A stretch of DNA of 48,099 nt from a virus: positions 1-48,099 of IMG/VR virus record IMGVR_UViG_3300034200_000904; one strand, written 5' to 3'. This document shows, one piece after another, positions 1 through 48,099 of the stretch. The notes under the pieces are model-generated. The model saw only the letters and a program-made list of their open reading frames with translations. It made no database searches and had not been told where the DNA came from. The stretch's first letter is position 1. Every line of letters starts with the position of its first letter. The position numbers and the translations under genes were made by a program.

Positions 1-1
1 T

Positions 2-988
2 CAAAGTCTTGCAACTAAGATTAAACGAAAAAGTTATACTATAAGTAATCACAGATTCGTTTACAAAGATCATGATTGTATTTTACCTGGTGAATGTTTA
101 CCTATTGAATGGGGTCGAGGGTGTATCTTTCAATGTACATTCTGCAGAGACCCTGGATTAGGAAAAAGACCAGGAACAGATGAAAAAGATATTAACTTAA
201 TGGTGGACGAATTTGTGGAAATGTATGAAAGATTCGGAACTACTAGTTATTATTTTTTAGATGATACATTTAACGCAAGTTTGGACAGGTTAGAATCTTT
301 AGAAAAAGTTTATAATAAGTTACCTTTTAAATTAGAATTTTTAGCATATAATAGGGCAGATTTATTAGATAAGCACTCTCATACTCAAGATATTTTATAT
401 CATTGCGGACAAAGAGGCGCATTATTCGGTATAGAAACATTTCACCCAGATGCAGCTAAAAAAATATCTAAACCTTGGAGTGCTCGTCGCGGTAAAGACT
501 TTTTATTAGAAATTCAAGATAAGTGGAAAAATACACACATAGATTGTCATTTTATAGCTGGTCTTCCAGGAGAAAATATTGAACATCTTTTAGAAACAGC
601 TAACTGGTTAAAGAATACAAAATTAGGATTTTACTGGTTTATACCCTTGATCATGATGCAGGATCAAAAACAAGGATTATGGGAAAAAAATTCAGAACAA
701 TTCGAAATAACATGGAAAGATCCAAAAAATCCTTTTAATTGGGAGTGGAACGAATGGAATTATACTAAAGCATATAATACTGCTGCACTGTTAAACAGAG
801 TAGTAGATGCACATTCTAAATTTTCAATGTGGAATTTAGGAAGTTTTAAAACTATCGGAATAAACATGACGGATTGTATCAATAAAGATATTTCGTATGT
901 TTATAACAATTTTGGAGATGTGTACGATCACGAACAACGATTGTTCAAACAGTACAAAACAATATTAGAAACTAAGGCCGGCAGATAA
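2..988 (+). CDS. Radical SAM domain protein, 5' end outside window
   Basis: The reading frame is open from the second base of the window, so the N-terminus is missing. An early codon run reads GRGCIFQCTFCRD, the C-x3-C-x2-C motif that binds the 4Fe-4S cluster of radical SAM enzymes, and GLPGE further on fits the family's SAM-binding barrel. Starting at the first internal ATG (200) would delete the cluster-binding cysteines, so that ATG is not the real start. About 328 codons are visible. Many B12-dependent radical SAM proteins have a cobalamin domain before this motif, but whether one exists here lies outside the window. The substrate is unknown. The gene precedes uvsX, which has its own promoter. 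Confidence 0.8.
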   Translation, partial: QSLATKIKRKSYTISNHRFVYKDHDCILPGECLPIEWGRGCIFQCTFCRDPGLGKRPGTDEKDINLMVDEFVEMYERFGTTSYYFLDDTFNASLDRLESLEKVYNKLPFKLEFLAYNRADLLDKHSHTQDILYHCGQRGALFGIETFHPDAAKKISKPWSARRGKDFLLEIQDKWKNTHIDCHFIAGLPGENIEHLLETANWLKNTKLGFYWFIPLIMMQDQKQGLWEKNSEQFEITWKDPKNPFNWEWNEWNYTKAYNTAALLNRVVDAHSKFSMWNLGSFKTIGINMTDCINKDISYVYNNFGDVYDHEQRLFKQYKTILETKAGR

Positions 989-997
989 TCAAAAACT

Positions 998-1026
998 TTG
1001 ACAGGCATTAATTATTATTTTATTAT
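998..1026 (+). promoter_or_regulatory. sigma70-type promoter for uvsX
   Basis: TTGACA, a 17-bp spacer and TATTAT lie between the radical SAM stop codon and the uvsX ribosome binding site (AGGGAGA). Spacing and boxes match the host vegetative consensus, so uvsX can be transcribed early without phage factors. Confidence 0.75.
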
Positions 1027-1044
1027 TACATAGGGAGAACTAAT

Positions 1045-2094
1045 ATGGCAAAAGCATTTGATTTAACAAAATTTCGTAAGACATTAACTAAAAGTATTGA
1101 CGGGTTGGGTGTAGGATTCAACGATCCTACAGATTGGGTTTCAACAGGAAATTATGCATTGAACTATCTTATTAGCGGAGACTTTAACAAAGGCGTTCCG
1201 CTGGGCAAAGTTACTGTATTTGCAGGAGAAAGTGGCGCTGGCAAAAGTTACATTTGTTCGGGTAATTTAGTCAGACATGCACAAGAACAAGGCATATATG
1301 TAATTTTAATTGATAGTGAAAATGCACTTGATGAAGATTGGTTGAAGGCACTTGGCGTAGATACTAGCGAAGAAAAACTTCTTAAACTTAATATGGCTAT
1401 GATTGACGATGTAGCAAAAACTATAAATGAGTTTATGAAGGAATATAGAACAATGGAGGATCGTCCAAAAGTCTTGTTTGTAATTGACAGTCTTGGAATG
1501 TTGTTAACACCTACAGATGTTAATCAATTTGAAGCAGGAGATTTAAAAGGTGATATGGGCAGAAAACCTAAGGCGCTCACGGCGCTGGTTCGTAATTGTG
1601 TTAATATGTTTGGTAGTGCTAATGTTGGTCTTATCGCTACAAATCACACATATGCTAGTCAAGATATGTTCGATCCTGACGACAAGATTTCAGGAGGACA
1701 AGGATTCATTTACGCAAGTTCTATTGTGGTTGCCATGAAAAAGTTGAAACTAAAAGAGGACGAAGATGGCAATAAAATCAGTGAAGTACGAGGAATTCGT
1801 GCAGCTTGTAAAGTAATGAAAACACGATACGCAAAACCTTTTGAAAGTGTACAAGTAAAAATTCCTTATGAAACAGGTATGAATCCTTACAGCGGATTAG
1901 TAGATCTATCTGAAGCCAAAGGGTATCTTAAAAAAGATGGTAACCGACTTTCATTTACAACAAACGATGGAGAAATACTTAAATATTATCGAAAAGAATG
2001 GGAACGTAACGAAGAAAACTGCTTAGATAAATTAATGGTAGATTTTGATAAAATAAAAGTAACTATATCAGAGGAGTTAGTTGAACATGAATGA
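1045..2094 (+). CDS. uvsX: UvsX RecA-like recombinase
   Basis: A 349-residue strand-exchange ATPase of T4 UvsX type (the T4 protein is 391 residues). The Walker A motif GESGAGKS is at residues 61-68, and a Walker B strand ending in VLFVIDSLGML is near 140-152. The body continues with SGGQGFIYASS and a RecA-core C-terminal half. UvsX forms filaments on single-stranded DNA and drives recombination-dependent replication with UvsY, UvsW, gp41 and gp61, homologues of all of which are encoded in this window. The start has an AGGGAG ribosome binding site 7-8 bases upstream. The stop overlaps the next gene. Confidence 0.95.
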   Translation: MAKAFDLTKFRKTLTKSIDGLGVGFNDPTDWVSTGNYALNYLISGDFNKGVPLGKVTVFAGESGAGKSYICSGNLVRHAQEQGIYVILIDSENALDEDWLKALGVDTSEEKLLKLNMAMIDDVAKTINEFMKEYRTMEDRPKVLFVIDSLGMLLTPTDVNQFEAGDLKGDMGRKPKALTALVRNCVNMFGSANVGLIATNHTYASQDMFDPDDKISGGQGFIYASSIVVAMKKLKLKEDEDGNKISEVRGIRAACKVMKTRYAKPFESVQVKIPYETGMNPYSGLVDLSEAKGYLKKDGNRLSFTTNDGEILKYYRKEWERNEENCLDKLMVDFDKIKVTISEELVEHE

Positions 2095-2335
2095 AAATCA
2101 GATTGCAGATATTTGGATGCTGTTTAAAGAATATTTAGATAAAAAAACAATAGAATTAGCAGCCGAACGATATGTGGATTTGTTAGCAGATAACGGTATT
2201 AGTGATAAAGTACTTCACTCAGCTATTGGTTTCGATGAAGCATTAGACGAAGCTATTGAGTATTACTTAGATGAAGATTCAGAAGACCACGACGATGAAG
2301 ATTCAGAAGACGACTGGGACGATTACGAAAATTAA
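2087..2335 (+). CDS. Small acidic protein between uvsX and uvsY
   Basis: An 82-residue unrecognised protein. The start is taken at the ATG that overlaps the uvsX stop, with GAGGAG upstream; a TTG six bases earlier is also in frame. The last 25 residues are almost all Asp/Glu (DEDSEDHDDEDSEDDWDD), while the first 55 are predicted helical. Acidic tails of this kind occur on proteins that contact single-strand binding proteins or mimic DNA. Its position between uvsX and uvsY suggests a replication or recombination accessory, which is inference. Confidence 0.75.
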   Translation: MNENQIADIWMLFKEYLDKKTIELAAERYVDLLADNGISDKVLHSAIGFDEALDEAIEYYLDEDSEDHDDEDSEDDWDDYEN

Positions 2336-2337
2336 TT

Positions 2338-2793
2338 ATGTCCTGGTATTCAAAAATAAGTAAAGATATATCTTATATTCCAGATGCCGTAGTGTATTAT
2401 GAAGCCGAATTGGAGGCAGCAAGGAATGATAGCCGTATCGCGGGTAATATTGAAAAGGCAGCTGCTAATATGCCAGGCATCGTGGAATTAAGATATAGTC
2501 AACTACAAGAAATTGAAGCAGTATTAGAATATCTTAATATTGAACTTCGAAGACTAAAAAGTCAACATTTTCGCAAATATTTAGAAAACTATCAACGAGC
2601 ATTAAGCTCTCGAGATTGCGAAAAATATGTCGAAGGTGAGTCAGATGTGGTTGATTTTGAAAAGATAATCAATGAGTTTGCCTTACTTAGAAATAAATGG
2701 TTAGGAATCACTAAAGCTTTAGACATTAAACAATGGCAGTTATCTAACATAATCAAACTTCGAGTAGCCGGAATGGAAGACGCTAGTCTTTGA
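2338..2793 (+). CDS. uvsY: UvsY-like recombination mediator
   Basis: A 151-residue, all-helical basic/acidic protein. It contains the pattern PGIVELRYSQLQEIEAVLEY then LNIELRRLKSQHFRKYLE, which I recognise from UvsY proteins of T4-like phages of aquatic bacteria. T4 UvsY is 137 residues. It helps UvsX displace gp32 and load on single-stranded DNA. Its place one gene after uvsX supports the call. The assignment rests on remembered family pattern, not a search. The stop is TGA, and a late-promoter element follows before the next gene. Confidence 0.75.
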   Translation: MSWYSKISKDISYIPDAVVYYEAELEAARNDSRIAGNIEKAAANMPGIVELRYSQLQEIEAVLEYLNIELRRLKSQHFRKYLENYQRALSSRDCEKYVEGESDVVDFEKIINEFALLRNKWLGITKALDIKQWQLSNIIKLRVAGMEDASL

Positions 2794-2798
2794 CCCAA

Positions 2799-2806
2799 TA
2801 TAAATA
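2799..2806 (+). promoter_or_regulatory. T4-type late promoter TATAAATA
   Basis: An exact TATAAATA octamer ends 5 bases before the ATG of the nucleotidyltransferase-cupin gene. In T4, the gp55 late sigma factor recognises this octamer at -13 to -6, so transcription would begin at or next to the start codon, giving a leaderless mRNA. No other promoter is visible in this 18-base gap. Confidence 0.55.
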
Positions 2807-2811
2807 TCAGC

Positions 2812-3576
2812 ATGAAAAAAATCGTGTTGATAACAGGTGGATTTGATCCGATCCATTCTGGACATATATCTTACATTCAAGAAGCCAGTAAACTAGGAGA
2901 TTTACTAGTTATTGGTGTAAATTCCGATCAATGGTTAGCTCGTAAAAAAGGTAAATGTTTTATGCCTTTAATGGAACGTGCTAATATTTTGCGTAATATT
3001 AAAGGGGTCGATTTTGTCATCGATTTTGATGATAACGACAATACAGCTAACCATGCTATATGGATGGTCAGACAAAGTTATCCTCAAGATCATATTATTT
3101 TTGCTAACGGTGGCGATCGCACAGCATTAAATATTCCAGAAATGGATATCACAGACAATCACCTAGAGTTTGCCTTTGGTGTCGGCGGATCTGATAAGAA
3201 AAATTCTAGTTCATGGATATTAGAAGAATGGAAATATCCTACAACACAGAGGCCTTGGGGATATTATCGAATATTGCATGAAAACAATACAGAAGTTAAA
3301 GTAAAAGAACTTACTGTAAATCCCGGACAATCGTTGTCTATGCAAAAGCATCAAGATAGATCAGAACATTGGTTTATTGTCGAAGGTACAGCGGAAGTAT
3401 ATACTATAAATCGCAAAAGCGATCACGAATTTGTAGGAACCTTTCATAAACATCAATCATTACATATTAAAAAAGAAGAATGGCACCAATTATGTAATCC
3501 GTCGTCTACTCCTTTAAAAATAGTAGAAATACAGTATGGAACTAATTGTGTAGAAGAGGACATAGAAAGAAAATGA
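2812..3576 (+). CDS. Nucleotidyltransferase-cupin fusion (RfaE/TagD-like N-terminus, mannose-isomerase-like cupin C-terminus)
   Basis: A 254-residue two-domain protein. Residues 1-125 are a cytidylyl/adenylyltransferase: GGFDPIHSGH at 9-18 carries the HxGH nucleotide-binding motif, and MERANILRNI resembles the family's second motif. Residues about 145-250 are a double-stranded beta-helix cupin beginning RPWGYY, as in type II phosphomannose isomerase and ManC C-termini, with histidines near 180-186 and 225. The first domain type couples CTP or ATP to a sugar phosphate or glycerol phosphate. The cupin may isomerise or epimerise the sugar. Fusion of the two is unusual. It heads a block of glycosyltransferases and overlaps the next gene by ATGA. 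Confidence 0.8.
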   Translation: MKKIVLITGGFDPIHSGHISYIQEASKLGDLLVIGVNSDQWLARKKGKCFMPLMERANILRNIKGVDFVIDFDDNDNTANHAIWMVRQSYPQDHIIFANGGDRTALNIPEMDITDNHLEFAFGVGGSDKKNSSSWILEEWKYPTTQRPWGYYRILHENNTEVKVKELTVNPGQSLSMQKHQDRSEHWFIVEGTAEVYTINRKSDHEFVGTFHKHQSLHIKKEEWHQLCNPSSTPLKIVEIQYGTNCVEEDIERK

Positions 3577-5213
3577 AAGTATATGTTGGGTACGATTCTA
3601 GAGAAGATATTGCCTATGAAATTTGTAAATATTCTATTCATAGAAGAAGTTCGGGTGTACAAGTCGAACCTTTAGATCAGCAAGAACTTAGAGAACAAAA
3701 AATCTATACAAGGGAAGTAGATCCATTAAGTTCAACGGAATTTACTTTTACAAGATTTTTAGTTCCTTATCTTTCCGAATATAAAGGATGGGCCATATTT
3801 TGTGATTGTGATTTTTTGTTTTTAGAAGATATAACTAAATTATTTGAAGTTGCTTGGAGAAAGGAAAATCAGCAATATGCTGTAATGTGTGTTCATCACG
3901 AATATAATCCAACAAATTCTACCAAGATGGATAATCAAACACAACATTTATATCCTAGAAAAAATTGGAGCTCGTTGATTTTGTTTAACTGTCAACATCC
4001 TTCGAATCAACTACTAACTCCAGAACTAGTTAACAGTCAAACTGGAGCATTCTTACATAGATTTCAATGGCTTAAAGATGAAGAGATAGGTACAATCAAC
4101 CATGAATGGAACTGGTTAGTAAATTGGTACCACGAACCTAAAGACGGTTCGCCTAAAGCTATTCATTATACTGAAGGCGGTCCTTGGTTTCCTAATTATC
4201 TTAATTGCGAATACGGTGCTACATGGCTTCAAGAAAAATATGAATATTTAAAACATACTGCACCAGCTCCTCTACTAAGCCCGTACGAATCTGTTCCAGA
4301 TGAAATTAAAAATATTTTTGACAGTATATTGAAATATAGGGTGGACCCATCCGGAAGTTATTATAATATTACTACAAAAAGCATAGTAGAACAAATTAAA
4401 AATTTAACAGTAGATTCTATAATTTCTGTTAATTCAGATAGTAACGAAGTAAAATATTTGGAGAAAGGACATATGTACGACCCTATTTTACAAAATTTTG
4501 TATTAGGAGCTGGAGGTCAAATTAGTACTTGGGACATCGCCGAGCCTAAATCTCAACCTGTACTTTTAAGAGGAATTACTAAACGTAAACAAATGAAAAG
4601 CTGTCAAGAAATTGGAAGAGATTTCTATTATATAGATACAGGATATTTTGGAAACGGTCGTAAAAAATTATATCATAGGGTTACAAAAAACTCCATGCAA
4701 AATATAGGACCTGTGTTAGATAGACCAGCAGACAGATTCGAAGCCACCGGAATGAGCTTAACAAAGTTTAGAAGAGGATCTAGTATTCTTCTTTGTCCGC
4801 CTAGTGCTAAGGCGATGGCATTTTATGAATTAGATTTAGACGAATGGTTGACTACTACTATTAACACTATAAAACAGTATACTGATAGGCCGATAATAAC
4901 AAGAATTAAAAAAGGTCGTGCAGAAAGAGTAACTACTGACACAATGGAAATGGCGTTATCTCGTGATGTGCATTGTTTAGTGACTTTTAACAGTATAGCT
5001 GCTACAGAAGCATTATTGTTAGGAAAACCTGCATTTACTTTAGGACCAAATGCTGCACAAAGCCTTTGCCTGTCAGATTTGTCAAAAATTGAAACACCTT
5101 ACATACCAACACTCGATGAAGTGCATCACTGGGCATGTCATTTAGCATACGCACAATTTACCGTAGACGAAATGCGATCAGGATTAGCTTGGAGAATTGT
5201 AAGTGAAACATGA
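3573..5213 (+). CDS. Two-domain glycosyltransferase (GT8-like N-terminus, KpsS-like C-terminus)
   Basis: A 546-residue protein. The start is taken at the ATG overlapping the previous stop (ATGA) rather than at an upstream ATG inside that gene. The N-terminal part MKVYVGYDSRED plus FCDCDFLF (DxD at residues 78-80) is typical of a GT-A nucleotide-sugar transferase. From about residue 290 a second domain resembles the next gene and the one at 7.6 kb (KQYTDRPII, then FNSIAATEALLLGKPAF). In this copy the RPHPG motif of its relatives is replaced by TRIKKG, so the second domain may be catalytically altered. Confidence 0.75.
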   Translation: MKVYVGYDSREDIAYEICKYSIHRRSSGVQVEPLDQQELREQKIYTREVDPLSSTEFTFTRFLVPYLSEYKGWAIFCDCDFLFLEDITKLFEVAWRKENQQYAVMCVHHEYNPTNSTKMDNQTQHLYPRKNWSSLILFNCQHPSNQLLTPELVNSQTGAFLHRFQWLKDEEIGTINHEWNWLVNWYHEPKDGSPKAIHYTEGGPWFPNYLNCEYGATWLQEKYEYLKHTAPAPLLSPYESVPDEIKNIFDSILKYRVDPSGSYYNITTKSIVEQIKNLTVDSIISVNSDSNEVKYLEKGHMYDPILQNFVLGAGGQISTWDIAEPKSQPVLLRGITKRKQMKSCQEIGRDFYYIDTGYFGNGRKKLYHRVTKNSMQNIGPVLDRPADRFEATGMSLTKFRRGSSILLCPPSAKAMAFYELDLDEWLTTTINTIKQYTDRPIITRIKKGRAERVTTDTMEMALSRDVHCLVTFNSIAATEALLLGKPAFTLGPNAAQSLCLSDLSKIETPYIPTLDEVHHWACHLAYAQFTVDEMRSGLAWRIVSET

Positions 5214-6108
5214 TGTCATAGTTTATAAAAGTAGTGTGTTAAATTTAAACAAGCACCCAAGAAAAGAAAGTTGTTTACAAAGTTTTGCAGATGGTGCAAA
5301 ATTATTAGGAGCTAATGTTCATGTTGAAAATTCTTATAAGTATACTCCTAGTAAGTTAGCAGTTATTCTTGGATGGGTCACACAAGACAAAACTACTCCT
5401 AATGTTCTTTTACGACAACAGATTGTAGAAGAACAAAAAAAGATAGGCGGTCGAACTATGTGTATTGATGCAGGTTGTTGGAAATATGCAGATCTAGAAA
5501 ATAGGTTTTTAAGATATAGTTTAGACGGACCATTTTATGATCAAGCGGAATATGCTAATAAACACAGCGATTCTAAACCATGGAAAAAAATTAGTAAATC
5601 ATTGCAAATAGATATCAAACCTTGGAGGACAAAAGGTAGACATATTTTAATTTGTATGCAAAGAGACGGAGGATTTAGTATGAAAAATCTAGATCCCGTG
5701 GTATGGTTAGATCAAAAAATAAAAGAAATACGTCAATATACAGACAGACCTATAATAATTAGACCTCATCCAGGAAAACCTCAAGATTTTTCAAAATTTG
5801 TACAAAGTAATATTACAGTTATGGATAGTAAATCAGTTCCGTTAACTCATAGTATGCATAAGGCATGGGCCGCAGTATTTTTTAATAGTTCTAGTGCAGT
5901 AGCAGCTATATGCGAAGGTATTCCTATTTTTATCGATGATTCAAGTTGTGTAGCAAAAGCAGTTGCTAATATGTCTATAAAAAATATCGAAAATCCTGAA
6001 ATGTTTGAAAGAGATCAATGGTTATTTGACTTAGCCGCAGCGCACTGGAACGACGACGATGGAAAAACTGGTAGAATTTACCAAAAATTTAGGCCTTTTT
6101 TGATTTAA
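5203..6108 (+). CDS. KpsS-like capsule/CDP-glycerol-type glycosyltransferase, copy 2
   Basis: A 301-residue protein that starts at GTG inside the end of the preceding gene; the nearby ATG is out of frame. Landmarks are ILICMQRDGG, then WLDQKIKEIRQYTDRPIIIR followed by PHPGK, and a late NSSSAVAAICEGIPIF. These fit the GT-B fold of capsule polysaccharide export/synthesis KpsS or TagF-like transferases. It is a clear relative of its left neighbour's C-terminal half and of the gene at 7.6 kb. The acceptor is unknown. Its 3' end overlaps the convergent FkbM gene by 20 bases. Confidence 0.7.
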   Translation: MKHDVIVYKSSVLNLNKHPRKESCLQSFADGAKLLGANVHVENSYKYTPSKLAVILGWVTQDKTTPNVLLRQQIVEEQKKIGGRTMCIDAGCWKYADLENRFLRYSLDGPFYDQAEYANKHSDSKPWKKISKSLQIDIKPWRTKGRHILICMQRDGGFSMKNLDPVVWLDQKIKEIRQYTDRPIIIRPHPGKPQDFSKFVQSNITVMDSKSVPLTHSMHKAWAAVFFNSSSAVAAICEGIPIFIDDSSCVAKAVANMSIKNIENPEMFERDQWLFDLAAAHWNDDDGKTGRIYQKFRPFLI

Positions 6109-6748
6109 GAATCCAATCTTTATTATATTGTTCTATAACCTCATATCCCCATTTATTTAAAAGTTTAATACTAGTTAAATCTTTCATGTCGTCTTGATAC
6201 TCGTGTTTTTGTTGTTCAATAACAAGGATTGGAAGATTATTTTCTATTGTTTGTTGCGCACCCAGTAATATTTGTTCTTCAAATCCTTCGACGTCAATCT
6301 TAATCATATCTATATCTTTGAAATTAAAACTGTCTAAAGTTTTCATAGATATTTCACCTTTTCCATAAGAAGTTAGATCAACATGACTGTGTCCTGTATT
6401 ACCTGCAACAATATTCATGTTAATTAATGTTTCTTCTTTGCCTAATGCGTTATCATATAGCGTATAATTTTTTAATTTAACATTTTTCACAAAACATTTT
6501 CTAAAATCACGCACTGGTTCAAACGCAATGACATGATTAAATTCTTTTACTAAATCGCAAGCCCACAATCCTACGTTCGCACCAATATCTATACAATATC
6601 TTCTTTTTTCACAAATTTTTACAGCAGCATCTCTAGCTCGCCACTGATATCGTAACACATTATCTTTCTTTAAGCTTTTATCCAGCATCTTTGGAAAATG
6701 ATCGTCGTAAGCCGGAAAATAAAACCCGTGATATTCTTTTAATCCCAT
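6089..6748 (-). CDS. FkbM-family methyltransferase
   Basis: A 219-residue class I SAM-dependent methyltransferase. CIDIGANVGLWACDLV is motif I, IAFEPV is motif II, and DMIKIDVEGFEEQIL is the FkbM signature region. FkbM enzymes O-methylate sugars or polyketides, and in phages they usually sit in glycan-modifying islands. It is the second gene of a two-gene minus-strand cassette, starting directly after the stop of its upstream partner, and is embedded in an otherwise plus-strand region. A second FkbM gene lies at 12.0 kb. Confidence 0.85.
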   Translation of the reverse strand: MGLKEYHGFYFPAYDDHFPKMLDKSLKKDNVLRYQWRARDAAVKICEKRRYCIDIGANVGLWACDLVKEFNHVIAFEPVRDFRKCFVKNVKLKNYTLYDNALGKEETLINMNIVAGNTGHSHVDLTSYGKGEISMKTLDSFNFKDIDMIKIDVEGFEEQILLGAQQTIENNLPILVIEQQKHEYQDDMKDLTSIKLLNKWGYEVIEQYNKDWILKSKKA

Positions 6749-7558
6749 TTAATTTGTCCAATATTTTTCGTTTCTTTTAACTACAAGGTCCGTAGGCATA
6801 CTTTTACCGGTTTTTTTACGTGCTCCTTTAAGATGATCGAGGTATGCACCCCAAGCACTATTGATTAAAGGGTGACCTTCTCCTTTAATAAGATTTTTTG
6901 ACCAATCTAACGAGTTTAAAGGAACATCTTTCCTTACAGCGTCGAACACAAAACTGTCGTGCCACTCGTCTAAGGTAAAAATACCGTTTTCGGCTTTATC
7001 ATAATACTCTTGAAACCTTTTTAAAAATCTTTTTGTCTGTTTCTTATGAAGATTTAACGAATACAAACCACATTCACTAAATTTTCCTTCCCTTCCTAAA
7101 AAGCAAAGATCGTTTTCTTCAGGAATTAGAGAATTTAACACATTTTCGTCAACGGGACTATGACAAATCATGTCTGCATCCATCCAAATTAAAATATCTG
7201 CATCGCAATTAGCTGCACAATGAAAAATACTGTAAACTTTGTGACTAAATCTTACCGCATCCCATTTGAAACCTTTTCCGGCATCTCTTCTTTTGCTTCT
7301 AACTGGGTCTTGACTAACATCACCATTGGCTTTAGGGACATTTTTCCACTTATTTTTAAAATCCACTAAAGGTTGACTAGCTGAATGTAAATCTCTTACA
7401 ATTAAGTTAACACCGGTCTCGGCAATCTCGCAATCTTCGGTGTACACATATAAAACAACCGACTGAGGCCATGTTTTTAAGAAAGTTTTTATGAACTTTT
7501 GAGCATATTGCTCATAACCTTTGGCATGAAAAGTTGTTACGACTGCATACTTTGGCAT
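6749..7558 (-). CDS. GT-A-type glycosyltransferase with DxD motif
   Basis: A 269-residue protein. The start is set at ATG followed by PKYAVV because ACGGAG lies 7 bases upstream; an in-frame ATG eight codons earlier lacks such a site. ILIWMDADMICHSPV contains the metal-binding DxD (MDADM) typical of sugar transferases. KWDAVRFSHKV precedes it, as in many uncharacterised phage and bacterial glycosyltransferases of about this size. Together with the adjacent FkbM gene it forms an inverted two-gene cassette in the glycan island. Confidence 0.7.
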   Translation of the reverse strand: MPKYAVVTTFHAKGYEQYAQKFIKTFLKTWPQSVVLYVYTEDCEIAETGVNLIVRDLHSASQPLVDFKNKWKNVPKANGDVSQDPVRSKRRDAGKGFKWDAVRFSHKVYSIFHCAANCDADILIWMDADMICHSPVDENVLNSLIPEENDLCFLGREGKFSECGLYSLNLHKKQTKRFLKRFQEYYDKAENGIFTLDEWHDSFVFDAVRKDVPLNSLDWSKNLIKGEGHPLINSAWGAYLDHLKGARKKTGKSMPTDLVVKRNEKYWTN

Positions 7559-7596
7559 TGTTACTCCGTTAAATACATACATTACTTATCAACTAT

Positions 7597-8454
7597 ATGA
7601 AACTGTCAATTTTTCCTCGATTTGGTGCTCAAAACTCTCGACCTGTATTTGCTGCTCTCGAAAAAGGTGCAAAAAATTTAGGGTTCGACTTAGTAGAACA
7701 CGATATGTCAGCCGATATACTAGTAATATGGTCAGTCTTATGGCATGGAAGAATGTTACAAAATAGACCCATATGGGAACATGCTCATCAGCAGAGAAAA
7801 AAACTATTGGTGTTAGAGATAGGATGTATTAAGAGAGGAGAAACATGGAGAGTAGGCCTTAATCATGTTAATAATTTAGGTTTTTTTGCTAACGAAACTA
7901 ATCTTATACCAGAAAGATCAAAAGCATTAGGTATTGAATTAAAGCCTTGGCAGTATAGTGGCTATAATATTTTGATATGTGGACAGCATACTAAAAGCGA
8001 ACAATGGGTACATCGAGCCGACCCTGTCCTCTGGTTAAAATCAACTATAGATTCCATAAAATCTTACTCTGATAAACCTATCGTATTCAGGCCCCACCCT
8101 CGCGATTGGTCCTGGGCAGCAAATTTTAAATACAAAGATGTAAAAATTAGAATACCAAAACATATATCGAATACTTATGATGATTTCGACTTCGATGAAG
8201 ATTTAAAAAATGCTTGGGCCGTAGTAAATCCTAGCTCAAATACCGGAATTTTAAGTATAATTAATGGTGTCCCAGCATTTGTAGGTAATGAAAGTTTAGC
8301 AGCACCTGTAGGTAACACAGATTTTTCAACAATAGATAGTCCAATCAGACCTAAGAGAGAGTTGTGGTTTGAAAAGTTTTGTCATACCGAATGGACTCTC
8401 GATGAAATTGCTCAGGGAATACCATTAAAGAGAATTTTCTTGTCTAATATTTGA
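7597..8454 (+). CDS. KpsS-like glycosyltransferase, copy 3
   Basis: A 285-residue relative of the 5.2-kb gene. NILICGQH, then DPVLWLKSTIDSIKSY, then KPIVFRPHPRDW and NPSSNTGILSIINGVPAF line up motif for motif. It retains the RPHP motif that the 546-residue protein has lost. The start ATG lies 38 bases from the divergent GT gene, and no clear ribosome binding site is seen. The stop TGA is contained in the -35 box of the promoter for the next gene. Confidence 0.7.
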   Translation: MKLSIFPRFGAQNSRPVFAALEKGAKNLGFDLVEHDMSADILVIWSVLWHGRMLQNRPIWEHAHQQRKKLLVLEIGCIKRGETWRVGLNHVNNLGFFANETNLIPERSKALGIELKPWQYSGYNILICGQHTKSEQWVHRADPVLWLKSTIDSIKSYSDKPIVFRPHPRDWSWAANFKYKDVKIRIPKHISNTYDDFDFDEDLKNAWAVVNPSSNTGILSIINGVPAFVGNESLAAPVGNTDFSTIDSPIRPKRELWFEKFCHTEWTLDEIAQGIPLKRIFLSNI

Positions 8455-8479
8455 CATTCGTGTAAAATTTGTTTATAAT
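8452..8479 (+). promoter_or_regulatory. Consensus sigma70 promoter (TTGACA-N16-TATAAT)
   Basis: Both hexamers are perfect. The -35 box includes the stop codon of the upstream gene. The expected transcription start, about 7 bases after the -10 box, coincides with the next ATG at 8487, so the transcript would be leaderless or nearly so. Confidence 0.65.
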
Positions 8480-8486
8480 TTATAAA

Positions 8487-9662
8487 ATGTTAACTACTGA
8501 TGCTTTACTGATTACTCTTACCGAAACATTGTCATTTCAAGACAACGACTCTTTCCCAAAAAAAGAAAAGAAGATTCTATTAAGTTTATCACATCAGTTA
8601 AAAAGGGACATATTTTTGACCAAAAAACAAGCAAATCTGTTAATCAATATATTGTCATCAAACAAAGAAAACTTAAAGATTATGAACGCAGAAGAAGTAT
8701 CATTAATTGAAAATCCTTTGTGGAGTAAAGATTTTAGAGAGATAATTCCTACTAAAAGAATATATTTTTCAGACTTGGATTTTAAGTATTTAATAGTAGA
8801 ATCGACTCATGATAAGTCGTTTAAAGATAAAATTAATAAATTAAAAAAAGTTGTATCAGGAAACACAATCAATATTTCTCCGACACTTTATAAAATTTTA
8901 TGCAACGAATTTAATCTAATAACTGTTGTTGATTTCTTTTCAAAGGAAGATTTTATTGTTAGCGATGATGTTAAAAATTTATATAAAAAAATTACTGAAT
9001 TAGTAAAAAATAATTCTAACTATTTAGACATACATAATCCACATAATAATAAAATTTTATCTCAAGTAACAGATGAAATTATTAATGAGTCTGATAAAGA
9101 TTTAATTTTATTGGATAGGCGAATTAAGTATCAATATTCTTTTTCGTCAAAAAAGGTAGAAAATTCTCTCAAATTTAAAATTGCGAATAGATCAAAAACA
9201 AATATTTGGATTGATGAAACAAATTATACATTAGAAGAAATTTTAGAATCTTTTAGCAGTTTGAATAGATTTCCTTGCTTGTTCGTATTCGATAAACACG
9301 ATGTAGTATCCTCATTAAGAATACTAAATTTACTAAAAAATTATTCAGAGAAAACGTTTAATGATAGCATAGGAATTTATTTTAGAGTAGACAACTCATT
9401 ACCAGTAAACAAAGAATTTAATGAATTTATAAAAAATAATAATTTAAACAAAAAATTGACTTCAGAAACAAAAATTGCAGGTATAGCTAGTGCGTTATTG
9501 CCTAAATTTTTGTTAAACACCAACTGGTACCCATTATCTGTGATAAATTTTTCTCCGACTTTTAACGGATCTAAAACTTCTGCATTTTGTCAAAGAGTAG
9601 ATTTAATTACTCATTATAGCTCACACAAGCCTGCTTCAGAGAAACATTATGATATTTTGTAA
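8487..9662 (+). CDS. Conserved hypothetical upstream of uvsW
   Basis: A 391-residue protein I do not recognise. It is Lys/Asn/Ser-rich, with a helical N-terminus and a C-terminal mixed alpha/beta region; no catalytic motif stands out. A TTG start 18 bases upstream is in frame but lies inside the promoter, so the ATG is preferred. The last codons overlap the uvsW start by 14 bases, implying translational coupling with the helicase. A role in replication or repair is guessed from this coupling only. Confidence 0.65.
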   Translation: MLTTDALLITLTETLSFQDNDSFPKKEKKILLSLSHQLKRDIFLTKKQANLLINILSSNKENLKIMNAEEVSLIENPLWSKDFREIIPTKRIYFSDLDFKYLIVESTHDKSFKDKINKLKKVVSGNTINISPTLYKILCNEFNLITVVDFFSKEDFIVSDDVKNLYKKITELVKNNSNYLDIHNPHNNKILSQVTDEIINESDKDLILLDRRIKYQYSFSSKKVENSLKFKIANRSKTNIWIDETNYTLEEILESFSSLNRFPCLFVFDKHDVVSSLRILNLLKNYSEKTFNDSIGIYFRVDNSLPVNKEFNEFIKNNNLNKKLTSETKIAGIASALLPKFLLNTNWYPLSVINFSPTFNGSKTSAFCQRVDLITHYSSHKPASEKHYDIL

Positions 9663-11121
9663 ATTAATTATTCAAGACGAAGTTAATATAAAATTAGAAG
9701 GATTGCCTGTTGAAATTCGACGAAAGCTTTCTAAAAAATTCAAATATATTGATCCAACAGCTAGATATCGGCCTTCATTTAAATTAGGTCGATGGGATGG
9801 TAGTGTTACGTTGTTTGGCCTTGGCGGTAATGGTTATATAAATCAACTACCTAGAATTTTAGAAATATTAGAAGAAAATAATGTAACTGTTGAAGACATA
9901 CAGGATAAGAGACAATCATTAAAATTAAATTTTACTAAAGTAACAAACGCATACTGGGCAGATCAAGGTAAAGTATGGGGATCAGGCCATAGATTCGAAG
10001 GCGACCCTATAATGCTACGTGACGATCAAGTAGATGTTGTTAATAGATTTATCGAAAATCCGCAAAGTCTACAGGAAGTAGCAACTGGTGCCGGTAAAAC
10101 TATTATGACAGCAACTTTGGCTCAGTTATGCGAACCGTACGGAAGAACAATGGTTATTGTTCCCAATAAAGATTTAGTTACACAAACAGAAGAAGATTTT
10201 CGACTTGTCGGATTAGATGTTGGAGTATATTATGGGGATAGAAAAGAGTTAGGTAAAACTCACACAATATGCACATGGCAAAGTCTCAACATTTTAGATA
10301 AAAAAAGTAAAAATCAAGAACACGAGATAATAACTTTAGCTGAATTTTTAGATGGTGTAAGATGTGTGATAGTCGACGAAGTGCATATGGCTAAAGCAGA
10401 TGTGTTAAAAAATTTATTGACTCAAAATTTTTGTAATTCTGCTATACGTTGGGGACTCACAGGAACTATTCCTAAGCAAGATTACGAATCTGAAATAATT
10501 TTTGCTAGCATAGGCCCAGTAATTGGCGGTATAAAAGCCTACGAACTTCAAGAACTAGGTGTACTCAGCAATCTGCATGTTAACATATTACAATTAAGTG
10601 ATTTTTTAGAATTTAAGTCTTATGCAGATGAATTAAAATATTTGGTAACAAATAAGGATCGAATCAAATATATTTCCAATTACATTAACACTATTGCAGA
10701 CTCAGGAAACACCTTGGTTTTAGTAAACAGAATAGACACTGGTAATTTATTAACAGAATTGATTCCCGAATCTGTATTTGTTTCAGGAAAAGTAAAAACT
10801 ACCGACAGAAAAGAAGAATATGATGAAATTAAAACAAGCGATAATAAGATTATTGTGGCGACTTACGGTGTGGCCGCTGTGGGTATTAATATTCCTAGGA
10901 TTTTTAATTTGGTTCTTTTGGAACCCGGAAAAAGCTTTGTCCGCGTTATACAGAGCATTGGGCGAGGTATTAGAAAAGCTGAAGACAAAGACTTCGTTCA
11001 GATCTGGGATATAACCTCTAATTGCAAATACGCTAAAAAACATTTAACTGAACGAAAAAGATATTATAAAGATGCTAAGTACCCGTTCACCCTCGACAAA
11101 ATTGATTGGAATCAAAAATGA
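9649..11121 (+). CDS. uvsW: UvsW-like DNA/RNA helicase
   Basis: A 490-residue superfamily 2 helicase close to the size of T4 UvsW (about 500 residues). The N-terminal region RYRPSFKLGRWDGSVTLF matches the UvsW DNA-binding domain. Walker A is ATGAGKT near 145-151, the DEVH box follows near 243, then GLTGTIPK (motif III) and an arginine-finger region QSIGRGIRK (motif VI). UvsW unwinds branched DNA and R-loops, shifting T4 from origin- to recombination-dependent replication. It overlaps genes on both sides. Confidence 0.93.
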   Translation: MIFCKLIIQDEVNIKLEGLPVEIRRKLSKKFKYIDPTARYRPSFKLGRWDGSVTLFGLGGNGYINQLPRILEILEENNVTVEDIQDKRQSLKLNFTKVTNAYWADQGKVWGSGHRFEGDPIMLRDDQVDVVNRFIENPQSLQEVATGAGKTIMTATLAQLCEPYGRTMVIVPNKDLVTQTEEDFRLVGLDVGVYYGDRKELGKTHTICTWQSLNILDKKSKNQEHEIITLAEFLDGVRCVIVDEVHMAKADVLKNLLTQNFCNSAIRWGLTGTIPKQDYESEIIFASIGPVIGGIKAYELQELGVLSNLHVNILQLSDFLEFKSYADELKYLVTNKDRIKYISNYINTIADSGNTLVLVNRIDTGNLLTELIPESVFVSGKVKTTDRKEEYDEIKTSDNKIIVATYGVAAVGINIPRIFNLVLLEPGKSFVRVIQSIGRGIRKAEDKDFVQIWDITSNCKYAKKHLTERKRYYKDAKYPFTLDKIDWNQK

Positions 11122-11624
11122 AAATTTTAACTTTAGATAACACCGCATTTGACTTAAATAATTTGCCTGACGATGTAGATGAAAATATGAGATTCAGCGT
11201 ATTAGATAATAGTAATCCAATAGATCCAGATTTTTATTTTATACCATTAATTTTTTTAGAAAGTTTTAACAGTCCTGCAATGGTTTTAAGAATAGGCAAT
11301 GATGAAATCTCTATGCCTATTGATTGGAGCATTGCTGTAGGAGATAGTAGTAGTAACAATGATATAGAAATATTGCCATTAACTAGTTTAAATGATAGAG
11401 GGTTCGAAGCATTTTGTTTTAATCCGTTAAGTAGTTTTAGAATAGAATTTAAACCAATAGAAATTGTAAATTTTTACAATGATGTTAAATGGTATTTTCC
11501 TAAGATGAAGAACGGACAATTATTAAGTGTGCCTACTAGTGATTCATCTAAACCTAACTGCTGTTATTTTGTTAAAGAAATTAGTAGACAATGCGAGCTT
11601 ATAAATTTAAGTAAAATTTTGTAA
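11118..11624 (+). CDS. Conserved phage protein after uvsW
   Basis: A 168-residue protein starting at the ATG that overlaps the uvsW stop (ATGA). It contains FYFIPLIFLESFNSPAMVLR and MPIDWSI, then LPLTSLNDRGFEAFCFNPLS, a pattern I associate with an uncharacterised protein beside uvsW in T4-like phages of aquatic bacteria. It is beta-rich with no signal peptide or membrane segment. The function is unknown. Confidence 0.7.
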   Translation: MKILTLDNTAFDLNNLPDDVDENMRFSVLDNSNPIDPDFYFIPLIFLESFNSPAMVLRIGNDEISMPIDWSIAVGDSSSNNDIEILPLTSLNDRGFEAFCFNPLSSFRIEFKPIEIVNFYNDVKWYFPKMKNGQLLSVPTSDSSKPNCCYFVKEISRQCELINLSKIL

Positions 11625-11634
11625 AGAGGAAACT

Positions 11635-11991
11635 ATGATTGCAGGAAAAGTATGGGGGCAAACAGAGCTTTTAGAAGCCAACGGTGTTTTAGAATTTCAT
11701 CGGATCGATATTAAGAAAGGCGGTGTCTGTTCTAAACATAAACACAAGTTCAAGTGGAATGGATTTTTTGTTGAAAAAGGTGCGTTAATTATACGTGTCT
11801 GGAAAAACAATTATGATCTTGTTGACGAAACTGTTTTGATGAACGGTATGTATACTAAAGTTGCCCCCGGTGAATTTCATCAGTTTGAGGCACTAGAAGA
11901 TACTGTAGCTTTCGAACTTTATTGGGCGGAATTCGATCACGAAGACATTGAAAGAGAAACTGTAGGATACCATAATGAAAAAAATAGGTAA
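11635..11991 (+). CDS. Single-domain cupin protein
   Basis: A 118-residue beta-barrel protein with a good ribosome binding site (AGAGGAAA). The GGVCSKHKHKFKWNGFFVEKG stretch (seen as CSKHKHKFKWNG) and APGEFHQFEALED give the two cupin motifs with metal-binding histidines. Stand-alone cupins of this length act as sugar epimerases, isomerases or binding proteins. Its neighbours (methyltransferases, glycosyltransferase) suggest a sugar-modifying step. It overlaps the next start by 17 bases. Confidence 0.75.
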   Translation: MIAGKVWGQTELLEANGVLEFHRIDIKKGGVCSKHKHKFKWNGFFVEKGALIIRVWKNNYDLVDETVLMNGMYTKVAPGEFHQFEALEDTVAFELYWAEFDHEDIERETVGYHNEKNR

Positions 11992-12637
11992 TTGGTATTG
12001 CGCAGATTCTACTAAAGATAGAGTTGCTTTAATGGTAGAAGAAGAAAACTTTCCATGTGTTAATGCTATTGCAGAAGCTCTTAAATATGTAAGAAAATTT
12101 GATAACGCTATTGATATTGGAACATGGATCGGAGACTCGACTATCGCTATGTCGACCAAATTTAAAAATGTTTTAGGTTTCGAAGCTAATCAAGAAATGT
12201 TTGAGTGTTGTAATAAAAATTTAGAAATTCGCAATATCAGAAATTGCAAAATTGAAAATGTTGGTATCAGTAATAAAAATGGTATTCAAAATTTTGTAAA
12301 TAACAATTTTAGCGCATGGGTATCAACATTAGAAGAAAAAGATTTAGCAGATCAGATTACAATAAAAGTGAATACTATTAAATTAGATGATCTAAATCTT
12401 AAAGATATTGATTTTGTTAAAATTGATGTAGACAGTCACGAAGGATATTTATTAGATGGAGCCACAGAGTTTCTTAAAAATAACTCCCCTGTTATTTTAA
12501 TTGAAAATAAAGTAAGAGTACACACTCGACAAAATAGCACTATGCCTGATCCAGAAAAACTTTTAAATTCGTTAGGGTATAAGAACATACAAAAAGTAGG
12601 AAAAGCAGATTTCATTTTTATAAAACCTGATGAGTAA
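11975..12637 (+). CDS. FkbM-family methyltransferase, second copy
   Basis: A 220-residue SAM-dependent methyltransferase with AIDIGTWIGDSTIAM (motif I), VLGFEANQE (motif II) and DFVKIDVDSHEGYLLDG (FkbM core). It is related to, but clearly diverged from, the minus-strand copy at 6.1-6.7 kb. It probably methylates a glycan. It is translationally coupled to the cupin upstream and the glycosyltransferase downstream. Confidence 0.82.
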   Translation: MKKIGNWYCADSTKDRVALMVEEENFPCVNAIAEALKYVRKFDNAIDIGTWIGDSTIAMSTKFKNVLGFEANQEMFECCNKNLEIRNIRNCKIENVGISNKNGIQNFVNNNFSAWVSTLEEKDLADQITIKVNTIKLDDLNLKDIDFVKIDVDSHEGYLLDGATEFLKNNSPVILIENKVRVHTRQNSTMPDPEKLLNSLGYKNIQKVGKADFIFIKPDE

Positions 12638-13595
12638 TGTACATTTTTTAACTAGTAAATTTTCAGAAAGAAGAGCAAGCCATCGTCTGCGAGGAAGATT
12701 AATTTCTGAAGAATTAAAAAAAAGAAATATTAGTTCTACTATAGGAACTAATACAACACATCTTAAAGAAAATGATATCGCAGTATGGATTAAATTTTCT
12801 CAATTAGAAAACATATTAGAATCTAAAAGAAAAAAAGCTATTACTGTATTTGACATATGTGATAACAAATTTGACGAAGATGATGCACTACTACCGTGTG
12901 CAATAGAAGCGGATTATATTACCTGTAACAGTCGTACAATGGCTGATGAAATACTAAACAGAACTGGAAAAATAGCTACTGTTATCCCTGATCCTGTAGA
13001 ACGCCCTGTATTAACTCCAGAATTTTCACCAGGAAAAACAATAAAAATTTTATGGTTTGGTAGCAATAGTAGTTTAGGGTATGTTAACTGGACGGAAATT
13101 TGGTCTTTTCTTGAAAGAAATATTGGACGATACAAATTATCTATTGTAACAGGAAAGGCTAAAAGATTTGAGGAAAAAACAAGACAGAGATTAAAAAACC
13201 CTGATCATCAGTTTGTTAACATGGATAAAATTAATTTTGTAGAATGGAACTGGGAAACGCAAGGTCATTATTTGAAAGATACTGATATTGTATTAATTCC
13301 TGTAGAGGAAAATTACCGTACAATAACTAAAAGTTCTACACGTTTAATAGATTCTTTAATCAGTGGAAAATTTGTAATTACTAGCAGACTTCAAAGCTAC
13401 GATGAATTCAAAGATTTTATTTGGACAAAAAACTATGCCAAAGGAATAGCATGGGCTTTAGATAAACATAATAGGAAACATATTCTAGAAATGATTTCAA
13501 ATGGTCAAAAATATGTTGTTGAAAATTATTCTGTAGAAAAAATTACAGATAAATGGTGTAATTTTTTTAAAAGTATTAAACATGACTTTAACTGA
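12630..13595 (+). CDS. GT-B-type glycosyltransferase
   Basis: A 321-residue protein whose halves look like two Rossmann domains. The first ends at CNSRTMADEILNRTGKIATV and IPDPVERP, and the second begins KILWFGSNSSLGY. SSTRLIDSLISGKFVITS resembles the donor-binding region of GT4-like enzymes. The substrate is unknown. It lies in a run of overlapping genes (cupin, FkbM, this gene, methyltransferase), which implies one pathway. Confidence 0.7.
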   Translation: MSNVHFLTSKFSERRASHRLRGRLISEELKKRNISSTIGTNTTHLKENDIAVWIKFSQLENILESKRKKAITVFDICDNKFDEDDALLPCAIEADYITCNSRTMADEILNRTGKIATVIPDPVERPVLTPEFSPGKTIKILWFGSNSSLGYVNWTEIWSFLERNIGRYKLSIVTGKAKRFEEKTRQRLKNPDHQFVNMDKINFVEWNWETQGHYLKDTDIVLIPVEENYRTITKSSTRLIDSLISGKFVITSRLQSYDEFKDFIWTKNYAKGIAWALDKHNRKHILEMISNGQKYVVENYSVEKITDKWCNFFKSIKHDFN

Positions 13596-14142
13596 AGAAA
13601 TAATAAATTATCAACAAAAACAATTGCCTATAAGATTGCATCTAGGATGCGGACCGAATCTTTACGAAGGATGGATAAATGTAGATGGAGACTACTGCAT
13701 AGGGCAATCTGGTATAACTATACATAATCTAACAGATCAATATCCTATACCTAACGACACCGTAGACGAAATCCTCAGTGTTCATGTGATAGAACATATC
13801 ATGCCAAATCAAGTTCCTGGCATGTTAAAAGAATGGTATAGAATTTTAAAACCAGGAGGATCAGTAGCCACAGAATGGCCAGATCTATTAAAAATGTGTA
13901 AGTTTATAGTATCCGATCCTAGTAGAATTTACAGTGATAATAAAAAAATATTAAAGCAAGGTGTTGCAGGAATATTTGGTAATATAGGAAAATATCAAAA
14001 CGTTGCAATGCTGCATAAATGGGGATACAGCGCAGATAGTTTAAGTAAACTATTGAAGGATACAGGATTTAGTAAAACAGTAGTTGAACCAAATAAATAT
14101 CCTAAAACTGCAATGTGTAGTAGAGTGGTAGCATATAAATGA
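13582..14142 (+). CDS. Class I SAM-dependent methyltransferase (type 11-like)
   Basis: A 186-residue protein. LHLGCGPNLYEGWINVDGD is motif I of a SAM-binding Rossmann fold, followed by VDEILSVHVIEHI and the post-motif EWYRILKPGGSVATEWPDL, all typical of small methyltransferases near glycosyltransferase genes. It overlaps the preceding gene by 14 bases and the following gene by ATGA. Confidence 0.8.
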   Translation: MTLTEEIINYQQKQLPIRLHLGCGPNLYEGWINVDGDYCIGQSGITIHNLTDQYPIPNDTVDEILSVHVIEHIMPNQVPGMLKEWYRILKPGGSVATEWPDLLKMCKFIVSDPSRIYSDNKKILKQGVAGIFGNIGKYQNVAMLHKWGYSADSLSKLLKDTGFSKTVVEPNKYPKTAMCSRVVAYK

Positions 14143-14360
14143 CAAAAATTTACGAAAGCCCAGATAAAGGGAAAACTGTTTACGAAAGAGAGTTTGGCAA
14201 AGAAAAAAGAACAATCATTCAATCTTCAGGTATAGAAGATTTACAAGATCACATTCTTTGGAATGAAATTAGATTGGCAGCAAAAACAAATCCTGCTTTA
14301 CAAAAAGCTGTTTCCCGAGTAAAAATGATATACAGACTCAGCATCGATGATCCAAAATAA
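14139..14360 (+). CDS. Small conserved phage protein
   Basis: A 73-residue basic protein beginning MTKIYESPDKGKTVYEREFG. It ends with a helix containing NPALQKAVSRVKMIYRLS. I recall similar short proteins in T4-like phage genomes but know no function. The overlapping start and stop on both sides support it as a real gene. Confidence 0.65.
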   Translation: MTKIYESPDKGKTVYEREFGKEKRTIIQSSGIEDLQDHILWNEIRLAAKTNPALQKAVSRVKMIYRLSIDDPK

Positions 14361-14862
14361 TCATTTATTTAAAAAGTTTATATTAAAATCTAAAACGATT
14401 ATTAAGTTTTCTCGACATATAAACTTGTATGACCAGTGGATAACCATCGACGGGTTTGATATGCTCGAAATGAGAAAAGGCATTTGGTCAAAAGAATCTT
14501 TATTAAAAACTATTAATGAAGCGTATCCTATTAAAACTTGCATGATAATACGTATGGCTCCAAATACATCGTACAATTGGCACAAAGACTTTTATAGGGG
14601 CGTAACCATTAATATGCTTATCGAACATTCGAATAGCCATTGCTTATTTGGAGATGTGGTTGATAGATTCAATGATAATATAACAGAACTGAATTATGAA
14701 GTAGGCCATTTTTATCTGTTTAATACTCAGCATCGACATTGTGTAATTAATTTTGAAAAACCAAGATATCTTTTTAGCACAGTTTTTGAACAGGAAAAAG
14801 ATGACTTATCCTATCAAGATGTGTATAATTGGTGTTTAAGTCAAGGACTGATTTATGAGTGA
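14347..14862 (+). CDS. 2OG-Fe(II) oxygenase / aspartyl-hydroxylase-like protein
   Basis: A 171-residue protein. SYNWHKDF gives an HxD metal motif at residues 79 and 81. FNTQHRHCVINFEKPRYLF supplies a distal histidine and the arginine expected to hold 2-oxoglutarate. The double-stranded beta-helix between them is plausible from the strand pattern. Such phage enzymes hydroxylate proteins, sugars or nucleobases, and the target here is unknown. It overlaps neighbours on both sides. Confidence 0.6.
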   Translation: MIQNNHLFKKFILKSKTIIKFSRHINLYDQWITIDGFDMLEMRKGIWSKESLLKTINEAYPIKTCMIIRMAPNTSYNWHKDFYRGVTINMLIEHSNSHCLFGDVVDRFNDNITELNYEVGHFYLFNTQHRHCVINFEKPRYLFSTVFEQEKDDLSYQDVYNWCLSQGLIYE

Positions 14863-15334
14863 TAAAATTGAATTAAAAGAAAAATTGGCAGCAGTAGATT
14901 TAAATGTAAAGTCTTTATGGGATGACATAAATGACGATCAAAAAAAAGCATTAAAAAGCGAATTTTTCATCTTAAACAGATATATCAGTAATGTTAAAAT
15001 TAATGACAGAAATATACAAGAACACTATCTATTAACTGTCAATGAATATTTTAATAAACATTGGAATGTTTTGCAAAAGCATCCAAAATTGCTTTGGCAA
15101 TTACTATGCATGTGTAGTCATGAATCAAAAAAGATTTTTTATCATGAATGGATAGGATTTAAACGAAAGAAAAATTCTAATAGTAAAATATATAAATTCT
15201 TATTAGATGTTCACCCAACTAAAAAAATTGACGAATTAGAATTACTTGCTACACTAACTACCGAAAAAGAATGTATAGAACAAGCAAAATTGTTTGGGTA
15301 TAGTGATAAACAAATTAAAGACTATTTTAAATGA
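14855..15334 (+). CDS. Helical phage protein, possibly gp62-like clamp-loader small subunit
   Basis: A 159-residue all-alpha protein. FFILNRYIS, LTVNEYFNKHWNVL and HPKLLWQLLCMC recall the N-R-x-I/L-S ... N-E ... L-L-x-x-L pattern I associate with small clamp-loader subunits of T4-like phages. It ends with a helix EQAKLFGYSDKQIKDYF. The similarity is weak and from memory. The alternative is an uncharacterised conserved phage protein. No gp44-like partner is in the window. Confidence 0.4.
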   Translation: MSDKIELKEKLAAVDLNVKSLWDDINDDQKKALKSEFFILNRYISNVKINDRNIQEHYLLTVNEYFNKHWNVLQKHPKLLWQLLCMCSHESKKIFYHEWIGFKRKKNSNSKIYKFLLDVHPTKKIDELELLATLTTEKECIEQAKLFGYSDKQIKDYFK

Positions 15335-16023
15335 TAGCAGAAATCTTGCAAGAATTTGTTTGTGTACATTGTCGAACAAAGTTTACTAAAGAAAAGACTT
15401 TGATAGTACATATGTGCGAGCAAAAAAGAAGACATCTTGCACAGAATGAAAAACATGTAGTTATGGGATTTTATACCTTTAACAAATTCTATGAAATCGC
15501 TCAAAAATCTACAGAATCAAAAACTTATTCAGAATTCTCAAAAAGTCCGTATTATAATGCATTTGTTAAATTTGGCAGTTTTGTTTCAAACATAAATCCG
15601 TTATATCCAAATAAATTTATAGAATGGATAGTTAAGAGCGGAGTTAAAATCGATCATTGGTGCAGAGACGAACTCTATGAAAAATACATTGTAAATCTAA
15701 TACAAACAGAATCTGTAGAAACTGCATTAGAAAGATCAATCAAACATATGAGCTTATGGGCTGAAAAGAATAACAGTATGTGGAATCATTATTTTAATTA
15801 TGTTAGCACAAATAGAGCCATGTTTGATATTAAAGATGGAAAAGTAAGTCCTTGGCTAATTTTAAATTCAAATTCAGGTAAAAAACTTTTAGATCAGCTA
15901 GACGATACTCAGCTATCTGCCATAAGTAATATTATAGACCCTATATTTTGGTCTAAAAAATTTAAAAGTTCTAAGCAAGATATAGAGCTGGTAAAACAGG
16001 TGATTAAGGAGGCTGGACTATGA
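15331..16023 (+). CDS. Zinc-finger phage protein
   Basis: A 230-residue protein. The N-terminus has C11-x2-C14-x12-H27-x-C29 within VCVHCRTKFTKEKTLIVHMC, a small zinc finger. The remainder is helical and includes YSEFSKSPYYNAFVKFGSF and WCRDELYEKYI. I recognise the overall pattern from conserved proteins in T4-like phages of aquatic bacteria, but it has no assigned function. The nucleic-acid binding role is inferred from the finger. ATGA overlaps occur at both ends. Confidence 0.7.
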   Translation: MIAEILQEFVCVHCRTKFTKEKTLIVHMCEQKRRHLAQNEKHVVMGFYTFNKFYEIAQKSTESKTYSEFSKSPYYNAFVKFGSFVSNINPLYPNKFIEWIVKSGVKIDHWCRDELYEKYIVNLIQTESVETALERSIKHMSLWAEKNNSMWNHYFNYVSTNRAMFDIKDGKVSPWLILNSNSGKKLLDQLDDTQLSAISNIIDPIFWSKKFKSSKQDIELVKQVIKEAGL

Positions 16024-16205
16024 CCTACGTTGTTTCAGGAAGCACTAACACAGAATTATCCATGCAAGTTTTAGTGAACGAAAAAGACGATTCAATCTAT
16101 GTGAAATTAGAAGGTTTTGAAAACATAGACGAGGCAACTGACTATGCAGAATTTTTATCAAAAAATTTACCTTTACTTTTATTTGAAACTGAAGTTATAC
16201 AATAA
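16020..16205 (+). CDS. Small conserved phage protein
   Basis: A 61-residue acidic protein with a beta-beta-alpha look (MQVLVNEKDDSIYVKLEG, then NIDEATDYAEFLSKNLP). Start and stop overlap the neighbouring genes by four and one bases, supporting reality. No function is known. Confidence 0.6.
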   Translation: MTYVVSGSTNTELSMQVLVNEKDDSIYVKLEGFENIDEATDYAEFLSKNLPLLLFETEVIQ

Positions 16206-16783
16206 TGCCTGATATCGATATAGACTTTGCAGATCGTGAATTAGCTCTTAAACATATTAAACATATTAGAGCTAGTCGATTACAAAATGATTTGTTAGTA
16301 CCACATAATACCGGTATCTATGTGCAACCTATACCCTCTAATCCTATAACAAATCTATCAAACATTGATTATAAAACTGCGGAAGAACGAGGATATTTTA
16401 AAATAGACTTGCTAAATGTTAGTGTTTACAAAGATGTAAAAAACGAAGAACATTTAAAAAAATTGATGGAGACGGAACCATTATGGGATCTTCTAGAACA
16501 AGACGAGTTCATCGACTTACTCTTTCACGTAAACGGGCATGGTTCTATATTACGTCAAATGAAACCAATAACGATAGAACAATTAGCAGCAGTATTAGCA
16601 GTGATACGACCAGCGAAGAGATACCTAGTTGGAGAGCCATGGTCGACGATCTTAGAAGAGGTTTGGAAAAAACCAGAAAATGATGAATATTATTTTAAAA
16701 AGGCGCATGCCATAGCTTATGCTCAGGCAATTGTAGTACAAATGAACTTAATATGTGAAAAAGTAAGTTATGAATTTAGTTAA
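16205..16783 (+). CDS. Miniature DnaE-like (DNA polymerase III alpha) protein
   Basis: A 192-residue protein whose second residue begins PDIDIDFADR, the catalytic-aspartate motif of bacterial replicative polymerase C-family enzymes. HNTGIYVQPIP, GYFKIDLLNVSVY and FKKAHAIAYA also match palm/fingers segments of DnaE. A complete DnaE is over 1,000 residues, so this is a stripped fragment retained as a stand-alone gene. Similar short DnaE-like proteins are known to me from T4-like phages. A polymerase activity is doubtful, and a replisome-interaction or nuclease role is possible. Confidence 0.65.
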   Translation: MPDIDIDFADRELALKHIKHIRASRLQNDLLVPHNTGIYVQPIPSNPITNLSNIDYKTAEERGYFKIDLLNVSVYKDVKNEEHLKKLMETEPLWDLLEQDEFIDLLFHVNGHGSILRQMKPITIEQLAAVLAVIRPAKRYLVGEPWSTILEEVWKKPENDEYYFKKAHAIAYAQAIVVQMNLICEKVSYEFS

Positions 16784-17157
16784 CGTTTTGGGGCTCTTAC
16801 TAACTGAACACTTTTTCTTTTAACTCGTTTTATAGTTAAATTTAATAAATTCACTACTGGCCCGAGCATTATTCTGACATCTTTGCTATTAAAGGTTTTA
16901 ATAGCGTATCGATAAGGTTCTATTTCCTTTCTAAGAAATATGTTTATAGGAACCTGTCTGTTAGATTCCCACCACCAAATTTCTCCGATCTCTAATAATC
17001 CAGCTTTATCTTCAGCAGTTTTTAACATGCTCAAATCAAAAAAACTAGTTACGTATTGATCTTGATTTATTATAATCCCAACGTATTCGCTTTCTCCATA
17101 ATGAAGCACAGAAATAAAGGGTAATTGTTCTTGTATGTTTTCTCTTAATTTCGCCAT
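16780..17157 (-). CDS. Conserved phage protein, convergent to DnaE-like gene
   Basis: A 125-residue basic protein, one of few minus-strand genes in this half. LLEIGEIWWWESNRQVPINI and KTFNSKDVRIMLGPVVNL are conserved-looking blocks I associate with an uncharacterised T4-like phage protein. Its stop overlaps the stop of the DnaE-like gene. A minus-strand TATAAATA lies 31 bases upstream, suggesting late expression divergent from the structural gene. Confidence 0.65.
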   Translation of the reverse strand: MAKLRENIQEQLPFISVLHYGESEYVGIIINQDQYVTSFFDLSMLKTAEDKAGLLEIGEIWWWESNRQVPINIFLRKEIEPYRYAIKTFNSKDVRIMLGPVVNLLNLTIKRVKRKSVQLVRAPKR

Positions 17158-17162
17158 AAATA
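17155..17162 (+). promoter_or_regulatory. T4-type late promoter CATAAATA
   Basis: CATAAATA, a known variant of the T4 late octamer, ends 8 bases before the ATG of the structural-type protein. A late element is expected for a virion gene, which supports the reading. Confidence 0.55.
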
Positions 17163-17170
17163 CAGTTAAG

Positions 17171-17983
17171 ATGCAAAAAATTTCAAGTTATTTATATTCA
17201 AATAGAATTTCGGTAGTTGCCGATTTGGCGTCATATCCTGTGGAGTATAGACCTGTGTACCAACGAAGAATAAAATTGTACAAAGGCGTGAAAAACGTCG
17301 TGGAATTTGACGTGCGAAATGCTGATCAAAAACGTATATCAATTACAAATTATAATCTGAAATGTGTTATTTTAGATCATTACAATACCGAAGTTTTAAC
17401 AGTCGACGTAGAGCCTGTAATTAACACTACAGGACTAGCTACTATGACAATTTATGCAGAACAAATTGATTATATAAAGCCTCAGTTCTTAAAATTTAGC
17501 CTTTACATTTTAAACGATGACGGTACAAAAACACTGCTATACGGAGATAGTCAGTTTGGCGCTACTGGTATAATTGATTTACTGAATGGTGTTGTACCAG
17601 AATCTGTTCCTGCTCAAATTATAGACAAATTCATATACCTAATCGACGATTCAGTAAACCCAGATATAACCACTTATTACAGTTCGTCTGTAGAAGTTAA
17701 TCCAAGAAATGATGTCAATGACACGCATCAAATTAAATTAGAATTTCGATTAACTAACTTCGATGCTGAAGTAACTGTACAAATAACTACCGATGCAGTA
17801 GTTAGTGCAGCAACTAATTGGTCAGATTTAGAAACTTTTAATATCAATAATTCTACTGATGTTGTTAGTAAAGTGTATAATGAAATAACCGATTACAGTA
17901 ATAATATAAGTTGGTTAAGAATTAAATATCTTCCGGATACAGCGAACACCGGATCTATTGACAAAATATTAGTAATATCGTAA
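17171..17983 (+). CDS. Virion structural-type protein
   Basis: A 270-residue beta-rich protein. The start is taken at MQKISSYLYSNRISVVADL, since the upstream in-frame ATG lies within the opposing gene. PVYQRRIKLYKGVKNVVEFD and NADQKRISIT resemble N-terminal modules of tail-associated or baseplate-decorating proteins of T4-like phages. The C-terminal half, with NWSDLETFNINNSTD, looks like a second beta-sandwich. It has a late-promoter element, consistent with particle assembly. Confidence 0.6.
   Translation: MQKISSYLYSNRISVVADLASYPVEYRPVYQRRIKLYKGVKNVVEFDVRNADQKRISITNYNLKCVILDHYNTEVLTVDVEPVINTTGLATMTIYAEQIDYIKPQFLKFSLYILNDDGTKTLLYGDSQFGATGIIDLLNGVVPESVPAQIIDKFIYLIDDSVNPDITTYYSSSVEVNPRNDVNDTHQIKLEFRLTNFDAEVTVQITTDAVVSAATNWSDLETFNINNSTDVVSKVYNEITDYSNNISWLRIKYLPDTANTGSIDKILVIS
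17189..17196 (-). promoter_or_regulatory. T4-type late promoter TATAAATA (minus strand)
   Basis: The exact octamer on the minus strand, inside the first codons of the plus-strand structural gene, points towards the conserved gene that starts at 17157. It pairs with the plus-strand CATAAATA to form a divergent late promoter region. Chance occurrence in AT-rich coding sequence cannot be excluded. Confidence 0.4.
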
Positions 17984-17992
17984 AATATATCT

Positions 17993-18961
17993 ATGAGTCT
18001 AGTCATAGATACAATCAGCTTACACTTGCCTTCTAGAAGAAAAAAGACTCCCAGCGGATGGATAAGTTTTAATGCTGTCTGCTGTCATCATAACGGTACT
18101 TCCTCTGATACTAGACAGCGTGGAGGTATGATGATTAATGAAGGAGTTAGCTATCATTGTTTTAACTGCGGATTTAAAACTAGTTGGCAACCTGGAAGAA
18201 TAGTAACTACAAAATTTCGAAAATTGATGCGCTGGTTAAATGTACCAGACGATTTAATTTCAAAATGCAGTTTAGAAGCACTTAGATTAAAAGAAAATTC
18301 GGATTACAAATCAAAATTCGACATTCTACCAAAATTTATTGATAAAATATTACCTCCTGATAGTGTAAAAATAGGAGAAGCAGAGTATCACGATGATATG
18401 AATTTAGCGATAGAATATATTGCTAATCGAGGATTTTATCTCGATGATTACGAATGGTATTGGAGCCCTGCATATCCTAATAGATTAATTGTTCCTTTTT
18501 ACTTTAATAAAAATTTAGTAGGGTTTACGGCTAGGCTGTTGCGTGATGGTAAACCTAAATACATTTCGGAACAACAACCAGGATATGTGTTTAATTTTGA
18601 TAATCAAAAAGAAAATCGTAAATATGTAATAGTGTGCGAAGGACCGTTTGATGCAATTAGTATCGACGGCGTAGCAATACTAGGTAGTGAAATAAGTGAT
18701 CAACAAAAAACTCTAATTAATCAACTTAAAAGAGAAGTAATTATTTTACCAGACAGAGATTCAGCTGGAAAAAAGTTAGTAGATCAAGCAATAGAAAATA
18801 ATTGGAGTGTAAGTTTTCCTAACTGGGATCCGGATATTAAAGATGCTAACGAAGCATTATTAAAGTACGGAAGACTAGCAACATTATACAGTATAATTCG
18901 ATCTAAAGAAACTTCAGGATTGAAGATAAAACTGCTATCAAAAAAATGGTTTGAGGCTTAA
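17993..18961 (+). CDS. 61: DNA primase, gp61-like
   Basis: A 322-residue primase close to T4 gp61 (342 residues). The zinc-binding module is C30-C31-H32-H33 with C56-x2-C59 (CCHHNG ... CFNCG). The Toprim domain shows VIVCEGPFDAISIDG with the catalytic glutamate, and LPDRDSAGKKL with the metal-binding DxD. It makes RNA primers for lagging-strand synthesis together with gp41, encoded two genes downstream. Confidence 0.93.
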   Translation: MSLVIDTISLHLPSRRKKTPSGWISFNAVCCHHNGTSSDTRQRGGMMINEGVSYHCFNCGFKTSWQPGRIVTTKFRKLMRWLNVPDDLISKCSLEALRLKENSDYKSKFDILPKFIDKILPPDSVKIGEAEYHDDMNLAIEYIANRGFYLDDYEWYWSPAYPNRLIVPFYFNKNLVGFTARLLRDGKPKYISEQQPGYVFNFDNQKENRKYVIVCEGPFDAISIDGVAILGSEISDQQKTLINQLKREVIILPDRDSAGKKLVDQAIENNWSVSFPNWDPDIKDANEALLKYGRLATLYSIIRSKETSGLKIKLLSKKWFEA

Positions 18962-18962
18962 T

Positions 18963-19076
18963 ATGAAAAAAATTTTAGAAATCTTAATGTATCCGTATAA
19001 TAGATACTTAGAACATCGTAAATGGAAAAAACGTTTACAAGAACTAAAAGCAAGAGATCCTTTTATCTATAAGTAG
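18963..19076 (+). CDS. 37-residue basic phage protein
   Basis: A tiny gene starting one base after the primase stop. It encodes MKKILEILMYPYNRYLEHRK and ends with KARDPFIYK. I recall short proteins ending in DPFIY next to helicase and primase genes of T4-like phages, which supports it. It ends in TAG, one of few amber stops here. If the tRNA(CUA) reads it, nine further residues would be added before TAA. The function is unknown. Confidence 0.6.
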   Translation: MKKILEILMYPYNRYLEHRKWKKRLQELKARDPFIYK

Positions 19077-19083
19077 GCCAATT

Positions 19084-20061
19084 ATGATTGTATGGGGTAT
19101 TAATGCACTAAACCACGATGCTAGCATATGTGTGTTCAGAGACAACGAACCTGTATGGCATAGAAGAAGTAGCGACTTTACACACATACAAGGAGATCAT
19201 TATCTAAATCAAGAAATTATACATCATGCTATAACAATATACGGAGAACCTGAAACTGTATATTGGTATGAACGTCCATTTTTAAAAAAACTACGTCAAC
19301 TAACAGCAGGACAATATAAAGAAGCATTTAGTATTGACAATATACCTAGTGTATATCTTAGAAAATTTAATATTGACTGCCCTATAATCTATACACCACA
19401 CCATCATAGTCATGCTGCCGCAGGGTATTATACTAGTAATTTTAATAGAGCAGCCGTGGTCGTTGTAGATGCTATAGGAGAATTTGAAACTATAAGCATA
19501 TGGAGTGGGCATGGCAGGAATTTAGAAAAATTGTGGAGCGAAAGCTATCCAAATAGTTTAGGTATATTCTATAGTGCCTTTACAGATTTGATTGGACTTA
19601 GACCCGCTGCACAAGAACATTTTTTACAAAAATTAAGCGATAAGGGTAATCCATTTATATACTATGATACTGTGCTAGACTATTTTAAAAAACCAGCAGT
19701 GCTAAAATATAATCTACATAAAGGTGTATATAATTGGCCTTTTGACTATAACTTAACTGATCAAGATAAATGCGATATCGCCGCCGCAGTTCAAAAAGTA
19801 TTTGAAGAACAAATGGATTACATAATGGTTAAAGCTAGAAATTTAACTAATTTTAGAAATCTTGTTTATATGGGCGGCTGTGCATACAATAGTAAATTTA
19901 ATCGACAACTAAGACACCAATGGAGAGGCATTTGGAGTTTACCTTGGCCAGGCGATGCTAGTAGTGCAATTGGAGCAGTATTGGCACATACTAAAAATCA
20001 TGTAAATTATCAAACAAACGAAGATACTAAACACATAGAGATAAAATATAATAAAATATGA
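19084..20061 (+). CDS. Carbamoyltransferase N-terminal domain protein (NodU/CmcH type)
   Basis: A 325-residue protein. It begins IVWGINALNHDASICV and carries the HHHSHAAAGYY metal/nucleotide motif and VYMGGCAYNSKFN, all from the TsaD-like N-terminal domain of the NodU/CmcH O-carbamoyltransferase family. Full enzymes are around 550-600 residues with a YrdC-like C-terminal domain that makes carbamoyl-adenylate, and that half is absent here. The protein may use a host partner for the missing step. The gene overlaps the helicase by ATGA and may modify a glycan or nucleotide. Confidence 0.8.
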   Translation: MIVWGINALNHDASICVFRDNEPVWHRRSSDFTHIQGDHYLNQEIIHHAITIYGEPETVYWYERPFLKKLRQLTAGQYKEAFSIDNIPSVYLRKFNIDCPIIYTPHHHSHAAAGYYTSNFNRAAVVVVDAIGEFETISIWSGHGRNLEKLWSESYPNSLGIFYSAFTDLIGLRPAAQEHFLQKLSDKGNPFIYYDTVLDYFKKPAVLKYNLHKGVYNWPFDYNLTDQDKCDIAAAVQKVFEEQMDYIMVKARNLTNFRNLVYMGGCAYNSKFNRQLRHQWRGIWSLPWPGDASSAIGAVLAHTKNHVNYQTNEDTKHIEIKYNKI

Positions 20062-21473
20062 CTACAAGACAAAACGCAGACTACGGATATGATATACAAC
20101 ATCTTTACTTAGAAATGATGTTGAATGATGCAGAAACTTTTGTAAGATGCCAAAGCATTTTTCATCATGAGTTGTTTGATAGAAAATTACAAAACACTGC
20201 TAAATTTATTAACGATTATGTATCAGAGCATAGCGTACTACCTACATATGAAATAGTAAATGCGGCTACAAAATCTGATTTAAAATCTCCAGGAGATTTG
20301 AAAGAAGAACACTACGATTGGCTGTTACAAGACTTTGAAACTTTTATTAGACATAAAGGATTAGAACAGGCTATTTTAAAAAGTGCTGACTTGTTAGAAA
20401 AAGGAGAATATGGCCCAGTAGAAGAATTAGTCAAGCAGGCAGTGCAAGTAGGACTAACTAAAGACATGGGCACTGACTACTTTGAAGATCCGAGAAGTAG
20501 ACTAATGCGAATAAAAGATAAAAATGGACAAATGACTACAGGTTGGCAAACTGTGGATAAAAGATTGTTCGGAGGTATGAATCGAGGCGAATTGAATATC
20601 TTTGCTGGCGGATCAGGTGCAGGTAAAAGTTTATTCTTAGCTAATCTTGGAGTTAACTGGGCACTACAAGGAATGAATGTAGTATATCTTACATTAGAAC
20701 TTAGTGAGGAATTGGTCAGTATGCGTATTGATAGCATGATTACTGAAATACCTACTAGAGATATTTTTAAAAATATTGATGATGTTGAAATGAAAGTTAA
20801 GGTCATTGGAAAAAAATCTGGAACGTATCAAGTCAAATACATGCCCAGCGGCAAAACAGCCAATGATATAAGAAGTTATCTTAAAGAATATGAAATCAAA
20901 CTAGGACGTAAGGTAGATGTACTGCTAGTCGATTATCTAGACTTGTTGATGCCTCAAAGTAGAAAAATTTCAGCAGAAAACTTATTTGTCAAAGACAAGT
21001 ATGTCAGCGAAGAGCTGCGTAACTTGGCTATGGAGAAACAGTGTGTGCTGGTCACAGCGGCACAGTTGAATCGAGGTGCAGTAGAAGAAGTAGAATACGA
21101 TCACAGTCATATTTCAGGCGGACTTAGTAAGATCCAGACAGCGGATAATGTGTTTGGTATCTTTACCAGTCGTGCTATGCGTGAACGCGGTAAGTATCAA
21201 ATTCAATTAATGAAAACTCGTAGCAGCAGTGGTGTAGGTATGAAAATTGACTTAGACTTTGATATTGATACATTGAGAATTACTGACCCAGGTGAAGAAG
21301 GGCAAACAGAGGCAGATACCACTAGCCGTAGCAGTCAAATATTGAACAACTTACAAAGAAATAGTACAGTTAATTCTGATCCTACTGAAGGTATCAGTGT
21401 GTCTGTTAGTAAAGTACAGGTCGAAAGCAGTAAATTAAGACAACTATTGAGTAATCTGCCAACTGACCCATGA
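20058..21473 (+). CDS. 41: Replicative DNA helicase, gp41-like (DnaB family)
   Basis: A 471-residue hexameric 5'-3' helicase matching T4 gp41 in length. The N-terminal helical domain is followed by Walker A GGSGAGKS at residues 184-191. LTLELSEELVSMRID and VDVLLVDYLDLL (Walker B) follow, then the RecA-like C-terminal motif region QLMKTRSSSG. It unwinds the fork and activates the gp61 primase encoded upstream. The final 50 residues are a Ser/Thr-rich tail. A late-type octamer and hairpin follow the stop. Confidence 0.95.
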   Translation: MTTRQNADYGYDIQHLYLEMMLNDAETFVRCQSIFHHELFDRKLQNTAKFINDYVSEHSVLPTYEIVNAATKSDLKSPGDLKEEHYDWLLQDFETFIRHKGLEQAILKSADLLEKGEYGPVEELVKQAVQVGLTKDMGTDYFEDPRSRLMRIKDKNGQMTTGWQTVDKRLFGGMNRGELNIFAGGSGAGKSLFLANLGVNWALQGMNVVYLTLELSEELVSMRIDSMITEIPTRDIFKNIDDVEMKVKVIGKKSGTYQVKYMPSGKTANDIRSYLKEYEIKLGRKVDVLLVDYLDLLMPQSRKISAENLFVKDKYVSEELRNLAMEKQCVLVTAAQLNRGAVEEVEYDHSHISGGLSKIQTADNVFGIFTSRAMRERGKYQIQLMKTRSSSGVGMKIDLDFDIDTLRITDPGEEGQTEADTTSRSSQILNNLQRNSTVNSDPTEGISVSVSKVQVESSKLRQLLSNLPTDP

Positions 21474-21476
21474 CAC

Positions 21477-21484
21477 TATAAATA
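21477..21484 (+). promoter_or_regulatory. T4-type late promoter TATAAATA in a hairpin
   Basis: TATAAATA ends 7 bases before the next ATG. It lies within the dyad ACACTAT-aaata-ATAGTGT directly after the helicase stop, so it could also form a small stem-loop in RNA. Late promoter is the preferred reading because the same octamer precedes other genes here at similar distance. Confidence 0.5.
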
Positions 21485-21491
21485 ATAGTGT

Positions 21492-21935
21492 ATGATTGAA
21501 CCTGAGTACTATTCAGCTTGGTTTGATATCATAGACCAAGCTAAACATCGTCATGGTTGGCCTATACCTACTTATATAGAACAATATATGAGTGCGGTAT
21601 TAGCAAACTATACTGATAAACCTGACTGGCAACCTCAGCCTAGTTGGGCTGAAACACTATTATCTATTCAAACAGCTCATGCAGCTAAGGTATTAGGAGA
21701 TCAAGCACTGTTTGCAGCCGCAGTGTTTCCTAATATGCTAGAACGACGTGGCATCAATCAAGATTACTTTTATCAAATAGGCAAAGCCAGCTATAGCCAC
21801 GCAGAACAGATCAACTATCATTTATTCAATACGCTGAGCCGTAATTTTGAATTTTTAGCCGAATGCATGAATTACAGTGTACAAAACAGTCCTAGAATGA
21901 CACCATGGTACCCTAAAGATAGCTCCTCCAAGTAA
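21492..21935 (+). CDS. Conserved phage protein after helicase
   Basis: A 147-residue helical protein starting MIEPEYYSAWFDIIDQAKHR. It has repeated aromatic/alanine helices (QTAHAAKVLGDQALFAAAVF) and no membrane segment or catalytic motif. It appears to be expressed from the late octamer just upstream, with little or no leader. The function is unknown. Confidence 0.65.
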   Translation: MIEPEYYSAWFDIIDQAKHRHGWPIPTYIEQYMSAVLANYTDKPDWQPQPSWAETLLSIQTAHAAKVLGDQALFAAAVFPNMLERRGINQDYFYQIGKASYSHAEQINYHLFNTLSRNFEFLAECMNYSVQNSPRMTPWYPKDSSSK

Positions 21936-21983
21936 ATACTACTGAGCGAACAATTTGGAGCGAACCATGCGGAGATCTAGATC

Positions 21984-22763
21984 TTGGATCCGCTAACCCT
22001 TTTTGCCCTGGCCAACGGAGCAGTCCAGGCGGTCAAAAAAGGGTGCGAACTATATAAAGAAATTAAAGGTGCTGCTGGGGATGTCAAAGATATCCTTAAA
22101 GACCTTGACGACCAATTCGCCAATAAATTCAAGGATCGTCAACCTACTGTGGCTGAACGTAATCAGTTTATCACAGAAAAAAATCGCATAATAGAACTGA
22201 ACAAAAAGGGTGGCGAAACTACTAACATCTATACAGAAATTGGCCAACATCTTGGAACATATTTTGACAACTATTATAAATGTCTAGCAGTATTTGAAGA
22301 AGAAGAACGTCGCAGCAGAACTGAAGTATATCACGGCGAAGACAGTTTAGGTAAACGTGCATTAATGCGAGTATTACTTAAAAAACAACTAGAACACATG
22401 AGCGCAGAATTGCGTGAAATTATGGTCTATCAAAGTCCACCAGAATTAGGTCCATTGTATCTTGATGTCGAAGAGATGATGAAGAAAGTGGGCAAAGAAC
22501 AAAGTATTGTCATTGCTGCAGAGATGCGACGAACAGCAGAACAAAAGAAGATTCGGGCACGTCGCAAAAAACGCATACAATATAAAATACTGTGCTGGTC
22601 TAGCAGTACTGTGGCTATATTATATCTTATTTGGTTAATATGGGCTGTGGTACAAATACGCATGGAACACCAACCTGAATTAGGCACTTGTTTAGTACCT
22701 AAGGGTACGTGGCCCTATGAACACTATAATAATTTACGTTGGGTGGACTGCGAACCTAAGTAA
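21984..22763 (+). CDS. Membrane-anchored coiled-coil phage protein
   Basis: A 259-residue protein. It starts at TTG (giving MDPLTLFALANGAVQAVKKG), since CGGAG is 9 bases upstream and no in-frame ATG precedes it. The helical central region is rich in Lys/Glu, followed by a basic stretch (KKIRARRKKRIQ) and one transmembrane helix near residue 205-225 (SSSTVAILYLIWLIWAVV). I recall similarly beginning MDPLT proteins in T4-like phages, without function. Topology is inferred as N-terminus in, with a short periplasmic C-terminus carrying two cysteines. Confidence 0.7.
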   Translation: MDPLTLFALANGAVQAVKKGCELYKEIKGAAGDVKDILKDLDDQFANKFKDRQPTVAERNQFITEKNRIIELNKKGGETTNIYTEIGQHLGTYFDNYYKCLAVFEEEERRSRTEVYHGEDSLGKRALMRVLLKKQLEHMSAELREIMVYQSPPELGPLYLDVEEMMKKVGKEQSIVIAAEMRRTAEQKKIRARRKKRIQYKILCWSSSTVAILYLIWLIWAVVQIRMEHQPELGTCLVPKGTWPYEHYNNLRWVDCEPK

Positions 22764-22789
22764 ATAAAATAGACTTAGAAAGGATCACT

Positions 22790-23029
22790 ATGACTACTGA
22801 TAACGACGACCCTGACAAGGCCCTAGCTAATATGAAGAAAGAAATGGCTAAGAAAAAGCCTAAATTGGCAGTACCGGCTGAATTCCTGGACAATGCCAAA
22901 AGCTATGACGATAAACTTACACTAGTAAAAATACTCAGCGAAAAAGAAAAAAGTCGTGTAGTATTAATGTTTAAAAAAATGATACAGTCAGGTATAGCAG
23001 AATCTAACAGAAAAAAAGGACTAAAATAA
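22790..23029 (+). CDS. Small basic/acidic phage protein
   Basis: A 79-residue soluble helical protein (MTTDNDDPDKALANMKKEMA, later KLTLVKILSEKEKSRVVLMF). The ribosome binding site AAAGGA is well placed. The stop overlaps the start of the tiny membrane gene that follows. The function is unknown. Confidence 0.65.
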   Translation: MTTDNDDPDKALANMKKEMAKKKPKLAVPAEFLDNAKSYDDKLTLVKILSEKEKSRVVLMFKKMIQSGIAESNRKKGLK

Positions 23030-23121
23030 TGTTTGATCTAATAAATTTATTTCTCCTACTTATAGTGATAGCAGTTATAGTCGTTATGTTAAAAAATACA
23101 GATTACGGTAATCACGATTAA
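23029..23121 (+). CDS. 30-residue single-span membrane peptide
   Basis: The start overlaps the preceding stop (TAATG). The peptide is almost entirely one hydrophobic helix (LINLFLLLIVIAVIVVML) with a polar tail ending NHD. Small membrane peptides are common in T4-like genomes. Coupling and hydrophobicity support a real gene, but no function can be named. Confidence 0.5.
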   Translation: MFDLINLFLLLIVIAVIVVMLKNTDYGNHD

Positions 23122-23129
23122 ATATACAC

Positions 23130-23984
23130 ATGCGAATTATAGAAATACTACAAGAATACGATACTACTGATCAAAAGATAAGATATCGTAAACCTAGCTT
23201 TGACTTTGATGCCCTTAAAGACAAACAAGAACGCGACAATGACAGCGAACTTAACAAAGGCGTACAACCAGGCTGGTACAGTGGCGGACAAACTAATCCC
23301 CGCGATCCACACGAATTTATTAAGAAACCACATCTTACTGCTAAACTGGATAAAGATGCTTACTATAAGTACGTTATGGAAATACGTGACTTAAAACAGC
23401 AGGGCTATCACAATCCATTCTTTCCACAGGTCTATAACATAGACATTACACAAGATCCTAAGGGTAATCAACGTCCACGTTATCGTATAGAAAAACTACA
23501 GCAGGGCGATAGCTTTCCAGCTAGAACACTTATTGGCATGTACGAACGTTTGTTCAACGACGAATTCAATATGCGTTATCTAGAAGGAACTACTAACAAA
23601 TCATATGCAGTATGGAGAGAAATATCCAATCAAATTAATCGTGCTGTAGAACGCAGTAACTACACAAACATACGTGATGATCAACTTAAAGAAGCACTGT
23701 TGTTGATTGATAAAATTATACAGGAAAACCCAGACTGGAATGTGGATCTGCACGTGAACAATATACGTGTGCGTGGCAGTAGTGTAGGACCACAACTGGT
23801 CTTGATGGATCCAATTAGTGATGGCGGTGCTAGTATTCCTGATTATGATGAGATTAAATCTGGACCACGTACTAATAAAATGATGCCGCCTGCACCACCT
23901 GCGGATACTCCAAAGAAAAAAACTGGTCTAGGCACATTGTTAAAGCGCAAACTAGACCAGAAAGATCAAGACAGTCCAGCGTGA
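23130..23984 (+). CDS. Conserved phage protein with protein-kinase-like catalytic loop
   Basis: A 284-residue protein. The C-terminal third holds WNVDLHVNNIRVR followed by QLVLMDPISDGG, resembling the D-x-H-x-x-N catalytic loop and D-P metal-binding turn of kinase-like (APH-type) folds in other phages. The upstream region (PFFPQVYNIDI, then YRIEKLQQG) fits the small-lobe/hinge position. A Pro/Lys-rich tail follows residue 250. I infer a kinase-like or pseudokinase protein. The substrate and activity are unknown, because the canonical glycine-rich loop is not obvious. Confidence 0.5.
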   Translation: MRIIEILQEYDTTDQKIRYRKPSFDFDALKDKQERDNDSELNKGVQPGWYSGGQTNPRDPHEFIKKPHLTAKLDKDAYYKYVMEIRDLKQQGYHNPFFPQVYNIDITQDPKGNQRPRYRIEKLQQGDSFPARTLIGMYERLFNDEFNMRYLEGTTNKSYAVWREISNQINRAVERSNYTNIRDDQLKEALLLIDKIIQENPDWNVDLHVNNIRVRGSSVGPQLVLMDPISDGGASIPDYDEIKSGPRTNKMMPPAPPADTPKKKTGLGTLLKRKLDQKDQDSPA

Positions 23985-24057
23985 ATACCTGCAGGGCAAC
24001 CGCGCTAGATACTCTAACGCGAAGCGTCAGCGCAGCCGCAAAAGATTTTTAACAACC

Positions 24058-24065
24058 CATAAATA
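24058..24065 (+). promoter_or_regulatory. T4-type late promoter CATAAATA
   Basis: CATAAATA sits 20 bases before the ATG of the 86-residue gene, with AAGGAG in between. Here the late transcript would have a normal leader. The upstream 75 bases contain no gene. Confidence 0.45.
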
Positions 24066-24085
24066 ACAATTTAAGGAGCACAACC

Positions 24086-24346
24086 ATGCTCAAAACACTT
24101 ATACTTACAGTGGCACTGAACGCTGCTGAACTGCCTAGAGAAGAACTGGAAGTACTGTATTGGCACTGCGATACTGAATTCATGAAAGGCGAATTGGGCG
24201 GACAAGACATGTGGAGTTGTCTAAGTATCACAGAAGAATTCCAAAAATATTTTGAAAGTAGAGACGATTTTCTTATATATTGGAATGACCGTAAATTGGG
24301 CGAATGGGAGCAGCGTGGATATCGTCCAGGTGCAGAGTTCTACTAA
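24086..24346 (+). CDS. 86-residue phage protein with possible export signal
   Basis: The N-terminus MLKTLILTVALNAAELP could be a short signal peptide. The rest contains two cysteines (HCDTEF and MWSCLS) and an acidic/aromatic C-terminus (GEWEQRGYRPGAEFY). The ribosome binding site AAGGAG is clear. I do not recognise the family. It is coupled to the next gene by TAATG overlap. Confidence 0.6.
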   Translation: MLKTLILTVALNAAELPREELEVLYWHCDTEFMKGELGGQDMWSCLSITEEFQKYFESRDDFLIYWNDRKLGEWEQRGYRPGAEFY

Positions 24347-24504
24347 TGACAGTATGGATACTGTGGGTATTGGTCATAGCCGATGGTGAATGGCGTGCTT
24401 GGGAACATGAGTATACTACTCATGCTGCTTGCGAAGAAGTACGTAAGGTCATTATACATCATAGAGAATTGCAAATACAAGCAGTGTGTAGAATTAAGGA
24501 ATAA
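24346..24504 (+). CDS. Small N-anchored two-cysteine protein
   Basis: A 52-residue protein. The start is set at the ATG overlapping the preceding stop. The N-terminal hydrophobic stretch MTVWILWVLVIADG is followed by THAACEEVRKVII and a terminal AVCRIKE. The pattern hydrophobic leader, C-x-x-x-R, then C near the end is shared with three minus-strand genes at 37.9, 43.1 and 46.5 kb. This suggests a small family exported or anchored in the inner membrane with one disulfide. Confidence 0.6.
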   Translation: MTVWILWVLVIADGEWRAWEHEYTTHAACEEVRKVIIHHRELQIQAVCRIKE

Positions 24505-24540
24505 ATATGCGTATATTAAATCAAAGAAAGAAGTAGAAAT

Positions 24541-25188
24541 ATGAAAAAATATTGGCATAAAATTACTGTACAACACTTAGAAGCTATACAGACTAAAACT
24601 AGAGAATTTATAAGTAAAACTAAAGATAGATATAATAGTACATTTCACATTTTCAAATGGCAAGAATTCACAGATGCAGTTCCAGAAATATTGACTGCAT
24701 TTGATCATCTAGATATGAAGGTGATTATGGTCAGTGCTTATTTTATGAAAAATAACACACATGGTAGTCCACACAAAGATAGCACAGTGATACCCATAAG
24801 AGTTAATATACCTATATTGAACACTGCAAATACATGGACTACATTTTGGGAACCTAAACCAGAATATGTTGACCAAGGTGGAATTATGCTGCCTAATGGC
24901 TTGAAATATTACCCTTATAATCGTGACGATTTAGTTGAACAAACTCGATGTGAAATTACAGATGCTACTTTGATTAGGCCAATGGAAATACATAGTGTGG
25001 AATTTGCAGAAGATAACCCTACACCAAGAATAACATTAACTCTTTCGTTAGACCCTTTACCTTATAACTACTTTCCGGACATAGAGAATCAGATTAGTAT
25101 ACAGGATTTAACTAGTAAAGAATGGGGCGAAGAATCTAGTCATAAACGTGAATTTTTCCGATCAATGGTTCGACCAGGATACTTGTAA
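24541..25188 (+). CDS. 2OG-Fe(II) oxygenase-like protein
   Basis: A 215-residue protein. The strand pattern has GSPHKDS (HxD metal ligands), RVNIPILNTANTWTTFWEP, a distal histidine in RPMEIHSV and an arginine in TPRITLTLSLDP. This is the order expected of a 2-oxoglutarate/iron oxygenase fold and matches hypothetical oxygenases of T4-like phages. It is distinct from the 14.3-kb protein. Weak ribosome binding site (AAAGAAG). It is the last plus-strand gene before the large spacer. Confidence 0.6.
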   Translation: MKKYWHKITVQHLEAIQTKTREFISKTKDRYNSTFHIFKWQEFTDAVPEILTAFDHLDMKVIMVSAYFMKNNTHGSPHKDSTVIPIRVNIPILNTANTWTTFWEPKPEYVDQGGIMLPNGLKYYPYNRDDLVEQTRCEITDATLIRPMEIHSVEFAEDNPTPRITLTLSLDPLPYNYFPDIENQISIQDLTSKEWGEESSHKREFFRSMVRPGYL

Positions 25189-25216
25189 AAGAGTATCTGC
25201 ACAATAAAAAAATAGT

Positions 25217-25298
25217 GCTGCGAAAATTTTTTACAGCTACTAAACGGGTACCTAGGGGTTAGTTTTTGGCAGCTGCGAAAATTTTTAAATAGCTACTA
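25217..25298. repeat. Two direct copies of a 26-27 base A/T-tract element
   Basis: GCTGCGAAAATTTTT followed by a short spacer and AGCTACTA occurs at 25217-25242 and 25272-25298. Each copy can fold through GCTG/CAGC or AGCT/AGCT arms around the A/T tract. They lie in the 317-base gene-free spacer between the convergent halves of the window. Possible roles are protein binding sites, an origin element or transcription termination; none is demonstrated. Confidence 0.6.
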
Positions 25299-25415
25299 TT
25301 TCCTTTCAAGGTGGTGATTTTGCATCGGTACGTGTTGCAAAAAAACAACAAAAAATCAAAATAATAAAGCCCCGACCCCCGATCTTTTCGAAATCTTTTT
25401 CTCAATCTCTCGATG

Positions 25416-25458
25416 AAAAAAAATCCCCAGAGCCGGGAGCGAATCGGACACTGGGGAT
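25416..25458 (-). terminator. Intrinsic terminator of the AAA+ ATPase transcript
   Basis: On the minus strand an 8-bp stem ATCCCCAG/CTGGGGAT is followed directly by a run of eight T. The 20-base apical part contains a second small hairpin (CCG/CGG) with a loop ATTCGCTCC. It lies 48 bases after the ATPase stop codon, the right place and orientation for termination. Confidence 0.7.
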
Positions 25459-25511
25459 CAAGTGGGCCACCTTGGCCCTTACCTAGTATGCTGGTTGGGA
25501 GCGAATCAACC
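25433..25511 (-). promoter_or_regulatory. Hairpin cluster with two identical ATTCGCTCC loops
   Basis: Read on the minus strand, the stop codon of the ATPase lies in a hairpin GGTTG-loop-CAACC. GGGCCA/TGGCCC forms a second hairpin, and CCG-loop-CGG sits inside the terminator. The first and last present the same nine-base loop, ATTCGCTCC. This loop is complementary to GGAGCGAAT, and GGAGCG(AA) is the Shine-Dalgarno region of many early genes here. An RNA-RNA regulatory function is inferred only. Confidence 0.5.
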
Positions 25512-26336
25512 GCGACGCATACAAGTAACCTCTGCTACACTTTGCCACTTATAGGGAAAGCTCTTACGCAAGTCCGCTATCTTAAGTACTGTACGCAGTG
25601 ACAGTTCGCGTAGTTTCTTCTTGTTGTTGTCTATAAAGCTGATTAGCTCAGCTTGTTCTTCTTGACTAAACTCATACTCTAACAGCATGCCGTCTTCTAT
25701 GATCTGTTCAATACGCAGCATCTTCTCGCGCTCTGTATCAATAGTCAGATCCAAGTAGTGGCAGCGTGACTCTAATGCTGCTAGGTGATCCTGTAGCTTC
25801 TTACTACGTACATTCTCAAACTTAATGTTAGTGATAAAGATAGCACCGCCCTTGAACTCAAAGCTATTAGGTGCGCCCTGGTCACGTAACAGTCTGCTGT
25901 CAGTGTTCCAGTGTATGGTACGCTTCTTAGAACTGTCTAGTGCAGCCTTTAGAATGTTAAGGCTTAGTTCATCTTGCAATACACTATCGCAGTCATCAAA
26001 CACTAGGATACTCTTAGCGTCCTTGTACTCGTATAACTTTGAGTACAGACCCAGCGCACTCATAGCGCCTTTGACTACTTCATACTTCTTAAGCTTGCTG
26101 TTGTTAGCCACTGTGGCCATTAGGTCGTGTTTGCTTAGTACTTCTTCTACACCAAAGCTCTTGCCCACGCCTGGCGGACCCGTTACAATCATAGCACGTA
26201 CATCACCCTTCTTTACAGCACGGGTCATGTCGTTCAGTATCTCAAAACGCTCACGCAGTCGCTCTTTGATCTGCTCGTCTGTTTCTTGTACAGACTTGTT
26301 CAGCTTAGGGATTTCAAAGTTCATTGTATGTTTCAT
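25506..26336 (-). CDS. AAA+ family ATPase
   Basis: A 276-residue ATPase. Walker A is GPPGVGKS at residues 53-60, Walker B lies in SILVFDDCDSVL near 109-120, sensor-like GAIFITNIKFENV follows, and an arginine-rich lid region ends the protein. It resembles AAA ATPases seen in many phage early regions, with no peptidase domain. It may remodel a replication or host protein, but no partner is evident. It has its own consensus promoter and a good ribosome binding site (CGGAG). Its 3' end overlaps a loop-bearing hairpin and is followed by a terminator. Confidence 0.85.
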   Translation of the reverse strand: MKHTMNFEIPKLNKSVQETDEQIKERLRERFEILNDMTRAVKKGDVRAMIVTGPPGVGKSFGVEEVLSKHDLMATVANNSKLKKYEVVKGAMSALGLYSKLYEYKDAKSILVFDDCDSVLQDELSLNILKAALDSSKKRTIHWNTDSRLLRDQGAPNSFEFKGGAIFITNIKFENVRSKKLQDHLAALESRCHYLDLTIDTEREKMLRIEQIIEDGMLLEYEFSQEEQAELISFIDNNKKKLRELSLRTVLKIADLRKSFPYKWQSVAEVTCMRRG

Positions 26337-26400
26337 TTCAGCTCCGCTCTGTTGATAAGTGTGTAATATTGCTACACACTATTGCTAGTGTGTAGTGTAT

Positions 26401-26429
26401 ATTATAACTTAGATAAAGCTGTCTGTCAA
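26401..26429 (-). promoter_or_regulatory. Early promoter for AAA+ ATPase
   Basis: TTGACA-17-TATAAT on the minus strand. The -35 box lies inside the last codons of the upstream gene. A dyad (CTACACAC/GTGTGTAG) sits downstream of the -10 box in the leader. Confidence 0.85.
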
Positions 26430-26603
26430 TCTCTTATTAGCAATATCTTTGGCCATTTGAATGTCCATCTCTACTACTTCACGGTCCTTGCCGTAGATGT
26501 AGGCAATTTGTGCATCTGACAGATAGAATCCAAATGGGCCGCCTAGTGCTGCACGGCTCAGTGTGTTTGCTACGATTTCAACAACATTTTCATATGTACG
26601 CAT
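26409..26603 (-). CDS. Small soluble early protein
   Basis: A 64-residue protein. The start is placed at ATG followed by RTYENVVEIV because GGAGG precedes it and it overlaps nothing else; a longer in-frame version would run into the upstream gene. Sequence features are SRAALGGPFGFYLSDAQIA and a basic-acidic helix. It ends KRLTDSFI, where the codons for RLT form the next promoter's -35 box. The function is unknown. Confidence 0.6.
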   Translation of the reverse strand: MRTYENVVEIVANTLSRAALGGPFGFYLSDAQIAYIYGKDREVVEMDIQMAKDIANKRLTDSFI

Positions 26604-26605
26604 GA

Positions 26606-26740
26606 TTAGCCTCCAGTTACCAACATACCAAGAATAAAACCAAACCCAAAGATACAAGTGTATGTGACCCAACGATCACCCTGCTCAGGAGTAGGTGTTG
26701 GGATCGCATCAATCAAACGGATAATAAATTTAGTGTACAT
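26606..26740 (-). CDS. 44-residue membrane protein
   Basis: MYTKFIIRLIDAIPTPTPEQ followed by one hydrophobic helix (TYTCIFGFGFILGMLVTGG). AAGGAGCG precedes the start at the right distance, and a consensus promoter lies upstream. The stop is two bases from the next start, so the two form an operon. Confidence 0.6.
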   Translation of the reverse strand: MYTKFIIRLIDAIPTPTPEQGDRWVTYTCIFGFGFILGMLVTGG

Positions 26741-26770
26741 CTTCGCTCCTTTGTTTAACAGTATGTGTAT

Positions 26771-26799
26771 ATAATACAGTCTTATGCTGTTTCTGTCAA
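26771..26799 (-). promoter_or_regulatory. Early promoter TTGACA-17-TATTAT
   Basis: It drives the 44- and 64-residue genes. The -35 box is embedded in codons of the upstream gene's C-terminus (RLT). The leader carries the ACACATACTG motif shared by other early leaders. Confidence 0.8.
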
Positions 26800-27162
26800 C
26801 CGTTTTATGATTGATTTTACAATCTTTTTTGGGCTAGCACCTGCGGGTACGATCATCCAGCTGGTAGTGTCTGTAAGGTCTAACTGGACTACTTCTAGGC
26901 CTAGATCCATTCGCTCTAGCTGATAGTTAACACTTTGTAAACTAGCACGTATACCCGCTTCACAGGCTTCTAGTTCATCGTTAGAGATATTGTAAAAGCC
27001 TGCTCCCTCTAGGATCCCAGTGCAATAGTCCTGATTGCCATAGGGGTAATCTAGAATTAGGTTGCCGTTGATACAGTCAATAGCATAGCCCTGAGCGTCG
27101 AACTCTTCGAACAGTTCGTTGACATCGACTTCGCGTAGGGCCTTCATAGTATCTTTGTCCAT
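26782..27162 (-). CDS. Early protein of unknown function (126 aa)
   Basis: An acidic protein beginning MDKDTMKALREVDVNELFEEF with a C-terminal alpha/beta part (MIVPAGASPKKIVKSIIKRL). No motif is recognised. GGAG upstream lies in the end of the 41-residue gene, so translation is coupled. The last codons double as a promoter -35 box. Confidence 0.65.
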   Translation of the reverse strand: MDKDTMKALREVDVNELFEEFDAQGYAIDCINGNLILDYPYGNQDYCTGILEGAGFYNISNDELEACEAGIRASLQSVNYQLERMDLGLEVVQLDLTDTTSWMIVPAGASPKKIVKSIIKRLTETA

Positions 27163-27163
27163 G

Positions 27164-27289
27164 TTACTTCTCCATTACGCCTTTAACCACAGCATTAGTA
27201 GTGTCCACAGCATTGCCAAAATAGTATTTGGTCACAGCTGGGTACAGTACTGCCAAGGTTACTACTACTCCCAGTATGAACTTGCCCAT
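27164..27289 (-). CDS. 41-residue membrane protein
   Basis: MGKFILGVVVTLAVLYPAVT is a hydrophobic leader/anchor followed by a short polar tail. The start overlaps the upstream stop (TAATG), and its stop precedes the next start by one base. It is too small to classify. Confidence 0.55.
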   Translation of the reverse strand: MGKFILGVVVTLAVLYPAVTKYYFGNAVDTTNAVVKGVMEK

Positions 27290-27477
27290 TAGTCTAGTGC
27301 TCCAAAAAGTTTAGCTGCCAACACTGTGCAGAACACGCCAGCCATAGTACAGATAACAGCCACAGCAATGTTCAGCACAGCCAGGGTATTCAATGCCCCG
27401 AAGGCCACGTAGAAGTTAATAAAAGCGATGAGCAGTTGCAGTACGCCCATCATTTTGTAGAATTTAGTATCAGTCAT
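27289..27477 (-). CDS. 62-residue two-span membrane protein
   Basis: Two hydrophobic helices (VLQLLIAFINFYVAFGAL and LAVLNIAVAVICTMAGVF) are separated by a short turn. TAAGGAGCG is a strong ribosome binding site. It is the first gene of a three-gene operon. The role is unknown; small hairpin membrane proteins in early phage regions often act on the host envelope. Confidence 0.6.
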   Translation of the reverse strand: MTDTKFYKMMGVLQLLIAFINFYVAFGALNTLAVLNIAVAVICTMAGVFCTVLAAKLFGALD

Positions 27478-27507
27478 TTCACGCTCCTTATGTTTCAGTA
27501 TGTGTAT

Positions 27508-27536
27508 ATAATAACACCAAACAATCCAATTGTCAA
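27508..27536 (-). promoter_or_regulatory. Early promoter TTGACA-17-TATTAT
   Basis: It precedes the 62-residue membrane protein operon, with the leader motif ACACATACTGAAACA as in the promoter at 28.5 kb. Confidence 0.8.
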
Positions 27537-27543
27537 CCGCTTT

Positions 27544-27831
27544 TTAATCCCCAGAATCAATTTGATATCTATCATCGCAGTGGATGCAGGTGTACTCTGT
27601 CAAGCAGCGTCCTGCGTTCTGACCTTTGTAGATGTGTGTACAGGGTACGCCCAGTCTGTTCAGACCCACTAAGCCTGTAGCACGGCCGAACATATACTGT
27701 GAACCGCAGTTATGGCAGGGTAGTGTATCTGTTGCAGCATCGTAGCCAGCAATGACCCGTTTCCAGCTAGGGTCTAGGTTATAGGGTTTACGTGTTGATC
27801 CGTTACATTCCGGACAAGTATGTTTTTGCAT
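27544..27831 (-). CDS. Zinc-ribbon early protein
   Basis: A 95-residue protein with CPEC near the start, CHNC in the middle and CIHC near the end, plus other cysteines (PCTHIY, GRC). It therefore probably binds two zinc ions. The arrangement and ending RYQIDSGD match a conserved phage protein family I recall, function unknown. It has a strong ribosome binding site and its own promoter. Confidence 0.7.
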   Translation of the reverse strand: MQKHTCPECNGSTRKPYNLDPSWKRVIAGYDAATDTLPCHNCGSQYMFGRATGLVGLNRLGVPCTHIYKGQNAGRCLTEYTCIHCDDRYQIDSGD

Positions 27832-27863
27832 TTGTTTCGCTCCTTACTGTTTACTATGTCTAT

Positions 27864-27892
27864 AGTATAGCACCAGAGCGTGGACTTGTCAA
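27864..27892 (-). promoter_or_regulatory. Early promoter TTGACA-17-TATACT
   Basis: It drives the zinc-ribbon gene. The stop codon TGA of the upstream 35-residue gene is part of the -35 hexamer. Confidence 0.82.
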
Positions 27893-27996
27893 CCAAAAAA
27901 GAGAGCTGCTATCTGCCAGCCCAAGTAGACTAAAGTTAACATTCCTATAACAATTAGTAGGGCCAGGGCTATGGCATCTGTGGTTGTTATATTCAT
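27889..27996 (-). CDS. 35-residue membrane peptide
   Basis: MNITTTDAIALALLIVIGML and the following residues form one transmembrane helix. It is the last gene of an operon. The start overlaps the readthrough frame of the tiny gene upstream, and the stop TGA lies in the next -35 box. No Shine-Dalgarno sequence is obvious, so translational coupling is likely. Confidence 0.45.
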   Translation of the reverse strand: MNITTTDAIALALLIVIGMLTLVYLGWQIAALFFG

Positions 27997-27998
27997 AA

Positions 27999-28067
27999 CT
28001 AGTCCGTGTGTGGAGGCAAGTCGTAGTCTGCTGGGTCGCCGGGGAATCTAGGTGTGTTAGGTGTCAT
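27999..28067 (-). CDS. 22-residue proline-rich micro-ORF
   Basis: MTPNTPRFPGDPADYDLPPH then TD and a TAG stop. It starts by ATGA overlap with the preceding gene. If TAG is read by the phage tRNA(CUA), the frame runs two more codons to a TGA that overlaps the next ATG, the usual coupling arrangement here. It may be only a spacer; low confidence as a functional protein. Confidence 0.35.
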   Translation of the reverse strand: MTPNTPRFPGDPADYDLPPHTD

Positions 28068-28237
28068 AGTTGTCTTATATAATCAATAATTTCGCGAGCT
28101 TGTCGCATATCACTGTACTCTACAGCAGCGTCAATCATATCCAGTTGCTGATTGTGCAACTCGTCCACGCAGGCATCAATGATCTGACGCTTGCGGTTCA
28201 TGCTTACACGATAGTAAGGTCGCGGTGCGTAGTTCAT
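28064..28237 (-). CDS. 57-residue basic early protein
   Basis: A helical protein MNYAPRPYYRVSMNRKRQII with an acidic second half (EYSDMRQAREIIDYIRQL). The ribosome binding site AAGGAG lies near the upstream stop. No family is recognised. Confidence 0.55.
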   Translation of the reverse strand: MNYAPRPYYRVSMNRKRQIIDACVDELHNQQLDMIDAAVEYSDMRQAREIIDYIRQL

Positions 28238-28246
28238 ATTTACTCC

Positions 28247-28444
28247 TTATTTTACAATAAAGCCTACCATCTCGAAGTACTCTGAGTGGCTGACGTAGAA
28301 GTCTGTGCGTGGGTCATAGTACTGGCCTTCCTTTGGATCGTAGTACAGAACCCTACCGTTGAAATTGTACGGACCTTCTAGCCCAGGGCGTGGACCATAG
28401 TTGTCACGCATATTGTCCACAGTGTTCAGTACCTTGTATCCCAT
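28247..28444 (-). CDS. 65-residue early protein
   Basis: A tyrosine- and glycine-rich protein (GPRPGLEGPYNFNGRVLYYD, then PRTDFYVSHSEYFEMVG). First gene of a four-gene operon with a consensus promoter and an AGGAGCG site. The function is unknown. Confidence 0.6.
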   Translation of the reverse strand: MGYKVLNTVDNMRDNYGPRPGLEGPYNFNGRVLYYDPKEGQYYDPRTDFYVSHSEYFEMVGFIVK

Positions 28445-28474
28445 ATCACGCTCCTGTTGTTTCAGTATGTGTAT

Positions 28475-28503
28475 ATTATAGCACCAAGAGTCTGAGTTGT
28501 CAA
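28475..28503 (-). promoter_or_regulatory. Early promoter TTGACA-17-TATAAT
   Basis: A perfect consensus on both boxes. It lies next to the 3' end of the structured non-coding stretch at 28.5-28.9 kb. Confidence 0.87.
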
Positions 28504-28506
28504 CCG

Positions 28507-28911
28507 AATTATATCAAAACACACTACCCTAGACAGCTACTTTGGGGCGGGCTGGCCGATACCGGGACACCGCTCGAAATGTGTTTTAGTATAATTGCTT
28601 AGGCCACGTCTTTCCACGGATCGCCCCTATGCTGGAGTTGTTGCCCTGTCCACATTTGTTTGAGCATATTCGCTAGCGGTTGTGTCCGCATATCTAGGGC
28701 CCAGCTCTGCATTGCTCTAACGGTGTCCTAGCTCACCGGGCCAATCTCGGTGCCACCCGCTACTTTCAGGAAAGTAGTAACCGGAACTTGTATGGTGGTT
28801 GGTCGCCACGCCAACTCTCTGCTTACCACAAGGATATTCGCATTACGGGTTGTTTCAGCGCACAGCCACTATACAGTGACCAAACCCCAACCTTGCTTCC
28901 TCACCATAATC
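28507..28911 (-). ncRNA. Candidate structured non-coding RNA, about 400 nt
   Basis: No plausible protein frame on either strand, even with amber read through, yet the sequence is GC-richer than its surroundings and full of pairing. A long-range 17-base imperfect inverted repeat (28507-28523 with 28580-28596) closes a loop. Further elements are a perfect hairpin CTACTTTC-AG-GAAAGTAG (28760-28777), GTTGG/CCAAC near 28800, CACCG/CGGTG near 28735 and GCGG/CCGC near 28676. Elsewhere in this half, gaps between genes are under 80 bases. The minus strand is preferred, as readthrough from the promoter at 29.2 kb. No known RNA class is recognised. Confidence 0.45.
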
Positions 28912-29163
28912 TTAATACCAATTCTTCTTGTCACCAAACCGCTCATTGTGATCATAGCCTGCGTAGTATGCTTCAATCTCTGTCAAGCTCATACGCTCTT
29001 CAGTAATTGCTTCACCACGTCCAGTACCCTCGGGATACCAGTGTGCCTTAGCACCACGACCATAGTAGCTGTCTGCGCTACCACGATCAAATGGACTACC
29101 GTGCCATGTGGTGTAGGTCTTGCCCTGGAAGTACACTTCACTACGCTCATCTAATTTAAACAT
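28912..29163 (-). CDS. Conserved early phage protein (83 aa)
   Basis: A protein with TTWHGSPFDRGSADSYYGR, then HWYPEGTG and MSLTEIEAYYAGYD. I recall a similar block order in uncharacterised proteins of many phages. It has a strong AGGAGCGAA ribosome binding site and a dyad-bearing promoter. The candidate structured RNA follows its stop. Confidence 0.7.
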   Translation of the reverse strand: MFKLDERSEVYFQGKTYTTWHGSPFDRGSADSYYGRGAKAHWYPEGTGRGEAITEERMSLTEIEAYYAGYDHNERFGDKKNWY

Positions 29164-29195
29164 TTTTCGCTCCTGTTTTGTTAGTGTATGTGTAC

Positions 29196-29224
29196 ATTAT
29201 AGCACACATACACTAGCTTGTCAA
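29196..29224 (-). promoter_or_regulatory. Early promoter with 12-bp dyad around -10
   Basis: TTGACA-17-TATAAT. A perfect inverted repeat TAGTGTATGTGT/ACACATACACTA flanks the -10 box with a 10-base centre. About 50 bases are nearly identical to the promoter at 29.97 kb, suggesting duplication of a promoter cassette. Confidence 0.85.
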
Positions 29225-29230
29225 CCAATT

Positions 29231-29473
29231 TTATTCTGCAATTACAATTTTATTTGTACGCAGGTGCTGCTCCGCGACTGTTAACTGTTTAGCAAGCTCC
29301 TCTAAAGCAAAGTGACCACTAACATAGTTGCACTTTTGTTGTACAGGAAACAACAATTTGCCCTTAGCGTTACGCTGTGTTACGTTAAAAGCAACGATCA
29401 TTTTAAACAGTTTTAGCTTTTTGCAAAAGGACAATTTAGCGTAAGCAGTGTTGTTTTTAGCTTGTGCAAACAT
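29231..29473 (-). CDS. 80-residue early protein
   Basis: A lysine-rich protein starting MFAQAKNNTAYAKLSFCKKL. It includes MIVAFNVTQRNAKGKLLFPV and a helical end (ALEELAKQLTVAEQHLRTNK). Promoter and AGGAGC site are clear. The family is not recognised. Confidence 0.6.
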   Translation of the reverse strand: MFAQAKNNTAYAKLSFCKKLKLFKMIVAFNVTQRNAKGKLLFPVQQKCNYVSGHFALEELAKQLTVAEQHLRTNKIVIAE

Positions 29474-29504
29474 TTTAGCTCCTGTTTTGTTAACGTATGC
29501 AGCT

Positions 29505-29532
29505 ATTATACACTAACTGTCCAAAATGTCAA
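29505..29532 (-). promoter_or_regulatory. Early promoter TTGACA-16-TATAAT
   Basis: It lies just upstream of the 80-residue gene, with GGTTGACA as in the other early promoters and a 16-bp spacer. Confidence 0.8.
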
Positions 29533-29538
29533 CCGTTT

Positions 29539-29772
29539 TTAGTAGTCTGCTACAAAGTTCCCAGCAGTGTCTCGCCACACATACAATTTTGTAAACTGTT
29601 CTCTGCCATCCTCGTAGTAGCTGGCCCTGTACGCAAACTCACCGCCGTTAGTAATGCCCACAAACTCGCAGGTTGCGAAATTAGCATCCTTGTAGCCTGT
29701 ATGCCTTGTAATTTTGCTAAGGCCAGCAGCATCCATGTTTACTAGTTCGTTAACGTGTTGTTTCAATAACAT
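29539..29772 (-). CDS. 77-residue early protein
   Basis: A beta-rich pattern (FVGITNGGEFAYRASYYED, then GREQFTKLYVWRDTAGNFV) resembles a small conserved phage protein, function unknown. Its start overlaps the upstream stop (TAATG). Confidence 0.6.
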   Translation of the reverse strand: MLLKQHVNELVNMDAAGLSKITRHTGYKDANFATCEFVGITNGGEFAYRASYYEDGREQFTKLYVWRDTAGNFVADY

Positions 29773-29936
29773 TACTCTCTCCCTTCTACAATGTCCGCAA
29801 GCTCAGCGTCTACAGTTTCTACCACGCCATAAATCGCATTGCCCTGTGTAATGTAGCCCATGTCAAACAGCTCACTAGCCAGCTGCTCCAGCTCCCACAG
29901 TGTACGCTCTAGCCGCTCAATTTTAGCTTCGGTCAT
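29772..29936 (-). CDS. 54-residue acidic helical early protein
   Basis: MTEAKIERLERTLWELEQLA is a coiled-coil-like start followed by an acidic tail (VVETVDAELADIVEGRE). First gene of a two-gene operon with an AGGAGC site. The function is unknown. Confidence 0.6.
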   Translation of the reverse strand: MTEAKIERLERTLWELEQLASELFDMGYITQGNAIYGVVETVDAELADIVEGRE

Positions 29937-29968
29937 TGTGTGCTCCTGTTTTGTTAGTGTATGTGTAC

Positions 29969-29997
29969 ATTATAGCACACATACACTACATTGTCAA
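29969..29997 (-). promoter_or_regulatory. Early promoter with 12-bp dyad, copy 2
   Basis: The same TAGTGTATGTGT/ACACATACACTA dyad around TATAAT as at 29.2 kb, with TTGACA 17 bases upstream of the -10 box. Confidence 0.85.
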
Positions 29998-30003
29998 CCA
30001 AAA

Positions 30004-30186
30004 TTAATCCACGTAATAATCTACATTGTCTGTAAGTGTACGCAGCGCAATATCTAGCTCAGCTGCCCACCCAATGTTATCCTGTAAACTTTGTGCGTAA
30101 CTTTCGCTGTCGCAGGTAGCTTGTTTCAGCAGGTCTTGTACTTCTGCTAATTTATTAAAAAGTTGCTGTTTAATAACTGTTTGCAT
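30004..30186 (-). CDS. 60-residue early protein
   Basis: A mainly helical protein (MQTVIKQQLFNKLAEVQDLL, then DNIGWAAELDIALRTLTDNV). It has its own promoter and a TAAGGAGCG site. The function is unknown. Confidence 0.58.
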   Translation of the reverse strand: MQTVIKQQLFNKLAEVQDLLKQATCDSESYAQSLQDNIGWAAELDIALRTLTDNVDYYVD

Positions 30187-30221
30187 TTTACGCTCCTTAC
30201 AATTACTGTTTAAGTGTGTGT

Positions 30222-30250
30222 ACTATAGCATAGCACACACACTTTGTCAA
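30222..30250 (-). promoter_or_regulatory. Early promoter TTGACA-17-TATAGT with dyad
   Basis: AAGTGTGTGT/ACACACACTT arms flank the -10 region, like the dyads of other early promoters but with different arm sequence. Confidence 0.8.
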
Positions 30251-30258
30251 CCAAAAAA

Positions 30259-30558
30259 TTAATAGTACATATAATTGTCTGTGCAAAAATGTATAGTTTT
30301 GTAAAAGTACTCCCGTGGTGCAGTGTCCTGTCGCATAATTGTGTCGCACAATTTTACAGTGTCTTTGTCTTGCATAAATTGCACTAGTGCATTGTAATTG
30401 TGTACAATATCGTCGTAGTGCAATTCTGCTATGTAAGTGCTGTCTGCAATTTTGTCTGCATACGCTGTTTTAGTTAGTTTTACATATTTTGCAAGGTCTG
30501 CTTGCATAATTTGTACAATAGTTGCTACGTCTGCTTTAGTTGCTTTTTTAATACGCAT
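30259..30558 (-). CDS. 99-residue early protein
   Basis: A helical protein beginning MRIKKATKADVATIVQIMQA, which superficially recalls the start of GNAT acetyltransferases. The rest is too short and lacks the acetyl-CoA loop, so I leave it unassigned. AGGAGCG and a promoter precede it. Confidence 0.6.
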   Translation of the reverse strand: MRIKKATKADVATIVQIMQADLAKYVKLTKTAYADKIADSTYIAELHYDDIVHNYNALVQFMQDKDTVKLCDTIMRQDTAPREYFYKTIHFCTDNYMYY

Positions 30559-30591
30559 TTTACGCTCCTGCTGTTTTGTTTAAGTGTTTGT

Positions 30592-30619
30592 ATTATACAG
30601 GTTTGCGCAAAAAAGTCAA
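30592..30619 (-). promoter_or_regulatory. Early promoter TTGACT-16-TATAAT
   Basis: GGTTGACT and TATAAT lie upstream of the 99-residue gene and immediately after the tRNA cluster. Confidence 0.75.
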
Positions 30620-30631
30620 CCAAAATTTTAG

Positions 30632-30659
30632 TGTGTAAGTAAGTGCTTACTAACCTAGA
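30632..30659. repeat. 28-base element downstream of tRNA cluster (copy 1)
   Basis: TGTGTAAGTAAG then four variable bases then ACTAACCTAGA. It matches 36928-36955 at all but about three positions. This copy contains the palindrome AGTAAG-TG-CTTACT and lies just past the 3' end of the tRNA-Met/Ile2 gene on the minus strand, so it may act as a processing or termination site. Confidence 0.5.
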
Positions 30660-30663
30660 TGAG

Positions 30664-30741
<78 letters not shown>

Positions 30742-30745
30742 TACT

Positions 30746-30822
30746 TGGCCTGACCAGAGGGAATCGAACCCCCAACCTACAGCTTAGAAGGCTGTTGCTC
30801 TATCCGATTGAGCTATGGTCAG
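30746..30822 (-). tRNA. tRNA-Arg (UCU)
   Basis: Acceptor CTGACCA/TGGTCAG, D arm, anticodon loop CTTCTAA, T loop TTCGATT and encoded CCA. It reads AGA, a codon frequent in the AT-rich plus-strand genes of this phage, so codon-usage compensation is the likely role. Confidence 0.92.
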
Positions 30823-30826
30823 ATAT

Positions 30827-30911
30827 TGGTACCCGGAGCCGGACTCGAACCGGCACGCCTTATGGGCGAGGGATTTTAAGTCCCTTGTGTCTACCATTCC
30901 ACCACCCGGGC
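30827..30911 (-). tRNA. tRNA-Leu (UAA)
   Basis: A class II tRNA with a long variable arm, anticodon loop CTTAAAA, acceptor GCCCGGG paired to TCCGGGT through wobble at both ends, and encoded CCA. It reads UUA, the dominant leucine codon of the AT-rich genes here. The first tRNA of the cluster, starting two bases upstream of the preceding gene's stop codon. Confidence 0.92.
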
Positions 30912-30912
30912 A

Positions 30913-31098
30913 TTACATTTCTTCTACTACTTCTAATTCGCCGTCTTCTGTTTCTCTATATATTATAACATATTCTGCACCATCGTCAAGTGCTTGTTCT
31001 GCAATAATTCTAGCTTCGACGATACTGCTGGTGGTATCTACTAGTTCTTGATGTCCGAGAGAGTCTTCGGTCCAGACCTCATATAGTTCGAAAATCAT
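30913..31098 (-). CDS. 61-residue acidic protein upstream of tRNAs
   Basis: An alpha/beta pattern MIFELYEVWTEDSLGHQELV, with VEARIIAEQALDDGAEYVII and an acidic end. The stop is directly before the tRNA-Leu gene and the start overlaps the upstream gene by ATGA, so genes and tRNAs share a transcript. The function is unknown. Confidence 0.6.
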   Translation of the reverse strand: MIFELYEVWTEDSLGHQELVDTTSSIVEARIIAEQALDDGAEYVIIYRETEDGELEVVEEM

Positions 31099-31271
31099 TG
31101 TGCTAAGGATTTATTAAGTAAGTCGCAGATCCTCTGTGCTTCTTGTTCTGCTTCGTGTCTATTATCTCTAGGTATGATGGCCAACACGCGGCCCTTGGGT
31201 TCACTTTGAAAGTCACGTATTACCACTGAACCCTCAAAGTAGTCATTTGAAAAAGAAACTCCGTATCGCAT
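31095..31271 (-). CDS. 58-residue early/late protein
   Basis: The start is taken at ATG followed by RYGVSFSNDYFEGSVVIR, since the longer in-frame version begins in an unlikely region. It ends EAQRICDLLNKSLAQ. The start codon sits at the edge of a 10-bp inverted repeat and 8 bases after a TATAAATA octamer. The function is unknown. Confidence 0.55.
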   Translation of the reverse strand: MRYGVSFSNDYFEGSVVIRDFQSEPKGRVLAIIPRDNRHEAEQEAQRICDLLNKSLAQ

Positions 31272-31297
31272 AGTGATTTTATTTATACGATACGGAG
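31259..31297 (-). promoter_or_regulatory. Late octamer TATAAATA inside a 10-bp inverted repeat
   Basis: CTCCGTATCG and CGATACGGAG form perfect arms around a 19-base centre that includes minus-strand TATAAATA (31280-31287). The ATG of the 58-residue gene immediately precedes the second arm. It can be a late promoter with an operator-like dyad, or a stem that occludes the start codon in readthrough mRNA. Confidence 0.5.
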
Positions 31298-31310
31298 GCC
31301 TCACACGCGA

Positions 31311-31661
31311 TTAAAATGGTGCGTCTTCGTCGGCGGTCACTGCTGCCTTAGCCTTGGTAACCTTCTTAGCAGCGGGGCCTGATGCTTTGACAGCCGGACC
31401 CTTAGCTTTAGGTGCTTCGTCCTTGCGATCCAAGTAGTCCATGATCGCAGTCTTTGCACCAACATTATCAAACTCATCCAGAGTTGCGATGTACTTGATA
31501 GCATCCAGCTTCAACATAGCTTGTGGCAGCTCAACTAGTGTAATGTCAGTGTGTCCTGACTTGGTAAGATTCTTGGTACGCATCAAATCATTAGCGAAAC
31601 GAACTTTGAATTCGCCTTTGTGTTTAGAAGTACCAGCTACAGTAAAAGTTTGGTTAGTCAT
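31311..31661 (-). CDS. Conserved early protein with SSB-like acidic tip
   Basis: A 116-residue protein. The N-terminal 80 residues (VAGTSKHKGEFKVRFANDLM, then HTDITLVELPQAMLKLDAI) form a mixed fold I associate with an unannotated but widespread phage protein. A Lys/Ala/Pro linker and the end TADEDAPF follow. The acidic tip resembles the C-terminal partner-binding tip of single-strand binding proteins (DDIPF). A DNA-related role is inferred. The coding sequence contains one copy of the GGCCCCGCTGC repeat. Confidence 0.6.
   Translation of the reverse strand: MTNQTFTVAGTSKHKGEFKVRFANDLMRTKNLTKSGHTDITLVELPQAMLKLDAIKYIATLDEFDNVGAKTAIMDYLDRKDEAPKAKGPAVKASGPAAKKVTKAKAAVTADEDAPF
31369..31380. repeat. 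12-base repeat GCAGCGGGGCCT, copy 1
   Basis: The same 12-mer occurs at 37427, 37494 and 37616. In this copy it falls in the linker codons of the SSB-tip protein. The copies occupy different reading contexts, so a DNA- or RNA-level function or a spreading element is more likely than protein conservation. Confidence 0.6.
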
Positions 31662-31720
31662 TCAAAATCTCCATGTGTGTGTTAATAAAAATACAAAGTA
31701 ATATTGCTACTACAATTCGA

Positions 31721-31749
31721 ATTATACGCTAGTTCGAATACTTTGTCAA
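31721..31749 (-). promoter_or_regulatory. Early promoter flanked by TTCGAA sites
   Basis: TTGACA-17-TATAAT. ATTCGAA occurs both in the spacer and directly after the -10 box. Each copy is a palindrome, suggesting a pair of operator half-sites. The -35 box contains the upstream gene's TGA stop. Confidence 0.82.
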
Positions 31750-32015
31750 GCGGTTTTTGGTGCTGAGTCAACCATATATCTATCCGTTTTGATTTTAGGC
31801 TTTGATACTACAGGAAACTCCTCCGTAACATAATATTCTACTAACTTTCGTTGAATCATTGTTATTAAATCGTTACTGTCATCGTCCATTATGAAACGGA
31901 CTGGGCAGCGTCCCCAAGTAGCATATTTGCAAAAGTCTGCATAATATCTACGATGGTTCTCATTGTGGGCATCAAACACTACCCACTGTCTGTGAAGTAG
32001 TTGTAGTTTGCTCAT
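31746..32015 (-). CDS. Conserved early phage protein
   Basis: An 89-residue protein. The start is set at MSKLQLLHRQWVVFDAHN because this ATG overlaps the upstream stop (ATGA). HRRYYADFCKYATWGRCPVR and MIQRKLVEYYV are blocks I recall from unannotated proteins of many phages. The function is unknown. Confidence 0.65.
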   Translation of the reverse strand: MSKLQLLHRQWVVFDAHNENHRRYYADFCKYATWGRCPVRFIMDDDSNDLITMIQRKLVEYYVTEEFPVVSKPKIKTDRYMVDSAPKTA

Positions 32016-32113
32016 CCCTTTGCCCATAGTCTAATCACTGCTTCGATTCCTGAAAAGTCCCAATTAGGTTCCTTAGGACGTATCTTTGGTACTACTGGTT
32101 TAACTTTCTTCAT
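32012..32113 (-). CDS. 33-residue basic peptide
   Basis: MKKVKPVVPKIRPKEPNWDF followed by SGIEAVIRLWAKG. It overlaps the genes on both sides by 14 and 4 bases. A possible short linker peptide; reality is inferred from the overlaps. Confidence 0.45.
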   Translation of the reverse strand: MKKVKPVVPKIRPKEPNWDFSGIEAVIRLWAKG

Positions 32114-32666
32114 TTTCCTCTTCCCATTGTTCCATACCTTCACTGATAGCGAAGGCTTCGTCTAAGTGCTCAGGTATGTTCTCACGCACCCACTCACTGT
32201 TGCCTTCGATCTGATAGCAATAGTCTTCGCCATCGATCCATTCGCCTACAAAACCCATGCCAGATTCGTAATATAATGCTTCTACTTCGAAGCCCATACT
32301 TACCATCTTCTCATAGGCTCTGATCGGTGGTGCCCACGCTGAATCAAAGTTCAACATTAGGCCGCCTTCAATGTCCTGTGCCGGCTGACCATCGGCACCT
32401 ACATCCCATTTGGTACCCCACTCGTTTACGCAGAAGTCATACCAGTTGCCATATCCATAGTTCTTGATATTGTATGCAGTCTGAATCTCTAGTTGCTTCT
32501 GCTCTTCTGTATCACCCATGAACCCACTGACAGTCTCCTTGAGGTCTTTAGGGACAGGAATGAATTCATTTAGTAGGGTACCTTCGTTAAATGCCTCACG
32601 AGCACGAGCAACGAATGTAGGGTCTTTGTGCTTGAGCACAACACTATTTGAGCACCAGTTAGGCAT
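32100..32666 (-). CDS. DUF1281/Api92-like protein
   Basis: A 188-residue protein that begins MPNWCSNSVVLKHKD. This is the hallmark start of the Api92/YubB (DUF1281) family common in phages and plasmids, with GYGNWYDFCVNEWGTKWDVG and FDSAWAPPI as further family blocks. These proteins have a ferredoxin-like fold and unknown function. An in-frame start 14 codons upstream is rejected because AGGAG precedes the MPNW start. Confidence 0.85.
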   Translation of the reverse strand: MPNWCSNSVVLKHKDPTFVARAREAFNEGTLLNEFIPVPKDLKETVSGFMGDTEEQKQLEIQTAYNIKNYGYGNWYDFCVNEWGTKWDVGADGQPAQDIEGGLMLNFDSAWAPPIRAYEKMVSMGFEVEALYYESGMGFVGEWIDGEDYCYQIEGNSEWVRENIPEHLDEAFAISEGMEQWEEENEES

Positions 32667-32676
32667 ATCAGTCTCC

Positions 32677-32937
32677 TTAGAATCCGTACATTTCAACAGC
32701 AGGGTCAATACTCTTCAGTTCTTTTGCAGCCTTAGTGAGGAAGTTGTAACGCTTCTGCACCTCTGCTCTAGGCAGTTCACCATCGCAGGTCAAGTTCTCT
32801 GGGCTCAGTGCCGCATCAATCTTGTCTGCAATACGCTGACGATCCGCCTTGTTCAGTAAGCTCAAGGGCTTGGAACCAAAGATGGCACCAAACTTGTTCT
32901 CACGCTCTACAAACTGTTCAATTGCAAATCTAGACAT
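32677..32937 (-). CDS. 86-residue early protein
   Basis: A basic helical protein (MSRFAIEQFVERENKFGAIF, then LNKADRQRIADKIDAALSPE). First gene of a four-gene operon, with AGGAGC and a TTGACA promoter. I do not recognise the family. Confidence 0.62.
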   Translation of the reverse strand: MSRFAIEQFVERENKFGAIFGSKPLSLLNKADRQRIADKIDAALSPENLTCDGELPRAEVQKRYNFLTKAAKELKSIDPAVEMYGF

Positions 32938-32967
32938 TGTCTGCTCCTGTTTTGTTAGTGTAGAGCT

Positions 32968-32996
32968 AGTATAACACCAGCCCTACACTTTGTCAA
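32968..32996 (-). promoter_or_regulatory. Early promoter TTGACA-17-TATACT with dyad
   Basis: TAGTGTAG/CTACACT arms flank the -10 region. The leader and promoter are almost identical to those at 35.64 kb over more than 40 bases. Confidence 0.82.
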
Positions 32997-33001
32997 CCAA
33001 T

Positions 33002-33445
33002 TTATGCTGTTGTTTTTTCGCTACAGAATGTTACAAAATGGCTAACAGGACCATCAAAAATACTTTTGTCCATGTCGCTCAGTGTCAGGCCGAACATATT
33101 GCAGCCACGATCCTTAACACGTACCCACAGCTCGCCATTAGCACCACCCTGATACACGTGGTACTCATAGTCCTGTCCACACTCCTTGGAGTCAACGCTG
33201 TGGATGTAAAACCCGCCCACGCTGTTTTTGAAGTGTGCTACTAATTGAGCAGCCAAGCAGCCCATGCCATTGGCAGTACGACGTGTCTCACCCACAGCAA
33301 TGCCATTAGTAATAGCAGCAAACTCACTGAGGAACTCTGCAAGCTCAGCACCATGGCCTGTGGGATAGCCATCATACTGTCTATACAAGTTGACAATAGG
33401 CTTATCGTTTTCGCTGTAAACAAACGTCAATGATCTTGTACCCAT
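33002..33445 (-). CDS. Conserved early phage protein MGTRSL family
   Basis: A 147-residue protein starting MGTRSLTFVYSENDKPIVNL, followed by YRQYDGYPTGHGAELAEFL and a C-terminal GGFYIHS and EYHVYQGG. I recall proteins with this beginning in many phages and some bacteria, function unknown. The longer in-frame start is rejected because GGAG lies just before MGTRSL. Confidence 0.75.
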   Translation of the reverse strand: MGTRSLTFVYSENDKPIVNLYRQYDGYPTGHGAELAEFLSEFAAITNGIAVGETRRTANGMGCLAAQLVAHFKNSVGGFYIHSVDSKECGQDYEYHVYQGGANGELWVRVKDRGCNMFGLTLSDMDKSIFDGPVSHFVTFCSEKTTA

Positions 33446-33479
33446 TTCGCTCTCCTTCTGTTGTTGTCTAAGTGTGTAT

Positions 33480-33508
33480 ATAATAGCACCTCTGTGCCCA
33501 AATGTCAA
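33480..33508 (-). promoter_or_regulatory. Early promoter TTGACA-17-TATTAT
   Basis: It precedes the MGTRSL-family gene. The TAG stop of the upstream 38-residue gene abuts the GG of GGTTGACA. Confidence 0.8.
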
Positions 33509-33509
33509 C

Positions 33510-33626
33510 CTATTTCAGCAGGAAGTGATGAGCAGCACTAAGGCACATTCGGGTTATTACTAAAGCAGTAATTAGTGTTGCAATCATCATAACAATGCTG
33601 CCCATACCTATTGCTATTTTTAACAT
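33510..33626 (-). CDS. 38-residue membrane peptide with amber stop
   Basis: MLKIAIGMGSIVMMIATLIT then ALVITRMCLS: one transmembrane helix. CTAGGAGAC precedes the start. It ends in TAG, one of five amber stops noted; readthrough would run into promoter sequence, so here TAG is most likely a true stop. Confidence 0.55.
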   Translation of the reverse strand: MLKIAIGMGSIVMMIATLITALVITRMCLSAAHHFLLK

Positions 33627-33627
33627 A

Positions 33628-33828
33628 TTAGTCTCCTAGATAAGGTGTTGTTGTTCTGCTACGATCTAGCTCCCACTTGCGATACAGACGCTTGGTCAGC
33701 CATCTTGTGAAATCTTTAACAGCTCCGTACTGCTCCACGCATAGACGATGACGCAATCTAACCTCATGCTCGTCTGCTGGGCTCTCACCCAGTTGCTCAA
33801 ATAACCATTGTTGTTTAGCTGTTAACAT
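33628..33828 (-). CDS. 66-residue basic early protein
   Basis: The start is placed at MLTAKQQWLFEQLGES, which overlaps the upstream stop (TAATG). It is rich in Arg and Trp (RWLTKRLYRKWELDRSR), so nucleic-acid contact is possible. The function is unknown. Confidence 0.6.
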   Translation of the reverse strand: MLTAKQQWLFEQLGESPADEHEVRLRHRLCVEQYGAVKDFTRWLTKRLYRKWELDRSRTTTPYLGD

Positions 33829-34091
33829 TAAGCACTCCAATAAGTTTCGCTACGTGGTGAGCAGTAGTAAGGCACGTCGTAACGTTCTTCAAACTCCTGC
33901 CCATTCAAGGCGTTCTTACGCACAACATAGGTCTCGTGTATCTCGTAGCGGTAGCCATCCCGTGCTAACCATGTGGTCTGCACAGTATGCTCCAGCATGG
34001 ACCGATTGTCTGTCTTGTAGTCTTCCTTGTGTACCCTACGCTCGCCTGATTTGGTACGAGCATCCTTCTTGTAGATTTCAACGGTATACAT
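33828..34091 (-). CDS. 87-residue early protein
   Basis: A highly charged beta-rich sequence (MYTVEIYKKDARTKSGERRV, then RYEIHETYVVRKNALNGQEF). Both ends overlap neighbours by a single base. No family is recognised. Confidence 0.62.
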   Translation of the reverse strand: MYTVEIYKKDARTKSGERRVHKEDYKTDNRSMLEHTVQTTWLARDGYRYEIHETYVVRKNALNGQEFEERYDVPYYCSPRSETYWSA

Positions 34092-34336
34092 TAGAACTCC
34101 TCCATTTCGTCATCTTCGCAGGCATCCAGGAGCTGCTGTCTACGGTCATCAAACTCTTCTGCCAACTTCATGAACTGTTCGCAATAACCAAACAGCTCAC
34201 GCATGGCCCTTAGCTCGTCCTTGCTCATGTCCAGCATGTCATCCTGGTCAGCTTCTTGCATAAAAGTAATCAGCTGGTCCATGGCCATTTGGGTGTTTTG
34301 GAACATGCAGTAACTCATATTTGGATAGTTTGACAT
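34091..34336 (-). CDS. 81-residue acidic helical early protein
   Basis: It is Met- and Asp/Glu-rich (MAMDQLITFMQEADQDDMLD) and ends DDEMEEF. The AGGAGC site and TTGACT promoter are clear. It leads a five-gene operon with the following small genes. Confidence 0.62.
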   Translation of the reverse strand: MSNYPNMSYCMFQNTQMAMDQLITFMQEADQDDMLDMSKDELRAMRELFGYCEQFMKLAEEFDDRRQQLLDACEDDEMEEF

Positions 34337-34368
34337 CTCAGCTCCTAGTTGTTTTTGACAGTTTCAAT

Positions 34369-34397
34369 AGTATAGCACCGCCCTAGCCAAAAGTCAA
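34369..34397 (-). promoter_or_regulatory. Early promoter TTGACT-17-TATACT
   Basis: It drives the 81-residue gene operon. It lies directly after the terminator of the upstream unit. Confidence 0.78.
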
Positions 34398-34400
34398 CCG

Positions 34401-34430
34401 AAAAAAAACCGTTGTATTTCTACAACGGTT
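34401..34430 (-). terminator. Intrinsic terminator
   Basis: A perfect 10-bp stem AACCGTTGTA/TACAACGGTT with a 4-base loop, followed by a T-run of six to eight on the minus strand. It ends the unit containing the 49-residue gene and insulates the next promoter, which begins four bases later. Confidence 0.88.
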
Positions 34431-34439
34431 GTTAAATTG

Positions 34440-34589
34440 TTAAACTGCGCCTACGCCCCAGATGTTGGCAGCACCATATTGTCCTTCTAGCAAGCTTTTG
34501 GCTGCTGATACATTATCTGCTTGGGTGTAGACCTTGATCATAGCACCAGTTCTAGGGTCTTTGTACCACGCTTCGTATTGTTGAATCAT
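34440..34589 (-). CDS. 49-residue early protein
   Basis: MIQQYEAWYKDPRTGAMIKV, then QADNVSAAKSLLEGQYGAAN and IWGVGAV. The pattern recalls a short conserved phage protein, possibly a swapped ferredoxin-like fold. The start overlaps the upstream stop (ATGA). Confidence 0.6.
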   Translation of the reverse strand: MIQQYEAWYKDPRTGAMIKVYTQADNVSAAKSLLEGQYGAANIWGVGAV

Positions 34590-34807
34590 AAGTGTCTTAA
34601 AACTCCTGGTAAGTAGATTGCAAACAGCGTCACATTAATTATAATCAAACTGAGCTTGCGTATACGTATGCTCCAAAAGATATAAATTAATGCACCAAAC
34701 TCCAAGAACATAATGTTCAAGGGGTATACATTGTAAGCAGTAAAACCTGCACCTATAAGGGTAACAATGCAGGCTCCCCACTCTAATACTCTATTAAGCG
34801 TAAACAT
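34586..34807 (-). CDS. Three-span small membrane protein
   Basis: A 73-residue protein with the start at ATG (TTGAGG upstream). Hydrophobic helices are WGACIVTLIGAGFTAYNVYP, MFLEFGALIYIFWSIRI and LIIINVTLFAIYLPGV. The layout resembles a fragment of PnuC/YgjV-like transporters, but it is too short to call a transporter. Confidence 0.6.
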   Translation of the reverse strand: MFTLNRVLEWGACIVTLIGAGFTAYNVYPLNIMFLEFGALIYIFWSIRIRKLSLIIINVTLFAIYLPGVLRHL

Positions 34808-35084
34808 CCTCAACCTTGCTCAACATGTTAGCAGGCACTTTCCACAGGCCGCCTGAAGTTTCCCGTACAGTGACATATTTGATAGCAATCTTAAGCACAG
34901 TGCCACGAACCACCCGACCCTGTTTAGTACTGTCAAAGGTCACTGCATCACCCACAGCCAGTTCAGCCTTACTACGCTCTGTTAAACGTTTACGAGCAAA
35001 GCGAATAGCATCAGTCATGCTCATGAGTTCCGCATTGGTCCAACCACCGTTGATGATAGCGGTATTAATAGTTTGAATATTCAT
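34794..35084 (-). CDS. Conserved early protein (96 aa)
   Basis: The start is at MNIQTINTAIINGGWTNAEL because AAGGAGCG precedes it. The second half, VGDAVTFDSTKQGRVVRGTV followed by VTVRETSGGLWKVPANML, looks like a small SH3-like beta barrel. I recall similar phage proteins without function. It is in a tight operon. Confidence 0.65.
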   Translation of the reverse strand: MNIQTINTAIINGGWTNAELMSMTDAIRFARKRLTERSKAELAVGDAVTFDSTKQGRVVRGTVLKIAIKYVTVRETSGGLWKVPANMLSKVEDVYA

Positions 35085-35085
35085 T

Positions 35086-35244
35086 TCACGCTCCTTCATA
35101 GTCATAAGGTTCAATTGAATCAGCCTCTAGTACTGCATCCTGATACGTAGTGGCTCCTAGCTGGATTACCACACCATTGGAGTAGCAAGCCATGTAAGTA
35201 TTATACACAGGATCGTACTCAATGTCAACCAAAAAATTATCCAC
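35086..35244 (-). CDS. 52-residue early protein, start uncertain
   Basis: A GTG start is chosen because TGGAGG precedes it within the upstream gene, giving MDNFLVDIEYDPVYNTYMAC. A perfect promoter lies inside these first codons and would instead start transcription at the internal ATG (35193). Two products are therefore possible. The C-terminus is VLEADSIEPYDYEGA. Confidence 0.5.
   Translation of the reverse strand: MDNFLVDIEYDPVYNTYMACYSNGVVIQLGATTYQDAVLEADSIEPYDYEGA
35200..35228 (-). promoter_or_regulatory. Intragenic promoter TTGACA-17-TATAAT
   Basis: Perfect boxes in GGTTGACA context, located inside the 52-residue gene. The expected start of transcription is at about the internal ATG, again implying a leaderless mRNA. 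Confidence 0.65.
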
Positions 35245-35614
35245 GAACAGCCTCCAGTTCCATAGTCTCATTAATGCCCTGCAATCGACGCATCAAGGGC
35301 CATACTGCCCGCTTGGCTTCTTCTAGAGCCAAGTAGATTTGGTCCTCGGCTGTCCCGTCACTAAGGACTTCGCGGGCGTCTTCGTATAAGCATCCCCCGA
35401 GGTAGGCCGATCCCAACTCGTGCCCTTCAACCAAAGCCCGGACTCGGAGCATGAACCATTCGTATTTGCCCATGTCGATGTCACGGCAGATCTGTGGGAT
35501 ATCGTAACAGGAGTCGTCAAAACAGTCTTGGGGATGTATGTCTTCATAGGTCTTATCCACAATGATTTCAAAGCCCTCACGCTCGTAACGGGCCAGTTCG
35601 TCATAGTATCGCAT
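35237..35614 (-). CDS. Conserved early phage protein (125 aa)
   Basis: An acidic protein: MRYYDELARYEREGFEIIVD, then DSCYDIPQICRDIDMGKYEW and GSAYLGGCLYEDAREVL. The block order matches a widespread unannotated phage protein as I remember it. Good promoter and AGGAGC site. It overlaps the next gene by eight bases. Confidence 0.65.
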   Translation of the reverse strand: MRYYDELARYEREGFEIIVDKTYEDIHPQDCFDDSCYDIPQICRDIDMGKYEWFMLRVRALVEGHELGSAYLGGCLYEDAREVLSDGTAEDQIYLALEEAKRAVWPLMRRLQGINETMELEAVRG

Positions 35615-35643
35615 GTCTGCTCCTGTTCTGTTAGTGTAGAGCT

Positions 35644-35672
35644 AGTATAACACCAACTCTACACCCTGTCAA
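35644..35672 (-). promoter_or_regulatory. Early promoter TTGACA-17-TATACT with dyad
   Basis: GTGTAGAG/CTCTACAC arms surround the -10 region. Near-duplicate of the promoter at 32.97 kb. Confidence 0.82.
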
Positions 35673-35678
35673 CCGAAA

Positions 35679-35909
35679 TTAGCATTCCGGATCAAAGTCA
35701 TACCACTCCTGTGCCTCATCAGGCTGTCCATCCCACTCCTCGTCTTCCTCTTCGTCCTCCTCGTCCTCATCCAAGAAGAACTCGTTGGCGTGAGCCATGT
35801 CTGCTACATCGTCCTCGCTCATGTACTTCAAGCAGGCCATGATAACAGTATCACGGTCCAACATGCCCTCTTCCACCAGCTCCAAAATACGATTAGTTGC
35901 TTCACGCAT
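35679..35909 (-). CDS. Very acidic early protein
   Basis: A 76-residue protein with an all-acidic block (LDEDEEDEEEDEEWDGQPDE) after a helical N-terminus (RILELVEEGMLDRDTVIM). Strongly acidic small early phage proteins can mimic DNA and block host nucleases or polymerase. That role is only a possibility here. Confidence 0.65.
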   Translation of the reverse strand: MREATNRILELVEEGMLDRDTVIMACLKYMSEDDVADMAHANEFFLDEDEEDEEEDEEWDGQPDEAQEWYDFDPEC

Positions 35910-35940
35910 ATCAGCTCCTAGTTAATTACACAGTTTCAAT

Positions 35941-35969
35941 AGTATAGCACCACAGGGTGAACTTGTCAA
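35941..35969 (-). promoter_or_regulatory. Early promoter TTGACA-17-TATACT
   Basis: It drives the acidic protein gene. A leader resembling the one before the 81-residue gene (CTAGGAGCTGA) follows. Confidence 0.8.
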
Positions 35970-36000
35970 CCAAAATCCACCCTGTTGCGTAAAAACAACA

Positions 36001-36357
36001 TCAATCCAGACGCGATCCTGCATAGGCTGTGAATCCATACTTCTTCAATACATCAGCCGCAGCCTGCGCACCCACTTCCTTGCAGTCCACGTTCTGTACG
36101 CTCAAACCACTGGGATTCCAGATCTGAAACGCCTTAGTATAGTCCTGACGCACACCAGCTGCCTTAAGCATCTTGCCCAACTTGGTGTTACCCTTAATCT
36201 TGACGCCATTGTGCTCCCAGATGTTAACCCAAGCAAAGCCACAGGCATACTGATCCACACCATTCAGACGCTGACGGAAGAAGTCATCCGCAGCCGCATA
36301 AGCCGCTTCCTTAGCTTCAAGGACGGCATGATTAACAAAGTTTTGAGTTAGCTCCAT
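36001..36357 (-). CDS. Conserved early phage protein ending AYAGSRLD
   Basis: A 118-residue protein: helical start (AKEAAYAAADDFFRQRLN), then YACGFAWVNIW, GNTKLGKMLKAAGV, WNPSGLSVQNVD and KEVGAQAAADVLKKYGF. I recognise this block series from unannotated phage proteins that end in GSRLD. The function is unknown. Confidence 0.75.
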   Translation of the reverse strand: MELTQNFVNHAVLEAKEAAYAAADDFFRQRLNGVDQYACGFAWVNIWEHNGVKIKGNTKLGKMLKAAGVRQDYTKAFQIWNPSGLSVQNVDCKEVGAQAAADVLKKYGFTAYAGSRLD

Positions 36358-36386
36358 CTTTAGCTCCTTTTCGTTAGTGTTCGTGT

Positions 36387-36415
36387 ATAATACAGTCTTC
36401 TGCCCAATTTGTCAA
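36387..36415 (-). promoter_or_regulatory. Early promoter TTGACA-17-TATTAT
   Basis: GGTTGACA and TATTAT precede the gene ending GSRLD, with an AAAGGAGC ribosome binding site. Confidence 0.8.
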
Positions 36416-36420
36416 CCGTT

Positions 36421-36660
36421 TTATTCGTAACGCCCGCCCCACATGTTCTCGTAATCAAACCATGCTACACGTTCGCCTGCGCGATAGTATATATAGACAC
36501 CACCCACGTTATCACGCTCAGTATCGCGTAGTAGATTGCTCATAGTACGCTCAAACAAGTCAGTAAACAGTTCAGCGCATTCTGCTGGGCTCTTGCCCTC
36601 GTCGTATAGCATATCGTAGTCTACACTATAGTTGACTGTTATAATCTCTGCAAGCTCCAT
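36421..36660 (-). CDS. 79-residue early protein
   Basis: Charged alpha/beta sequence (MELAEIITVNYSVDYDMLYD, then ECAELFTDLFERTMSNLLRD and GGVYIYYRAGERVAWFDYEN). AAGGAGC and promoter upstream. The family is unknown. Confidence 0.62.
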   Translation of the reverse strand: MELAEIITVNYSVDYDMLYDEGKSPAECAELFTDLFERTMSNLLRDTERDNVGGVYIYYRAGERVAWFDYENMWGGRYE

Positions 36661-36691
36661 CTCAGCTCCTTAATTAACTAACTAAGCCACT

Positions 36692-36719
36692 ATTATACAC
36701 TATCTACATCAAATGTCAA
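36692..36719 (-). promoter_or_regulatory. Early promoter TTGACA-16-TATAAT (minus strand)
   Basis: It drives the 79-residue gene. It is divergent from a plus-strand promoter 45 bases away, marking the left edge of a 550-base gene-free region. Confidence 0.8.
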
Positions 36720-36764
36720 CCAAAAAAGAAAGTGTTGTATTTTTGCGAATCTGCACGATTTTGG

Positions 36765-36792
36765 TTGACTTTTTGGCTAGAGGTGCTATAAT
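36765..36792 (+). promoter_or_regulatory. Plus-strand promoter TTGACT-16-TATAAT
   Basis: GGTTGACT and GGTGCTATAATATACACA are the same extended promoter seen before minus-strand early genes, but facing right into a region with no gene. It is followed by a leader-like AGAGAGCGAA without a start codon. Confidence 0.75.
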
Positions 36793-37190
36793 ATACACAC
36801 TAAGAGAGCGAACAAAACCAACAACTCCTAGGTCCAACGGTTCGAACAGCGTGTCTGGGGATGGACGTGGAGGGTGGGCAACGGTTCTGTGTATAGTAAG
36901 CACTAACTAACTTAATAAATTCACAACTGTGTAAGTAAGCGCACACTAACCTAGAATACAGTTGCAGAATCCGCAACGGTTGGGGCGCCATTATGATTCT
37001 ACTAACAAAGTGTGAAATTGTGTACAGAATCACAACGATTCTGTAATCTAGATGTAGAAAAGCGGCAGAAAAGTGTCAAAAGGTGTGAAAAAGTGTAGAA
37101 TTGTGTGACGAACCTTGGGGTTGTGGCTCATACTTTAGTCTACCATAGGGCGGCAACGGTGTGAAGAATTAGTTTGGTTAAGGTCACGAC
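36793..37190 (+). ncRNA. Candidate non-coding RNA downstream of a lone plus-strand promoter
   Basis: About 400 bases without a convincing gene on either strand. The motif CAACGGTT/CAACGATT/CAACGGTG recurs about five times (near 36836, 36880, 36975, 37032, 37152). It contains the second copy of the 28-base element found after the tRNAs. CTCCTAGG near its 5' end could pair with the CTAGGAG ribosome binding sites of two early genes. The end is not defined by a terminator, so the right boundary is approximate. Confidence 0.4.
36928..36955. repeat. 28-base element (copy 2)
   Basis: Matches 30632-30659, beside the tRNA cluster, at all but about three positions. Here it is transcribed from the lone plus-strand promoter if that is active. 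The palindrome of copy 1 is not preserved. Confidence 0.5.
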
Positions 37191-37210
37191 AGGCTATAGT
37201 ATAATACTTT

Positions 37211-37297
37211 CTACCACAAATGTGCCGATCCAATAGCCGCCAGGACTTCCATCATTACATGTGCCGCCACGGCAATCCAACCCCATAACCATTTCAT
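37211..37297 (-). CDS. 28-residue membrane peptide with amber stop
   Basis: MKWLWGWIAVAAHVMMEVLA, then AIGSAHLW and TAG. The start overlaps the upstream stop (TAATG) with AGGAG upstream. Amber readthrough would add eight codons before TGA. A last gene of the operon; function unknown. Confidence 0.45.
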   Translation of the reverse strand: MKWLWGWIAVAAHVMMEVLAAIGSAHLW

Positions 37298-37596
37298 TAC
37301 CATGCTCCTAGGTGTACGCCATACCAGTACACAATCCATAAAACCATAGCTGTACACAATGCATAGAATTCCCAAGCATCACGAGCTAACCAATCTATAG
37401 GTTCTTCACTGTTTCTCGCAGATCCCGCAGCGGGGCCTGTGCTGAATCCATGTTCTTCAAACCATTCATCTATAGTAAGACCACTAGATGTGCGCAGCGG
37501 GGCCTGTACTGTGTGAACCTCAGCTGTTCTATTCTGTACAAGTTCCGGTGCTGTTTGCATCCATTGATAATGTTTAGGTAAATCTGGGAATATCAT
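37297..37596 (-). CDS. 99-residue protein with C-terminal membrane span
   Basis: A proline-rich N-terminus (FPDLPKHYQWMQTAPELV), then two in-gene copies of the GGCCCCGCTGC repeat read in different frames (VQAPLRTS and TGPAAGS). A C-terminal hydrophobic helix follows (FYALCTAMVLWIVYWYGVHL). The repeat copies suggest that the middle was built by insertion of that element. The function is unknown. Confidence 0.6.
   Translation of the reverse strand: MIFPDLPKHYQWMQTAPELVQNRTAEVHTVQAPLRTSSGLTIDEWFEEHGFSTGPAAGSARNSEEPIDWLARDAWEFYALCTAMVLWIVYWYGVHLGAW
37427..37505. repeat. Repeat GCAGCGGGGCCT, copies 2 and 3
   Basis: Exact 12-mers at 37427-37438 and 37494-37505, both inside the 99-residue gene but in different frames. 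The second extends to a 17-base match (TGTGCGCAGCGGGGCCT) with copy 4 at 37616. Confidence 0.7.
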
Positions 37597-37615
37597 AATT
37601 CGTCCTTAATTGTGC

Positions 37616-37627
37616 GCAGCGGGGCCT
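37616..37627. repeat. Repeat GCAGCGGGGCCT, copy 4
   Basis: This copy lies between the stop of the 25-residue gene, which it touches, and the ribosome binding site of the 99-residue gene. Flanks TGTGC are shared with copy 3. Confidence 0.7.
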
Positions 37628-37704
37628 TATGTGATCCAGCTGTATAGTGCAACTGTTGCCAAGATTAGCCCTGTCACCAGAGCCTGTACATGTATAGTTT
37701 TCAT
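37627..37704 (-). CDS. 25-residue membrane peptide
   Basis: MKTIHVQALVTGLILATVAL then YSWIT: one helix. The start overlaps the upstream stop by ATGA. Existence is inferred from coupling. Confidence 0.45.
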   Translation of the reverse strand: MKTIHVQALVTGLILATVALYSWIT

Positions 37705-37898
37705 GCTGGCACAAGTAGAGCCACAATTATAACCAAAGCTGTCAAGATCATGGCCATAGCAGCTAATGTGTATCCGTTAATTTCTTCCAGCTTTACACTA
37801 AACCACTTGCTCTTTAGTTCTAATCGTTCTTTATCTGTGTTATCTTCACAGGGTGCTGGTGTGGGGTTTTCATCCAAGTGTTTATTTAAATCGCTCAT
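37701..37898 (-). CDS. 65-residue tail-anchored protein
   Basis: The start is placed at MSDLNKHLDENPTPAPCEDN, because the longer form would run deep into the upstream gene. A polar N-terminus is followed by a C-terminal transmembrane helix (AAMAMILTALVIIVALLVPA). Translation is coupled with neighbours on both sides. Confidence 0.58.
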   Translation of the reverse strand: MSDLNKHLDENPTPAPCEDNTDKERLELKSKWFSVKLEEINGYTLAAMAMILTALVIIVALLVPA

Positions 37899-38103
37899 TG
37901 TATGCTCCGTTGTTTGTGCTATAGTGTTTGACCCATATGCATCGTGCTGTAGTTCTATATCCATCTAATTGCCAAGTTGCTCGAACTTGATCTCTAGCTT
38001 TTAGGCAAGCTTCGTAGCTAGTGTGTGGTGCATGTATCATACCTTTGCTTTCAGTCTGACCCAAAGGTTGTCCCAAATATAAGCTGATTAATAATACCCA
38101 CAT
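37882..38103 (-). CDS. Small N-anchored two-cysteine protein
   Basis: A 73-residue protein. Hydrophobic start MWVLLISLYLGQPLG, then PHTSYEACLKARDQVRATW and a second cysteine in ARCIWVKHY. It has the same layout as the genes at 24.3, 43.1 and 46.5 kb, so it is probably exported with a disulfide. Overlaps the downstream start by 17 bases. Confidence 0.6.
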   Translation of the reverse strand: MWVLLISLYLGQPLGQTESKGMIHAPHTSYEACLKARDQVRATWQLDGYRTTARCIWVKHYSTNNGAYNERFK

Positions 38104-38104
38104 G

Positions 38105-38182
38105 TTATTCTCCGCCCATAAGTAGACTAATCCATGTAGCTGTCAGTGCTATAATCAGTGCAAACAAGTATATGTTACTCAT
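38105..38182 (-). CDS. 25-residue membrane peptide
   Basis: MSNIYLFALIIALTATWISL then LMGGE. The start overlaps the upstream stop by ATGA, and its GGCGGAG end supplies the ribosome binding site of the next gene. Confidence 0.48.
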   Translation of the reverse strand: MSNIYLFALIIALTATWISLLMGGE

Positions 38183-38415
38183 CATGTCTTTGAGTTATCC
38201 AAATCACTGTGCGTATCATCAGCCAGCCTATTATAATAGTTGTTATCATAGCTGCCGGGCCTTTGAGTATAGTTATCAGTTCCATTATCTTCCGTTTCTG
38301 CTAGCCAGTAGTGTAGTAGCATGAATATTATTGTAATAGGGATGATCATCCATAAGTCGCCTGTGCGTATAGCAGCGAAGATTACCACAAAGAAGTATAG
38401 GTTCAGTATCCACAT
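38182..38415 (-). CDS. 77-residue membrane protein
   Basis: Two hydrophobic helices at the N-terminus (MWILNLYFFVVIFAAIRTG and MIIPITIIFMLLHYWLA) and a polar Asp/Asn-rich tail. First of a run of coupled small membrane genes. No clear promoter was found upstream. Confidence 0.58.
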   Translation of the reverse strand: MWILNLYFFVVIFAAIRTGDLWMIIPITIIFMLLHYWLAETEDNGTDNYTQRPGSYDNNYYNRLADDTHSDLDNSKT

Positions 38416-38459
38416 ACTGTATTTAAGGATTTTTTATTGTTGCGGGTGCGTCGCGGCTG

Positions 38460-38726
38460 CTACGCAGTTGTAGGCCAATGTGAGGTCAGTTCAAATGGAG
38501 TACAATCTATGGGCCACATTAATTGGAATAGGGTATAGTCTCTATCCTGATCAAATCTAACATAGATCATGTGTTGTTGTCTACAGTATTCTAATCGGAT
38601 ATGAGGTTGACTACGACGTATACGTCTAAGTTCATTTAGTATACGTCGTATTCTGCTGCGTCTACGCCAAGGTACAGCCATTTCTACTACACTAGGTGCC
38701 CTTGAGCGTATGATTATATTAGACAC
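38460..38726 (-). CDS. Arginine-rich member of the W/F-x-L-x-W family, amber stop
   Basis: The start is set at a GTG overlapping the stop of the H1-like gene, and is uncertain; an in-frame ATG (38681) is the alternative. The Arg-rich helix (WRRRSRIRRILNELRRIRRS) is followed by MIYVRFDQDRDYTLFQLMWP, related to the C-terminal motif shared by several small genes at the right end. It ends in TAG, the longest gene in the window to do so; readthrough would add about 18 residues. Confidence 0.5.
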   Translation of the reverse strand: MSNIIIRSRAPSVVEMAVPWRRRSRIRRILNELRRIRRSQPHIRLEYCRQQHMIYVRFDQDRDYTLFQLMWPIDCTPFELTSHWPTTA

Positions 38727-39657
38727 GTTTACTGATTGTGTCTGCGATTCTACGTTGACTAGCGTCAATTTTTTCACGAATACTTATAACTTCTTCGCGC
38801 AGTTCGTTACCGTTTTCCTGTAGTTCTTGTAAGCTATCGCCTAGGGTTTGAGCGAACTCAGCTACTTCTCTAATACGGGCACGACCAGTTTGAGCGTCCT
38901 GAGCCAATAGTTGACTGATTTCCATACTATGACTGATACGCTGATCATTAGTCACGCCAGTAGCTTCACGCATCATAGTACGTAGTTCGCCATCGAACCA
39001 TACTGCATTTTCGTCTGCGGTATCGTTGATAAATGCTGCCATTTCTTCGTTGGCTAGATAGAACTTCTCTGATGCTTGACCAATAGCCTTAATAGCGTTG
39101 GCCATATCATGAGCGATATCCACCATACGACGATTCATTACATTACGATGCTGTAGGTATTCCAATTTAGTCTTGTTGATCATTGACTCTTGAAATGCTG
39201 CTTCCACTGGGTTAGCAGGTTTAAGCAAGTTCAACATCATAAGACGATTACGATAAACATCATCTGTAGTACGCATGATCATTTCACGATTACCGCCAGC
39301 ATTAATAGCCCATGACTGCATGGCATCAGTGACGTTTTCTTCTACGATACTACGTGCTACCTGTGTTTGTGCTACGTTAAACTGTACATAAGCTTCTACA
39401 TCAAAAGCACGACGAGTTTGTTCAGCGATTAGAGCTGCTTGCTGTTCTGGATCCATACCGGCATGCATGGATAAGAAGCTGCTCATGGGTTTAAAGTCTA
39501 ATTCTTGTTCTACTGGTTGTGCTGCTGGTTTAGTTTTCTTTGGTGCGGGCTTTTTTACGGCCGTAGGTTTTTTGGTAGATGCTTTGATTTTAGCCACAGG
39601 TTTCTTCACTGGGGCTTTTTTGGTTGCAGGTTTAGCTGCTGGCTTCTTAGTTGCCAT
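38719..39657 (-). CDS. Histone-H1-like tailed helical protein
   Basis: A 312-residue protein. The first 48 residues are a Lys/Ala/Pro repeat (KKPAAKPATKKAPVKKPV and similar), as in histone H1 and bacterial H1-like proteins. The remaining 260 residues are almost all helix with no cysteine, ending in coiled coil (SLQELQENGNELREEVISIR). A role in binding DNA or nucleoid remodelling through the tail is inferred. The start has AAGGAG. Confidence 0.7.
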   Translation of the reverse strand: MATKKPAAKPATKKAPVKKPVAKIKASTKKPTAVKKPAPKKTKPAAQPVEQELDFKPMSSFLSMHAGMDPEQQAALIAEQTRRAFDVEAYVQFNVAQTQVARSIVEENVTDAMQSWAINAGGNREMIMRTTDDVYRNRLMMLNLLKPANPVEAAFQESMINKTKLEYLQHRNVMNRRMVDIAHDMANAIKAIGQASEKFYLANEEMAAFINDTADENAVWFDGELRTMMREATGVTNDQRISHSMEISQLLAQDAQTGRARIREVAEFAQTLGDSLQELQENGNELREEVISIREKIDASQRRIADTISKRV

Positions 39658-39735
39658 ATATTCTCCTTAAGGGTTGGCTTACTACAGAGAATATTTACTA
39701 CCTAGGCTAATAGGGGTAGGGCAAATGTGAGCAGT

Positions 39736-39957
39736 TTATTTTGACCAACGTCTAACATGTTGCCAAAGATGTTGATTAGTTCGAGTACCTGGATCTCCTC
39801 CCACAGTGAGCCTCAGGCTTGGAGCTACACCTCGACTGTGACGTTCGACAAAATTAGCTATACGACTACTGGTAGTACGTATAAGACACAGTCCTGCGTC
39901 ATTGCACACCATATAGGTGTTGATGCCCGTGTCAGGGTCTTGATCTATGAATAACAT
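39736..39957 (-). CDS. 73-residue early protein
   Basis: The start is at ATG with GGAGCG upstream; a GTG four codons earlier is rejected. MLFIDQDPDTGINTYMVCND then an Arg-rich C-terminus (RTNQHLWQHVRRWSK). Beta-rich; family unknown. Confidence 0.6.
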   Translation of the reverse strand: MLFIDQDPDTGINTYMVCNDAGLCLIRTTSSRIANFVERHSRGVAPSLRLTVGGDPGTRTNQHLWQHVRRWSK

Positions 39958-39983
39958 TGCTCGCTCCACGAATATTTACCCAT

Positions 39984-40008
39984 AAAAAAAGCACTGCGAA
40001 CAGTGCTT
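39984..40008 (-). terminator. Intrinsic terminator with UUCG loop
   Basis: On the minus strand AAGCACTG-TTCG-CAGTGCTT is followed by a T-run. The stable UUCG tetraloop and position 31 bases after the winged-helix gene stop make this a convincing terminator. Confidence 0.88.
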
Positions 40009-40038
40009 CTAAACCGCCAGTAACTACTTGGCTACGGT

Positions 40039-40308
40039 TTATAGACCTAGTGCAAGAGCACGATAACCGGCAGCTACAATGTTACGGCTTGGCTGACCCA
40101 TTTCGTAACGGGTAACACGTTGACCATTAGTAGCTCGTTCTGTCTTAGCATAGACAGCGTATCCACCTTGACGTACACGGCTAACTTCAGCAGTCACGTT
40201 TTTGATACCAAAACGCTTTTGAATCTGTGCTGGGGTAAGGGTCTCACCGTTGTATAGTGCAGTGAAAAGTTTGAAGGCCTTGGTGCCTTTGTTAAGTTTT
40301 TGAAACAT
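40039..40308 (-). CDS. Winged-helix-like DNA-binding protein
   Basis: An 89-residue basic protein. LFTALYNGETLTPAQIQKRF, then GIKNVTAEVSRVRQGGYAVY, is a helix-turn-helix followed by a wing (RVTRYEMGQPS). It is similar to small phage HTH proteins I recall. A transcription regulator is inferred. It is monocistronic, with its own promoter and terminator. Confidence 0.72.
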   Translation of the reverse strand: MFQKLNKGTKAFKLFTALYNGETLTPAQIQKRFGIKNVTAEVSRVRQGGYAVYAKTERATNGQRVTRYEMGQPSRNIVAAGYRALALGL

Positions 40309-40367
40309 GCCTAATCTCCTTTAAGTTAATAAACAGGCTTTAAAGACTGCTTGTGCAGTTAATCGCT

Positions 40368-40396
40368 ATTATATGTTATAGTTTGTACAAGAGCAA
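40368..40396 (-). promoter_or_regulatory. Promoter for winged-helix gene
   Basis: TTGCTC-17-TATAAT on the minus strand. The -35 box is weaker than in other early promoters and lacks the GGTTGACA context, so this gene may be regulated differently. Confidence 0.55.
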
Positions 40397-40398
40397 AC

Positions 40399-40764
40399 TT
40401 ATTGGTGGGATTTGTCAGGATCATTTACTCGAAAGTTCAGCTTCAATCCTGGGAATCGTCGTTCAGCGTTATTCATGGCTTCGACAACATCAGCACCTTG
40501 TGCCATAAAGTTATCATTATGGTCGTATAGATAACACACGCCTTGATGCCATTCTGTACGGTATTCCTCTTTTGATTTGGATTTAGATTCTTGACTAGAG
40601 GATTCCGCAGCGTCTTCTCGTGTTGCACGTTCTACCCTGGCCATGATTTCACGTATCTCCTCGGGCTTCTCAACAATACGTTCTATAAAACTTTGTGTAG
40701 CACGCCATACTCCCCAAAGGAAGCCAATACCAATGCCCACTAATATTCCCATTAAGAAATCCAT
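40399..40764 (-). CDS. N-terminally anchored protein (121 aa)
   Basis: One transmembrane helix at the start (MGILVGIGIGFLWGVWRA), a Glu/Lys/Ser-rich stalk (SSQESKSKSKEEYRTEWHQG), then a small C-terminal alpha/beta part (VVEAMNNAERRFPGLKLNFR). AAGGAC precedes the ATG. The function is unknown. Confidence 0.62.
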   Translation of the reverse strand: MDFLMGILVGIGIGFLWGVWRATQSFIERIVEKPEEIREIMARVERATREDAAESSSQESKSKSKEEYRTEWHQGVCYLYDHNDNFMAQGADVVEAMNNAERRFPGLKLNFRVNDPDKSHQ

Positions 40765-40765
40765 G

Positions 40766-40978
40766 TTAGTCCTTTTGTTTATTTATTGAGTCAATTCTAC
40801 GACGTCTACACTCGTTTCTAACATCCTGTGGAATGTCAGCTACAAATTCAGTAAGAGCACAATCATATCTATTAGTACGTCGTTCCACAGTGTCATGCCT
40901 AGTACCCAGATAAAAAGCTACCCAAGTAACCGCAAATACAAGGATCAAATAATAAATGTCTTTTAAGATTTCGTTCAT
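40766..40978 (-). CDS. 70-residue membrane-anchored protein
   Basis: The start overlaps the upstream TGA (ATGA), giving MNEILKDIYYLILVFAVTWV then AFYLG, one helix. A polar, Arg-rich tail contains two cysteines (DCAL and ECRRRR). Family unknown. Confidence 0.6.
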   Translation of the reverse strand: MNEILKDIYYLILVFAVTWVAFYLGTRHDTVERRTNRYDCALTEFVADIPQDVRNECRRRRIDSINKQKD

Positions 40979-41223
40979 CGCCACCTCAATTTAAACCACA
41001 TCACATCCTTTTCGTCGGTGAATTCATATTCAGCAATTTGATCACAGGTTAGGCTATGGTCAGCCACATCTTGTATGTCAAATCGTTTATAACTTGGACA
41101 ATGTTTAGTAGCCCAGATAGCAGCATCTATAAAATACAATCTCATACGATTATAGTCAAGATCCGGATGATGTTCGTCTGTTAGATAGACTCTGATAGAG
41201 TCAGGCAACGATCCAGAGGTCAT
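40975..41223 (-). CDS. WF-x-LRW family protein
   Basis: An 82-residue protein; the start is taken at ATG (MTSGSLPDS), since the upstream GTG lies in the preceding gene. It ends EKDVMWFKLRWR, the C-terminal motif shared by several small genes between 38.5 and 48.1 kb. The central region has an aromatic strand and helix (MRLYFIDAAIWATKHC). Function unknown. Confidence 0.58.
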   Translation of the reverse strand: MTSGSLPDSIRVYLTDEHHPDLDYNRMRLYFIDAAIWATKHCPSYKRFDIQDVADHSLTCDQIAEYEFTDEKDVMWFKLRWR

Positions 41224-41542
41224 CGTCTTGTAGTACAATAGTTTCGGCACCGTCGTATTCGTCTATACGAAATAAGCTGCCTTCGGGAATCCAAGTAATC
41301 ACAAGATCATCTACACCGCCCCAATAAGCGGATTTGTGTTCGTTTTGATAGTGTTCTTCGCAGTAGGCTTCTACTTCTTCAGCCTCGGCTCCGCGTTCGA
41401 TCATGTCAACCAGTTGTGGATCAAACAGTAATTCTTCAATACGATGCCAGCTATACCAGCCAGCACCATGCTGAGGACTGTGGATCACAGCCACTCGACC
41501 AAAACGTACAACTTTTGCACAATCAGATATACTTATAGCCAA
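41201..41542 (-). CDS. Conserved phage protein (113 aa)
   Basis: A TTG start is chosen because GGAG lies 8 bases before it; no in-frame ATG exists near. RFGRVAVIHSPQHGAGWYSW and WGGVDDLVITWIPEGSLFRI are blocks I recall from a widespread unannotated phage protein. It overlaps neighbours on both sides. Confidence 0.62.
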   Translation of the reverse strand: MAISISDCAKVVRFGRVAVIHSPQHGAGWYSWHRIEELLFDPQLVDMIERGAEAEEVEAYCEEHYQNEHKSAYWGGVDDLVITWIPEGSLFRIDEYDGAETIVLQDDDLWIVA

Positions 41543-41711
41543 CCGCAATTCTCCATAAACTGGCTTTCATAGGGTTCATAAACTCTATGGATATTTCATT
41601 ATCTTCGTAATGAAACGTTAATTTATAATCTTTTTTTGGTGTGAGTCTTAACGCTTCTAAGTCTGCTTCCAATTGATTAAAATTAATATCTCTTTGTAAT
41701 TGTATTACCAT
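41523..41711 (-). CDS. 62-residue protein, probably leaderless mRNA
   Basis: The start is set at ATG followed by VIQLQRDINFNQLEA, which lies exactly where transcription should begin downstream of a TTGACT-17-TATACT promoter. Another ATG two codons earlier abuts the -10 box. It ends IAVGYKYI. The function is unknown. Confidence 0.55.
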   Translation of the reverse strand: MVIQLQRDINFNQLEADLEALRLTPKKDYKLTFHYEDNEISIEFMNPMKASLWRIAVGYKYI

Positions 41712-41717
41712 GTTCAT

Positions 41718-41746
41718 AGTATACTATCATTCCTCTTCGTAGTCAA
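41718..41746 (-). promoter_or_regulatory. Promoter TTGACT-17-TATACT giving a leaderless transcript
   Basis: The -35 box is inside the last codons of the amber-interrupted gene. Seven bases after the -10 box is the A of an ATG, so the mRNA would start with AUG. Confidence 0.68.
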
Positions 41747-42290
41747 GTTCATCTTCTTCAATCCATTTTTGATTTGGATCATCATAGGCTTTGTAATAAG
41801 CTTCGTTTGGTTTGAGCACTCTGAAATCGTTGCTATATTTTAAACTGGCCAAAGTGTACTCTGTCTTTTTGAGTAAATCACAAACTACCCAAGCAGTTCC
41901 GCATCCCCCACTAACGTTCTTAAATGGACTGTGTTTATACTCGTTAGCCATTAAGGCGTTATGCATTTTATTGCCATACGCAAAGATGATACGAGTAATG
42001 CCTAACCGTTGGTTACGCAGTCTTACTTTATCAATTAGTGTTAAATTAGTAATGTGGGCACAGTTGTTGTCGTCGATTGTAAGTAATACATTCTTGACCT
42101 TAATACTGCCCTTGGTATGACTGTTTGTTGGCGTTTCTTTTGTGCTCCACGGAACATCGCAGTCAACGTGTTCTACATAATAAGTTTCCCCATGAAATTT
42201 AACGACCCACATAGGAATAGTCGAGTCTTCCAAATGTTTCTTGTTAAAGTGGAAAACTATATCATCACATGCAAATTCAATCTATGCCAT
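41727..42290 (-). CDS. Conserved phage protein with in-frame amber at codon 3
   Basis: AAGGAG lies six bases before ATG GCA TAG ATT GAA, and the same frame then continues for about 185 codons. After the amber the product reads IEFACDDIVFHFNKKHLEDS, then TIPMWVVKFHGETYYVEHVD and PWSTKETPTNSHTKGSIKVK, conserved-looking blocks I associate with an unannotated phage protein. The N-terminal 19 codons after TAG look coding, and the only later in-frame starts (TTG 42233, ATG 42212) have no ribosome binding site. I infer translation requires reading UAG, for which a tRNA(CUA) lies 290 bases upstream in the same unit. Confidence 0.7.
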
Positions 42291-42320
42291 TTTAATCTCC
42301 TTAAAAAATTAGCAATGTAT

Positions 42321-42563
42321 TTATTGATCCCATTTAAACACCTTAAATGTTTTATCAATTATATGTTCTTTTTTACTAGGTGTAGTATCTGCTATTTCGC
42401 TGACAAAATGTATTTCAAAACCGTCGAACTTACCGTCGGTCATTTTGGTTAGTATTTTATCTACTTGTTTACCTGTACGTTCTTGTACAATGTTAGCAAC
42501 AATTTGTTCAACAGTTTGAGCATCGATGTTAGTGCTGACATCCAGTTCAAATTGATAAGTCAT
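42321..42563 (-). CDS. 80-residue protein downstream of amber tRNA
   Basis: Mixed alpha/beta: MTYQFELDVSTNIDAQTVEQ, KILTKMTDGKFDGFEIHFVS and a lysine-rich end (KEHIIDKTFKVFKWDQ). AAAGGAA precedes the ATG. It sits between the tRNA(CUA) and the amber-containing gene. Function unknown. Confidence 0.62.
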   Translation of the reverse strand: MTYQFELDVSTNIDAQTVEQIVANIVQERTGKQVDKILTKMTDGKFDGFEIHFVSEIADTTPSKKEHIIDKTFKVFKWDQ

Positions 42564-42578
42564 AATATTTCCTTTGTT

Positions 42579-42654
42579 TGGTGCACCGAATGGGATTCGA
42601 ACCCATAACCTTGAGCTTTAGAGACTCCGGCTCTAACCGTTGAGCTACCAGTGC
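42579..42654 (-). tRNA. tRNA with anticodon CUA (amber suppressor)
   Basis: A 76-base cloverleaf with acceptor GCACTGG/TCGGTGC, D arm GCTC/GAGC with 8-base loop, T arm ATGGG-TTCGAAT-CCCAT, discriminator A and encoded CCA. The anticodon loop is CTCTAAA with U33, so positions 34-36 are CUA, reading UAG. The anticodon stem is weak (three Watson-Crick pairs, one G-U, one G-A mismatch). The T-arm side and loop resemble tRNA-Trp (loop CTCCAAA), so it may derive from it by one change. The amino acid inserted is not determined. Confidence 0.8.
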
Positions 42655-42682
42655 TTTAATCTGTATGGGTCTTTCCCCACGG

Positions 42683-42892
42683 TCAATTCTTTAGCTGATT
42701 AATTTCTTCAACTAACGGTTGTATGTGATGAGTATACAATTGTTCCATCTGTTTGTAAAGACTCTGTCTTTCCGAATCTGACATGCCGGCAGTAATCGAA
42801 CTGATGACTGTGTCATCGGATTGTTTGTTCAAACCGTAGTCATGACGCCAAGTGTAGCACATACCAGTTATAATTTCTTCTTTAGTTTTCAA
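42683..42892 (-). CDS. 69-residue protein before amber tRNA
   Basis: Starts at TTG with AGGAAGG upstream, overlapping the preceding gene by 11 bases. Sequence KTKEEIITGMCYTWRHDYGL then SSITAGMSDSERQSLYKQ is helical. The spacing to the tRNA (28 bases) suggests cotranscription. Confidence 0.58.
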   Translation of the reverse strand: MKTKEEIITGMCYTWRHDYGLNKQSDDTVISSITAGMSDSERQSLYKQMEQLYTHHIQPLVEEINQLKN

Positions 42893-43112
42893 TTTGGCCT
42901 TCCTCTACTACACGACGTTCCCGATAGTGAACATTGATAAACTTTTTAGCACTTTCTAAGGTGCTAAACTTTCTAGTTATTCTGTAAGTATCTGAATCAT
43001 TATGTTTGATTGGACTCCAGAAAGCCCACCAAAGAAATTTCTGTTCAGTCCATATTTCGTAATGGACATCACCATTGCCGTCTTTTTCTTCTACAATTTT
43101 ATATTTGGTCAT
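42882..43112 (-). CDS. 76-residue basic protein
   Basis: MTKYKIVEEKDGNGDVHYEI, then FLWWAFWSPIKHNDSDTYRI and LESAKKFINVHYRERR, a pattern of two strands and a helix. Start overlaps the upstream TGA. Function unknown. Confidence 0.62.
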   Translation of the reverse strand: MTKYKIVEEKDGNGDVHYEIWTEQKFLWWAFWSPIKHNDSDTYRITRKFSTLESAKKFINVHYRERRVVEEGQIEN

Positions 43113-43267
43113 AGTCTACACTCTGCTATCATTTTAGATTTAACCTGTTGAAGTCTTTGATTCCACACGATTGCAGCTTGACGACATTCGTTTTCGGATT
43201 GATATCTGTTATGTTCAGCAAAGTTACTAGGCGTAGCTAACCAAAAAACTAAAATATAAGTTGTCAT
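43109..43267 (-). CDS. Small N-anchored two-cysteine protein
   Basis: A 52-residue protein. Hydrophobic start MTTYILVFWLATPSN, then RYQSENECRQAAIVWNQRLQ and IAECRL at the end: the same leader-Cys-helix-Cys layout as the genes at 24.3, 37.9 and 46.5 kb. ATGA overlaps at both ends. Confidence 0.58.
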   Translation of the reverse strand: MTTYILVFWLATPSNFAEHNRYQSENECRQAAIVWNQRLQQVKSKMIAECRL

Positions 43268-43398
43268 TGTTTTTCATCTTTCTTTTCAGGTTGTACGATA
43301 GCAGGAGGCTGTTCGGGCCATATCTTATCTTTGATATAGTTGGCACCAATCCAGCCCCAGGCTGAAAAGAATCCCCACACTATCATTTCTAATATCAT
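43264..43398 (-). CDS. 44-residue membrane-anchored peptide
   Basis: MILEMIVWGFFSAWGWIGAN is an N-terminal helix, followed by a Pro/Lys/Glu tail. The start comes directly after the upstream stop. Function unknown. Confidence 0.52.
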   Translation of the reverse strand: MILEMIVWGFFSAWGWIGANYIKDKIWPEQPPAIVQPEKKDEKQ

Positions 43399-43644
43399 TT
43401 AGTTCACCCAATGTCTTGTGTCGTAGAAGTGTATGATAGCTTCAAATCCCAGTAACGCTAGGCTAAGGAATAGACCACTATGACTCTGTCTAGTAGTCAA
43501 TCTAAAATCAAATCCTACGATATCTGTGGTTTTATCAAATTGCAACTCTAGCATTTTATATTGGCTAAGTTCCCAACTAGGATTAGCCAAAGTTTCGAAT
43601 CTATCACTGTATGGGTTGCGTATGTTAAAACTCAGTGAGATCAT
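43399..43644 (-). CDS. Conserved phage protein MISLSF family
   Basis: An 81-residue protein. MISLSFNIRNPYSDRFETLA, then FDFRLTTRQSHSGLFLSLAL and HFYDTRHWVN are blocks I recognise from small unannotated proteins in many phages. Function unknown. Confidence 0.72.
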   Translation of the reverse strand: MISLSFNIRNPYSDRFETLANPSWELSQYKMLELQFDKTTDIVGFDFRLTTRQSHSGLFLSLALLGFEAIIHFYDTRHWVN

Positions 43645-43847
43645 TCTTCAACTCCGAAATGTTTCTTAATCTGTTTAGCAATTCTAACTGCGGTATTAGT
43701 ACAACAAGCATCTCCATCGGTGATATCATCTTCACTAACTTGGGCACACTCTCGCACAATCAACCGAGCGAACTTTTCAAATTTTTCAACATCTGGATTA
43801 GCATAGAATCCAGACTCTCTAGCAAGTTCTCTAATTCGTTCGTTCAA
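43641..43847 (-). CDS. Conserved early protein (68 aa)
   Basis: MNERIRELARESGFYANPDV, then KFARLIVRECAQVSEDDITD and KQIKKHFGVEE, a common small phage protein pattern of helices. ATGA overlaps at both ends. No function is known. Confidence 0.7.
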   Translation of the reverse strand: MNERIRELARESGFYANPDVEKFEKFARLIVRECAQVSEDDITDGDACCTNTAVRIAKQIKKHFGVEE

Positions 43848-44041
43848 ATCTTTTCTCCGTGTTTGAGTAACATCAACATATAATCCTTTGGTCGTTCGGG
43901 TTGACCATAACTATCGTGTGATACCTTGTCGTAACACTGACTACAGAAGTATCCTGATATGCTGTAGTAGCCGCTAAGGAACCAGCCATTACCATTTCTT
44001 ACTTCGACACCGCAATTAGTACAGGTTAAGTTTATTTTCAT
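43844..44041 (-). CDS. Zinc-ribbon protein (65 aa)
   Basis: CTNCGVEV near the N-terminus and YFCSQCYDKV 25 residues later form a four-cysteine zinc ribbon. The C-terminus is RPKDYMLMLLKHGEKI. Nucleic-acid or protein binding is possible. Confidence 0.62.
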   Translation of the reverse strand: MKINLTCTNCGVEVRNGNGWFLSGYYSISGYFCSQCYDKVSHDSYGQPERPKDYMLMLLKHGEKI

Positions 44042-44163
44042 CTGCGTTCTTTCTGTTTAGGAAACTTAGTACACCAAAGACATTTGGTACTCTCTTTACC
44101 ATAAAAGTAAAGGTTCATATCAAACAGTTTACGACCGCAACCTGTACACACATAGGTGCTCAT
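44038..44163 (-). CDS. 41-residue zinc-ribbon protein
   Basis: The start is set at MSTYVCTGCGRKLFDMNLYF because the longer frame lies inside the upstream gene. CTGC and CLWC give two metal pairs. The basic end is KFPKQKERR. Coupled to the next zinc ribbon by ATGA. Confidence 0.55.
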   Translation of the reverse strand: MSTYVCTGCGRKLFDMNLYFYGKESTKCLWCTKFPKQKERR

Positions 44164-44176
44164 AGGCACATCAAGG

Positions 44177-44545
44177 TCAGACTCGCTCGATGCCTTTTGA
44201 TTTTTCACCTTCTCGGATAACTTTAAGAAGCTCTCTTTGCTGATACTTGCTCTCTGCGGTTTGTCGTTTGTCATGAGTACTCACTTTCATTATGTCATCA
44301 TAGTTACGAGCCCACTCTACACCTCGTAGCCATTTATCTATGTCTTGTAGTGTACCTGCGAATATTTCTGCTTCTCTATTATAAACAGGTAAGTGTTCGT
44401 CTAAAGGCATAAGAGCAATAGTATCGAACTCCATGCCAGAATATTTAGAAGGAGCAAATTTTAGGCCAATCTTGTTAGCCCGTTCTTCTACATCTCGAAA
44501 ACTTTTTAAAAGCTGCCAACCAGCAACCATAGCAATATTAGCCAT
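44177..44545 (-). CDS. Conserved phage protein (122 aa)
   Basis: A protein with LLKSFRDVEERANKIGLKFA, then TLQDIDKWLRGVEWARNYDD and a Lys/Gln-rich tail. The WLRGVEWARDYD-type block is one I recall from phage proteins of unknown role. Leads the long operon that includes the amber tRNA, with a TTGACT promoter. Confidence 0.68.
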   Translation of the reverse strand: MANIAMVAGWQLLKSFRDVEERANKIGLKFAPSKYSGMEFDTIALMPLDEHLPVYNREAEIFAGTLQDIDKWLRGVEWARNYDDIMKVSTHDKRQTAESKYQQRELLKVIREGEKSKGIERV

Positions 44546-44575
44546 TACGGCTCCAAATTAGTTGTTAATAGTTGT

Positions 44576-44604
44576 ATTGTACAGCAGATTAGAGTTTAAG
44601 TCAA
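44576..44604 (-). promoter_or_regulatory. Promoter TTGACT-17-TACAAT
   Basis: The first clear promoter upstream of the operon carrying the tRNA(CUA) and the amber-interrupted gene. The upstream gene's TGA stop is inside the -35 box. Confidence 0.68.
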
Positions 44605-44945
44605 GACCATTTGAGTTGATAAAACGTATAATCTACATCTTTGAGTTTGGCACGGATAACATATGTATAACCAAAACTAGCATGGTCTACCATTCTGTGC
44701 CAAATTGGTGATTCTATGGCATGTTCCATGACCCAGGAACCTTGTTCACTGTTTTGCCATTTTATAATTGGTTCAGCAGCATATAAGTCTGGATCTTCTA
44801 CATCACCCATGGTAAAACGATGCACAGTTACATCGTGTATTTTGTGTACTCGATCTTCGATGACCATGTGCTCGCGTGTGTGTTTCAGTGGTGGCTCACC
44901 TAGGTATCCTGTGTAGTATGTATTTGTATATCCTGTTACACTCAT
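44601..44945 (-). CDS. WF-x-LRW family protein
   Basis: A 114-residue protein starting by TAATG overlap. The first half (MVIEDRVHKIHDVTVHRFTM) is beta-rich. It ends KDVDYTFYQLKWS, the shared C-terminal motif. Another shared feature is an internal WVMEHAIESPIWHRMVDH helix. Function unknown. Confidence 0.6.
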   Translation of the reverse strand: MSVTGYTNTYYTGYLGEPPLKHTREHMVIEDRVHKIHDVTVHRFTMGDVEDPDLYAAEPIIKWQNSEQGSWVMEHAIESPIWHRMVDHASFGYTYVIRAKLKDVDYTFYQLKWS

Positions 44946-45781
44946 TACATTAGTTGAGCTACAATTTGACTACGACGTTGAACATTTGGTTGTCCAAGTA
45001 CAATCAAACCGTAGACCTTGCTTCCTTTCTCTACCAGCATCATAACACAACGACCAGCACTATTGGTAAATCCTGTCTTGCTGATTAAGATGTTATCATA
45101 CTTATACAGTTCAGGATTAGTGTTGTGAAATTTAATATGTACATTCTTTTTGCCTTTAGGCACACTCAGATCAAAATTACGCAATGCTCCAATGTCCTGT
45201 ATCACAGGATTGTTTTTAATACTGTTCAAGAACAGGACTAGCTCGCTGGCTGTGCTAACATTACCTGGTAACAAGCCTGAACTGTCCACAATCTGTGTGT
45301 GTATCAAACCAATATTGTGATTGTAAGTATTAGCATCTATGATAAACTGATTAAATCCACCAGGATGATTATTGGCCAGTACTTCAGCAGCTAGATTATC
45401 GGAATTCATGACCATGGCCTTGAGCAAGTCCATACGGCTAACATAGGTACCTCTGGGCACTTTACCACCGTTATGACCAGAGACATATAGCTTTTCGTAC
45501 AGGTTAGCACTACTGTTAATCACGGTAATAGCTGTAAACATCTTGGTAATACTGGCTATACTGCGTACTTGATTACGATTGAACTCATCACTGAATTCAC
45601 CGTTATCATAATCAAATAGCACATAACTGCCCGTGGCATAGTAGCTATAGTTAGGAGTCTTCTTAACTAAATGTGTTTTAGCCTTACGACTCTTTGCCTT
45701 TTTATGTTTTTTATTGGGCTTTGCGTCTGCTGCACCAGCAAAAGCAAATGCCAATAGAGTAGCTAGTAGTATTTTTTTCAT
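44945..45781 (-). CDS. Secreted D-alanyl-D-alanine carboxypeptidase (peptidase S11, PBP-type)
   Basis: A 278-residue protein. Signal peptide MKKILLATLLAFAFAGAADA with a likely AxA cleavage site, then a Lys-rich stretch. The three serine peptidase motifs are SITK at 77-80, SDN at 127-129 and KTG at 235-237, so catalysis looks intact. This family trims peptidoglycan stem peptides in the periplasm. It is unusual in a T4-like phage and may remodel the host wall during infection or lysis. It is coupled to the downstream small gene; no clear promoter was found. Confidence 0.9.
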   Translation of the reverse strand: MKKILLATLLAFAFAGAADAKPNKKHKKAKSRKAKTHLVKKTPNYSYYATGSYVLFDYDNGEFSDEFNRNQVRSIASITKMFTAITVINSSANLYEKLYVSGHNGGKVPRGTYVSRMDLLKAMVMNSDNLAAEVLANNHPGGFNQFIIDANTYNHNIGLIHTQIVDSSGLLPGNVSTASELVLFLNSIKNNPVIQDIGALRNFDLSVPKGKKNVHIKFHNTNPELYKYDNILISKTGFTNSAGRCVMMLVEKGSKVYGLIVLGQPNVQRRSQIVAQLM

Positions 45782-45826
45782 AGTAGAATACTTATCTTAC
45801 CAAAAAACTAGAAAAAACTATACTTT

Positions 45827-46213
45827 TTATGGAGCCGCACTTACACCACTATTGGCCACCGGATGACCATTATCAGCTTGTTCCTGTGCCAGAACAAACT
45901 TCTTGAACAGTTCGAAATTGTCACGTGCTTTTTCTAGGCCGGGATATTTTTCACAGAGATAATCTAATTTTTGTTGATCCATCATATGTTGATGTGCCCA
46001 ATCAAGTGTGGCCTTTACCCAGTCCGGTAAGTCTACATTGGCATATGAAGGCGTAATACTTTGCCAAGTTATACCATCATATACTTCAAAATTCTGTGTA
46101 CCAGGATTAAATCTCATCTGTCCAGCACTGAGAGCACTGCCGTTAATGTAAGGTAAGTTCATTTGCCCGCCACTTACGCTTACATAATTTGATCCGTTAA
46201 TTCCTTTTATCAT
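45827..46213 (-). CDS. Possible virion-associated protein
   Basis: A 128-residue protein. The N-terminal half MIKGINGSNYVSVSGGQMNL with AGQMRFNPGTQNFEVYDGITW resembles short tail-fibre-type repeat modules in other phages. The C-terminal half is helical (VKATLDWAHQHMMDQQKLDY). The role is inferred from this pattern. It overlaps the upstream stop. Confidence 0.55.
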   Translation of the reverse strand: MIKGINGSNYVSVSGGQMNLPYINGSALSAGQMRFNPGTQNFEVYDGITWQSITPSYANVDLPDWVKATLDWAHQHMMDQQKLDYLCEKYPGLEKARDNFELFKKFVLAQEQADNGHPVANSGVSAAP

Positions 46214-46541
46214 CGTCTGCTAACTCCTCTGCGTATTTGAGCAAGAACATTGTCCGTTTGTTTTCGCTGTAAAAATCTAAATGTATTTCTGTTCTAGTAC
46301 GTCCACGTTCGGGCGGCAATGACAGAAGATAGTTCATCTCGTCCTGACTCATTTTAGCTTCTTCATAGGCCGCATATTCTTTATCGTAGTTTTTGTTCAC
46401 ATTCCAAGCTGTATGCTCACGCACTGTGAATCCTAATTTGGCTTTCATCTTTTCTCTAATGAAATAACTAGGAGGATACTCAGTTCGGAGTTTTTGATTT
46501 ATCTTTGTCCAAGTTCTTTTGTGCATCTTTATTGGTTTCAT
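46197..46541 (-). CDS. 114-residue basic protein, start uncertain
   Basis: It overlaps the upstream gene by 62 bases if the first ATG is used; an internal start (46448) is possible. KRTWTKINQKLRTEYPPSYF is followed by a helical middle. The end TMFLLKYAEELADD resembles the F-x-L-K motif of the family on either side. Confidence 0.55.
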   Translation of the reverse strand: MKPIKMHKRTWTKINQKLRTEYPPSYFIREKMKAKLGFTVREHTAWNVNKNYDKEYAAYEEAKMSQDEMNYLLSLPPERGRTRTEIHLDFYSENKRTMFLLKYAEELADDDKRN

Positions 46542-46701
46542 TTTTTAATCCACAAATAGCCACTAACCCTTTGTTATCCCATTCTTTACGTGCTTCCATA
46601 CATTCAGCGTAATTTGGATATACTTTGCTATAAACAAATTTCATCTTTGGTGGAGGATCAGTCCACAGTTGTACAATCAAGATCCAAGGTAGTAATTCCA
46701 T
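46480..46701 (-). CDS. Small N-anchored two-cysteine protein
   Basis: A 73-residue protein. MELLPWILIVQLWTDPPPK is a short hydrophobic leader, NYAECMEARKEWDN has the first Cys and Arg of the shared pattern, and VAICGLKN the second. The Lys/Asp-rich tail is longer than in relatives. Coupled to its neighbour. Confidence 0.58.
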   Translation of the reverse strand: MELLPWILIVQLWTDPPPKMKFVYSKVYPNYAECMEARKEWDNKGLVAICGLKNETNKDAQKNLDKDKSKTPN

Positions 46702-46702
46702 G

Positions 46703-46909
46703 TCAACTCCATCTTAGTATAAACCAATTCCGACTTCGTTCATTTTTTAGTTTCCACATATTGAATGCCATGCGTTTGCCTAAATTATTATTACGAACCC
46801 AATTGTCTACTTGAATCATCATAGACTCGTTCATTAGACTAGAACTGTGTAGTTCCACCCAATGACCTTTTTTATCTGGTATGTCTATTTTAAACTTAGT
46901 TAATTCCAT
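46703..46909 (-). CDS. WF-x-LRW family protein (68 aa)
   Basis: MELTKFKIDIPDKKGHWVEL is followed by MIQVDNWVRNNNLGKRMAFN and the C-terminal RSRNWFILRWS. It aligns with the 46.9- and 47.9-kb proteins over the W-(V/L)-x-x-N and final WF-x-LRW segments. Function unknown. Confidence 0.62.
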   Translation of the reverse strand: MELTKFKIDIPDKKGHWVELHSSSLMNESMMIQVDNWVRNNNLGKRMAFNMWKLKNERSRNWFILRWS

Positions 46910-46921
46910 TGTAAAGAAATT

Positions 46922-47143
46922 TTATTGCCAACGCAGTCTGAACCAAGTATAATCTTTTTCGTGCCTAAAGAAAATACTTCGAACAACTATAAACCAACGG
47001 GCATTGATATCACCAGGTTCACTAGGACCAAAATTTTTATTAAGCCAATCCACTACTTCAGGACCTATACCAGTCGTTCTCACAATAATAAATTCTGTGT
47101 CGGGTTTCTTCTTCGGACGAGATTTTTCAACTTCGTATATCAT
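46922..47143 (-). CDS. WF-x-LRW family protein (73 aa)
   Basis: A basic start (VEKSRPKKKPDTEFIIVRTT), VVDWLNKNFGPSEPGDINAR and the end HEKDYTWFRLRWQ. The W-L-x-x-x-F-G-P ... R-W ... WF-x-LRW series matches the truncated gene at the window edge. Start overlaps the upstream TGA. Confidence 0.65.
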   Translation of the reverse strand: MIYEVEKSRPKKKPDTEFIIVRTTGIGPEVVDWLNKNFGPSEPGDINARWFIVVRSIFFRHEKDYTWFRLRWQ

Positions 47144-47376
47144 GACCAGTCATCCATGTAGTCATCAGGAACTTGGTAGTTCCAAGGCTTACCGCCTAAC
47201 TCTTCCCAGTTATCCCATTTAGTTATTTCGTCTTTGCAATGTTTAGGCATACCAATACTACCTACTACAGCATCACATTGGCCACAACGATAACTAATTT
47301 CATTTTCATAATCATAATAAGCAATACCTCCACAAGGTAAAGCCATTAGATCAGCAGGATGCGGATACTCATTCAT
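47140..47376 (-). CDS. Zinc-binding conserved phage protein
   Basis: A 78-residue protein. LMALPCGGIAYYDYENEISY, then RCGQCDAVVGSIGMPKHCKD form a zinc site, and ITKWDNWEELGGKPWNY follows. I recognise this block order from small phage proteins of unknown function. ATGA overlaps on both sides. Confidence 0.72.
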   Translation of the reverse strand: MNEYPHPADLMALPCGGIAYYDYENEISYRCGQCDAVVGSIGMPKHCKDEITKWDNWEELGGKPWNYQVPDDYMDDWS

Positions 47377-47651
47377 AGAAATTTAAGTATAAAAAATGTT
47401 GCCAGTTGTTCATTATCTATATCTAATTGATAGTATACTGTTCTGCCATAGCCGTCGACTATCTCTTTCATTTCAATTTGCCAACCTTCGCCTATCTCTA
47501 ATGTAGTATAACGAGCAGGTATTTGTTCATCTATTCTTTTTAATCCTTGTCCTGGACCTAAGTACGGACCTACATTTGCATCTAACCATTCTCGTAATGC
47601 TACTATAGTTTGCCTTCTATTAATGATTATTTCTGTTATATCAATAATCAT
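47373..47651 (-). CDS. Possible distant WF-x-LRW family member (92 aa)
   Basis: The start is at the ATG overlapping the upstream TGA. MIIDITEIIINRRQTIVALR, EWLDANVGPYLGPGQGL and the end NEQLATFFILKFL. The WLDANVGP and FFILKF segments line up loosely with WLNKNFGP and WFRLRW of relatives. Confidence 0.58.
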   Translation of the reverse strand: MIIDITEIIINRRQTIVALREWLDANVGPYLGPGQGLKRIDEQIPARYTTLEIGEGWQIEMKEIVDGYGRTVYYQLDIDNEQLATFFILKFL

Positions 47652-47884
47652 TCTATGATATCGAACTCGTCTACAGGGTATTGTAGACAAATCCAAGTCC
47701 AATGTTCGGGTTTAAACTCCATGTAATAAGTGTCTAGATTTATGTCTTTGTATATTTTACAACGATATTGCCGTTCGAATTCTCGAGCAAACTGATCTTT
47801 GCTTAGTCCAGGATTTTGATCGCTGAATCTGCTAAACAGGACCCAGCCAGTTTGTTTCAACAAATTTACTTTTACGCACTCCAT
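47648..47884 (-). CDS. Possible distant WF-x-LRW family member (78 aa)
   Basis: The start is at ATG in the end of the upstream gene. MECVKVNLLKQTGWVLFSRF, then KDQFAREFERQYRCKIYKDI and the end HWTWICLQYPVDEFDIIE. The TWICLQYP segment replaces WFxLRW, with an extra acidic tail as in the 38.5-kb protein (LMWPIDC). Confidence 0.55.
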   Translation of the reverse strand: MECVKVNLLKQTGWVLFSRFSDQNPGLSKDQFAREFERQYRCKIYKDINLDTYYMEFKPEHWTWICLQYPVDEFDIIE

Positions 47885-48099
47885 CGCAATACAAACCAAT
47901 CTCTGTCTTTAATATCTTTGAAATAGAATCTGGCATTGTTACAATACCAACGCTGTCCAGGTGTCCATACACCATCCTTGGCAGTAGGGCCAAATGAGTC
48001 CACGACCCAAGCAATCATGTCATTCCACTGTAGTTCGTGTTTATGCATCCAGCCCACAGGCTTCACTTCATAATAGGATTCGCCGTTAAATTCTATTTG
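47872..48099 (-). CDS. WF-x-LRW family protein, 5' end outside window
   Basis: The frame is open to the last base, so the N-terminus is missing. Visible: FNGESYYEVKPVGWMHKHEL, then QWNDMIAWVVDSFGPTAKDG, RWYCNN and the end DRDWFVLRWSA. It is the best match to the 46.9-kb protein (W-V-x-x-x-F-G-P, R-W, F-x-F, WF-x-LRW). Function unknown. Confidence 0.65.
   Translation of the reverse strand, partial: QIEFNGESYYEVKPVGWMHKHELQWNDMIAWVVDSFGPTAKDGVWTPGQRWYCNNARFYFKDIKDRDWFVLRWSA

Follow-up and report, generated by a model that had tools for sequence, protein, structure and literature searches.

An early stop codon, probably read by a dedicated phage suppressor tRNA, as the likely gate on an operon linked to translation quality control

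A group of phages is likely to hold one operon linked to translation quality control under the control of a dedicated suppressor tRNA, which would read a stop codon placed a few codons after the start of the gated gene. The window analysed here is a stretch of viral DNA of 48,099 nucleotides (IMG/VR record IMGVR_UViG_3300034200_000904), in which an amber codon (TAG) stands as codon 3 of a gene referred to as HFNK, a working name taken from invariant residues of its product. Comparison of related loci shows that the early stop is conserved, that coding sequence follows it directly, that the tRNA is linked to the gene, and that in one phage the stop codon and the anticodon are switched in a matching way. 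Readthrough, its efficiency, the residue inserted and a regulatory purpose are inferred, with no protein, reporter or ribosome data to draw upon.

In the window, the minus strand carries in order a CUA tRNA, a small ORF and the TAG-bearing gene. The suppressor tRNA (42579..42654, minus strand, CCA encoded, identical in sequence in L001-L004) matches the Rfam tRNA model (RF00005) with 60.8 bits over 42582-42654, and ARAGORN calls its anticodon as CTA with the label 'Pyl', a label that mirrors the anticodon alone. The ORF between the tRNA and the gated gene (42321..42563, minus strand, 80 codons, from the ORF list) has no PHROGs or Pfam match and its function is unassigned. The HFNK gene (41727..42290, minus strand) begins AAGGAG-(6 nt)-ATG GCA TAG ATT GAA, with its Shine-Dalgarno (SD) sequence at 42297..42302, the ATG at 42288..42290 and the TAG, the proposed gate, at 42282..42284, after which the frame stays open for 184 codons until a TGA at 41727-41729. 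A simple scan of 41400-43200 found terminator-like sites on the plus strand only, leaving the tRNA and the HFNK gene unseparated, and their co-transcription is inferred from sequence alone. Another ORF of the window shows an early TAG, after ATG 35138, but this was put down to chance, as the ORF has a normal start, ATG 35083, with an SD.

The initial annotation had described a complete CUA tRNA at this position, a gene start of AAGGAG followed by ATG GCA TAG ATT GAA with about 185 open codons, and the TAG gene as the second downstream of the tRNA; all of this held, the small ORF being the one gene between. Its further claim that the codons between the amber and a possible TTG start at 42233 look coding also held, given the invariant residues there and the third-position bias in relatives. 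That TTG is residue 17 of the post-TAG protein, and it is disfavoured as a start because the invariant residues H11, F12, N13 and K14 (57 aligned sequences) would be lost. Homologues beginning at ATG 42212, or a covariance model giving another anticodon, would have refuted the proposal; both were examined, and relatives do not start at that ATG and the anticodon is CUA.

The first search for relatives screened viral contigs for peptide patterns that were drawn from the HFNK body and did not include the TAG. Of 232 relatives the best 80 were kept, and the others were read only if brought in by a later search with a phage isolate (below). An in-frame TAG lies just ahead of the conserved I-E-[YF]-A-C start in 80/80 (with one extra codon in two), and in all 80 an in-frame ATG lies 1-9 codons 5' of the TAG with, by inspection, an SD-like sequence upstream. 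The terminal stops of these 80 genes are TAA in 45, TGA in 35 and TAG in none. When 48 distinct haplotypes are compared, the nine codons that lead up to the FHF motif, and that directly follow the TAG in 78/80 loci, show average differences of.09/.09/.39 at positions 1/2/3; the corresponding figure for the DNA lying 21-40 bases ahead of the ATG is.72. This third-position bias, set against the upstream divergence, indicates that the sequence after the TAG is translated. Silent sites have changed and the TAG has not, and the codons after it evolve as coding sequence.

A second search took as its query the unannotated HFNK homologue of an isolate, Rhizobium phage RHph_I1_18, which reads MSEFM-TAG-NESCREVIFHFN and has a CUA tRNA 11 bases after its stop codon. 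It returned 69 loci, 68 of them new. The resulting set of 151 HFNK loci consists of the 80, all but one of the 68, L154 and three phage records; in a few cases loci lie on a shared contig. Not counted in it are the window (L081), L151, whose gene runs off the contig, and Atu_ph07 in its IMG/VR copy (L153, L211). The early TAG is present in 129/151 loci and in 56/68 clusters at 85% identity, with an in-frame ATG in 129/129 by the definition used. An automatic count over 83 distinct haplotypes puts the TAG at codon 3 in 57 and at codons 4 to 13 in the others (two loci also permit counting it as codon 2), and a purine lies directly 3' of it in 83/83. Distinct early-stop N-termini following a strong SD and ATG number 60 for TAG, 3 for TGA and 2 for TAA in L001-L154 and the window, loci L001-L154 having been selected for encoding HFNK by peptide patterns lacking the TAG. 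The recurrence of the TAG in 80/80 of the best relatives and in 129/151 loci goes beyond chance. One pattern-based scan confirmed no HFNK relatives in bacterial chromosomes.

These counts bear on the simplest objection, that the TAG is a sequencing error or marks a pseudogene. A lone in-frame stop is the usual sign of decay, and this speaks for the objection. It is all but excluded, however, by the relatives: the same stop recurs in 80/80 of them from many contigs, the third-position bias after the stop is strong, and the stop is also found in the complete isolate genome of RHph_I1_18.

Other features of the HFNK region were seen in passing. At L116:3119, L117:3304, L111 and L136:3781 a second, HFNK-like SD-ATG-GCA-TAG-ATT-GAA start lies upstream of the HFNK gene and leads into a homing-endonuclease-like ORF, with a frameshift in 2/4 of these loci. 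In L116/L117 this was considered as a second gated gene (MA*IEYSSIID...; asterisk, stop) and rejected: by inspection its downstream part reads like a homing endonuclease, and it was treated as a remnant. Permuted-type tmRNA calls (ARAGORN tmRNA*, with tags such as ANDTRFALAA) lie near the HFNK gene in many loci (L013, L016, L020, L022-L027, L036-L042, L053, L060, L103, L115, L120, L140 and others), and a tmRNA might be another translation-rescue part of the region.

The stop codon is accompanied by a tRNA able to pair with it. ARAGORN placed a CUA tRNA within the locus in 42/56 amber HFNK clusters. A covariance model of CUA tRNAs was then run on 20 whole contigs that had shown no such tRNA close to the gene (19 amber contigs and L112) and gave a match with a CUA loop in 14/20; ARAGORN agrees in four, and for the other ten the anticodon was read from the match, those of L092 and L124 being lower-ranked matches. 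The amber clusters with a CUA tRNA rise in this way to 50/56. None was found in the other six, which are L043, L055 and L063 (short contigs), L105 (gene at the contig end), L108 (ambiguous) and L089 (not fully read). Among the CUA tRNAs that ARAGORN called in amber loci, 98/98 are on the strand of the gene and 96/98 are upstream of it, 52 of these by less than 1 kb.

The suppressor tRNAs also differ from their neighbours. The pair 31-39, beside the anticodon loop, is non-Watson-Crick in 70/87 distinct suppressor tRNAs, a few of which are UCA or UUA and the others CUA, and in 18/215 of the other tRNAs from these loci (Fisher p 5e-35, which is overstated because the tRNA sequences are related). 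In 49 aligned tRNAs G1-C72 and C2-G71 are common to all, position 73 is mostly A, and the D-loop G and T-loop TTC are invariant. An initiator tRNA reading UAG was ruled out by inspection, 1-72 being a G-C pair.

Where the HFNK gene lacks the amber codon, the gate is usually found on another gene ahead of it. Of the 22/151 loci without an amber HFNK, 21 have an early stop in a peptidyl-tRNA-hydrolase-like (PTH2-like) gene shortly upstream, beginning for example MT*INNQKLRVVTRRDL. In 20/22 the PTH2-like gene is intact and starts within about 1.3 kb upstream, the early in-frame stop being TAG in 19 and TGA in 1; in L152 the early-stop start heads a PTH2 that a frameshift has broken into two frames. 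L132 (1/22) has neither kind of early stop. In L112 the TAG is on PTH2, and HFNK starts plainly M-I-E. As to the family, 6/10 gated proteins tested exceed the 23-bit cut-off of Pfam PTH2 (PF01981), namely those of Phosso (60.6 bits), Atu_ph07 (59.2), L135 (37.9), L145 (34.1), Alice (31.7) and L159 (30.8), while 3/10 fall below it (L112 15.8, L217 20.4, L204 12.3) and L205 has no match. We take the gated upstream gene to be PTH2 on the strength of these matches, its hydrolase activity being inferred from the sequence. In the isolate Phosso, PTH2 is annotated from 3034, and the SD, ATG, TAG and open frame begin at 2872; the CUA tRNA of this phage sits at 446,731, some 200 kb or more away from the gate at about 176,490.

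Neither the gate nor the tRNA is universal among PTH2 loci. No CUA tRNA was found for the PTH2-gated L144; in L206-L210 PTH2 has no early stop in the stretch read, and a CUA tRNA is nonetheless present in 4/5 of these loci; L201-L202 have neither the stop nor the CUA tRNA. The contig of L132 (G022) carries a CUA tRNA alongside an HFNK gene without a gate; no target for the tRNA was found, and early stops turned up there in chance-like numbers under a relaxed scan (TAG 12, TGA 10, TAA 9). Phage XacN1 was tried as a further example and rejected: CUA tRNAs are present, but PTH2 is ungated and no convincing early-amber gene was seen, a scan of 320 of its 385 kb giving chance-like counts of TAG 5, TGA 4 and TAA 1. 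As separate observations, the ungated PTH2 of L203 is followed by a tRNA with a TTA (ochre) anticodon at 4676-4766, and the ORF at 3742 in L112, between PTH2 and HFNK, resembles by eye the N-terminal part that is fused to HFNK in Phosso and Atu_ph07.

The PTH2 gene of Agrobacterium phage Atu_ph07 has a different stop, reading MIGEHF-TGA-INYEE. Its genome paper reports a UCA suppressor tRNA, proposes several potential targets for it and gives gp256, which is the TGA-gated gene, as a peptidyl-tRNA hydrolase (PMC6102473). Run on the whole genome, ARAGORN found the UCA tRNA as the only suppressor tRNA, with no CUA or UUA tRNA. The match between stop and anticodon is shown by the sequence, and such a pairing is to be expected if the gate depends on the tRNA, though it is a single case. 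The strict genome-wide scan did not flag this TGA gate, the phage's own, because its SD is only AAAGG.

In Mycobacterium phages, 193 records of which were among the tblastn hits to PTH2, the arrangement is less decisive. In Alice, Cane17, Myrna, ScoobyDoobyDoo and Phabba (5/5) an ATG-TAG or GTG-TAG stands immediately before the annotated GTG start of PTH2, and all five also have a CUA tRNA downstream. A 75-base segment over the TAG site matches at >=90% in 190 records, the TAG itself having been read in five only. Since the codon after the TAG is GTG, a start at this codon cannot be excluded here.

This raises the possibility that ATG-x-TAG is a mini-ORF or leader, at which ribosomes terminate and restart at the next codon or nearby, without any suppression. 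The GTG of the five Mycobacterium phages speaks for it, as does TAG-ATT, the commonest context elsewhere (66/83 haplotypes); ATT can serve as a weak start codon. On the other side, the codon after the TAG is also ACT, AAA, AAC, GTT, GTA or ATC, protein-like conservation starts right behind the TAG, and a mini-ORF leaves the CUA tRNA and the TGA/UCA pair of Atu_ph07 unexplained. We consider it unlikely.

Less likely still is a suppressor tRNA that serves to insert one specific amino acid because the protein requires its side chain there. The TAG is kept in most relatives, and the 49 aligned tRNAs share G1-C72, C2-G71 and mostly A73, as such a need would allow. Against this, the number of residues before the TAG varies, the same gate occurs on a different protein (PTH2) and with TGA in one phage, and amber-free relatives begin directly at the next residue: the HFNK genes of L112 and L132 begin M-I-E where others read M-x-TAG-I-E, and the residue at the TAG therefore looks dispensable.

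Genome-wide reassignment of TAG, with the HFNK gene as one example, is likewise disfavoured and very unlikely. The stop-usage test covered only a 364,554-base contig whose HFNK is 99% identical to that of the window, Atu_ph07 and G022. TAG is rare as a stop in the first of these (11/327 ORFs >=100 aa), which could be read as support for reassignment. So could metagenomic sequences with an early TAG in PTH2: LR745206 and LR756504 (~635-kb phages that we take to be Lak-like and to use code 15), where the short stretch examined showed no tRNA, and LR756501 (L160, 735,411 bases), which may be more widely recoded given a second in-frame TAG 34 codons further into PTH2. LR756500 has both the early TAG in PTH2 and a CUA tRNA. 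However, TAG does still terminate those 11/327 ORFs of the 364,554-base contig, the closest large one, and the strict scan there for ORFs with SD, ATG and early stop gave TAG 2 and TAA 3, one of the TAG ORFs being HFNK; in Atu_ph07 TGA terminates 232/606 ORFs despite the UCA tRNA. In G022 TAG terminates 16/205 ORFs. The closest large contig is thus not recoded genome-wide, and the code looks otherwise standard where checked. The claim of the initial annotation that the phage tRNA gates translation locally, without genome-wide recoding, is supported by this comparison, readthrough remaining an inference without protein data.

The function of HFNK itself was not revealed by similarity. It has no PHROGs or Pfam match, and no match to PDB sequences better than E 0.32. 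The AlphaFold2 model (mean pLDDT 88.7, pTM 0.65), taken with the alignment, describes a beta-rich N-terminal domain, with the invariant HFNK and PMW residues, and a ferredoxin-like C-terminal domain. Foldseek found nothing in the PDB at E<=0.001, and in BFVD two matches at E<=0.001, one of them an uncharacterised phage protein with 50% identity. The C-terminal half (residues 93-169) has a common ferredoxin-like arrangement by VIA-align (best Z 5.7, rmsd 3.4, 75 residues; the N-terminal half was not searched alone), and the structure searches gave no function.

In the mechanism that we propose, the phage would make a suppressor tRNA, charged by a host synthetase, for a stop that lies somewhere from codon 2 to about codon 13 in a single gene or operon. 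Ribosomes would load at the normal start codon. Without the charged phage tRNA, release factor 1 would terminate translation after a few residues; with it, some ribosomes would insert an amino acid at the UAG and go on to make the full protein, which would be HFNK in the window and, in other phages, PTH2 upstream of an ungated HFNK. The arrangement would act as an AND gate requiring both the mRNA and the mature charged tRNA, working against release-factor activity, and it may limit or delay the output of HFNK, or of PTH2 and what follows it. Control is favoured over chemistry because the inserted residue seems not to matter, amber-free relatives starting M-I-E. The initial annotation had gone further in proposing that the product appears only after tRNA synthesis, and this timing rests on inference alone.

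A bolder reading, to be held as a possibility only, takes the early stop as a translation sensor in a feedback loop that also predates, and may have seeded, full TAG recoding. A contested codon near the start would cause ribosomes to drop short peptidyl-tRNAs, a state needing peptidyl-tRNA hydrolase; the gated operon would encode PTH2 and its partner HFNK, and the supply of suppressor tRNA together with the level of release factor 1 would set its output. PTH2 could conceivably act on the dropped peptidyl-tRNA, which is inferred and not shown; that the gated gene is a peptidyl-tRNA hydrolase suggests feedback without demonstrating it. As a conserved device in phages of several host groups, the gate would on this reading predate recoding and could have seeded it in phages that keep the same early TAG.

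If correct, the gate offers a testable form of tRNA-based gene control in phages able to grow on laboratory strains, and a possible route by which phages came to alter the genetic code. It also leads annotation to overlook or misplace genes: in RHph_I1_18 the gated gene is not annotated at all, in Phosso it is given a later start, and in Mycobacterium phages it is started at the post-TAG codon.

Among known systems, autoregulation of prfB likewise places a stop codon soon after the start, making expression depend on release-factor competition. The difference is that prfB relies on frameshifting at a UGA, while the present stop would be decoded in frame by a dedicated tRNA. Pyrrolysine and selenocysteine decoding use one dedicated tRNA for a stop codon in few genes. 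The present tRNAs share this dedication but have ordinary features, and the residue is apparently dispensable; tRNA-Pyl lacks such D-loop G and T-loop TTC features, and its architecture is not met here, given the Rfam tRNA match and the invariance of both features in the 49 aligned tRNAs. In minigenes, and in drop-off close to the start codon, ribosomes lose very short peptidyl-tRNAs, which peptidyl-tRNA hydrolase then recycles (PMC10192219). Here the early stop heads the peptidyl-tRNA hydrolase gene or its neighbour HFNK, a link that is merely suggested. In the open-access literature searched, which leaves out most subscription papers and all bioRxiv preprints, nothing was found that ties a suppressor tRNA of a phage to a stop codon early in the gene for a peptidyl-tRNA hydrolase or for HFNK.

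The closest comparisons are with other phages. In phage code 15 (TAG to Gln) a phage CUA tRNA also reads in-frame TAG in phage genes, and this recoding has been proposed to time gene expression (PMC10879173); Borges 2022 reportedly bears on stop-codon recoding in phages as well. There, TAG lies inside many genes, whereas here the stop falls no later than codon 13 and in a single gene or operon; the CUA suppressor tRNA is present, and TAG as sense across many genes was not seen in the closest large contig. XacN1, RsoM2USA, Summit and Atu_ph07 are alike in that each has a suppressor tRNA and is annotated under the normal code. The authors for XacN1 and Summit described it without an identified target, and those for RsoM2USA and Atu_ph07 only suggest several potential targets (for Atu_ph07, PMC6102473). 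The present work differs in that a target is now identified for the suppressor tRNAs of several phage lineages, Atu_ph07 included (the TGA-gated PTH2, gp256); some phages with a CUA tRNA, XacN1 among them, show no such target. The gate may explain why some phages with a normal code carry suppressor tRNAs.
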